This document shows positions 1 to 64,000 of a stretch of DNA of 64,000 nucleotides, piece after piece. The position numbers and the translations under genes were made by a program. The notes below the pieces were generated by a model. The model did not search any database, was not told where the DNA came from, and saw only the letters and a list, made by a program, of their open reading frames with translations. The stretch is taken from the NCBI GenBank assembly GCA_008802785.1, contig VUYT01000001.1:434001-498000 (forward strand). Reading direction: 5' to 3'. The DNA is from Symmetrospora coprosmae. Taxonomy: Eukaryota > Basidiomycota > Cystobasidiomycetes > Symmetrosporaceae. Each line of letters begins with the position of its first letter. The first letter of the stretch is position 1.

Positions 1-11059: not shown

Positions 11060-14000
11060 ATGGCTGCACCTAGCCCGTCGAGGAGGGTAGGAGGAGGCAT
11101 CGGCAAGAAAGTCCGCGCGCCGCCCAAGGAAAGACCCCCTCCAGCTTGTGCGATTGACGGCAACGACACGCGCATACTGACGTTGCCGACTGTCTCCTCG
11201 CTCGTAGACGGGCGTGACCGCGGAGGCCGTGCAAGATACCTTCTCACGCTTAGCCAAGGCGATAGAGCTCATCCAGGGAAAGCAAGCCGGTCGTTTGAGC
11301 TTCGAGGAGCAGTGAGCCGTCTTGTGGTTCGCGTGTACAGTTCCGAATGACGGCTGAACGGTGTCGCGTCTTACGCACAGCTACCGCTATGCCTATACTG
11401 TGAGTCCGTTGGCCGGGAGCCGGATTCGCGAAGCTCGGCTGACGCCTAAGCCGCACTCGCAGCTCTGCCTGCACCGGCATCCAGACCTGCTCTACAATGG
11501 CATCATCGACCTCGTGCAGCGTCACCTGCAGAGCGAATCCTCGTACCGGATAGAGCCTGCATTCCCGCCTTCGTCTTTCCTGGGGAGTAGCGACGTGCCA
11601 GCAGGCGTGACGGGTAGCGCGTCAGGTAGCGGCGGCGGCGGAAGCAGCGGCAGCAGCAAGGGCGCGGTCAACGGGCGTGCGCCAGCTGCTTCGACGTCCG
11701 CGGGTCCGTCACAGTCACGGCAGGCGGATGGCTATCCGCACGCTGGGAGTGGCAGCAGGATAGCTCGAGCCCTGGAAGGCGAAACGTTCCTAGATGCCAT
11801 GAAGGGGACGTGGGAGGACCACAAGACGTGCATGCGCAAGCTGCGCGATATCCTCAAGTACATGGTGGGTGCAAGACAATGACGGACAATTGGTATACCA
11901 AGCTGACCGAGCTCCGGAATGACGCACAGGACAAAGTCCATACCGAGCCAAAAGGGCTAGCTCCAACCTATACGCTCGGCCTGCATCTTTTCCTCGTCAC
12001 TTTACTCCGGAACGATACGATACCCATCCAGAGCACGCTCCTCTCTGTCACGCTCGCTCTCATCCGGATAGAGCGGGACGGCGAGACGGTGAACCGGGGC
12101 CTGCTAAAGACATTGACAGACATGCTATGTGAGCTGCGGGAAGTGAGCAACGAAGGGCGCCAGGGGGAAGGGGAGCCAATCTACAAGACGTGGTGGGAGG
12201 ACAAATTCCTCGAGGCGACAAAGGCCTACTACGCGGCCGAGGCGGAAGCGGCGCTCGAGAAGCTGTCTGCCCCAGAGTACCTGCAGGGCGTCGACCGCCG
12301 CCTGCTCGAGGAATCCGACAGGGTCAGCACGTACCTGCACCCCTCAACGCACGCCCTGCTCTTCTCGCTCCTGGACAACGCGTTGATCCAGAACAACCTG
12401 CAGGCCGTTGTGGACCACCCACGCGCCGGACTCGCCGTCATGCTCACCGAGGGGCGGATCGCAGACTTGAGCAGGATGTACAGGCTGTTTGGCCGCGTGG
12501 GCAACGGCCACGCAGTGCTCATGAAGGGAATCAAGAGCTGGCTCGTCGCCCAGGGCCAGAAGATCGTTGAGTCGGCAACATCGGGCGGGGTGGCTCCTGT
12601 CGCTTCAGTCCGCGCAGCAACGGGCGAGGCACCGACGAATGACGTTGATGTCGGAGCTACTGCGCCTAGCAGGCAGGACAAGGGCAAAGGCCGGGCGAAG
12701 GAGGCAGAGCCCGTGCCAGCACCTGAAGAAGGGGACAATGTGGCTGCGCCAACAAGTGTCAAGCAGCCGGCTGCCTCGGCTGGATCCGCAGCTGCTGCCA
12801 ACAATGTCGGTATCGAGTGGGTCAACGCCGTCCTTGCGCTCAAGGACAAGATGGACACGCTTTGGATAGACGCATTCGAGAAGGATCGAGCTGTGCAGAA
12901 TGCCATCAACGATGTGGGTACAAGGCTGCAAAAGACCGAAGAAAGTGATAAGCTGACATACGTCTTTCGGTCACTATCCAGGCCTTTAGCACATTTGTGA
13001 ACCAGGTGCGGAAGTCACCGGAATACATCTCCATCTTCCTCGACGAGAACCTCAAGAAGGGTCTGAAAGGAGTAAGTGCTCGCTTTCGGGCCACCGACAT
13101 CGCTCCCGAGTAGTCGCAAGTAGATACTGACGGTGTGGGTCGCCTTCGCGCCCGCAGAAAAACGAATCAGAAGTGGACGCCATCCTCGACAAGACCATCG
13201 TGCTCTTTCGCTTCCTCACGGACAAGGACGTTTTCGAGGACTACTACAAGCGGCACCTCGCCCGCCGGCTGTACCTCGGCCGAAGTGTCTCGGACGATGC
13301 CGAGCGGACCATGCTGCAGAAGCTCAAGCTCGAGTGCGGATCCAACTTTGTCACCAAGCTGGAAGGGATGCTCAAGGACGTTGGCTTCAGCGAAGAACTC
13401 AATACGGGCTATAAGCGGTATCTCGACAACTTGGACAGCGAGGTGGGTGTCCCACCGCTTGGTGACTCAGTGCAAGAAGCGAGGATGTCTGGGGATCTGA
13501 CACTTCGCCGCGCGGTTGCTTTGCAACGCGCACAGCGACCGGGAGCCGAGCTCTCAGTCCAGGTTTGCACTTCCTCCTTTTGGCCCACGACACCCGAAGT
13601 GCCATGCATCCTCCCAGCCGAGTTTGTGCGGATCACAAAATCCTTCGAGCGATACTTCAATACGCGCTTCACCGGACGCAAGCTCACGTGGCATGCCGAG
13701 CACGGCAACGTCGATGTGCGCGTGCGTTTCGACAAGGGCGCACCGAAGGAAGTCAACGTTGCCACGCAGGGCTTTGTCGTGCTCAGCCTCTTCGAGAACC
13801 TGCAGAAGGGCGAGGAGATTGGCTATCCAGTGCGTGTCTAGAGCTGTCGTCGTCCGCATACAGCACGCATGTCTAATAGCGCTCTGCATCGCAGGACATT
13901 GCCGCAGGGACTGGTCTGCCAGAGCGGGACCTGAAGCGGATCCTGCAGTCGCTCGCGTGTGCAAAGTACAAGATCCTGCGCAAGGAGCCTGCGACGCGGA

Positions 14001-14441
14001 CCATTGGCTCCGGGGACCGCTTCTCGTTCAACCACGCCTTTACGGACAAGCTGGTGCGCATCAAGGTGCAGACGGTCGCTTCGCGCGTCGAGAATGCGGA
14101 GGAGACGCGCGAGACGGACACGCGGCTCGAGGCGGAGCGCGCGCAAGTCGTCGAGGCCGCGCTCGTGCGCATCATGAAGAGCAGAAAGCGCCTGCCGCAC
14201 GCCGAGCTCGTCGCCGAGGCCGTCAACCAGCTGCGCCGCCGCTTTACGCCCAAACCCGTCAGCATCAAGCTGGCCATCGATAAGCTTATTGAGAAGGAGT
14301 ATCTCGAGAGAGATGAGCAGGATAAGAAGATGCTCAAATATCTCGTACGTCCAGGACCTGTGCATTTTGCGATACATGTGTTCCATAGCTGCGGATCAAC
14401 TGACCCTGCCATGCCCTTTGCTTCCGCTTGTTTAGGCTTGA
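11060..14441 (+). CDS. cul3: Cullin-3, scaffold of a RING E3 ubiquitin ligase
   Basis: Scaffold for BTB-adaptor ubiquitin ligases. Exons after the first: 11208-11311, 11381-11399, 11463-11864, 11930-12913, 12982-13071, 13158-13442, 13536-13829, 13895-14344 and a 6-nt last exon 14436-14441. These give 877 residues, plus a short first exon from the ATG at 11060 whose donor (after 11086 or 11110) I could not settle. Key segments: LSFEEHYRYAYTLCLHRHPD near the N-terminus; SPEYISIFLDENLKKGLKG; TDKDVFEDYYKRHLARRLYL; the neddylation winged-helix region (RIKVQTVASR, RIMKSRKRLPHAELVAE) with the acceptor Lys in IMKSRK; and the terminal ...KYLA, whose last Ala comes from the final mini-exon. It is longer than animal CUL3 (768 residues) because of a Gly/Ser-rich insert (~11590-11750) and an Ala/Pro-rich insert (~12580-12790). 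Confidence 0.92.
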
Positions 14442-14758
14442 GCTGGCGTAGACCGCTACCCATTTCTACGCTGGCACCCGCCCGGACTCCCAGCGTGTAC
14501 TTTCCTCCTGCGTCGTTGTCCATATATCGTGGTCCCGGCGGGGAAGAGGTCAACCATCACGTCCAGCAGTATTTGGCGAAAACAGTACGAGAGCATCGGT
14601 AGCTCCCATGGATTGCAGGCTGGTGTTCATCTCGAGCAAATGCGAGCGACCGCCCTTGCTTTCTGAGATCGAAAGGGAGCTGACCGGCGTGACGCGGCTT
14701 CGGTAGTCGTGCGAGATGGGCCGCGGCATGAGATGGTGACGGAGCTGATGCGTTCAGC
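14442..14758. other. Convergent intergenic region between cullin-3 and TSR2
   Basis: About 317 bp separating two 3' ends. It should hold both polyadenylation regions. I see no further gene. Confidence 0.4.
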
Positions 14759-15472
14759 CTATCGGCGTCCGCCCTTCTTTGCGACCGTGGTAAAACCGTC
14801 TTCATCGACTTCTGGCTCTGCCCTCTGCCTCGCCGTCGACGGCTGATCCACGTCCATGCCATTGCCATTGCCATTGGGATTGGATGCCGTACCCCGCACA
14901 GTGGTGTCCTCTGCCCCGCTGCTGTCACTGTCGTCGTCCTCGTCGTCCTGCTCGCCCGTCCTTGTTCCCCTCATTGCCCTGCTCGGATCGTTGTCCTCCT
15001 CCCTTGCCTTGTTTGCCATGCGCTCAAAGCGGTCTACGTTCTCTGCGCGACCGGCAAGGCAGTCGAGCCAGAGTGTCCTGCAGTCTTTTGCAATCTGCAC
15101 CTCGCTGGCATCGTCGAGCGCGACGCCGTACTCGACTTCCACAAAGTCGACGAGAAAGTCTTCAATCTCGTCGCCGTCTGGCAGGGCGCCGGCCTTGTCT
15201 GGGTCGGTGTAGCTCGAGTAGAAGGCGTCGACGAGCTCCTCTGCGAGTCGGGTGCGCTTCTCTGCCGCCGTCTCGGGCGCATACTGCCCGCTCGGGTCGA
15301 TGTCGGCGGCCTGGCGCTTGGGTATCCAGTTGTGCGTGACGGCGATGCGCAGGGCGGGCCAGCACGCTAGAAGCGAGACGATTCCGCGGGCAAAGACGGG
15401 GAGCGCGTCGTCTGGAGAGACGCGGGCGGTGCTGCTGGAGGAGGAGCTGCTCGCTGGCGTGTCGACCTGCAT
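14759..15472 (-). CDS. tsr2: Pre-rRNA processing protein TSR2 (Rps26 escort factor)
   Basis: A single exon of 237 residues. The conserved N-terminal helical domain is clear: FARGIVSLLACWPALRIAVT and a Trp at the WGG-like position (HNWIPKRQ), then ELVDAFYSSYTDPDKA and IEDFLVDFVEVEYGVALDD. An acidic segment (EQDDEDDDSDSSGAED) precedes the hallmark C-terminal DEDGFTTVAKKGGRR. In yeast this protein chaperones eS26 to pre-40S particles and supports cleavage at site A2, so a nuclear role in small-subunit assembly is expected. The low-complexity Ser run after the first residues (TPASSSSSSSTARV) is lineage-specific. No intron is needed, unlike most genes in this window. Confidence 0.88.
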   Translation of the reverse strand: MQVDTPASSSSSSSTARVSPDDALPVFARGIVSLLACWPALRIAVTHNWIPKRQAADIDPSGQYAPETAAEKRTRLAEELVDAFYSSYTDPDKAGALPDGDEIEDFLVDFVEVEYGVALDDASEVQIAKDCRTLWLDCLAGRAENVDRFERMANKAREEDNDPSRAMRGTRTGEQDDEDDDSDSSGAEDTTVRGTASNPNGNGNGMDVDQPSTARQRAEPEVDEDGFTTVAKKGGRR

Positions 15473-15932
15473 GCTGCCACTGTGCGCGCGTCACTCTAGA
15501 ATTTGCTGCTGCTGGAGGTGGAGCTGCTCCAAATTGCGCCAAGTCAGTGGAACGTATTCAGGCACACCAGCAGTGGAACAGTAATGGACGACCTACTGTT
15601 GTGGGCGGGCTGATATAATATTGTCCTGCACTCTATCGTTCCTTTGCCGTCAGCTTCTGGTGAAGACGTCTCGGCTTGTCGGTGCTGGATGCCCACCGCA
15701 GGCCGGCGCGAAGATAGGGGTAGAAAGGGTAGAAAGGCTCCGCGTGCGGACACCGGCATGAAGACCGGCCGCACCGGGTCGGACGGACCTGCCAGGTTGC
15801 CTTGCGACGGTGCAAGACGATTAGTACAAGCTTCTTTCCTCCCTTATCTCACCATCTTCCATCTGCGCTCTCTACTAGATCTCTTCACACACCCCGAGAC
15901 GCATTTCCCCGCTTGAAGTGACCCCGCCCGAC
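15473..15932. other. Divergent promoter region between TSR2 and gamma-glutamyltransferase
   Basis: About 460 bp between two start codons. The right half, just before the transferase ATG, is pyrimidine-rich (cttctttcctcccttatctc at ~15830), typical of fungal core promoters. No coding segment is supported. Confidence 0.4.
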
Positions 15933-18744
15933 ATGGCCACATCCCTCAAAGACAAGCTCAAGTGGAGCCACCTCGACGCACCTCGAAACCCAGACTTTGA
16001 CCGCTTCAGCTTCGCGTCGCGCAGGAGCGTCGTCTGGGGCAGTGCGTCTACCCGATTCCCGACCGCCGTCTGTCTCCCTCTGACGTCGGTCCGTAACCAC
16101 CCCGTCCAGCCAAGGGCGTTGTCGCTTCCACACAGCCTCTGGCGAACGAAGCGGGCCTCGAAATCCTGCGCAAGGGTGGAAACGCGGCTGACGCGGCTGT
16201 AGCTGTGTAAGGCTGGGCATCGGCCCGTTGCCGCACGGTCCGGCCGCTCTGACATTGTGCACCTGTCCCGCAGCGCCGCCGCACTCAACATCACCGAGCC
16301 CTGCAACTGCGGCATCGGAGGCGACATCTTCGTCCTCTACTGGAATGAGAAAGAAAAAACGCTGAAAGGGCTGAACGGGTCCGGCCGCAGCCCCGCAGCG
16401 CTCACCCTCGATAAGGCGCGCGAGCTCGGCATCAACGGCAAGGAGATTCCCCTGGGCAGCCCGCACGCCGTCACCGTTCCGGGCGCACCCGCTGGCTTTG
16501 TCGACACAGTCGAGAACTTTGGAAGCGGCAAGGTGTCGCTCAAGGATGTTCTCGATCCTGCCATCCGGCTCGGCGAGGGGGGGTTCCCCGTTTCGGAACT
16601 GACGTGAGGCAGTCTCGATGCTCTGGAGTAGCTCTGTGCTTGAATCACTCATAGACCGACGTTCTGTTACAGTGCCGGGCTCTGGGCTCGATCAGAGAAG
16701 CTTCTCCAGCGCGCCTCTGCCAATGGCGGCGAGATGCTCACTCCAGAAGGGAAAGCGCCCCTGCCAGGACAGATCTTCAAGAACCCAACGCTCGCCAAGA
16801 GCTTCCGGACAATTGCAGAACACGGCAAGAAGGGTTACTACGAGGGTCCGATCGCCGAGGCCATCGTAGAAGGTGCTCCTCCCTCCTGCAATGCGACCTC
16901 TGAGTGGTGCAGACGTCACTAACTCCGCTTTCGCGCACGCAGTCCTCAAGGAGAAAGGCGGTCTGCTCGAGCTCTCGGATCTCGCCGCGCACAAGAGCGA
17001 GCTCGTGACGCCCATCAGCTACACGTACCACGAGTCGTTCACGCTGCACGAGTGCCCTCCGAACGGGCAGGGTCTGACGCCTCTGATCGCGCTCGGCATC
17101 ATTGAGGAGATGCAGGCGCTCGGCTTGATTGATCTCGAAGGCGTGCCTTACATGGGGACCGCCTACTGCCATGCCGTGATCGAGGCACTCCGCCTGGCGT
17201 TCGCAGACACGCGCGCGTACATTGCAGATGCGGAGCACGGGCACGTTCCTGTCGAGGAGCTGCTGAACAAGGTGCGCTGCAGTCTCAACTTGATTGATTT
17301 CAGTCACTTGAGAGGTACTCAACGGGAACCTCCCCACAGGACTACCTTCGCTCCCGCGCAAAGCTCTTTGACCCCAAGAAAGCCACCGTCGACGTCCGCC
17401 GAGGCTCGCCCCTCGCGTCGTCCGACACGGTGTATCTCACAACCGCCGACGAGTCGGGCAATGCATGCTCGTTCATTTTCAGCAACTATGCCGGTTTCGG
17501 CACGGGCATCATACCCAAGGACTGTGGTTTCACGCTCCAGAACCGAGGCGCTGGCTTCACGCTCGAAGAGGGGCACCCGAATTGTCTCGCGGTAAGCTCC
17601 GTCGCACAGAGCTTTGCGGTCTTGGCGCTGCGTTGCTGAGGTGTGTGGAACGATTCGCTGTGATACCTCTGCAGGGCAAGAAACGACCATAGTGAGCTGC
17701 AATCGCCTTGGCAAGAGAGCAGAATGCTCGTCGTTGCTGATGCCGATGTGCACTGTGCTGCAGCCACACCATCATCCCGGCGATGGTCACCAAGGGCGAT
17801 GAGCTCTTCATGGCATTTGGCGTCATGGGTGGGTATCCCCTGCTGCCTGCTCGCATGTCTGCCTGCATCCCCGCCTGTCTGATGCTCTCCGTACACTCCT
17901 AGGCGGCTTCATGCAGCCACAGGGTCACCTCCAGGTCATGCTGTGAGCCCTGCCTCGCTCGTTGCGATGTATGGCCCAAGCAGCCGCACCCGAAAGGAGC
18001 ACTAGCTGACGCAATTGTCCTCCTTGCTGATCGCTCTGGCGCACCATTCCGGCCCTCTATAGCAACATGCGTACGTGCCGTGGCTCAGACGGAGCAGCGA
18101 GCTTCGACGCAAATCTGAACTAACTGGGCCGCACCTGTCTTTGCGCCTGATGGGCCCCACCGCAGTCCATCAAGGCTTCCACCCGCAGAACGCGCTGGAT
18201 GCACCCCGGCTCTGCATCTCTGCAGGCATGCCGGACGCGGTGAGTTCATTGCGTCTCCTTGTGGAAAACACTGCATATCTGCACGTAGCTGACTTGCAGC
18301 CATGGCAATCTGCCCTCCTCGCCAGTCCACGGCTGATTCAGGCAAAGCTGGAGACGTCAACTCGGACGTGTTCTTTGAGCAGGGTATCGACGTGCGTCTC
18401 TCGTCTCGTGTAGTTCCTTGAAACTTGCGACATGTACGCAGATGGCTGACGTGGCTGATTCGCGGCACTGTACCTTTTCAGCCCAAGGTAGTCGAGGAGC
18501 TCGGGAAGATGGGACATGTCGTCAAGATGGTGGAGGGTGAGTACATCTGCTCCGCTTGCTTCGGGAACCTGCTTTCTGACGTCGGGCCTTTACTGCACGA
18601 TGTTTGGGTGTTCCAGGCGATAGCCGGCTCATGTTTGGACGCGGCCAGATTATACAGAAGAAGGTGGACCCAGTCTCTGGCAAGCTCGTCTGGGCTGCTG
18701 GTAGTGATCCTAGAGGAGACGGACACGCGACTGCGCAGATCTAG
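15933..18744 (+). CDS. Gamma-glutamyltransferase family protein (glutathione hydrolase-like)
   Basis: Fourteen exons close to 589 residues: 15933-16041, 16110-16206, 16274-16603, 16673-16872, 16943-17271, 17340-17591, 17675-17691, 17764-17828, 17903-17942, 18063-18070, 18166-18239, 18326-18391, 18482-18536, 18617-18744. Large-subunit hallmarks are [51 protein letters not shown] and [17 protein letters not shown]. The autoprocessing Thr lies in [15 protein letters not shown], followed by [17 protein letters not shown] and [16 protein letters not shown]. The end matches the family ([39 protein letters not shown]). Relatives cleave the gamma-glutamyl bond of glutathione or conjugates. No signal peptide or transmembrane anchor is seen, so this looks like an intracellular form. 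The 8-nt and 17-nt exons are unusual; the acceptor of exon 12 is the least certain junction. Confidence 0.9.
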
Positions 18745-19161
18745 CGTAGGTTGCGCTGCGAGTATTGCACTGCGACCCCGACGAACGAAAGCTGGCGATG
18801 ACGCAGCGGCGCGCTGCGTGCGCGCGATGCTGAGTCGCGAGACGTGCGCAAGAGGCTGCGGTCAGACGTTCGAGCGCGCATGAATGCACATAGCTAGTCT
18901 GCAATGCAATACATGTCTTTCGCGCATTGTTCTGTGCAACATCGTATACAGTGGATGAACCGAAGAGGTCCGTGCACCGCATGGTCTGTGTGCCCCTGGC
19001 CCGTTCGCCCACCGGTGCCCGCCCCTCGCGCTGGTTCTCCCCCTTGCCTGCCCTTGCCCTTGCCCTTGCCCTCTCGCCCCTGCCCTCCCCTCAACCGACT
19101 TGAACGTCTTCAGATCTCCCTCACCACACACCTTCCACCGCATATCCCATCCTAGCACACA
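18745..19161. promoter_or_regulatory. Upstream region of actin, with a pyrimidine hexamer tract
   Basis: This 417-bp spacer lies between two genes on the plus strand. At ~19034-19082 it has imperfect tandem copies of cccttg (gcctgcccttgcccttgccc), a CT-rich tract of the kind found near the transcription start of highly expressed fungal genes. No TATA box was evident. Promoter activity is inferred from position and composition only. Confidence 0.45.
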
Positions 19162-21265
<2,104 letters not shown>

Positions 21266-21754
21266 GCGTTTGCTGTCGAACGCTCGTGCCTGGCGTGCTG
21301 CTGCGGTCCATTTGCCTGATAGCCGCTACAGTCATGGTTTCGATGCGATGCGTACCTCGCCAGAAATGCTTGTGCCGAGTCCCTCCTGTATGCAGTAGAG
21401 AGGGTCGTCGAGCATAGTCGCCAGTCACGAAGGCAAGACGTTTAGACACGTTGATCACATGTTCTGCCCCTTGCAACGACACATGCTATTATGTTCAAGA
21501 CTTGCCAACGGGGGAAGGGGCGTTCCTTCTACAATTCACGAGCGACGTGGACACGCTGGGATCGTTGTTTAGGAGACTTCGTCTGGAGCTACTTGTCTGA
21601 GGCCTCCAGAGATGCGCGCTCCCGCATATTGGTCCCGGCAGTACAACTCCAAAGGCGAGATCATCCTTCTTCGCGATGCCTACCAGGCTGCACACAGCGA
21701 TGACGATGGTCCCTAGAGCCGCGCTCGCTGCGATGCAGCCCTTCCGTCCGGGAG
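21266..21754. other. Convergent intergenic region between actin and prolyl oligopeptidase
   Basis: About 490 bp between two stop codons, long enough for both 3' UTRs. The short frames here (up to 84 codons) lack conserved features. Nothing else is seen. Confidence 0.4.
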
Positions 21755-24717
21755 TCAATTTCTCCACTGCAGACCCATGGTGAGCGCGACAAAGCCCCAG
21801 CGATCCACTGCCTCCTCGATGGCCTGCTGTGTCGACTTGCCTGCGCCGTGCCCTGCTTTGAGGTCGACGCGCATGAGAAGCGGATTTGGGTTGTTTGGCA
21901 GGGTGTGCTGTAGAGTCGCGATGTGCTTGAACGAGTGCAAGGGCACGACACGGTCGTCGTGGTCGCCGGTCAGGAGGAGCGTGGGCGGGTACGGCGCATC
22001 CACAGTGCCCGTGCCAGGCGCGGGCGGCGCGGGGACGTTGTGCAGCGGCGAGTAGGCTGACAGGTAGTCGAAATCGGCCGGCTCGTCCGCGCAGCCATAG
22101 TCGGCCGTCCACGCGCGCCCGATCGTAAAGAGGTGGAACCGCAGCATGTCGAGCACGCCGACCGCGCACAGCACGGCGCCGAACAGCTCTGGAGCCTGGT
22201 TCGCGCACGCAGCAACGAGAAGGCCGCCGTTGGACCCGCCAAAGATGGCTACCTTCTTGGGCGCAGCGTACTTTTCGTCCACGAGATAGCGCGTGGCGTA
22301 CTGGAAGTCGTCGAAGACCTGTCGAGCGGCCGAAAGAGGGGCCGATGGCAGGCCCAGAAGTAGCTCAGTCAGCAAGGCCTGGAGGCTGAAAGAGGCACAC
22401 ATAGTAGCAGTCCTCAAGACCCACGTTCTGCTTGCGCTCTTTCGTGCCCGCCTCGTGCCACTCCTCGCCGTACTCTGCTCCACCTCGGATGTTTGCGACG
22501 GCCAGGCGCATGCCATAATGCTTGACAAACGTGAGCATCGCCGGCGAGAAGAAAGGGTCCATCGCGTGGCTGAAACCGCCATAACCGTACTGAAGCGCCG
22601 CGGCTGTTCCGTCCTTCGGTACGCCGGCCGGTGTGACAATGAACATGGGAACGCGGGTGCCGTCCTTTGACGTGTAGAAGACCTACACAAAAAGAGGCAT
22701 GCGCATTAGCAGTCTGTGGTTTCAGAGCGTGGGCAACAGCATCCCGCGCTCGTGCTGACCTGCTCCGTCGTAAACTCGTCCGGCTTGAGGCCCTGCACAA
22801 CGGTGCTCCTCCAAAGCTGCTCCCCTTTCTCCGGCCTAGCAAACTCGTACCGGTACACGAGGCCCGGGTTGCTAAACCCCACGAGCTTGAAGAAGAACTC
22901 GTTGTGGTGCCTGCGGCCCGTTAGCTGTGCAAACGAGCCAATGAGGCCGCTGGCCACCTGGCTCCGCTTGGCGCCTGTGCCGAGGTCGTGCATCGTCAGC
23001 TCGTCCTTGACGTCTCGCGAGCGAATGACGAGCAGCGTCGAGCCATTGACGACGGAGGCGGAGGTGAGAATCGAGTCCGGGTCTTCGGCGATGAGGTCCG
23101 AGAAGGCCTGCAGAACATGCGCAGAGAGTAAACATGAGAAGATCCGATTGGGTGAGCTAGCTGCGCCAGCCTCCCTATTCCTGGCCGGGCTGTGGCAGTG
23201 CAGGCGAACTCACGCAATCTGGCTTGCTCAAGTCACGCGTGACGAGCTTGTACTTGGGCGCCTTGTCATTGCTCATGAACGTGAAGAGCGGTCCATCGTT
23301 GGCGACGTAGCTGTACTGTGCCCCAAATTGGTCGACGAGCTTATCCCACAAGAGCGTGTCCGCCACGCTCTTCTCGCTCGACCAGTCTACGCCGTCCAGC
23401 TTGGCTACCCAGAGCTTCGCGCTGGGCGCCGTGTCCTTTGATATGTGAAGGAGCATGTACTTGCCGTCCTCCGTGATTTCCGGAGAGGCCATGTGGGACG
23501 GGTTGCTCGTGTCCTGCCGGACGAGAATGTCGGCCGACTGTGGCGTGCCGAGCTTGTGGAAGTACAGCATGGCGTTGATGTCCGCGTCCGTGCCCGTGCC
23601 AGAGATGTCGTCCGTGTCGAGACCATGATCGAGCTCGGATGTCGGGTAGCGCTGGTAGAAGAAGCCCGAGTCGTCGTGCAGCCAGGTGATGCCAGAGTAC
23701 TTTACGAAACGAATGACATCGTCGAGCCGGCCCTCATCGACGGGCTCCTTGCCTTCAGCCAGTGGATCGGCTCCGGCGGCATGGGGATTGTCCGTCTTGC
23801 GGACTGCGGTAGGCACGACACCCACAGACAGAAGTGCGCTTAGCCAGGCGAGGCGGCTTTTGGGGTGGAGAGGCAACACCGCGCTCACCATACACGGTCG
23901 ACCAGTCGCTCCCGCTGCGTGAGACGCCATACGCCCAGTATTTTCCCGTCTCGGAGAAGGCGCTGAGAGCGATAGAGGCGGTCCCGTCCCTGGAGATGCG
24001 GTTAGGGTCATAGAAGAGCTCGCCACCGGGTCTTTCCTGGTTCTCTGGGAAGCTTGAGGGCAGCTCGGACGCTTTTATGCGGTAGAAGGGAGCTTGTGCC
24101 TGTAGGCCCGAGTTGTACGTGTAGTAGTAGTAGCCGTCTGCCTTGAGGGACGGGCAGGAGACTGTTTGTGCGGTGCGCGGCAAAGACGGAAGAGACGGAG
24201 GTGTGAGAGGAAGACGGCACGTGCAGGACGGAGATGACGCGTTCGCATCAGCATCAGCACCTTCGCGCGCTTCAACAGCGTCACCTTTGTGCTCATGGTA
24301 GTTACTCTACGCACACCTGGCATAGTTCCAGTTCTCTGTGAGCTTCTCCCTGAGTGCGGCCCTGTTTGGGTCCTGCTCGAGGAAGTCGCGTGTGAGCTTC
24401 TCCTGAGCCTCCACGAACGCCTTTGTGTCGCTCGACTTTGAGGGAGGCTCGTGCAGCCATCTGTACGGGTCGTGCACCTTCACCTGGCCCTTTGCGGCAG
24501 ACTTGAATGTGTCGTAGACCTCGTCGCGGCGGGCAGATGGGTATGCGAGGGGCTGCTTGAGGGCAGTTGCAGCGGAGCCTGAAGAGGAGCTCGTCGCCAT
24601 TGCTCGAGCTCGCTTGACCGCTGTGAGGGATGCGGGTGCGGATGCGGGTAGTCTGGTAGACGGCGCTGTGGTAGATGATCTCGCAATTGGTCGCGTCAAG
24701 CGAAGAGCGATGCGCAT
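21755..24717 (-). CDS. Prolyl oligopeptidase (serine peptidase family S9A)
   Basis: Six exons (24315-24717, 24162 boundary then 23889-24161, 23214-23803, 22760-23107, 22425-22682, 21755-22318) give 811 residues from the ATG ending at 24717, or 772 from the ATG ending at 24600. The catalytic Ser is in AIFGGSNGGLLVAACA, the Asp in LLTGDHDDRVVPLHSFK and the His in LKAGHGAGKSTQQ. The propeller half shows VHDPYRWLHEP, YYYYTYNSGLQ, YWAYGVSRSGSDWSTVY and SGITWLHDDSGFFYQRYP. The enzyme cuts short peptides after proline, normally in the cytosol. The first start adds an Arg/Ser/Thr-rich, acid-free leader (MRIALRLTRPIARSSTTAPS) that could be a mitochondrial presequence. The first intron is 153 nt, longer than most neighbours. 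Confidence 0.94.
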
Positions 24718-24749
24718 GGAGGGTTTGTCGTAGTCGAGTCGAAACAGGA

Positions 24750-24785
24750 GTCGGCCGCAGTCGCAGTCGCAGTCGCAGTCGCAGC
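24750..24785. repeat. Hexamer tandem repeat (GCAGTC)n
   Basis: About five copies of gcagtc stand just upstream of the first possible start of prolyl oligopeptidase. On the minus strand they lie in the 5' leader. Each six-base step preserves any reading frame. Confidence 0.8.
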
Positions 24786-24885
24786 GGGGGAGCAGGGCAG
24801 TGAATGCACACCCCTTGGCCACCTCCCATCAAAGGCAGAGCAGCAACTTCGGCTGCGATGGAGCATCCCTGATTGCAGTATCGCA

Positions 24886-24932
24886 TAGCATAGCATCGTA
24901 GCGCATTGCATTGCATTGCATCGCATCGCAGC
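24886..24932. repeat. Pentamer repeat (GCATT/GCATC)n in a divergent promoter
   Basis: Imperfect tandem pentamers (gcattgcattgcattgcatc) lie midway between the start codons of prolyl oligopeptidase and kinesin-3. Position suggests the shared promoter or a 5' leader; function is unknown. Confidence 0.7.
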
Positions 24933-25048
24933 ACACACTCGCTCAGTCGACACTGCCCCGTGCACCTCAGCGTCGCCGCCCGCCGTCGCAGCGGTCACGC
25001 TTAAGCGGGCTCGAGCAACCCGTCATCATCTTACCGGGGGATCCCCCC

Positions 25049-28000
25049 ATGGCCAGCTCCGGCGTCAAGGTCGCAGTGCGATGCCGCCCACTCAATGCGC
25101 GCGAGATCGCTCGAGGCGCAAAGCCGCTCATCCGCATGCTGGGGAACCAGACCATGCTCGACCCCCCAGAAGTTGGCGGAGCGGGTGCTGACCCGGGCAA
25201 TGCAAAGGTTCACTCTGCCCGCGCTCACAGCTTTGCATTCGATCACTCCTACTGTGCGTGGTGAGAGGCGCTCAGAGCAGGCAAGAGCATCTCCCCGGTG
25301 TCGTGTGAAGCTGATGGAGCACGTACGCATTGCCTGCCTCCACGGACCGCTTGGCCTTCTCTCGCACCTCTCTCTTTCTCCCACTCGCAGGGTCCGCCGG
25401 CAGCAAGGACGACGATGACTATGCGAGCCAGCAGACGCTCTTCAACGACCTCGGCGTCGACCTGTGTGAGCTCGCAGGACAGACGCCCTGTGCCTTGCGT
25501 GTCGAGCCGAGCCGTTATCCATGCTGAGATCACGTGCGTGGCACGGTCGTCATCCATCCAGTGAACAATGCTTTCTTGGGGTTCAACGCCTGCATCTTTG
25601 CTTGTCAGTCTATGGCGTCTCGTGGGGTCTGTGCCTCTGGCGTACCATGTTCGAGCTCTCTGCTGACGGGGTCCTCCTGTCTAACAAAATCTGCTGATGC
25701 AACCGGCACGCGACAGATGGCCAGACGTAGGCCTGAACGTGTCCACCAGCCGGAGCTCTGCTGAACTGCTGCTCTTCTATACCGCGCAGTGGCTCAGGTA
25801 AAAGCTATAGCATGATGGGATACGGCAGTGACCGCGGCATCATCCCTTTGACTTGCAGCGCGCTCTTCGATGTGAGCGGGGATGCTGTCCCGATGCGCCG
25901 CTAATGTCGCTGATCTAGTGCGGTACCCTCCTACCGCCCTATCTCTACTGTTCCGCTATATCTAGCGCATCAACGAGCAAACATCCGCGACTCTCTCCTT
26001 CACCGTAGAGGTCTCTTTCATCGAGATCTACAACGAGAAAGTGAATGACCTTCTCAACCCGAAGAACAAGGGCAACCTGAAAGTCCGCGAGCATCCAAGT
26101 CTGGGACGTGAGTCTTTCGCGCTGGCTCCATGTGTGTCGACGGGTCCCGACTGAATCGTGCTGCGACCCCACCCGTAGCATACGTCGAAGACCTTTCCAA
26201 GCTCGGAGTCGAGGACTTTGCGGGGATGGAGCGGCTGATGGACGAGGGCAACAAGGCGCGCACAGTTGCCGCGACAAACATGAACGAGACATCCTCTCGC
26301 TCGCACTCGGTCTTTACCGTCCTCCTCACGCAGAAGCGGTACGACCCAGACACAAAGATGACGGGCGAAAAAGTGTCGCGCATCAGTCTCGTCGATCTCG
26401 CTGGCTCCGAGCGCGCCAATTCGACAGGCGCAACTGGACAGCGCCTCAAGGAGGGCGCGAACATCAACAAGTCGCTCACGACACTCGGGAAAGTCATCGC
26501 GGCGCTTGCGAGCCAGTCATCCAAGCCAGAATCAAAGAGCGGGGCAAAGAAGAAGGCAGGATCGGCGGACTTTATCCCGTACCGCGATTCTGTCCTCACC
26601 TGGCTCCTCAAGGATTCCCTCGGCGGGGTGAGGGGGTCTTTTTAAGGCGCTGCACAGCCCTTCCAGCAGCTGAATGGCTGCTGTCTCTTCTGTTGTCGGT
26701 TCCTGGCCTGCAGAACAGCAAGACGGCAATGATTGCTGCCATTTCGCCTGCCGACTACGAAGAGACCCTCAGCACGCTGCGGTACGCAGACCAGGCCAAG
26801 AAGATTCAGAACAAGGCGGTCGTGAACGAAGATGCCAATGCCAAGCTTGTCCGGGAACTCAAGGAAGAGCTTGCCATGCTGCGCTCACGCGTATCGGGCG
26901 CATCGGCAGAGGCGACATATGACCCATCCGTCCCGCCAGAAAAGCAGATTGTGCAGTACCAGACGCGCACTGGCGAGATTCGAACAGTCACAAAGGCGGC
27001 GCTCCAGGAGCAGCTCGAGCAGAGCGAAAAGATCATGGCGGACGTCAACCAGACGTGGGAGGAGAAGATGAAGAAGACCGTGGTGATCCAGAAGGAGAGG
27101 GAGAAAGCGCTCGAGGAGTTGGGCATTGTCATAGAGAAGGGCAACGTTGGGGTGCACACGCCGAAAAAGATGCCGCATCTCGTCAATCTCTGCGAGGACC
27201 CACTCATGTCGGAATGCCTACTCTACCAGATCAAGCCGGGGACGACGACTGTTGGCAATACCGACAACCCGGAGCATCTCGACATTCGCTTGAGCGGTGG
27301 CAACGTGCTGGCGACCCACTGCACGTTTGAGAGCGCACCGAACGGCGCTGTCGAGCTGCACGCACTGCCCAACAGCATGACAATGGTCAATGGCCTCCGG
27401 ATAGGCAGCGACAAGCCCAAGCGCCTCCAGTCTGGCTATCGCATTATCTTGGGAGACGTGCACGTTTTCCGCTTCAATCATCCAGAGGAGGTCCGCAAGA
27501 ACAGGGATAGCCGGGCCATCGGACCTTCGGGCCTGCAGAACGAGCTCCGTTCGCCCCATCTGAACGGAGCAGAGGACGAGAGCCGCACGAGCTCGCCTGC
27601 CGCGCGGCCCACATCGCCCACCGCAAGCAATGTCGATTGGAATTATGCACGACGTGAAGCGGTGGTGGCTCGCCTCAACGGCACAGATATCGATCTCGAC
27701 AAGCTCGAAGATGGCGATCTCAACAAGCTCTTCCAGGACCTCATGAAGGTGCGGAGCCACAGACGACACGGAACGCAAAGCATGGGCCGACCAGAATCGC
27801 GCGCGAGCTTCCTCGAGTCCATTGGCGAGGGCGATGATGACGATGATGAAGCCGTGACCGACTCTGGATCTGCCTCTGCCCGCCGCCCTTTCTCCGGTGA
27901 TACGTGGGCCACGGACGACACCTCGCTCGACTCGACGTTGACCTTCTCCGGTGCTGCATCAACGTCGTCGGCCGACATCGAGCTGCGCCTGCAGGAAGCC

Positions 28001-31000
28001 AAAGACGAGCTGCAGCGCGAGCTGGACGCCCAGCGCGAGGAGTCTGAGACAAAGCTCAAGACGCTAGCCAATTCGGCAACGACGGCCGCGACATCGCTGG
28101 CGAGTAAGGAGAAGGCCGAAGAGCAGCTTCAGGCACTGCAGGTGCAGATGCAGTCGCAGCTGGACGAGCAGAAGAGGCAGTACGAGAGGAAGATGCGCAA
28201 GCTCGCCAAGCGAGCCGAACACCGCAGTACCCAGTCTGCAGGCGCGAATGACGCTCTGGACGACAGGGAGCTGTTCCTTGCGCACAAGGTGGTCAAGCGT
28301 TGGCGATCTATGCGAAGAGTTGCGATGGCGCAAGTAGCCCTGTCGAAGGCTGTGCTGCTCAAAGAGGGCAATGTCTTCAGCCGCGAGTTCGACAAGAAGG
28401 TCACGTACCAGTTCACCATTGTCGATGAGATTGGAGCGCCCGTCTCAGCTCTCGAGGGCATCTCGGCGCTGGCTGAGCTGGAAGACGTCTCCGATCCTGC
28501 CCTTACCTCGGTCCCAACGCCCTTTGTTGCTGTCAAGGTTATCGATCAGCGCAACCAGAGCGTGTACGTCTGGTCGATCGAGCGCTTTGAGCAGCGTGTG
28601 CAGCAGATGCAGCGTCTCTTCAGCCTGCTCGACAAGCCGGCCTATTCGCGTCACTTCAACCTCGAAGATCCCTTCTACCACACGTCGCCGCCTACCTATT
28701 CCTTCATCGGCACGGCGTCGTTTGGGCTGGTGCCTCTAGCAAGGAGGATATCCCTCTTGACTAGCTTGCGCCTCTATTCGCGGTTTACGGGCCAGCAGAT
28801 TGGCGCGTGCACTATACGCGTAAAGCCGCTCGGCGTTTCCGCGGCCAGCAGCAAAGGCCAGTCACCGAGTCTGGCGGCCGAGCTTGAAGAGGGCTGTCAA
28901 TACTCTTTCGAGGTAAATATCGACAGCTTGACGGGCCTAGACGGTGCCGACTTTTCCTCTGTCCACTGCCAACTGCGCCTCTCTTCGCTCATCGGCATGA
29001 GCTCGGGCGCCGAGGACGTCATGGCTTCACCAGCGGCGGAGCTGGACGCCAACGGGACAACACGCCTTCGCCTGCGCAAAACCTTCACCGTCACTGTCAA
29101 TCGGGGCGTTCTACAACACATGCAGAGCAACCTCGCCCAGATCGAGTTCTTTGCCGTTTGCAAGGCGGCGTACCTTGTCAAATGCGAGAAATGGGACGAA
29201 ACCAAGGAGGAAAAGGCACCGCTGCGGCCATGGCAGCTCGACAGGAGCGAGAGCGAGCTAGCCGCCCATACCACGGGACGACGCGCCGAGACGGAGCTTC
29301 TCGTCGACCAGATCTACGATTGCAAGGCCATAATCGCGGTCCAGGAGCTGTCGCCAAACGGGCAGTACCTGCCTGTGCAGCTGGTCAGGAATAGCCCGCT
29401 CGATCCTGGTGTATTCAACTGCCACCAGGGCCTGCAGAGGCGGCTGCACATTATCCTAGCGCATGGCAGCGGGCGCCAGTGGCTCTGGCGGGGCGTAGAA
29501 AACGTCAAAATCGGCAAGATTCGCCTGCTGGATCCGAAGGGCCATCTCCTCGACTCGAATGGCAGGAGCAGCGCTGTTGCTCTACAAGCTACGTCCGGCA
29601 CGAGTGGAGAAGTGCAGTACCGCGCGGACGGGACGACGACTCTGGCATTTGTTGCCAACTGGGACTCGTCCGCGCACGACTCGCTCTTCTTGAATCGGAC
29701 AACAGCGGCGGGGCACCGTGTCCTGCTCGAGATCAGCTGGGAGCTCGTCGTCCCCGCGTGCAAGGAGGCTATCCCGTTCAGCGTCGACGTCGGCCTCGCC
29801 ATGCAGATGCGCGAGGCGCGGTCGCCCAGCAAGCTGTTTTCGCTCTTTAGCTCGGCTAAAGCCGCAGACCAGGCGACGTCCATGTTCCAGGTCCGTCTGA
29901 CGCCCGTCACGACAAACAAGCCGAGCGAGCTGTGGCGGCTCAACACTGCGTGCGTCCCATTGCTCCGTCGTCTGCTGCCTTGCGGGCCTGGCGAATGTTT
30001 GAGCCATGCGTCGATCACTTGCTGACGAGCAGGCGCGCTACACTACCCCCAGATCGACTTTTGTGCGAGGCGAGGAGATCCTCCAGGCGTGGAAGCCGCG
30101 GGGCGTCTCGCTCATCGAGGACTACTCCCGCCTCGTACGGACGGAAGCGGCGCTGGCGGACTTGGCCACGACCAAGGCAGTTCTCGCAAGTATACCGCCG
30201 GCCAGGCTGATCGCGTCATTACACGGATTCGACGAGCATGCGAGGCTGTGGGATGCGCTGCAACTGTGGCAGAAGCGGTTCGGTACGAGAGAGCAGGTGT
30301 GTGGACGGGCACGAGCTGGACGTGGATGCTACTCTGGCTAACGCTGTACCGACGTCAGATCAAGCTGGCGCAGGATCCGACCTGGGAGGACATCAAGACG
30401 GCGACATCCGCCCCTATGTCGGCGGGCCGCGCAACGACCGTTGAGGGGCTTTCGACGCCGCGCTCGGAATTCTCATCAGCCTCTTCGTCCGGACAGTCGG
30501 GGTCCGATCCCTCCAATGCTGCGGATGCGGCTGGGCCCGCCTCTTCTTCCCCTCGAGCGGGGAATGGCGTCATTCGCAGCAGTAAAATAAAGCACAAAAG
30601 GGGCAAGAAGGCCCCGCCGCGCCTCATGCGCGCGAGCGTCAAGCATGTCCAGCGCGCCGACACGACGGCCAAGCGGGGCCAGCTGATGTTTATGCAGTCG
30701 CACGAGCACGAGCACGAGCACGATGGCGCTTCGTCGTCATCGGGTACCGGCACCGGCGCGGAGTGGAGGAAGGTGTGGGCCGTGCTGAGGAGACCGTACC
30801 TCACGCTGTACACGAGCTCGAGCGAGCAGGAGGAGCTCGAGAACGTCATCAACGTCTCGACAGTGCGCGTGGACCACTCGTCCGCGCTGGAAGAGGTGAC
30901 CAATGTGGGTCTTTCGTGCGCAGGGGACGAGGAACCCGCGATGTGCTGTCTAGGACCACCAAATGGTCACCGAGGCTCGTGTGCATGCTGACGCTGACCC

Positions 31001-31157
31001 TTGCTGTCTTGTCCGTGTATTGTCGCCCTCATAGCGCAAGTTCACGTTTGGCATCTACACGCCCGTCTCGGCGCTGTTTGTCGCCGCTCCAACCTACCCG
31101 GACATGATCAACTGGCTCGGCCTCATTGATCCCACCTGGCAGAGGCAGGCCGAGTAG
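25049..31157 (+). CDS. kin3: Kinesin-3 motor (KIF1/Unc104 type)
   Basis: Eleven exons (25049-25253, 25391-25465, 25562-25603, 25717-25726, 25790-25871, 25966-26107, 26179-26627, 26714-29949, 30053-30296, 30359-30904, 31035-31157) give 1,717 residues. The N-terminal motor begins [18 protein letters not shown]; the P-loop [15 protein letters not shown] is at ~109-123, switch I is NETSSRSH, switch II is LVDLAGSE, and the neck follows [10 protein letters not shown]. An FHA domain sits at ~490-590 ([20 protein letters not shown]). Acidic and coiled-coil segments and a long KIF1-type central region follow ([20 protein letters not shown]). A C-terminal PH domain (~1590-1710: [39 protein letters not shown]) should bind phosphoinositides. 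This family carries early endosomes and vesicles toward microtubule plus ends in fungi. A His-Glu repeat (HEHEHEHD) is inserted in the PH domain. A 10-nt exon encodes part of the P-loop. Confidence 0.96.
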
Positions 31158-31380
31158 GTACATCTGGAGCCCTTCCGGTTTCGGCCAGTTCGCCTATCGC
31201 AAGTTTCTTTCGCCCTCTTATCAGTCCGTCAGTCAAGGTAGTGACATACCCTCCATCGTTAGCTTTCTCCCTCTGCTGTTATGCATTAGTATATGCTAGC
31301 CTTGCCGTGCAAGCACTGAGCAAGGCATCTTTGGAATTTGCACTTCCTTTCCACCTTTGACAGAGGGTCAGACGAATCTA

Positions 31381-31412
31381 TCCTCCTCCTCCTCCTCCTC
31401 CTCCTCCTCCTC
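31381..31412. repeat. (TCC)10 microsatellite
   Basis: Ten uninterrupted TCC units sit just downstream of the dUTPase stop codon, in its probable 3' UTR and in the convergent gap with kinesin-3. Confidence 0.95.
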
Positions 31413-31419
31413 GGCACAT

Positions 31420-32238
31420 TCAGTTCTTGCCCGTGCTACCAAACCCTCCGCCGCCGCGCACCGTCTCTGCCATGCTCTCGACCTCTACCGGTTCGGGTGT
31501 GACGATGCGCTCGAGGATGAGCTGTGCGATGCGGTCCCCTTGGCTGACGCTGTACTCTGTCTCTGCGTGGTTGAAGAGGAGGACAAAGACCTCTCCGCGG
31601 TAGTCCTCGTCGACGACGCCTGCGCCCGTGTCAATCATGAATTTGGATGCTGCGAGGCCGGAAGACGCGTAGCATGGGGAGAAAGTGGTAAGCTCGCTCG
31701 CTCGCTAGCTGTGCCACGATGGAGATGGGAGAACTTGGTGTAGGTGGGGCATGGCCTCACCAAGACCCGAGCGAGGAGCCACCCGGCCGTACGTCCCTTC
31801 AGGCACTGCAATGCACAGTCCGGTCGAGACGAGTGCCTTCCCTCGTGCGGGCACGACCTTGTCTTCGGCGCTGTCAGGGGGAAACGGGAAAGACGCGTCT
31901 CGCCTCAGCACGCGTCGGTCGCCCTGCGTTGCATTGCACTGGAACACGGTCGGACAGGACTGGAGCACAGCCCGAGCTAGGTCTCCGGCACCACAGTGGA
32001 CAGAGGTCAGAGAGGCAGCGACCCACGAGTAGAGATCGTAGCCAGCTGCATGGGAGGATCCCCTCGTTGGGACTTTTGCATTCGGCTTCAAGCGCTGGAC
32101 GAGGAAGGACGCGGTGGTCTGCTTCGCGTCGTTGGCCGGGGTGGATGCGGCCATGGTGTCGATGGTGTGCTGCTTCTTGCTATCTGGTGGTGATGATATT
32201 GCTCCTCTCTTGCTTGGGATGGTCGACGACGATGACAT
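31420..32238 (-). CDS. dut1: dUTP diphosphatase (dUTPase)
   Basis: Three exons (32027-32238, 31761-31870, 31420-31649) give 183 residues. All five trimeric-dUTPase motifs are present: [67 protein letters not shown]. The enzyme hydrolyses dUTP to dUMP and pyrophosphate, which keeps uracil out of DNA and feeds dTMP synthesis. Motif I is split by the first intron (156 nt) and motif II by the second. The N-terminal ~45 residues ([20 protein letters not shown]) are a Ser/Lys-rich extension that may serve nuclear import. It is head to head with the RQC1 gene, with 112 bp between start codons. Confidence 0.96.
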
Positions 32239-32350
32239 TGCAGGGAGGGAGGGAGGGAGGGAGAAGAACAGGTCGTGCCCACTGCACACCACCGGGGGGA
32301 CACCTCTCTCTTCTTCTGACACGAACACCATAATACCACTAACAGCAGCA
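32239..32350. promoter_or_regulatory. Compact bidirectional promoter between dUTPase and RQC1
   Basis: Only 112 bp separate the two start codons. A (GGGA)n tract (~32241-32263, gggagggagggagggaggga) lies next to the dUTPase start. Both core promoters and 5' leaders must fit here or extend into the opposite genes. Confidence 0.6.
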
Positions 32351-35090
32351 ATGTCACGACGTGCACGGCGACAGCAGGAGGAGCTCGCAGATCTGTCGAG
32401 CTCTGCCAACGTCGCTGCGCCAACCTCGGCCACCGGCAGCTCCGACTCGAGCAATGACGACGACGATGCTGCACCGGCTGCAGACGTCCAGCCCAAAACG
32501 GGCGGCATGAGCGCCTTCGCTGCGGTGAGTCGCATGCTGGCGCGTATGCATCCATGCATGCGGAAGCGTATCACATTTTCCTAACGCTGCAGTCTTCGCC
32601 GCATCGCAATCCCGCAGCTCTCGCAGGGAGCTGGAGACGATGCCGATGGCGATGACGCAGGGGAGGAGCAGGACGACGACGAAGAAGGGGACGCAGACAG
32701 CCTAGAAGCGCAGCAGATGGCTCAGAAGAAGGTAGATTCGTGGCACACCACATCCCGGATGGACCCAACACGCGGCTCACGACAGATTGCTACTATACCA
32801 ATCCCTCCACACAGAACAAGAGCAAGAAGAAGAAGAAGAAGAAGGCAAAGGCCGCGGTGGCGACAGACAATGTCGACCACGGTGCTGGCGATGCTGCAGA
32901 CGGGGCCACCCCAGGATCAGTGGCCTCACCAACACAGCCAGCAGGATCGCAGACGACCCCAGCCAAGAAGAAGAAAAAGGCTAAAGCCAAAGCTGGGCAG
33001 CAGCCCGACAAGCAAGACAACGCGGCTCATAATGAGCAGGATGATGGGCTCGATGAGATTGACCGGGCATTGCAGCAGCTAGGGCAAGCAGGCTGGAGCT
33101 CTGCTGGCTCTTCCGCACCATCCACTGCGCCAGTCTCCACCGCGCCCACCGTCACTTCCCGGATACGCAGCCTGCTCGCCGTCGAGACAAAGCACCTCGA
33201 CGCCGAGGCCGAGCTGAAGCGCTTCTTCGGCGCCAAAGTCGTCAGCAGCGCAGCAGCAAAGCCGCAGCTCCGCGGCGCCCGCGCGCAGAACCCGCACCAC
33301 GCGCTCAACCGCCAGTTCAGCAAGGGCGGGATGCTCGCTCGTCCCGCGCAGCACTGGCCGGCCGCCGCGTTCGCCAAATCCGGCCTCGACATGGAGCTCG
33401 TCGAGAGCGGGCACGGCGAGTCGCTCTGGACCTTTGAGCACGCGCCCGCCTACAAGGAGGTCACCCAGATGTACCTCCAGGCCGTCGCGAGCATGGACCC
33501 CAACCAGCTCATGGCCATTCTCCACGTCCACCCGTACCACATCGAGACGCTCATCGGCCTCAGCGACATGGCAAACCTCCAAGGGGACCCGGGCATGTCG
33601 AGTGATTTCCTCGACAGGGCACTGTACGCCTTCGAGAGGAGCTTTGCCCCCAACTTCCGCATCGACAACGGCAACGTCCGCTTGGACTTCAACCGCATAG
33701 AGAGCAGGGGCCTCTTCCGTGCCATCGAGAAGCGCACCAGCAGCTTGATGCGCCGCGGAACGTGGCGGACCCTGTTTGAGCACACGAAGCTCCTATATGC
33801 CCTCTCTCCCTTTGACGACCCATATGGCGCCTTGCTCTAGTGCGTGTACTGTGCAAACGCGCGTATCTGCCTCTGACGAGATAGCGTCTAATGCGACTGC
33901 TCTTCCTTTAACAGCCTCGATTTCACGGCGCCAAAAGCGCGCCAGTACAGCTGGTTCATCGATCTCTTCGACGAGCTCCCATCGACTCTGGCCCGCTCGC
34001 TGGAAGGGAGCCATTTGCAGCTGGACAGCTATCCCGGCCTCTATTACGCCAAGGCGCTCAGTCGCTGGCACCTCGAGGACGCGGCAAAGCAGGACCATGA
34101 ACAGAGCACGAAGGAACTGCAGAGCGCAATCCTGAGGTACCCGCTCGCGCTGGTTTTGCTAGTCAAGAAGCTCGATCGGAGTCCTCCAAAGGAAATTGTG
34201 GCGCTCTCGCATGCACAGGCTGAGTCCGGTTACAGGCGAGTTGAGAGTCGGCCACAAGCCCGATACAGCATACAGACTGACGCGACGCAATGTACAGCAC
34301 GAAACCTTCATACATCCTCCAGCTCCTCTCGCACCTTTATGTCCACCGCAGCGACACGCTTTGGAAAGAGCCGGAGGTGCTCGACTGGCTGCTGGCAACT
34401 TTGCGATCCACCGCGCCGCTCTTTGCGAGCGCGCCTTTGCACCCAGACATCCGATTCGGCGAGCAGCTATGGGCGCAGGCGCTGTACCCGAAGAATGGGG
34501 TACCCGAGGGGATTCTGCGGCATGTCCTCGTGTCGGACATCCAGAACCTCCGCCTCTTCCTGCCGCAGAGCGTACTCAACGGCCTGCAAAACACGTACGA
34601 CCCTTTACCTCCTGGACCAGGGTTTGACGACGCGTACTTTCGCGCGATGTACGATGCTGGCGCAGGGAGCAGGCCTGGCGGGCGCGGCGCATCCAGCCGG
34701 TCAGGCGCAGCAACAGGGACATTGGCAGGCGAAGCGACAGACTCGCAGGGCCTGGTGAACCGCCTCATGCAGTACCTACAAGCGGGCGGGGGCGCTGGCG
34801 AAGGAGGGCGCATGGATGCTGATACGGAAGCGGCGGTGATTGCTCAACTGGAGCAGTTTGCTGCTGCAGGGCGCGGGGGTGGAGTGCCAGGACAGCTGCC
34901 AGGCGCGGATGGATCGGACGACGAGGCTGCCGGCGATGAAGCGCAGACTGCGGGCGGCATGCTTGATTTCTTCCGGACGCTTTGGGGCGGACAGCAGGGC
35001 GCTCAGCAGGCAGCTGCAGTGGACAACGTCGACAGCGACGAAGAGGAGGAGCTCGATGATGGAGAAGAGCAGGAGGCTGAGAACCAGTAA
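32351..35090 (+). CDS. rqc1: Ribosome quality control protein RQC1 (TCF25 family)
   Basis: Five exons (32351-32524, 32618-32731, 32815-33839, 33915-34235, 34298-35090) give 808 residues. The N-terminus (MSRRARRQQEELADL) is basic, followed by acidic runs and Lys tracts (KSKKKKKKKAKA), as in the family. The Tcf25 domain covers residues ~190-620: LDAEAELKRFFGAKVV, NRQFSKGGMLARPAQHWP, YLQAVASMDPNQLMAILHVH, PYHIETLIGLSDM, YAFERSFAPNFRI, FFxxFE-like FTAPKARQYSWFIDLFDEL. In yeast Rqc1 works with Ltn1 and Rqc2 to tag stalled nascent chains on 60S subunits with ubiquitin. The fourth intron is best read as GC-AG (donor ACAG|GCGAGT at 34236). The C-terminus ends in an acidic tail (SDEEEELDDGEEQEAENQ). 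Confidence 0.9.
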
Positions 35091-35272
35091 TGCAAATGTA
35101 GCCACAGACTAGACACTCCTGATCTGACGGACCAGACGGTGGAACTGGAACAGAAAACTCGGATTCCGTCCATCCTTTCGATCTGGGCGGAGTCTTCGAG
35201 CCCGCTCGATAGCTTGGCTCAGCTCTCTGTTCTCACCCTTGATACACCACTGACACGCACACGATCGCGACA

Positions 35273-37196
35273 ATGACCACTCCTCTCAATCCTGCTCTAG
35301 CGACCTACATCGAGGAGCTCTGCTCGCGTTGGGCCATCACCGCAATCTCGGCCAACACAATATCCGGCAGCGCACAAGCCTTCGGAACTCCGCCCGGAGC
35401 GGAGGCGCCCATGACCACTGACACTGTGGTCAGCATCTGCAGCAACACAAAGCTCTTCGTCGCTGTCTCGCTGGGCATGCTTGTCGAAGAAGGCAAGCTC
35501 GCTTGGACCGACCGGCTCATCGACGTTATTCCCGGTTTCGCGATGAAGAACAAGCGGAACGAGCGTCTCGTCACGGTCGAAGACATGCTGTCGCACATGA
35601 CGGGTATCGAGAAGTGAGCAAAGCACGCTCCTCAAGGCTTGCACAGAAGCTGACCCTACCGCTTCTCCGCAGAACGAACTACGTCTTCTCCAAAGACACG
35701 ATGCACGCTGATATCGTTGCTGCGATTGCCACGATGGAGTGCAACGCGGAGTACAAGCAGAAGTTCATCTACAGCAACGCCATGTTCAGCTTGGCCGGGC
35801 ACCTCGTGGCGCTCTTGTCTGGACTGAAGATGGCCGACCTCATCCAGTCTCGCATCCTCAAGCCGCTTGGTATGAAGAACTCCGGCTTCGATATGACGCT
35901 TCTCGACCGCAACGGCACCACTCTCTGCATCAGTCTGGACGACAATAAGACCATCTATCCCATCAACCCCAACTTGCGGGGTCTCAGCAGCGACAACGCC
36001 TGGATGGCTGCCGGCGCCTTGCTCAGCACAACTGACGACCTCATCAAGTGGATCGGATATCTACACCGAACTATCTCTGGCACGAATAGCCCTACAGATC
36101 CGAGGATCATCTCGAAAGAGGTACTCCAGGAGGTCATCAAGCCACGCACCACAGGACCTATGGCCATGCACTTCTCCGGAGAGCAAGGTCTAGCGCTGTT
36201 CCCGGAGTTCTCGACTCCGCTCTACGCTCTTGCGTGCCAACGATTTCACCTTCAGTAGGTTTCCCTTCTGTGCTGGCATGTCCGGGCTCCCGAGGGCTGA
36301 GGCTGGCCTCTCGATTCCAGTGGCACCGATGTGGTTTGCCACACGGGAGACATGCCCGGGAACGGATCTCTGACCGTGTGGACGCCCGACCGGGACTTTG
36401 GCATTGTCCTCCTCACGAACGATGAGAGGCGGGGCGGCACGGTCATGACTTTGGCTGCGCTACGCGCCTTCGAGCTGCACTTCGGTATCGAGCCCATCGA
36501 CTGGGAGAAGCGGTAAGGAGGTTCTCTCGCCACACACTGGGACGCACTACACTCGAGCTGACAGAGTGCCTTCACAGAGCTCTGAGCATGCCCTCTATGT
36601 ATGCCACGGGACCTTCGCCCATCGCCAAAGTTAAGGATGCAAAGGCACCTTCGATCAGCCTGGACGAGCTGATCGGTACCTATTATTCTGGCTACGGCGA
36701 CTTCCACATCTTTGCGAGCAAGCCAAGCAGTATCGAAGGTCTGCCCGCCAAAGCAAAGTCTCTCCTTGATGAGCTCGCTCGAGCGGAGTTCGGAGGTCGC
36801 GCCCGACCCGATCCGCTTCTCATCGGCTGCTTCAACAAAGACATGATCTCGGAGCATTACTTTGCCATCTTTGAGCTATCTGGCGACTCGTACTGGCTGG
36901 AGAGTCACCAGATGTTCTGGAGCGCGGACCAAAGTCTGGTGCAGGACTTCCCGATTAGTGTGATTGAGAGTCCAATCAGACAGCGGAACGTCGAAATCAT
37001 CCTGACCTTCTACTACCCCCTGGATGATTGACAGGTCCTCTGGACGCACGATGCCTCTTCGCTTGGATCGTTTAGCAGGACTGCAGACGGTGGCATAGCC
37101 TTCGAGATGCGCAAAGGCTGGTCCGAGCCATGGGAAGTTAGGAAGCCTGAAGAGACCATGGTCCATTTCAACCGCTTCGCCCCCTTCCTCAAGTGA
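35273..37196 (+). CDS. Beta-lactamase-like serine hydrolase
   Basis: Five exons (35273-35613, 35673-36254, 36321-36512, 36578 to about 36959, 37035-37196) give about 552 residues. The three active-site elements of the class C beta-lactamase/penicillin-binding fold are visible: SxxK in SICSNTKLFVAVSLG, YxN in FIYSNAMFSLAGHLV, and HTG in VVCHTGDMPGNGSL. MLSHMTGIEKTNYVF and WMAAGALLSTTDDLIKWIGY are also typical. Fungal relatives act as esterases, amidases or polyketide-releasing hydrolases; no signal peptide is seen, so it is probably cytosolic. The C-terminal part (LIGTYYSGYGDFHIF) resembles the lipocalin-like tail found in this group. The last donor is uncertain: 36960 or 36990 both keep the frame. 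No biosynthetic cluster surrounds it. Confidence 0.88.
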
Positions 37197-37510
37197 TGTG
37201 GCACCTGCGGTCTCGCTGATGAGATGGAGATCAACGGCATGGGCCGAGCTTGCATGAGGGCCGAGTATCAGATCAGGTATGTGTACACCACACCGTCCAC
37301 TCTATATGTGAGATCGGCCGCAGGGCAATAACGGCTTGACGAGAGAGGAGAAGAGTCCATGCTGCGAACGAGATGAAGAGGAACGGACTTGTGAGATCTG
37401 CCATTGGATACATATTTGACATGGATCATGGAGAGATGCAATGCCGCAGGGCCTGCGCAGAAGGGGGCACCTCGCAGCTATAGCTTCGTGAATGCGATTA
37501 AGGCGGAGAA
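37197..37510. other. Convergent intergenic region
   Basis: About 314 bp between the hydrolase stop and the stop of the Ser/Pro-rich gene. I see no gene or repeat here. Confidence 0.4.
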
Positions 37511-40360
37511 TTACTTGGGGCCCGTGCTGATTGCGCCGCGATTCTTCCTGCTGCTAAAGAGACTGCTGAAAGTGCCGGTCTTGCGAGTGTCGTGCGCAGC
37601 GGGGGACACACCGCCGTCCCTTTTGGTAGTGACTGCGGTACTATTGCTATTGCTGCGACTGTTTGAGAAAGATGGCCTTGCGGACGGGGAGAAGTCGGCG
37701 TAGAACGCTTCAGACGAGGTGAGCGTCGAAGTCGTCGAGCTGGAGAAGGAGAGCTGCGGCGTAGGCACAGGCGGAGTGCCGCTGCTCTTGCTGTCGGTCG
37801 AAGCGGGCTGCTTCTTGCCGTTCGTGCTGGCACTGAGCTGCTCCTGCTGAGCCTCGCTTTCGCCGAGGGTCTTTGACCGGCCTCGCCTGAAGAAGCCAAA
37901 AGGTGACTTGCTGGACTTCTTTGCGGCCGGCTGGTCAGCCTTGCCATTTGTCCGGGACGACTTTGGTTCGGGGAGCTCGAGCGAGGGAGAGCTGCGATCG
38001 AACGAGATGGGCGATGGTAGCTCGGGCACTGGTTCGGCATTCTGTCTCCCGAGATTAGGGCTGGACGCTCGCGGTTGGACTGTTCAAAGCCAAAATGAGA
38101 AAGCATGCATGAATACGCTGAGCAGGCTAATGCCACCATCTCCCGAAGCGACTTACGCGTTCTGCCGTGCACGCCTTGCGGGATGTTCAAGGCCTCGATG
38201 GCAACCGGCGCAATTGGCAATACCTTAGCAGCGAGCTGCTCAGGCGACAGTCGCCGCAATCCGCTGGCTGTTCCTGGGCGAGATGTGACAGGCGTACCGA
38301 CGGGACTGTCAACAGGCGACGAAGTGATCGACCCGCCGTACTGCGGCGTGTCTGGAAGTGGGATCTGGTCTGGCGAGATTGACTGCACAGATGGCGTTTT
38401 CGGGATTTGCGCTTGTTGAAGGTTGAGCGATGGCGGCAAACTGCTAGGGGAGGAGCCATGGCCGAAGGGAGAGGCAGACTTGCTGCTTGCGCGTACAGGC
38501 AGACGGCCTGCCTCGATTGCCGTGTGCGAAGAGATGGGCAACCCGCCTGCGACTGCCGACAAATCGTCCGGTGAAGACGCTGACGGCTTGATGATCTCTG
38601 CTGGCGCAAGCAGCCCGGAGGTCGTGGGCGTGGTAGGAGCAGATGACGCGAAAGCAGCGGCATCTGATGGCATAGGCTGCAGAGAGAGCTGCGCCGAAGA
38701 AGGTACGGGCGACAGGGAACGGGCGGTAGGAGTTGGGGAAGCCTCCTGCAGCGTTGCCGGTATCTGGAGCTGGCTTGGCGGGTGTTCCTCAACGGGCGAA
38801 GGCATGTTCATAGCAGCTCTGCTGGGCTGCCGGCTTGAGCCGGGTCGCAGTAGGGCAGGGCCTGGTCCGCCTCCGGACGGACTGGCCAGCGGGCTGACTG
38901 CAGGAGATGGGTTGCCAGACCCTGGGGGTCCATAGATGCTGGCTGCTGGAGGCGTTGCCAACCTCGGCGACGCCAGCGGTGTTGTCGGGCCGCTTCTTGG
39001 CTGCCCAGCCGAGAGGGCGCTCGACGAGGAGCCAGAGTGCTGGGGGGCCAGGGAAGACGAGCCAGAGTGTTGGGGTGGAAGGGTCGGAACAGGCGGTGGC
39101 CGCGAGGGTTGCGACGGTACATGCTGTCGGGATGTGCTAGACGACAGCGAGACGTTATCTGACGAAGTCGAACGCGCGAACCAGCTCTTGCGCTTGGACG
39201 CCTTGCCGCCTGCTGCGTCCCCGCTCATGCCACTGACGCCACTCATCACGCTCATGGCGTCGGACCTATCCTTCGCGCCGTGCGATGCGTGCCCGGCTGC
39301 TTTGCTCATCCGCTTCTCCTTCTTGGCAAGCAGCTTCGGGTCAACTGGGATGGGCGGCAGGTCCTGCGCCACGAACGACTTCCTCGACTCTGCGTACGAG
39401 CCGCGCCTGCCGTTCCCGAGCAGACTGGGAAGATGCGTGCTGGAACGAGCCTTCATGCGAGAGCTTGGCTCGCCCGAACCAGACTCGTTCCGTGACGATC
39501 TCTCGTACATCGAGGTAGCGCCAGGGCTCCGTCTCCCACTGGCTAGGGCAGCGAGGTCGCCCTGGAAGCTAACGCTCCTCCGCTTGTTCTGCCCGTTGGC
39601 ATGATGCGAGGGATGCTGCTGGTAGGGGGCCCCTTGCGACTGCTCGGATGACAAGGGCTTCTGACTCTGGGTATGCCATTGCGATGACTGGCCGCTGCTA
39701 GAGCTTGAGACTTCGCTCCAGATGGCATTATTCCCGCTGGAGCTGATGGACGAGATGCCTGATAGCGCTGGCGAGACCAGGCCCCGGTTGAGTCCGAAGC
39801 CAGGTGTTGTGGGCGCACTTCCACCCATACCGCCGCTGCCAGGTGCAAAGTAGAAGGATTGTCTCGATGCGAGCTTGGACGGGTTGGCAGCGTAGGCTAT
39901 TGAGGCATCGTAGGGTGAGTCCATCCCCATGAGCGGGTTTCCCCAGGGATCCGTCACGTCGACCTGCCCGATAGCAGCGACTGGCATGCCTTGCGCGTTG
40001 ACATTGTACATGCTGGGCTGCCGCTCAAAAACTCGAGACATCTGCGTGCCGTGTCGTGTTGTGTCGGCGAGTAGGCGGTGCGGGTTCGTATGCGACGACG
40101 TGCCCAGCGAGACGCGATCGCCCAGGTGGCACACGCAGGAATCATAAGGGCGCGTTCACGAGCAGCAGATGGACAGGAGAGGAGAGCGGCAAAGAGTCAG
40201 TGACTGCGTTGAGCGATGAGTGCCGCTGCTGAGCTGTACGCACCCTGTTTGCCCGTTCCAGCGGGCGCTCGAGCGCGTAAGGGTCAGGGTCGGCTCCAAT
40301 GCCGAGCGCGAGCTTCTCAGCCTCTTGATCGGCAAGGTGCTGCAGTCGCGAGCCTGCCAT
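37511..40360 (-). CDS. Large Ser/Pro-rich protein of unknown function
   Basis: Three exons (40244-40360, 38157-40041, 37511-38079) give 856 residues. The N-terminal ~80 residues look conserved (LQHLADQEAEKLALGIGADP, then VFERQPSMYNVNAQGMPVAA and VTDPWGNPLMGMD). The rest is disordered: Ser/Pro/Gln-rich with many SP and TP sites, basic patches (KEKRMSKAAGHASHGAKD, KRKSWFARSTSS) and PxxP runs that could bind SH3 domains. A C-terminal block KSPFGFFRRGRSKTLGE resembles a membrane- or kinase-targeted basic-aromatic motif. No enzyme domain is seen; a scaffold or cortical/signalling role is only a guess. The first intron is 202 nt. The second exon's frame stays open through the 77-nt second intron and on to 37498, so intron retention would give an alternative C-terminus. 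Confidence 0.72.
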
Positions 40361-42458
40361 GGCGGTCGGACGGAGAGGACGGGAGGTTGAGATGGGAGGG
40401 AAGGCGAGAGCAGGAGAAGCTGTTGCCTTTGTTGTTGGAGACGACCAAGGTGTAGCTAGCTCCGCTCTGTGTGCTGCTTCGTGAAGATCGGAATCTTGTC
40501 GCCTCTTGCAGGCGCGAGAGCGGTTTGGACGGCTTGGGTGGGCGCTTGGCGGATGCTCGGCGCAGCGCGACTGAGGCAGTGGAGGGAAGGGCAGGAAGGC
40601 GAAGAGGCGGAGCAGGTGTTCACAAGGAGTGACGTGTTGACTTTGTCTGCTTCTTGCCTTTCCTGTGCTTGATTTCTGTCGACCAAGGAATCTACGCCTG
40701 GGATGGGACGGGCGAACTGGCCGGCTGACTGGCTGAGATCTGAGAGCGCGCTTGTGCTCCTTCCTGCTTCCACGCGACACAGTATTGTCGAAGAGAGTGC
40801 TCGCTCAGCAAGAAGCAGAGCAGAAGATCCCTCCTCCTCCACTCTGACGCTGTTGGTTGCTGTGTTGCTGTCTGCCAGCTAACGTCCGCCTGCTCTTGCC
40901 TGACTGCTTTGGGACTCGCGGTCTGAGTCCGCGACGACCTCAAAGTGCGGGGTCACACAGAGGGTGAGCGCGCGCGCGCGTGTCTCTGACCTAGCAGGTG
41001 CGGCCCGTGAAGAAAGAGCTCCTCTGCGGTAACGATGTGACGATACGACAGCAGAGCAAGAGCGACGATGCTGTTTCCTGACGAGCGCAGAGTCAGCCTG
41101 TTGTGTTGCCTCACGCTGGATGGGCAGGGACCCTCCAACGCCCGGCTGAGGCATGGAATGTGCATATGGATCGAGGCCGGTGGCGAAGCGGCTGCTGGGA
41201 TGCAAAAGCCGCCGGCAAGCACGTCCTTTTCCAAGGCATGCTGACTTACGTGTACTCGAGTAACTTGTACTCGTGCTCGCTGCTGGGAATAGACCTGGAT
41301 TCTTGTTTGTCCCTCTTTCTCTCTCTCTCTTGCTGTTCGGTCTGTTCAGCGGGGACAAGACGAGAAAGATGAGGACGCGCTCCATCCCGTCGCAGCTCGA
41401 GCATTTGCACGCTCATCCTGGCTTCGCATGTTCCGAGGATGGTTCACTCACCTTGGGACGGGAGAGGCAGGCCTGTGCGCAGGCTGACAACACGCACACG
41501 CAGACCAAGCGCAAGGAGGTGTCGTGCAGGATACGGTGACGCAGAGAGAGGCAGCGAGGGATGTGAAAAGTGGAGACGGCGCCGGCGACATGTCAAGTTG
41601 AGCAATTAGCGTCTGGTCAGCGGGGTGCCCTGATTCTCCCTCTGCACCTCTGGCCTGGACCTCACCGCAATCTGTCACAGGATCCAGGATCCTGTCAAGA
41701 GCGATCACTTAAGCACTTCAGCACTGATACTCAATAGTGCAATGTACACACTCCGCTGCTGGTGCCAGCATGTATGCCCTGCTCCCTGCAATGCCTCACC
41801 GTCAGACTGACCTCGGTCGATTGGGTTCTCTGTGCCTGAAATCAGCTGACATCCTGGCCAGGCCTAGGGCGAGATGGGCAGATGAGAGACGCACGGCTGA
41901 CAGCGCTGCACAGCGTAGTGTTCCAGATGCAGCTGATCCTTCCCCTTGCAGGTTCCTCTCCTTGTCGTCTGTACTGTTCAGTTATCGCCGTTGCCGTTGC
42001 CGTTGCCATTGTCGATGCTGTGCTGCTGAACTTGCCCTCCGCTTTACCTTGCGGACGCAGAGACGGGCCGGGGACGGTCGCGTACGAGGACCAACAATGC
42101 CAATTCGAGGAGAAGGATCCCGTTCTTCAGCGCTCCAGTTCGGCACTAGCGGATCAATTTGAAGGCTCAGAAAGGATACAACACAACGGATGCAGACCCG
42201 CGCGACCTTTGGGCGCCATCTTCAGCTCGGGCTCGGCCACGGACTGTTTGACAGCGGAGGGGCGGCTTGCATCCGTACAAGACAGTCGCACTTCTCACGA
42301 CCTCAAAGCGGCAGTAGGCAGAAGCGGTATTGTCCTTGCTGTGGTTTTTGGCAGAGGGTGCGTACTTGTACAACATCATCATCCCACTGGAAAGCTCCTT
42401 CTAGCGCAGGGTGCACGGCGGTAAAAACATAGGCAGAGGACTCACGGCACAGTGGACG
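40361..42458. other. Long intergenic gap, no supported gene
   Basis: This 2.1-kb stretch is the largest gap in the window. It lies between the 5' end of the Ser/Pro-rich gene and the 3' end of the PITSLRE kinase. It contains short open frames of up to ~190 codons on both strands, all of low-complexity composition and none with recognisable domains or paired splice sites. Simple-sequence patches occur: gcgcgcgcgcgcg (~40970-40981), ctctctctctct (~41320), and gccgtt hexamers (~41989-42008). It could hold a long promoter, 5'-UTR introns or a non-coding RNA. Confidence 0.4.
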
Positions 42459-44354
42459 CTAGAGGATGAGTTCGTACTGCTTGTCCGCCTGCCGCTCTGG
42501 CGCCGACGGCGACGCGTACACTCGCTTCTTCTCTCCAGCCGCGACTGACGGGAATGACTGGAACATGTCTGGGTGCTTGGGCAGAGGCGACTCCCTGCAA
42601 CGGCGAGGCGAGTCAGCTCCATTCTGCCATCTGCGTGGACCGCATAAGGAACAGGACCCACGAGAACCAAGGGTGCTTGAGCGCCTCCTCTGCGCCTATC
42701 CGCTTGGCTGGGTCGTACGCCAGCAGCTTGGACATGAGGTCCACACCGAGATCGGTCGTATACCGGAACTTGGCTCGGAGGTTCGAATATCTGCAGGCCG
42801 CACACGCAGTATTACAGTCAACGGAACGTGTGCCTATGGTAGCCGTAGAAGTCCTGCTCGCGTACGGTTGTACACTCGTCAGATTGAGGTTTTTGACATT
42901 CGGCAGATCGGTGAAGCCCGGCCATATATCTTCGGTCGGCCTGCCCAGCAGCTTGAGTATCTGCGCATCATCGAAGAGAGAGCCCTCAGCTCAAGACACG
43001 AAAGCCGAGCCAGGCAGAACTTAGTCCTACCCGGTTGATCTGGTCGATTTCGCCCTTCCCAGGCAGGAGCGGTTCCTTCTGTATCAACTCGCCCATGATG
43101 CAGCCAATGCTCCACATGTCGACGGCGGTCGAGTACTCGGTGGCTCCAAAGAGGAGTTCCGGGGAGCTTGTTGTATGTCGTGTAGTGGAGGAGGGTAGCG
43201 AAACGCAAGGGGTTTGGGCATGGCAGCGCGTTCCGCCGGCAGGAAGCAGTGACAGAGCGGAGAGCGACGCATATGGTTGCGGATACCAGCATTGTGGAAC
43301 GAGCAATCAGAGAAAAGCGCCGCCGGCATGAACAAGGAGGCAAACCGCATCAGCGCCACCTTCTGCTCCCTGTCATGCCACACCTCAGATATCCTCCGTG
43401 ACGCACCGATACCACAGCGTCACAACCAGCTGAGTCATGTGTCCTAGCGGCTCGCCATAGGTCCTTGCAAGCCCAAAGTCGGCTAGCTTGAGCTGCCCCC
43501 GGTTGTTCATGAGCAGGTTGGACGTCTTGAGGTCCCGATGCACGATCCAGTTGTCGTGGCAGAGCGCGATCGCCGAGAGAAGCTGCTGCATCAGGGTCTT
43601 CACCTCTGATGCGAGGAAGGGCGTCCGCATGGTCGATAGGAGCGACTTGAGGTCGTGCTCAACAAAGCTGTAGCCGGACATGAGCATACGTCAGAGGGTC
43701 AGAAGCGTTTTCGCAACCCCAAGCGCGTACTTACTCCATCACTATGAATACTCTGTGCATGGCGCAATCCGTTCAGCAGTGTCATATGATCCGATGCAGG
43801 CCAGGTTTCAGGTACGCAAGGCACGACACGCACTGGGTCAACGTATCTCCTACGACAATCTCGCGAACTCTGACAATGTTCTCGTGATGTCCGACCATCA
43901 TGAGCGTTCTGATCTCGCGCAGGCTCGTAATGGGGAACCCATTCTTCTCCTGATCCATCTTGAGCTTCTTGAGCGCGACAATGTCGCCCGTCTGCTTGTC
44001 CCTTGCGCGGCTCACGACGCCATAGCTCCCTTCCTCAATGTGGTTGAGGCGCTCGTAGCAGTACACGCTCCGGCACCCCTGCAGCAGCGGATGCTGCGTT
44101 ACTGGCCCGCCGAGCAAGCTTGTCCGCCGGCGCAAGGGCGAGTCTGACCCGGAGCCCGACGCCGGCCCTGTCCTGGGCGACGCCTCCGCTGACGATACGC
44201 CGGGCGTCGATGCGTGCAGCGATGTCGAGAACGTCTTGATCTTCTTCCGTTTTGGCTTCGGCACAGCTGTGGGGACGTCTTCATCGTCGAGGTCCTCCCA
44301 TTTCGACTTCTTGCGCGCCGGCTTGACGCCTGTGCTCGGAGCGGCGCTGGACAT
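42459..44354 (-). CDS. PITSLRE-type cyclin-dependent kinase (CDK11 homologue)
   Basis: Seven exons (43834-44354, 43735-43752, 43407-43667, 43031-43166, 42866-42960, 42662-42790, 42459-42594) give 431 residues; an ATG ending at 44390 would add 12. The name-giving helix is exact ([13 protein letters not shown]). Other kinase elements are the glycine loop [13 protein letters not shown], the lysine VALKKLK, HRD in [16 protein letters not shown] in [13 protein letters not shown], and [15 protein letters not shown] after the activation loop. The N-terminal ~95 residues are basic and Ser-rich ([25 protein letters not shown]), suggesting a nuclear kinase. CDK11 homologues act in transcription and splicing or cell-cycle control with cyclin L. 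Exon 2 is only 18 nt, and the intron before RSPELL ends in AAG. Confidence 0.93.
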
Positions 44355-44633
44355 GGATGGGAATGGCGAGCGCGAGCGCGGGTGCGTCACGAGTGAGATG
44401 ATGTGCCAGTCCTATGGGTGCTTCATGAGTACCTGCTCGACAAAGGTGAAAGCGGTCAGAGCAGAGAGGCAAGGCCGTGCAGTAGTCGCCTTCAGACGGT
44501 CTGCAGCGGCGCGGCTTCAGCTCTTGACGACTCTCACACTCTTTTGACAAGTCAGCCAGCAAGCGAGAAACGGGCAGCGCGAGGTGGGAGGAGTGCAGGA
44601 ATACCGGAGAGACTGCAGTCGATATACGCGGAC

Positions 44634-46328
44634 ATGTCGAAAGCCCGGAAAGCGACGCCGTCGACGCCGAGAGGCAAGCGGGCGACGAGCAGCGGCGGCG
44701 GCAGGGGAGCCAGCGCAGGCGTGGGCAGCGAGGACGACAACGAGGACAACGGAAGCGGAAGGAGCATGGCCGGTGATGATGAGGACGGGGCAAACGCGAT
44801 GGCTACGGACGAGGCTGGCCGCCCTGCTGTCGCCAAAAAGAAGGGCAAGGAGAGGGAAACTGCAGCAGCGGGAGGTGGTGGTGGAGGAGGAGGAGGAGGC
44901 GGCGGCGGTGGAGGCGGAGGGGGTGCAGGAGGAACGGCAACAGATCTCCATGCGCTAGACGACGCAGTGGGCATGGCCGGCGTCGACCTGAACGTGAGCG
45001 GGAGCCGTCCTGTCGCTGGTGCACACGGGCTTGGACGCTGATCTACAGGCGCCGCCGGACGGACATACGGACCATTTGCAGGCCGAAGAAGAAGCGATAC
45101 GAGCGAGCAACAACAACCCTCGAGCGCAGCAACAGCAGCTGCAGAACCGTGTCAAGGCGAGACCCCAGCTCATAATCGACGAGCAGGCGCTCAAAGACGC
45201 CGTCCTGCGGATAGGTCCGTCGGCTTCCATGCCCTGACTGTTCTCCCTACGGAGGCCCCGCTGACTCTGTGTACACGCTCATCCACAGCCGCCTCTTTCC
45301 ATCTGCGCAATCTCGAGTCAGACAGCTTGCCCATGATAGGCCTCGCCGTCCAGATGCGGATACGCGGGCTCGTCGAGGCCATGATTGCGGCAAAGGAGCA
45401 CCGCGTCACCTCGAACCACCTCCGTCCGCCGCCCATGTACCCAACGCGCTTCGAAGGGGACCTGCCCGGGCCCATGTGGGACACGGTCGTGTACGACGAC
45501 GCGGAGAAGGTGCTCAGCACCTTTGACCGGGTCGAGCGCGAGGAAGAGCGGCAGGCGCGCAAGGACCGTCTCGCGCGAGATCAGGCGGAGCAGGAGGAGA
45601 AGGAGCGCCAGGAGCGCCTAGCGCGCGAGCGCGAAGAGAATGGCGAGATGGTCGCCGGCGAGGCCTCCGCGTCTGGCGCAGAAGGCGACACTAGCATGGG
45701 AGACGGGATCACGCCCGCGGGGAGCATGCCCGGGACGCCCATGTCCGGCTCCTTTGGCGCGCTGGGCGACCTCAAGGGTAAAGGGCGCGCATCGGAGCTC
45801 GCGGGCACGGGCCAGAAGGACAAGAAGCGCAAGCGCGAGACGCCCGCGCAGCAGGCCAAGAACATGTCGGAAGATGTACGGAAGCGACTTTCGGACCAGA
45901 CGGCCGCGCGTGGCTTGGGGACGAAGAAATTCTCGTGGCTCTCTAGCGGCGGCGGGATGGACTCACCCAGCATGAACAAGAAGCCGCTCCCTCGCCCCAA
46001 ATTTCCGCCACTGCCACCTTCCGCCTTGTCCATCTCGACCTCGCTCCCTTCGCCATCAGGCGGCAGTCTACCTGGCACACCGGGCAGATTGCCAGGCGCC
46101 TCGGACCCGTCTACGCCCGTCGGTGCCGCCCAGGCTGCACTTGGCCGGCTGGCAGGGGTGCCCGGCCTGCACGAGGCCAACAAATCAAAAGCCGGTGGTG
46201 ATGATCCGGCAGACAAGCTCGTCACGATTCGCGACGCGCTCTTCGTCATGGAGCACGAGAGAGGCAGAGGCGCGGGTACAGGAAGCGGGACGAGACCCAT
46301 GATGCGCGCCTACATGGCTCGGCAGTAG
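44634..46328 (+). CDS. taf4: TFIID subunit TAF4
   Basis: Three exons (44634-44993, 45049-45214, 45289-46328) give 521 residues. The conserved TAF4 C-terminal domain spans ~365-521: NMSEDVRKRLSDQTAARGLG, KKFSWLSSGGG and the terminal KLVTIRDALFVMEHERGRG followed by RPMMRAYMARQ. The middle contains a histone-fold-like helix set (IIDEQALKDAVLRIA, MIGLAVQMRIRGLVEAMIAA) as expected for its pairing with TAF12. A charged coiled coil follows (RVEREEERQARKDRLARDQA). It is a core promoter-recognition subunit of TFIID in the nucleus. An 18-Gly run (residues ~81-98) encoded by a GGN tract and a basic, Ser-rich N-terminus are lineage-specific. It is divergent from the CDK11-type kinase gene. Confidence 0.9.
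44876..44932 (+). repeat. GGN triplet repeat coding poly-glycine
   Basis: Mixed gga/ggc/ggt triplets encode an unbroken poly-Gly tract inside TAF4. The mix of synonymous codons suggests it is selectively maintained or old rather than a fresh single-codon expansion. Confidence 0.85.
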
Positions 46329-46627
46329 TTCTTCTGAAGCGAGGTCCACGCAGCCAGCGCTAGCTGTTGTAGTTACACTTGCGGCAGCAACAGCGATAGG
46401 CTCACATCGATCTGTACCGCATCTCCAATCCTGGACGTCTAGGACGTCCGCACCCGCGACGGGGCCGGGTGCTTCCTGGCAACCTTGCTCGCGTATGCCG
46501 ATGCGACCACACTGTAGCAATAAAGTCCACCAGTGTGCAAGGATCAAGTCTCTGGCATGGCAGACGTTGTCGTGGCTGCTGCCCTTGGCTGCCTTCGGAA
46601 CGGCATGATGGTTCTCTTGGCGGAGGT

Positions 46628-47612
46628 CTACGTTGTTTGCGGCAGTCCTTCGATGGGTGCAATGTCCGTTTTGAGCACTGTGACCTAAGCTGTCAGACCC
46701 GTTCTGCGACCCGCGCGTGCTACCCACAGACCCACCTCGCCGCGTTTTGTCTTTCGGCTGGGGCGCTGATGGTCACCGAGAGCAACAGACATCAGGCCGG
46801 CTTGCTAGATGGTACAGAACAGCAGGGAAAGGGCGCACCATTCACGTTCTCGGTGATGTAAAAGCGCCGGAGCAGCATGATCGCTTCTTCGCGCCTGTAG
46901 CCCCCGAACGCTTGGAGCGGATTCGAGTAGCGTAGCGCTGGGCTTGTATGACAGTGCCTCGTGTCAGCCTTAGACTGCCTACGTGAAAGGATGCAGGGCA
47001 TGCGACTCACTTTGTGTGTATATCTAGCACGCCGCCGCATCCACCAAACTTGTCGTTCGAGCAGCCGTAGAAGCACCGCTTGATCCCAACCTGGCGGAGC
47101 GCCGATGCGCACATCAGGCATGGTTCGACCGTCACGTAGAGTGTCACGTCGCTGAGGGGTGTGGGTGAGCCTGAGATGCCTTGCGCCGCGTCGGGAAGGA
47201 TGCGCGAGAGCGCGTCTAGCTCGGCATGCAGGCTAGCCTGTGCGTGTCGAAATGTTTCACCATCAGCATCAGGAGCGCACGGCGAGCTGCATCACATGTT
47301 GGGCTTGATGGCAGGCCAGGACTGACGTTACGCGTCTCATTCGTCCTGTTGCGGCCGCGGGCGATGATTTCGCCATCGCGAACAAAGACGCAGCCGACGG
47401 GGATCTCGCAGGCTTGGATGGCTTCGTGAGCCTGCAGCAAGGAAGGCAAGGGTGGGATATATATGCAGAAGGGACGTGTGGTGAGTAGATGCTTTTACGG
47501 CCGGGCACTTTCAGAGAGGCCCTCGCTTGAGGCGCACCATCTCGACGGCCGCGTCCATGAAGCGGAGATCCGCCTCTTTCTGGTCCGAAAGGGGGACCAT
47601 GACTGGAGCCAT
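46628..47612 (-). CDS. tad2: tRNA adenosine-34 deaminase catalytic subunit TAD2
   Basis: Six exons (47538-47612, 47327-47431, 47011-47237, 46839-46942, 46736-46765, 46628-46677) give 196 residues. The zinc site is complete: HAE in LHAELDALS and PCxxC in [15 protein letters not shown]. Other family matches are [63 protein letters not shown] and the C-terminal [13 protein letters not shown]. With TAD3 it converts A34 to inosine in tRNA anticodons, an essential step for wobble decoding. The fourth exon begins after an ATACAAG acceptor. The start at 47612 fits the length and sequence of other fungal TAD2 proteins. The 3' end faces TAF4 with ~300 bp between stops. Confidence 0.93.
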
Positions 47613-48249
47613 TGCGGAAGAGAGGCGCGAGCGTTCCTGTTTCGCGGTTTTGTGTAACCTGGATAGATAGATAGATAGACCCCGTCCTGAGGATGACGGT
47701 GACGAGGTCGCGCGGTGCGGCACGGAGCAGGCTGAGGGACCCGTTCCGCCTGTAGAGATCTTGCCCCAAAGATGTGCGGTTGCTGCGTTACGAGGTCTTC
47801 AGGCAGCACGCTGCAATATCCTTTCTATAGCGCCATCCAAGCAAGATGAGCTGAGGGATTTCTGCCTTGGACTGACGAGACTACCGTAACTGGCTTGACG
47901 AGGAGAGTCCGAGGTCGCCCGCCGGTCCGCTGCTCTGCTCCAGCACGTCAACTCGCCTCATAAAGTGAGAACAGGAAGGGTTCAGGAAGGAGGAGAAGGC
48001 AGCTCTGCACGCAGGAACGACAGTCTGCCACTTGGCCGGGCGCAGCAGCTGCCGCTGCAGCAGAGGGAGAGATTCACCGACGGCCCGGTACGGCAGCCTC
48101 TGCGGGGTTGCTGCGAAGGAGATCAGCAGGCAGACGCAGGAGGTGAAGAAGGCATCGCCAAAAGGGGTGTCGTACATCCTAGCAGGCATCGTACGGAATT
48201 GCACTCGCACCTGCACCCTGTTTCAACGCGCAAGGTCGCCCTCGCTAGG

Positions 48250-48283
<34 letters not shown>

Positions 48284-48496
48284 CCGACTCGACCCGACCC
48301 CATAGGACAGAACCTCGGACGCCTGCAAGTGTAGTCTAGCGCAAGTCGCATTCGCATTCGCTACGGAGCACTCTGCGCAGGCGGAGGTACAAGAAGCGCA
48401 GGCCTGTTTCCATAACTCGCCGCCTCGATCTGCACAACGCCCCGCTCCAGCCTGCGACCGCGCGAGCGAGCGAGCGATAGATAGCAACCCGCAGCA
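47613..48496. promoter_or_regulatory. Divergent region between TAD2 and SSK1
   Basis: This 884-bp region holds both promoters. It contains two tetranucleotide microsatellites: (ATAG)4-5 at ~47663-47681 close to TAD2, and an (AGGC)7-8 run at 48251-48281 ahead of SSK1. A minus-strand frame at 47881-48216 has no recognised domain and I leave it out. Confidence 0.5.
48251..48281. repeat. (AGGC)n tetranucleotide microsatellite
   Basis: More than seven perfect aggc units lie 216 bp upstream of the SSK1 start codon, in the promoter or 5' leader. Confidence 0.95.
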
Positions 48497-51400
48497 ATGG
48501 CGCAGCAGACGAGACCTGGAGAAGGGACAACGTCGCCATTCGCGACACAATCCAGCCCATCACTATCACCAGGAGTGAGCGTGCCACAGGTCTCCCCTTC
48601 TGGCCAGAGTGCCACAACGAGCGGGAGCAGCGAGAGTCCGAGCGGCAGCGGCGGGTCTGGCAATACAACCACGCCGGGCGTGTTCGGGCGTCTCCTCAAC
48701 ACATTGCGCCCCCCGCTCAACAGGACATACACAGCGCAGTCAGGGAGCATACGCAAGAGCGGCAAAGCGACCAAGGGCAAACGCAGAAACAGCTCGCCGC
48801 CCAGACCCGGGTCGGCCAACTCGGGCTCGATGCAGTCCGGCAGAGACAGCCCGCAAGCATCAATGCCAGTGCGGTCGTTGAGCGCCGTTCAGGGCGAGAC
48901 GTCAGTGAATGACATCGCTTCAATATCGGACAAAGCTTCGGTGCTGTCGGCAGGTTCTGCGAGTGCACAAGGCTCCCGCTCGCCCGCTGCGTTGGGTCGA
49001 GGCCCGCCCGGTGCCTTCCCAGCGTCGTCGCCATATGCGTCGCCGCTCGCTCCCGATGCGATTATACAGCAGAGTCTGGAGCCGCATTCGACACCAGCAT
49101 CGCCCGCAGTCTCCCCGTCGACATCGCCACGCCTACCTACGACATCAGGAGCGACCCTCTCTGTTCAGCGGCCGCAACCGGAAAGACGGCAGTCGAGCGG
49201 GAAGCGCCTCGCGGCTGCCCTTACCAAGCCGCTATTCCGCCGGTCTAGTAGTCAGACAGGAGGGAGTGGGTCACCAGCCGCGCCAAACCTGTCTTCCAGT
49301 GCGGCCAGCGTCGCATCAGGCTCCATCTCTGGGAGTGGCCGGGGCACTGCAAGCCGGTCGAGACCAGCATCTACGCTTGGTTCCGCCGTGCAGGACGCCT
49401 CTTCCGTCCAGAACGCCAGCAGTGCCTCCATCAATACGCGCCGCCCCTGGACGTCCAGCTCGGCCCGGTCCGCATACAGCCTCGGCGCGCAGTCAACCCC
49501 CTCGCCCGGCACCGAGACGCTCAACCAGCAGCCAGGCTTTCCTTCGCCATACTTCGCGCAAGCCACGCCCACGAATGCATATCCCAACCCTTTCTCACCG
49601 TCAGTCGACTGCGTGCAAGCACTCACCGTCCTCCTCTCGCAGCAAATCACCGCGACTCTAGCGCAACTCGTCCCTGTCAATCTCTTCACCGCGGCTAGTG
49701 GTCTGTCTCCACAAGCTCTCGCTCTAGGTAGTCTGCCAGGGCTCAGCAGTGTGTCGGTGGCGACAAGCGCCTTGTCAGATGCCACGACCTCGTCCTCCGC
49801 GCACCACACAGCAGCTTCATCTTCAAACGCTGCTTCATCGTCACAGTGGAATTCCTACTCCACTGGCGGTACGACAGTAGTTGGGTTCGGTAGCTTCGGC
49901 TTCATTTCGAACGAGCAGCTCGCTGCATCCTCGCTGAGCCTTCCGACAACGAGCGTCGGCACCGTCTGGCGGACAGCGCGGGCTTACGAGTGGCTTGGCG
50001 AGAACGGAGCCGCTCTCAACGCGCTAGCAGCCTCGCGCAGCAACCCGATGACACCCCGGCCCATGTCGGGCAGGCCTTCGCTCGACGGTCAGCTGGCAAA
50101 GCAGGATGCTCCAGACGCGGCAGAACGGCAAGAGTCGGTCTTTGACTTCTCGGCGCTCGTGCAGTCGGTGCTAGACGTTATGGCGTCGACAGCTGCAGAC
50201 GCGGGCGTCGAGCTCACGTTCTACCACGGCTCGCGCAAGGCAGACCCGGTTGCGCGCCGCGGACCTGCCGAAAAACAGGCAGCCAGTCGGGCGCAGCCTT
50301 CCTCCCCTAGCCAGAGGCAGACATACCAGTATGATATGCAGGACTCGCAGGAGGCGTTCGTCAAAGGCGATGAGCGCGGGCTGGGCATCGGGCTCGTGGC
50401 TCTTCTAAAGCAGGTCATCGCCGACAGCAGACATGGGGCGAGCATACAGGTCGGACTGTCCTTCGCTCTGACACTCCCGCCCCGAGGCGACCGCCAGCAA
50501 CCAGATCGTGATAACGAAGATGAGGACGCGGACGACACAGAGGAGGATAGCACGCCACTCGGCACGTACCTCTGCACCGTCGAGGTCGTGCACAAGTTTG
50601 CCCTGCCACCATCACCGAGTCTGGCGCAGCCTCCGTCTGCCACTCAGGCTGCGGGCCCTGCACCAGCCAAGGCATCTTCTCCTGGCTCTTTGGATCCGAC
50701 AGTATCTGCTGCTCTGTTGCAGTTCCTCCGCCTCTCCTTCGTCACCCTTCCTCCGAGAAGTGACTCGCAAGCGTACAAGATCACTTGTACACTTCCTCAG
50801 GCTCTTCACCCCTTGCGCAGATCTCCGAGCGCTGACCCGTCGTATAGGCGGCGTGGCTCTGTGTCACAGAGCAAGGAGCCAAGTGTAAGCCATATCGCTT
50901 TCAATTGGGGCAAAAAAGCTTGTCAAGCGTGTCGCTGACCACTTTGGAATTTTCGACCTTGCTTTGAGCAGATGCAGGAGCTCGTCCGCTTTGCCGAGAC
51001 CTCCTTGCGAGGCAAAAAGGTCGCCTTCCACGCGCAGGAACAAAACGACTTCGCCCAGCTCATCTCGTACCATCTTTCACACTGGGGTATGGAGTGCAGC
51101 CACGTCGCGATACTGCAGGACGAGGACAGCGAGTCCGGGCCGCCCTGGGATGGCGGAGCTGCGCCACGGACGCGCTTGTCCGGCCTGCGTCCGGACGAGA
51201 GGGCACACCTTGGGAGGTACGACTCTGGCTTTGGTGGGAGCGACGGGCAAAGCCCGCCAACCATGCCCAGCCCGTCTATCAACCTGAGTGCAGATCAGAC
51301 AGCCCAGAGTCAGGCAGTTCCTTCGAGCTACGGATCCAGAACGGGCGGTTCAGATCACTCGCATCCATCGTCAGCCGTCACATCACCGCCTCTCGACCCG

Positions 51401-53796
51401 ACTCTAAGCTTCATAATTGTCGATGACGACGTTCCGACGCTGAAGCGGCAGCTCATCTCGGTCAGGAACAATGTCCCTACCGTCCAGTTGCAGAACGCGT
51501 TGCTCGCCAAGCGCCCTCAGCTGCAATCTCGCCGTACGCGGTCGAGTCAGGCTGTTCAGCGCGTGCCGCAGACTACCGTCTCTATCATTCACTTCACTTC
51601 TCTGGCCAACTACCGTCAAATCAGAGAGCTCGTACATGCTACGCTCAAGACTGCCAGTCCGATGTTCCCGCTGCCGGAGGTGCTAGTCATCCCGAAGCCA
51701 GTCGGGCCTAGACGGCTCCTCGCCACTCTTTACAACGCTGTCCGACGGCCCACCCTTGACCCGTCTTTCGCGCCGATCGCAACATCGCCCTCCTCTCCAG
51801 GCGGTCAATACTTCTTTGCTGGTGGTCGGCCAAGTCCCGCTCCGTCAAGTCACCTCAATAACGAGTTTGACGTTGCTGCAGGGCAGGCGGTGGCCGCACA
51901 ACGCCTGCAGCAGCAGTCGCAGCCACACTATCAGTACTATCCGCAACCGCAGCATCCGGATGCAGCCAGCTTGTCAGCGGCAGCCTCGCACATTTCGGGT
52001 CCGAAGACGCCGCCTGTGCCCGGTCAACAGCTGTCCAATCCACCCTCTCCAGCCTCGCCCGATGCGCTCGAGTACTTCTCGAGATCCGCCGCCGAGCTCG
52101 GCTCCAACGCGAGCCAGGGCATCATCATTCAGAGTCCGGACGGCAGGCCTACCGGTCTTTTCTTCCAGCCGCGTGCAGCGAGTCTGTACGATCGAGCTGA
52201 GAGCCTGCGCATGGCCCGGGGATCGGTCAGTGATGGAGACCGTACGAGCACGGGATCTCACCCACGAGGTTCGCCAGCGCTCAGTGGGGGTTCGGGGCTG
52301 TCGGCAGGTGGGCAAGAGCTGCCATCCATCGTCATCCCGGACAACATGGATTACGCAACGGGTGTGCGCAATCTTGCGCTCAACTCGCCTCCTGGCGGCA
52401 CGACGCCCACGCCAGATGTGCCAAAGCCCGAGGCGGCGAAAACCGCAGAGTACGTTGGCACGCCCAACTCCGATCTCGCAGAATCACTACCGATGCAGCT
52501 GGAGCCCGCTCGGCCCGCTGAGGTGCCCTCGCCTGCGTCGTCAAACTTCCCCAACGACGACGGCAGCTCCTCGAGCGGCAGCTTGGCGCAGCAGACCGAG
52601 ATTGGTCTCGCTCGTGTCGAGAGCCGCGCCGAGAGCGCCGTACCGGAGGCAGCTACAGGTCCGCAGAAGCCCCTCTCGCAGCCCTCGTCTCCTCGACTCT
52701 CTGCGTCGCCCAAGCCTGCCTTGCAGAGGCAGCCGACAGCCGCTCCCAGTCCAACTGTCAGCAAGATATCGCCAAGTTTGTCTGGGGCTGCAGAGTCGGC
52801 CGCAAAGGCCGGTGCAGGTGCCCCTACCAAAGCGGGTAGCTCGCCAAGCGCTCCGCTTGCCCGCGTCAAAGCCGAGAGGAAGTCGAGCTCACGCGGTGAG
52901 AAGATCAAGAAGACACCGTCGAGGCGACCGACTGGGACGCTTGTGCCTCCGATCAATGTGCTTATTGTCGAAGGTGCGTACCGCGCGGCTGCTTCGTCCA
53001 GTGCCGACCCAGTGACTGATCAGTCTGAATTGCTCACTTGGCAGACAACCCAATCAACCAGATCATTCTGTCGACGTTCCTGAAGCGCAAAGGCATCAAG
53101 TACAGCGTCGCCAACAACGGGCAAGAAGCGGTCGATTCCTGGAAAGGCGGCAATTTCCACCTGGTACTGATGGACATTCAGCTTCCCGTCAAGGACGGCA
53201 TTGAAGCGACGCAAGAGATCCGTGCGATGGAGCGTGCGGGGAACACCCAAGGCTTTGTCAGCACGCCGTCGGCGACGCCGGGCAGCGAGCTGAGCAATCC
53301 CATCTCTCCGCCCGTCTCTGTGGTGACATCGCCGTACGAGCTGCCCGTCATTATAGTCGCGCTCACGGCGTCGTCGCTGCAGAGCGACCGAGTCAATGCG
53401 CTCGCCGCGGGGTGCAACGATTTCCTCACCAAGCCCGTCTCGCTGCAGTGGCTCAATCAGAAGCTGGTCGAGTGGGGCTCGATGGCCTACTTGTCTGGGT
53501 TCTCGTCTAAGCGCCGCACAACCATCAGCGGCTCCGTCAGCCCCCTCTCGCCTCAGCCGGGCCAGCCGTCCATCAAAGGCAAGCAGAAGGACAAGGAGGC
53601 GCTCGTGCAGAAGGAGCTCAAGGCCGTCAAGCAGGAGACGGAGGAGAAGAAGGAGGAGAAGAAGGAGCTGATTGAGGAGCGCAAGGAGGTCGCAGAGGAA
53701 CAAGTCGAGGACGCGCAGGATGCCGCCAAGGAGGCGGAACTCGTCGAGGAGATCAAGGACGGAGAGACAACTCTGCCCATCGCCGGGGATGCCTAG
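48497..53796 (+). CDS. ssk1: Ssk1-type response regulator of the stress MAP kinase pathway, with kinase-like N-terminal remnants
   Basis: Three exons (48497-50884, 50972-52973, 53045-53796) give 1,713 residues. The C-terminal receiver (~1456-1612) is intact: acidic site in NVLIVEDNPINQIIL, phospho-acceptor Asp in LVLMDIQLPVKDGIEATQEI, Thr in IIVALTASSLQ, and Lys in NDFLTKPVSL. DNPINQIILSTFLKRKGIKY is the Ssk1/Mcs4 signature. Ssk1 receives phosphate from the Ypd1 phosphorelay and, unphosphorylated, activates the MAP3K of the HOG/Sty1 cascade. Upstream, residues ~549-660 resemble a histidine-kinase ATPase domain (FDFSALVQSVLDVMASTAAD, VKGDERGLGIGLVALLKQVI) without its Asn box. Residues ~805-1045 resemble a second receiver (SLRGKKVAF, SFIIVDDDVP, IIHFTSL, VIPKPVG) lacking the acidic pair. 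The first ~370 residues are Ser-rich and disordered; a Lys/Glu coiled coil ends the protein. Confidence 0.9.
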
Positions 53797-54167
53797 TCCG
53801 GCGGATAGATCCCACGAAGCGGACGAAGACGAGGTTGCTCGCTCGGTTAAAGGAGATATCTGGTTTTCGCACAACACAGCACGATAATTATAATCAGATA
53901 CACGCACATGCATGCCTCCGTCAGCATAGTTCCTCATTCTTACTCTGCTGTACGAAGTCGTTGTGTGTGCTACTCTCGCTGATGCAGCGAATCAAAATGA
54001 ATGCAGCTTGATGCCATTGCCTCTCGGGTCCGTTGCAGCTGCCCGTTGCCATATGCATGCGCCCACTGCTCAAGGCAAGTCTATCCTACAACAACATTTT
54101 CCAGGAAGGCCAGCTCGCAGGTCGCAGTCTGTACGCACCGCCTGCTGCACGATGGCGTCCCGTAGGA
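53797..54167. other. Convergent intergenic region between SSK1 and prephenate dehydratase
   Basis: About 370 bp between stop codons. I searched the minus strand here for a continuation of prephenate dehydratase (an ACT domain) in all three frames and saw none. The AT-rich patch at ~53885-53900 may belong to the SSK1 3' UTR. Confidence 0.45.
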
Positions 54168-55133
54168 TTAACGTGCTTTCTCGAAGACGATGAATGTAGT
54201 CTCGTTGGCTTTGGCCCGCAAGGTTGTCAGCATGGATAGGAGCTACGTGAGGGCTGAGGCATAGAGGCGTCGGCAGACCCACCGTGGCCGTCCTGTATCT
54301 CCGTATCTACAATGTCGAGGCCGTAGACCTCAGCACACAGCCTGGACGATATCGCGAGACTTGCTGGATCAGACGCTGCTTTCTGTGCAGCGGCCGCGGT
54401 GGAGTTGATGGGGATCGCCTTTGCTTGTGGGTAATGTGTAGCGATATACCGTCTGCACTGGCCTAAGCCCTGCAAGTCGAGGCGCAGCATCGATCAGCTC
54501 GCTCCCGCAACAGGGGCAAAAAGACAGCACACCTGCTCATGACTGTATATCCGCTCAACAGGCACATTTGCCGATGTCCCGCGTCTCCGGAGCAGGGCGT
54601 GGCCTATCTTGAGCTTCTCGCGCGCGATCTCCCGTACGCTGACCTCTTGCAGGCAGTCTTGCGTTTCAAGTACGGGCCCATTGGTCGAGTTCTCTATCGG
54701 ACAGACGCCGGCAATGGGGGAGCTTGCTGGTGCATCCCTGACAGAGACGAAGACGTCTGCGGGTATGGGTGCGGGGCATGGCCGTGTCATTGAGGGACGC
54801 GACGGCGGACGATTGGGGCAAGCGTTAGCCAGTCAAGGAGTGGTCGCAGACGCGAGAAGCAGAGCGGGGGAAGAGAAGGCGACGCATGCTCTTGCTCCGC
54901 CTAACCTCGGATGGTATCTTCCAGCTTGTAGGTGACGGTGTCTCCGAAATGCTGCTTTGCTGCCTGGGCAGGGAGGAAGGGGGCAGAGAGAGGCGTCGCA
55001 GTCAGCATGCGCGAGCTCCTCGGCAACACCGTCGCACAGTCAGAGTCCCAACCTGATGGGTATATGTTCCGAGCGGGCCCAGTGTAGATACTTGTGTGAT
55101 GCTTGTCGCCGTCGTCGTCGTCGTCGTCGTCAT
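54168..55133 (-). CDS. pha2: Prephenate dehydratase (phenylalanine synthesis), apparently without an ACT domain
   Basis: Five exons (55053-55133, 54906-54963, 54533-54756, 54283-54469, 54168-54208) give 196 residues. The enzyme decarboxylates and dehydrates prephenate to phenylpyruvate. Catalytic-domain matches are VSTLGPLGTYTHQAAKQHFG, GVCPIENSTNGPVLETQDCL, RIYSHEQGLGQCRRYI and SRLCAEVYGLDIVDTEIQDG. The last visible block reads ANETTFIVF where relatives have N-x-T-R-F-L-V-L, so the Arg of the TRF motif is Thr here. The frame then stops, leaving no regulatory ACT domain of the usual ~80 residues. The last intron ends CAAAG rather than YAG, so exon 5 is the least certain part. A (ACG)6 run codes Thr at the N-terminus. 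It is head to head with chorismate synthase. Confidence 0.85.
55109..55132. repeat. (GTC)n triplet repeat coding N-terminal poly-Thr
   Basis: Six to seven gtc units (ACG on the minus strand) follow the prephenate dehydratase start codon and encode a Thr run that could vary in length between strains. Confidence 0.8.
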
Positions 55134-55299
55134 TTGATGGTGCCTCTTCACGTGGCTTTCTGGCTTCTGGACAGGGGCAACGAGGGACGGGCAGTCGGCG
55201 GGTGAGAGGGAGAGAGGGAGCAGCACATCGCCTTGACCTCGGCAGGATCGGAGAGACATATCAGAGCCAGACGCTGTAATAGCCAGCCAGCCAGCAACG
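55134..55299. promoter_or_regulatory. Shared promoter of prephenate dehydratase and chorismate synthase
   Basis: Only 166 bp lie between the two start codons of genes in the same pathway. A gagagggagagaggga purine tract (~55204-55220) and a gccagccagccag run (~55282-55294) are visible. I did not find a clear TGACTC (Gcn4-type) site. Confidence 0.6.
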
Positions 55300-57246
55300 A
55301 TGAGCAGCTTCGGGACACTGTACCGGTGAGTGCGTTTGCTCTGCTTCTATGGATGTCCAGGCGCTGAAGCTGATGCCCACCCCACCCCCCCAAAATTGAT
55401 GACGGGCGCAGAGTCACGACATACGGCGAGTCGCACTGCTCGAGCGTGGGATGCATCGTAGAAGGGTGAGCGGGGCGAGCATGTACACGCACGCTCACAT
55501 CTACGCTCTCGACTGAATCTCGCCGCCTCGCTACCGCGCCGCTCCCTGCAGAGTCCCGCCTGTGCGTCTCGTCTAGCCAGGCGTCATGGCCGGCAAGACT
55601 GCATCGCATCGCATCCGACCGAGCAGGAACACCTAACGCCCGCGTCTGCTCTCCCTCCATGCACAGGGCCTCCAACTCAGCGAAGCCGACATCCAGAAGC
55701 AGATGTCGCGCCGCCGGCCAGGCCAGAGCAAGCTCACAACCCCCGTGAGTACGGACACGGACGCAGGCAGAACGCAGGACTCGCAAGCGTCCTGACCACG
55801 CAGTTTCGCTCCTCCACACAACCTACTGACGCGTTTGCTCATCCTCCCGCTGGTGGCTGCCAACAGCGAGATGAAGCAGACGCCGTCGCCATCCAGTCCG
55901 GGACAGAGTTCGGCGTCACGCTCGGCACTCCCATCGGGCTGCGCGTCCAGAACAAGGACCAGCGCCCGCACGACTACACCGAGACCGACCTCTTCCCTCG
56001 CCCTTCGCACGCCGACTGGACCTACCTGCTCAAGTACGGCTTGAAGGCAAGCAGCGGCGGCGGGCGCTCAAGCGCAAGGGAGACCATCGGGCGAGTCGCA
56101 GCCGGCGCCATTGCCGAAAAGTACCTCAAGGACGCTCTGGGAGTCGAGTTTGTCGCCTTTGTATCATCGGTCGGCAAGGTGCACATCCCGTCCACACCAG
56201 CGGCAAAGTCCTCTTCGCAGCCTTTCTCGACCAACGCCAATGGGGAGGCGTTTGACCCGACCGAGCAGGACGAAGACGAGAGCGAAGAGCTGCTCTCGGA
56301 GGAATACCTTGAGCTCCTGAACACAGTCACGCGCGAACAGATCGACGAGAGTCAGGTCAGATGCCCGGATGCGGCGACGACCGAGCGGATGGTCCAGGTG
56401 CGCGATCTCTCCTTGCGCGTTCCCTGGCCTCGGAATACTGGGTAGCTCGCAACCTGACGCTACCTCTCGCGCATCCTCATTCTTCAGCGCATCATCCGGG
56501 CCAAAGAGCGCGAAGACAGCATTGGCGGGACGGTGACGTGCGTCATCCGGAACGTTCCCACGGGTCTCGGCGAGCCGTGTTTCGACAAGCTCGAGGCAAA
56601 GCTCGCACATGCCATGCTCTCCATCCCCGCGACCAAAGGCTTTGAGATTGGGTCCGGATTCAAGGGGTCCGAAGTGCCCGGCAGCCAGCACAACGACATG
56701 TTTGTCCGGAAGGCGGACGGCTCGCTCGGTACAGTCACGAACAGGTCAGCGGGTATCCAGGGAGGAATCTCGAATGGCGAGAACGTGTACTTCAAGTGCG
56801 TCGCACAGCTACCTGGTCCGGACAGAGCTTTTGTGCATCCCGCTGATGCGCCGGCATGGTCGTTCTTACAGGGTCGCCTTCAAGTCGCCAGCTACGATCT
56901 CCCAGGCTCAGCCGACAGCGAAATACGATGGCGAAGCGGGCACGCTTGCAGCGCGGGGGCGCCACGATCCCTGCGTAGTCGCACGGGCGGTGCCAATTGT
57001 CGAAGCGATGGCGGCTCTTGTCATCATGGAGTGAGTGTTCCCGTGCCCTCGTGTTCTGCAGAGGCCAAGCTGACGCCCGTCAACCCTGATTTCAGCGCCG
57101 TGCTCATCCAAAACTCGAGGAAGCAAGCAGCGTCCTTGTTGCCGCCGCTCACTCACCTGCCACCAACAATGGCTCTTCCGTCTGCCAAGCAGATCAAGGA
57201 ATCTGTACCGAGCGAGAAGGAGGCGAGACAGAACGGTGATCTTTAG
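55300..57246 (+). CDS. aro2: Chorismate synthase
   Basis: Eight exons (55300-55325, 55412-55465, 55552-55561, 55667-55744, 55867-56397, 56488-56795, 56872-57030, 57096-57246) give 438 residues. The signatures are [20 protein letters not shown] at the N-terminus, [78 protein letters not shown] and [19 protein letters not shown], which together form the FMN and EPSP sites. The enzyme makes chorismate, the precursor of Phe, Tyr and Trp. A 60-70-residue acidic insert ([20 protein letters not shown]) interrupts the middle. Exon 3 is only 10 nt (encoding most of Val-Pro-Pro). Fungal enzymes are usually bifunctional with an internal NADPH-dependent flavin reductase activity; that cannot be judged here. 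Confidence 0.96.
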
Positions 57247-57394
57247 CCGCACTCTCCGTTCCCGTTCGTTCGCAGCACGGCAGAATCGTTGTAACAACAT
57301 CAAGATGAGATCATGCAAAGACAGCCCCTCTACTCGTTCGAAGTCTGAGTCTAAGTCTACGTTGGCGTCTATAATGGGGTTGCCTCTCGCCGCC

Positions 57395-58534
57395 TTATTC
57401 CGTCTGAGCCGCCAACAGACGCATCTCGAGCTTCTCGGTCATCGGTGCAGCTGCAGTCACTGAGCGGCTGTTCATGGTGGCGAGGTAGGCTGCGACAATG
57501 CAGAGGTGTTAGATTCTGTCCAGCCCTAGCATCCTTCTAGAGCAACTGGCGGGCTTTACCTGTCCACCCAAGTCCGATGAGGGCCATGAAAGGCGGGCGC
57601 GCATATAGAGGCAGGACCATCATGTTGACAAGCTGAGCGGGGCCGAAAACCATCCACTGATTCTTGACGATTGTGGGGAAGTTCTGCCGTACCATTTGAA
57701 TGCAACTTTAGCGACTGGCGGGGGGAAGCGGCACCCTTCGTGTCATCGCGGTAACTCACAGTCTTCCACCGGTGGTAGATTTCCGGTACTGATCGGCCTT
57801 CCATCAAGCCCATGCCGCTTGAGTACAGCACCGTGAAGGATGGCATGAAGGTGCACATGTCGACGCCTGTGCGAGCGAAGGCGGCTGTTGCGGTATGGCG
57901 GTCCAGGCATGCGATCTGTCAGCCAGGTCCGGCTCGCGAAGAGGGCAAAACGCACTGGGCCAGGCTCTTTGCAGCTTGATGTAGTTGAGCATCGCGAATG
58001 CTCTATTTGCCACGGGTGCAAAGATGCAAGAGCCTTCACAGCATGCCAAGAAATCAGCCCGAAGCCAACAGTCTCAGCCGTTCAGCCAAACATCCTCTGG
58101 GACGCGCTCACTATAGAATGTCTGTCGCGCCGTCCTGCTCCACTGCACGGCATACAATACACAGAGGCAGGATAAGCTGTGGACTTTTCCAGCGTTTGAC
58201 GATCGCCGGCCTCACCTGATGTGGACCTTGCGGATCTATGACCTGCTGCGCCATGATATCCGCAGAAAAGCCAATGAGGCCGCCTGCAGTGGGAAGCGCA
58301 TATGTCAGCGTGAAAGCACTTCCAAACATGCGATTCGATCTCCAGCCAACGCACCGGTCGCCATCTGCGTTGGAAGCGTCCGCCTGCGTGCGAGCGAAGG
58401 ACAGGGAAAAACGGTTTAGCACAAGGAATCTTGATGGCGTGCCATTGCGCTCGCTAGAGGCTGGCCGGAAGATGGACTGACTCTCGAAGCATGCGCACGT
58501 AGAAGCGCCAGGCCGTCGAGGCCGCTCCAGACAT
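57395..58534 (-). CDS. Mpv17/PMP22-family organellar membrane protein
   Basis: Eight exons (58482-58534, 58355-58383, 58216-58283, 58112-58142, 57956-58033, 57760-57866, 57560-57683, 57395-57489) give 194 residues, the normal family length. Matches run throughout: WRFYVRMLRERTLPTQMATG, GLIGFSADIMAQQVID, WSRTARQTFY, YSSGMGLMEGRSVPEIYHRW, FPTIVKNQWMVFGPAQLVNM and ALIGLGWTAYLATMNSR. Four membrane helices are expected. Relatives (Mpv17, Sym1, PXMP2) form small channels in the mitochondrial inner or peroxisomal membrane; which membrane applies here is not clear. Exon 5 follows a GTGAAG acceptor instead of YAG. It is divergent from CGI121 with 335 bp between starts. Confidence 0.9.
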
Positions 58535-58869
58535 GGTTGGTCGGTTTGTCCGGGGTGCAATCAGAGGTCACGTTCGAGTGGCGTTGAAGGCGCGAGCGCG
58601 AAAGACACGCCCACAAGACGGGCTTGGGCGATGAGCGTCTAGATGGACACAATAGAGAAGGACGCTCTGTCACGCGTCAGGAGTTGTGTGGTTAGAGGGA
58701 CCGTGTGGTGCAATATTTTCCGGAGGTCGTTCGGAGCAGACCCGCTAATAGGCGCCTCAACGCGCCGAGGCGCCCTGGACCTTCGCGACCGCCAATCTTC
58801 GACGACGTTTCAAGTTCCCCTGCACAAGTACCCCCGAGTCCGCTTCTCTTTGCACCCCTCCGGAACACC
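58535..58869. promoter_or_regulatory. Divergent region between Mpv17-family gene and CGI121
   Basis: About 335 bp separating two start codons and holding both promoters. No coding segment, repeat or recognisable site stands out. Confidence 0.4.
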
Positions 58870-59782
58870 ATGGAATTCTACACGCTGCCGAGCCCTGCTT
58901 ATCCTGAAGACATCCGGGAGATCGCGCTCGCGCTCTGGACAGACCTCTCGAGCGCGCAGGACCTCCGCGCGCGTCTAGTCGCGGCATCGACTATGCCAGG
59001 AGACGAGGGCGACTGCGAGCGGGCAGCACTCGACTTTGCGTTCCTGGATGGACGGGCTGTGCGTCCTAATACCTCTGCCACCTTCTGCAGTCGGCCCTCA
59101 CAATGCTGTCATTTGGCTCTGACAGAATCTAGCCTTGAGGCGCAACATCGGAGCGCGCTCTGACTGTCTGGCTTTCACTTAAATCTGCAGATTTTTTCCC
59201 GAGAGCACGTCCTGACTGCCGCGCATCAGGCGGTCCTCGGGGCCGCTCAGGGCGAACTACGCACGCAAACGGTACACAGCGACGTGATTGATCACCTGAA
59301 CCCTACATCAAATGTCAGTGCCTGCGTTTGAGACACTGCACGAGGCACACATGCAGAACAAGCGGTTGTACGTGCGGCTGACACTGCCTATACGGTATGT
59401 GCATTAACAGGTCGGGGAGGGACTGCGGCGGTTCGGCATCTCGTCTCAGTCGAGCTCCTTGCTGCTCGTACGCATTGGCAGGGCACGCAACGCAACGGAG
59501 CGCCAAGACCTGCAACAGCAAATGGCTTCTCTGACGGGTGGCAAGCTCGTGTCTCTCGACTCGCTAGAGGCGTCGGCCGATATGCCAGCACTGAAGAAGG
59601 TGCGCAGCATGCAGGAGGTCATGCAAGTACCTGCAGGTAGGTAGCGTCACGTCGCCTCCGCTGATGCCTGTGCTACCGGGCTTCCCGCGACCCAGATCTT
59701 CAAGCTTGGTGCCGATGCTCAGCTAGATGCAGGCCTGATACCGACCTACACAGCACTCAACAAGACCGTTGGCATCTTCTGA
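58870..59782 (+). CDS. cgi121: KEOPS complex subunit CGI121 (TPRKB homologue)
   Basis: Four exons (58870-59058, 59191-59313, 59411-59626, 59696-59782) give 204 residues. Family features are the start MEFYTLPSPAYPEDIREIAL, LWTDLSSAQDLRARL, IFSREHVLTAAHQAVLGAAQ, LRTQTVHSDVIDHLNPTSN, VGEGLRRFGISSQSSSLLLV and the C-terminal strand VMQIFKLGADAQL. Cgi121 binds the Bud32 kinase and helps the KEOPS complex make N6-threonylcarbamoyl-adenosine at position 37 of tRNAs, and it binds the tRNA 3' end. The third donor (CAA|GTACCT) was preferred over the overlapping GTAGGT site because it alone restores the C-terminal block in frame. Confidence 0.9.
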
Positions 59783-60297
59783 TGCGGGAAAGTGATTAGA
59801 GCGGAGCAAGCAGAGTTGCTGAGAAGCTGCATACGCTGGCGAGCGGGGACTGTCGAGCTGGTACCGGCAAGCAGGTCGGCAAGTTGGCGGGCACGGAGCT
59901 CAAATGCCAAGTATCGCACGAGACCCCATGTAAAGAAGCATCTCACCCTCCAGGCCGTTGGCAAATGTAGCATAGACAAGGGGCGGACACGCGGCAGTTT
60001 TTTCCATTTTGCGGTGATGATGGCATCTAGGCTGTACGGCGTATCGAGGGCGCGCGCCGCACGACCAGTACAGAGACTTCACACAACAACTATACCATGC
60101 CGCTTCCTTCATTGAAGGCGTACTGTCACCTGGACTTGCGGCCGTCTTTCACGAGCGAGATCCTCTCCTTACCCCTTTTTGATCGAGCGTGTGCGGGCGA
60201 AGGGGCCTTCCTTCCTTCGCGCTGAACCTGGTCGACTCGGCCTGGCTCAGCCCCGACGATTCACCCCCATCCACACCACCCGGTACATTCGCCCAGC
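59783..60297. promoter_or_regulatory. Region between CGI121 and RPS11, containing the RPS11 promoter
   Basis: About 515 bp. The part next to RPS11 has pyrimidine-rich patches (ccttaccccttttt at ~60166, ccttccttccttcg at ~60208), as is common ahead of ribosomal protein genes. No other gene is supported. Confidence 0.4.
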
Positions 60298-61607
60298 ATG
60301 GCAGAGCAGGTTGAGAAGGCGTACCAGAAGCAGCCCATCTTCCAGAACAGCAAGATCAGCAAGACGAAGAAGTCGGGCGACAAGGAGAAGCGATGGTACA
60401 AGGTTGGTTGGCGCCGGCGCGACGCGGGGAGGGGCAACGGATGGGGGTTCCTGCACTGCACAGAGGGATAAGCACAGCGGGAAGGATGCACGAGGGAAAG
60501 CAGCAGTGCTCGCGTGCTGGTCGATGCGGAGGACGTGCGTAGCAGGCTGGCGGGGATGCAGGACCGCTTGCTGCTAGCGACAACAGCAGCCGACAGCGAG
60601 CCGAGCCAGCATCCAGAACAAGGACAGCAGTAGCTAGCGACTGCTGCAGAGCACTGCGCATAGCCGCTGCGGAAGTGAACGGCAGACATTGCTGGAAACA
60701 GCCAGTCCCGCCGCTGTTGTCCTGCCCGTGCATCCTGGCGGTCGTTTCCGGCCGGAGAAAATGCCAGGTCGCAGAAGCTTGACGTTGAGGGATCCGACCT
60801 TGCGGAAGGCGGAACAATGCGGAACAGGAGGATATCCGCTGCGAAGCTGCAGTGGCGCACGCTGTGCTGTCCTGCCGCAAGGCGCATAGAAGGCCAAGGC
60901 CTGCTCGTCGCGGCGTTAGCTCCGCCAATGATGCAGAAGGAGCAGCAGGATCAGATTCCCTTGTGCAGAACAACCCTCGTCCGCCCAAAGGAGCCGCATC
61001 CGGACGGCATCTCAACAAGGCAAGGCTGACAATGCTTCCCATCGCATACAGGATGTCGGTCTCGGCTTCAAGACGCCATCTGAGGCCATCAACGGCACCT
61101 ACATCGACAAGAAGTGCCCCTTCACCGGCGAGGTCTCTATCCGAGGCCGCATCCTTACCGGTGTCGTGACGAAGACGAAGATGACGCGCACCATTGTCAT
61201 CCGCCGAGAATAGTCAGTCGCTTCTTCGACGTTGGGTGTTTGCTGCCGCCCTCGGCAGGGTGTGCTGGCGATTCACACAGGATTTCGACTAACTGATACA
61301 CCTCTTGCTTCTGTGGGCATCGCAGCCTCCACTACATTCCCAAGTACAACCGTTACGAGAAGAGGCACAAGAACGTCTCTGCGCACTGCTCGCCAGCGTT
61401 CCGAGTCGAGGTCGGCGACATTGTCACGGTCGGCCAGTGCAGGCCTTTGACCAAGACTGTCCGATTCAACGTTCTCCGGGTCACCAAGGGCAAGAAGGCG
61501 GCATCGAAGCAGTTGTGCGTATATTTTTGCGGCCCCTTGATGTCTTGGCGAAGTCTGTGCTGACGTCCTCTGTGTTGCTTACTCGCTACCACAGCCAAAA
61601 GTTCTAA
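60298..61607 (+). CDS. rps11: 40S ribosomal protein S11 (uS17)
   Basis: Four exons (60298-60402, 61052-61212, 61326-61511, 61595-61607) give 154 residues. The sequence is typical: [97 protein letters not shown] and [20 protein letters not shown]. It binds 18S rRNA in the small subunit. The first intron, 649 nt, is by far the longest in the window. The last exon is only 13 nt and supplies the terminal residues QKF. Confidence 0.96.
60403..61051 (+). other. 649-nt first intron of RPS11
   Basis: GTTGGT donor and ATACAG acceptor with a CTGAC branch-like site at ~61026. Ribosomal-protein introns often carry regulatory elements or snoRNAs. I looked for C/D-box pairs: an ATGATGC at ~60929 is a weak C-box, but the only downstream CTGA is the likely branch point, so no snoRNA is called. 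Confidence 0.6.
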
Positions 61608-62035
61608 GTATGCCGACTTGGGACACACTCCTCGCCAACGGCACACCGCTATAGAGAGGAGAGAGGAGCCGTCTGAGCCTGTGCATCGTGTTGCTTCGCA
61701 GTAGACTGCCCATGCCGCGTTGTAGCCAGCCGCAGGATTGTTCGGTCGCGCGCAGACAAGCCAGGGTTTTTCTGTCTCTAATCATCGAGCCTGACTTTAT
61801 CGCTGTGCAGCCTGAGTGCTCGCGGAGCAGCAGTATTACGTGCGTCAGCTCGTCCAGGGACGTCCCGCACAGTCCGCTTGACTCCTAGCTGGGCCCAGTG
61901 TTCCGCCACGAGGCCCTTCCGCACGCCCGTCCTGACAATCTCGTCAGCTTTCTTGCAACACGATGATCTTGATGCGGCCTCGGCGCTGCAGAAGACGTCC
62001 AACCTGCATCTAAAGTGCAACCTCTCGCTGTCAGG
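61608..62035. other. Intergenic region between RPS11 and the septation kinase
   Basis: About 428 bp on one strand, holding the RPS11 3' UTR and the kinase promoter. Short frames on both strands show no domains. Confidence 0.4.
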
Positions 62036-63983
62036 ATGCCCGAGCTGAGCAGAGGCGGCGGCGGCAATGGCTCGGCTGCGCTGCCACACCACGTCAGTCC
62101 AGGCACGGACAGGCCGATGGCGAGCACAGTACCAGCAATAGGCTGACGACGATGCTGCCACGTCTCCCTGCATGCAGCAATTGGGCGAGGTGCTTGGCCG
62201 GGGTGCCTTTGGCTGCGTGTACAGGTGAGTCGAGCGCACCGGGGGGTTACGCGCCTCGACGCGACCCAAACAGGGGCAGAACCAGGGCTGAGAAGATCAC
62301 GAGACAACGTCACAGGGCGCTCAACTGGCAGACGGGCGAGACGGTAGCCGTCAAGCAGATTGCACTGGGCAATATTCCCACTTCGGAGCTGCCAGACATT
62401 ATGGTGGGCCATGGATGGCACTTGCCGGGCTGCTCCGAGCCGGGTCACGTTTCTAGCCGGCGAGCGAGCTCATCCACCTCTGTCTCCGTACTTGGGGCTC
62501 CTAGTCCGAGATAGACCTGCTCAAGAACCTGGACCGTGAGGGCGAGCTGTCCGCTTCAGCTTCCTCTCCTCGTTGCTGACTTGCCGAGCTTCTCAGATCC
62601 GAACGTCGTCCAGTATCGCGGCTTCGTCAAGACGGGCGACTTCCTCTGGATTGTCCTGTGCGCAGGTGTGATCTTGGCTTTTATCGCCTCTCGACACATA
62701 CGCTGAAAGAGCATGCTCCTTCACGCGGTCACAGAGAGTACTGCGAGAACGGCTCGCTCACGGGCATCTGCAAGAAGTTTGGCAAGTTCCCAGAGTCGCT
62801 ATGCCAGATCTACATCTGCCAGGTCCTCGAGGGCCTCCTCTACCTGCACGACCAAGGAGTAATTCACCGCGACATCAAGGGGTCAAACATTCTGGCGACA
62901 AAGGAGGGGAGTGTCAAGCTTGCCGACTTTGGAGTCGCCACCCGCGTCGGAGGCCTTGACCGCAGCGTGGTCGGCTCGCCCTACTGGATGGCACCGGAAG
63001 TCGTCGAGCAGTCCGGCGCGACGACTGCAAGCGACGTCTGGAGTGTCGGATGTGTCGTCATCGAATTGCTCGAGGGGCACCCACCATACCACACCCTCGA
63101 GCCCATGCCAGCCCTCTTCCGCATTGTCAACGATGACTGTCCGCCATTGCCCGACTCGGCATCGCCCGTCGTGCGCGACTTCCTATTGCAGTGCTTTCAG
63201 AAGGACAGCAACCTGCGCATCTCGGCTCGCAAGCTGCTCAAGCACCCGTGGATGGTCTCGGCCCGGAGACAGCTCGACCAGATGAAGAGCCGGCACCCGG
63301 GGAATCTGCCTACATCTGCTTCGAGGGCCAAGCTTACTCCTTACGACGAGACGGTACAGAGAGTGCAGGAGTGGAACCGCGCTCTGGATCAAGAGACGCC
63401 GAATATTGCGGGCACGCAGGCGTCGCTTGCCATACGGACTCGGCCGCAGGGCGTGCGGTTGAGCGAAGACGTTGCGAGCGCTCTGCATGCATCGACTGCA
63501 TCGGCACCGGGTTCGAGCTTGTTTCGACCGCCCCGCAACCCTCAACGCGATCTGGGTAATGCGGATGCGTTGTCGGTGTCGTATACGAGCAAGCCGGCGA
63601 CTCTCTCCAAGTCACCTGCTGGGAACCATGCACTAGCTCCGGCTGTACAGTCCCGGAAGCGGCTGCCTGTCATCGTTGATGATGACGACGAGAAGGAGAA
63701 TGACAACTGGGACAGTGATTTTGAGGAGGGTATACTCAAGGTCGAGATTGCTGCTCTTGAAGGAACACCTTCGTGGGCTGGGGGAGAGGAGCACGAGAAC
63801 TATGACGAGGACTTTGCAGATGGCCATTCGGATAATTCGGAAACGATACGGCCCGGCGCATTTTCTCCGCAAGCTCTCAGATTCCCGCCCGCCAAGCATA
63901 TGGAGACGGTTGTAGAGGACTACTCGGATCTCCTACCTCAAGATGAAGGTCTGCCGTTCGAGCAGCGGGTCGCCAACCTACAA
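62036..63983 (+). CDS. sepH: Septation-initiation-network kinase (Cdc7/SepH type), 3' end beyond the window
   Basis: Six exons are visible (62036-62128, 62178-62224, 62316-62403, 62505-62535, 62597-62657, 62735-63983), ending at a GTGAGT donor, so more exons lie to the right. The Ste20-like kinase domain starts at once: [95 protein letters not shown] and [35 protein letters not shown] and [20 protein letters not shown] closely follow S. pombe Cdc7 and Aspergillus SepH, which act downstream of a Ras-like GTPase at the spindle pole body to trigger septation. An acidic, disordered stretch follows the kinase domain ([18 protein letters not shown]). The short first exon ([17 protein letters not shown]) is inferred from its splice sites and frame. 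Confidence 0.92.
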
Positions 63984-64000
63984 GTGAGTGTAGTGTTTTA

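Follow-up and report, generated by a model that had tools for sequence, protein, structure and literature searches.

The Ssk1 response regulator occupies the switch point of the HOG stress pathway, and its large N-terminal region was called 'of unknown function' in a 2021 survey (Bourret 2021). The locus studied here raises the question of what this region is, as an initial annotation read it as the remains of a hybrid histidine kinase, with an ATPase-like remnant and a pseudo-receiver ahead of the true receiver. The window is the whole stretch of DNA that was analysed, 64,000 nucleotides of Symmetrospora coprosmae. A literature search found no description of a dead kinase core in Ssk1.

Gene model and the working receiver

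The Ssk1 gene lies at 48497-53796 of the forward strand, on which all features given below are also found, and the open reading frames of the window were spliced into a protein of 1713 residues. Exon 1 (48497-50884, residues 1-796) is joined with the frame kept to exon 2 (50972-52973, residues 797-1463 plus the first base of codon 1464) over a GT..AG intron of 87 bases (50885-50971), and a second GT..AG intron of 71 bases (52974-53044) leads to exon 3 (53045-53796). These splice sites are supported because the relatives P0001 (intron 1) and P0002 (intron 2) appear to be read through at the same places. The first part of the working receiver, with beta1 and the acid pair, is at 52949-52973, the codon of its second acid is split by intron 2, and exon 3 holds the remainder (to about 53490) followed by a charged tail. 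The motifs quoted by the initial annotation were found in the spliced protein at the residue numbers it gave or within a few of them (FDFSALVQSV 549, VKGDERGLG 622, SLRGKKVAF 807, SFIIVDDDVP 942, IIHFTSL 1001 and VIPKPVG 1035).

The initial annotation put the real receiver after the receiver-like domain, and it is indeed there, starting from residue 1458, with Pfam Response_reg matching its exon 3 part at E 2.4e-19. It is complete, as NVLIVEDN, LVLMDIQ, ALTA and LTKPV supply the acid pair, the phospho-acceptor Asp, the Thr and the Lys. A long Pro/Ser-rich insertion between alpha3 and beta4 of the receiver is a trait of Ssk1 (Bourret 2021), and by eye such an insertion is present in the window receiver at residues of about 1530-1561; also, several named homologues of the protein carry the name SSK1. 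One HPt match over the cut-off in the same genome points only to the possible existence of a phosphorelay partner. The open reading frames over exons 1 and 2 matched no Pfam family at E up to 10, and a hydrophobicity scan of the window Ssk1 gave no transmembrane (TM) segment. A conserved linker block with an SPDG motif is present at 52004-52228 (residues 1141-1215), 84% identical to P0001.

The DHp-like helices and the CA-like domain

The initial annotation placed a kinase segment running from the dimerisation to the ATPase part at residues of about 549-660. Its register (GD..R..Q.L.NL..NA) matches that of the family HHalign alignment, and the N-box Asn is gone as it said, but the span begins within the CA-like part and contains no DHp, the DHp-like helices being upstream at about 369-400 and 471-512 (49601-50032). 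Helix 1 (49601-49696), which lacks the phospho-His, is the weakest part of the assignment: it is placed through alignment with relatives only, is outside the A2 profile match, and the window sequence is gapped where the His would stand. Helix 2 (49907-50032) falls in the A2 profile match at 471-578 and is 79% identical between the window and P0001, with 43% in the adjoining stretches. The CA-like (HATPase) domain, which lacks the N, G1 and G2 boxes, is at 50129-50806 (about residues 545-770), as given by the A2 profile and the family HHalign. The A2 profile, whose rows exclude the window sequence, matches the window over the two segments 471-578 and 621-702 (E 4.6e-19); the aligned CA stretch stops near residue 702, and what follows of CA was assessed by eye. 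Three inserts (579-612, 661-686 and 706-730) break the domain, and between the window and P0001 these are 13-23% identical whereas the core pieces are 52-61% identical.

On comparing 74 Ssk1 sequences with 27 bacterial kinase loci (of which L046 and L068 are apparently one gene), HHalign matched the CA regions with a probability of 91.5 and E 8.8e-7. None of 200 shuffles of the kinase-profile columns reached the score of 51.9, their maximum being 23.8. With an 11-row profile the alignment begins at the H-box, placing FIKNMTTELRN on FLANVSHELRT with a probability of 82. A genome scan seeking relatives of a single hybrid kinase in bacteria found 5 loci, one being a 46-residue match. Direct searches gave nothing reliable: with HMMER the DHp-CA profile matched nothing in the PDB up to E 1, Pfam HATPase_c matched just 1 of 11 members (E 0.15), and no Pfam kinase family was found in eight whole proteins.

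Key catalytic residues are lost in these sequences. The phospho-His is seen in none of the 69 sequences with a letter at that column (74 aligned, the 5 gaps including the window) and DxGxG in none of the 74 aligned stretches; the 27 of 27 kinases having G1/G2 is a circular control, as these motifs had picked that set. GxG[LMIV][GSA] occurs in 3 of 74, the window included, which by position is not the G2 place. The N-box equivalent of the window, VKGDERGLGIGLVALLKQVIADSR (50360-50431, residues 622-645 in the family HHalign register), has A and Q in place of the kinase N and N, and the second N-box Asn is retained in 8 of the 74, all Mucoromycota (8 of the 11 Mucoromycota). Judged from these alignments, the Ssk1 family would not be an active histidine kinase, having neither the H-box His nor the N, G1 and G2 boxes.

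The receiver-like domain and the predicted structure of a relative

The receiver-like domain REC1 was assigned to 50972-51787 (residues 797-1068, with an insert at 847-934) by the A3 profile, which covers it fully at E 3.6e-71, a value that is partly by construction since the window is among the 12 rows of A3. Asp947 (51422-51424), at the phospho-acceptor place, is Asp in 104 of 104 sequences; Thr1005 (51596-51598) is Thr in 88, Ala in 12, Ser in 3 and a gap in 1; and Lys1038 (51695-51697) is Lys in 103 with one gap. At the acid pair the first position is Asp in only 3 of the 104, and the second is Glu in 30 and Asp in 3. The initial annotation took the paired acids as replaced while the Asp, Ser/Thr and Lys of a receiver plan at about 805-1045 stayed in place; the latter part holds and the beta order is seen in the model of a relative, but the second acid position of the window is still Glu (Q-E), one of the 30. 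The stretch from beta3 to alpha5, 79% identical between the window and P0001, is among the best conserved outside the working receiver.

A single AF2 model, that of the Basidiobolus orthologue P0067, was used, so that the fold in the window is assigned through homology. Its N-terminal part has TM-like helices at 52-159, a long helix at 187-268 and helices at 290-329, and these are followed by the strands and helices of CA (335-484), REC1 (529-701) and REC2 (932-1085, the working receiver), with pLDDT of 80-97 in most ten-residue blocks of all these parts. In this orthologue the DHp, CA and receiver-like folds are all predicted with confidence. In REC1 the beta-alpha order is that of a receiver, with a disordered insert predicted in place of alpha2, and D and T close beta3 and beta4 respectively while K follows beta5, just as in REC2; the equivalent of Asp947 is D606, at the end of beta3 (602-606). 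An earlier reading of FIIIDDD as beta1 with the acid pair was dropped, as the model has it as beta3, after beta1-alpha1-beta2.

The best Foldseek match of the model in the PDB was the hybrid kinase ShkA (6qrj, E 4.1e-14), other kinase matches being GacS (7z8n, 1.8e-9), RetS (about 1e-8) and HK853 (about 1e-7). Chains of these four kinases stand alongside plain receivers in the first 50 rows; as the list has no ranges, the matches stand for the P0067 model as a whole and not specifically for REC1. All 50 VIA-align rows fall within 925-1091, i.e. the working receiver, and the absence of other domains there is uninformative. The model predicts a histidine kinase fold (DHp hairpin plus Bergerat-type CA) for the Ssk1 family, the CA being given also by HHalign.

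Profile-profile comparison, proposed as a check on the decayed-kinase reading, gave a significant result for CA and a divided one for REC1. Against 22 general hybrid-kinase receivers REC1 was not significant by HHalign (11 of 200 shuffles were as good), and this was so in every form used, i.e. whole, condensed, local and global. Against the first post-CA receivers of 11 kinases, a template chosen after the general one had failed, it gave E 2.6e-5 with the inserts cut and E 1.9e-4 over 37 columns uncut, with 0 of 100 shuffles reaching either; these 11 were picked from the 27 by length and motif alone as seemingly multi-receiver kinases. HMMER against the PDB gave only a dynein-complex chain for REC1 (E 0.85), and Pfam Response_reg was found in 0 of 12 members at E up to 1. 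A pseudo-receiver fold is predicted for REC1 from the model of the relative and from HHalign with first post-CA receivers only. The outcome that would have spoken against the decayed-kinase reading, namely no HATPase or receiver match and a predicted region that is disordered or of an unrelated fold, was not what these analyses, run on relatives, gave.

Distribution, and proposed descent and role

The initial annotation had suggested that the trait is perhaps lineage-wide. This proved both too narrow and too wide, as the same domain order is common to Ssk1 of Basidiomycota, Mucoromycota, Glomeromycotina and Basidiobolus, while the alignment across fungi finds the remnants in basidiomycetes but not in the ascomycetes scanned. 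The dead core is absent from 25 of 25 named ascomycete Ssk1 scanned individually (one being a 270-residue piece) and from all 83 collected proteins with the ascomycete-type N-terminal block. Ascomycete Ssk1 had been expected to carry REC1, but this was seen in 0 of these 25, and there was no overlap with the set having the ascomycete-type block. Ascomycete Ssk1 (also known as Mcs4 or SskA) has the same type of working C-terminal receiver as the window protein, but a conserved N-terminal block (VWVKRP..DDLVDDVRDMILRKYANSLGR) where the dead kinase core would be. Hydrophobic segments ahead of DHp were found in 7 of 7 Glomeromycotina, in 6 of the 9 Mucoromycota examined and in P0067, by a scan that is not specific, as it flags segments within the soluble core of some proteins too. 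Within the collected set, the domain order, the catalytic-residue loss and the distribution come out of the sequences together with the one predicted model.

GacS/BarA and RcsC are active kinases and DivL is not fused to a working receiver, and in these respects they are unlike Ssk1. DivL of Alphaproteobacteria resembles Ssk1 in being a pseudo-histidine kinase with a regulatory use. PMC7010744 describes GacS/BarA, RcsC (whose pseudo-receiver was recognised by structure only) and Caulobacter ShkA (6qrj; DHp-CA-REC1(pseudo)-REC2) as having, like Ssk1, a pseudo-receiver between CA and the receiver, and PMC10779265 gives plant cytokinin receptors of the AHK4 type, in order, a membrane region, HisKA, HATPase, pseudo-receiver and receiver. 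ShkA differs in being an active soluble kinase whose REC1 binds c-di-GMP, Ssk1 having neither the His nor the ATP-binding boxes, and the cytokinin receptors differ as active kinases with a hormone-binding sensor module.

The claim that Ssk1 comes from a hybrid kinase with two receivers is supported by the AF2 model and Foldseek matches of the relative, the CA profile match and the domain order, and we infer this descent strongly. The order TM, DHp, CA, REC, REC is predicted for P0067 and agrees with the hydrophobic segments of the early lineages. We consider it quite probable that Ssk1 is a former tandem-receiver hybrid kinase whose dead core has been retained to scaffold a dimer, the scaffold part taken singly being about an even bet. 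The ancestor would have had a membrane region, DHp, CA, receiver 1 and receiver 2, which is the layout of the plant cytokinin receptors and also of ShkA if the membrane part is left off. Autophosphorylation would have been lost with the His and the N, G1 and G2 boxes, and receiver 1 would have given up most of its metal-binding acids, while receiver 2 would still serve as the target that the Ypd1 phosphorelay acts on. The core would be retained for its shape, the DHp-like helices pairing two chains constitutively and receiver 1 packing on the CA-like domain, and this pairing and packing would therefore present two adjacent working receivers to the MAP kinase kinase kinase Ssk2/22 regardless of phosphorylation. 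The membrane segments may then have been lost in Basidiomycota, and the core replaced by another N-terminal block in Ascomycota. Homodimerisation of yeast Ssk1 is reported to be independent of phosphorylation, and its mode of self-binding is named a key unresolved issue; the dimer interface has been placed on the receiver itself, which counts against a scaffold (all Bourret 2021). These dimer data come from an ascomycete, S. cerevisiae, and the ascomycete proteins scanned lack the core.

The dead core may instead act as a sensor of a ligand or protein rather than passively as a scaffold. In this case receiver 1 (or, in early fungi, the membrane region) would bind a small molecule or partner and thereby control whether the working receiver can reach Ypd1 or Ssk2, in the way of c-di-GMP in ShkA. 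We regard this as possible though rather doubtful: the conserved beta3-alpha5 stretch with its invariant Asp and near-invariant Lys fits it, but the DHp-like helix and the SPDG linker are equally conserved. No use of c-di-GMP is known in fungi, which also counts against it. In its favour, the pseudo-receiver at the same place in ShkA binds c-di-GMP (PMC7010744) and that of CikA binds quinones (a 2025 pseudo-receiver review). It is less likely that a single-receiver Ssk1 acquired the CA-like and receiver-like domains independently, instead of inheriting them along with the working receiver from one hybrid kinase: the ascomycete-type protein does have another N-terminal block ahead of its working receiver, which shows that this receiver can be joined to other domains, and no active sister kinase was found among the matches listed (best 120 of 2983 and best 120 of 3672 proteins), but the Basidiobolus model has the full TM, DHp, CA, REC, REC order, as do Glomeromycotina and Mucoromycota by sequence, and this is the order of known hybrid kinases (PMC7010744 and PMC10779265). 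Convergence or over-reading, i.e. a fungus-specific fold with chance kinase-like motifs, would suit a region undetected by HMMER and Pfam and a REC1 match requiring a position-matched template, but is very improbable against a CA match beyond all the shuffles with its boxes in register, a confident model with kinases among its top matches, and the REC2-like placing of D, T and K in REC1.

A tentative extension is that the Ssk1 of early-branching fungi, instead of being a soluble response regulator, is a kinase-inactive receptor in the membrane. Its membrane region, together with the dead DHp-CA-REC1 core, would sense turgor or the state of the membrane and would directly gate the working receiver, in parallel with the Sln1-Ypd1 relay. 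If so, the soluble yeast Ssk1 would be a late, stripped form, and Ssk1 dimerisation would have two answers, one for ascomycetes and one for other fungi. REC1 of Ssk1 would add a family of pseudo-receivers; in the accessible part of the 2025 review most fungal cases are in Rim15 and the word Ssk1 is absent. Should the region be a dead hybrid kinase, the function of the N-terminal part and the self-binding of Ssk1 become testable, the dead core could explain how Ssk1 pairs to turn on the stress response, and it would be clear where a main class of fungal response regulators came from, with the model yeasts as the exception.

Gene structure and the core of the window protein

The Ssk1 gene lies on the forward strand in three exons (48497-50884, 50972-52973 and 53045-53796) and its spliced product has 1713 residues. 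Among the matches listed, the closest named homologues are from basidiomycetes and several named homologues bear the name SSK1. The Pfam scan gave the C-terminal receiver as the sole domain, and all five of its catalytic residues are kept. In the same 20 Mb genome we found 23 exon-wise matches to HATPase_c, 22 to Response_reg and 1 to HPt over the cut-off. Intron 2 (52974-53044) splits the codon of the second acid of this working receiver. The predicted protein of the relative P0001 stops within or just beyond this intron, whereby the receiver is lost, and P0002 has extra residues at its place; such proteins can therefore appear broken or receiver-less in databases.

The profile of the receiver-like domain that precedes the working receiver (REC1; profile A3) matches the window protein over its full length (E 3.6e-71), partly by construction as the window is one of its 12 rows. 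The profile of the dimerisation helices and HATPase-type domain (DHp and CA; profile A2), of which the window is not a row, matches in two pieces (whole E 4.6e-19) that take in the second DHp helix and the initial part of CA but reach neither DHp helix 1 nor the end of CA. Core pieces share 48-79% identity with P0001; for the inserts within the CA-like domain the figure is 13-23%, and for the REC1 insert it is 48% over the aligned part. Judged from sequence, the pattern in the CA-like part is that of a folded core under selection with drifting loops. Also, a linker block ending in SQGIIIQSPDGRPTGLFFQPRAASLYDRAESLRM (52004-52228, residues 1141-1215) is 84% identical to P0001, and is perhaps a docking motif with its SPDG. 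A similar pattern, EYFS..A..LG.SPSSG..I.SPDG.P.GIFF.P, is seen in the consensus of 77 relatives.

Likeness to hybrid kinases in profile and predicted fold

A 74-row Ssk1 DHp-CA profile was compared by HHalign with a kinase profile of 27 bacterial loci from four genomes (26 distinct by look). The CA part aligned over 145 columns (probability 91.5, E 8.8e-7, score 51.9), as against a maximum of 23.8 for 200 column shuffles of the kinase profile and 17.9 for the reversed profile. With an 11-row Ssk1 profile the alignment ran from the H-box to the CA end (probability 82, E 1.1e-5). For REC1 the outcome was divided. Comparison with 22 general receivers of these kinases was negative (P 0.068; 11 of 200 shuffles as good), but the first post-CA receivers of 11 kinases in which there seems to be more than one receiver, a template picked after that result, matched the condensed REC1 profile with E 2.6e-5, probability 75 and score 34.9 (shuffle maximum 18.6, n=100). 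This alignment covers 113 columns from beta1 to alpha5, the middle being poorly in register; uncondensed, E was 1.9e-4 over 37 columns, reached by 0 of 100 shuffles.

A single AlphaFold2 model was made of the Basidiobolus ranarum relative P0067 from a 77-row alignment (mean pLDDT 70.1, pTM 0.56; pLDDT below 50 at 1-52, 179-184, 578-594, 714-925, 1008-1027 and 1080-1094). It has membrane-type helices (52-159), a helix (187-268) through the H-box region (246-256), further helices (290-329), a CA-like domain (335-484), a receiver-like domain (529-701) and a receiver (932-1085). The HATPase and receiver folds expected by the initial annotation are thus predicted as ordered domains in this relative. 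In a Foldseek search of PDB the top match was full-length ShkA (E 4.1e-14 over 840 alignment columns, rmsd 19.9, TM by target 0.42); given the high rmsd, the domains match singly and not as a whole arrangement. The yeast Ssk1 receiver with Ypd1 and the GacS kinase were second and third, followed by RetS, phytochrome A and HK853 chains amid receivers. All 50 rows of VIA-align fell within the last receiver.

Catalytic residues and distribution among relatives

The H-box His is found in none of the 69 sequences with a letter there (5 have gaps), though the Glu after it is kept in 60 of 74. DxGxG occurs in 0 of 74 in the aligned stretch, and of the GD motif Gly is kept in 71 and Asp in 44 of 74. 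The Asn box had been read as gone in the window protein; its second Asn is kept by 8 of 11 Mucoromycota and by no others among the 74 (clade labels in these counts were assigned from protein names in search listings). NLLRN and NLVRN in the Mucoromycota P0070 and P0080 are the least decayed kinase remnant seen. In REC1 the phospho-site residues are in place as proposed, with the beta3 Asp in all 104 sequences, Thr in 88 (Ala 12, Ser 3, one gap) and Lys in 103 (one gap). The paired acids are mostly replaced: the first is Asp in 3 of 104, and at the second position 30 sequences have Glu and 3 have Asp. In the P0067 model, D606 ends beta3, T653 ends beta4 and K685 follows beta5, at places equivalent to D981, T1039 and K1061 of the working receiver.

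Query residues 350-1060 retrieved one protein, P0001, and a condensed two-row alignment retrieved 2983 proteins at E 1e-10, of which the 120 listed include many Agaricomycetes, Mucoromycota, Glomeromycotina, Basidiobolus, Calcarisporiella and unnamed metagenome proteins. A shorter six-row query, meant to favour proteins below about 800 residues, gave 3672 proteins; among the 120 listed, the named ones were mostly Ascomycota. In a counting set of 232 sequences, window included, A2 matched 86 and A3 matched 117, both lower bounds as many of the proteins are fragments or mis-spliced. An ascomycete-type N-terminal block was found in 83, and in no case among the 232 together with A2 or A3; four proteins above 450 residues lack all three. 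The suggestion that the core is perhaps general in this lineage is therefore borne out in many Ssk1 relatives, but not in those carrying this block. The block (P0131, P0134, P0226 and 80 more) has about 95 residues in common, VWVKRP..DDLVDDVRDMILRKYANSLGR..PDI.IRI, to which Pfam gave no match among three proteins scanned.

A simple Kyte-Doolittle scan, which is not a trained predictor and also marks stretches within the soluble core (P0051, P0053, P0065 and P0111 for instance), gave at least one segment upstream of DHp in all 7 Glomeromycotina and in 6 of 9 Mucoromycota, as well as in P0067 and Calcarisporiella P0076. Fewer than 30 residues lie upstream in Basidiobolus P0046 and in two of the three Mucoromycota that lack a segment. 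No segment was found in the 66 other A2-positive proteins, which include a few Mucoromycota or Basidiobolus fragments and of which 34 have at least 60 residues upstream. In Ssk1 of early-branching fungi (P0067, P0074, P0070 and others) the N-terminal part contains as many as three strongly hydrophobic segments, like that of a membrane protein.

Descent and possible role of the core

Among the open-licence papers listed by our searches we found none that presents Ssk1 as a dead kinase. The available part of a 2025 pseudo-receiver review (PMC12632262) assigns most fungal cases to Rim15, and the word Ssk1 is absent from it. The order DHp-CA-pseudo-receiver-receiver is described in the available parts of papers on ShkA (PMC7010744) and cytokinin receptors (PMC10779265). 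With the domain order, the loss of catalysis and the distribution in the 232-sequence set established, descent of Ssk1 from a tandem-receiver hybrid kinase is strongly indicated. An Ssk1 dimer is known from S. cerevisiae, where its formation reportedly does not depend on phosphorylation, and its interface has been placed on the receiver (Bourret 2021, PMC8510515). The DHp-like helices might dimerise and thereby offer Ssk2 a pair of working receivers; as the ascomycetes scanned are without the core, the need for a dimer would be met there by something else.
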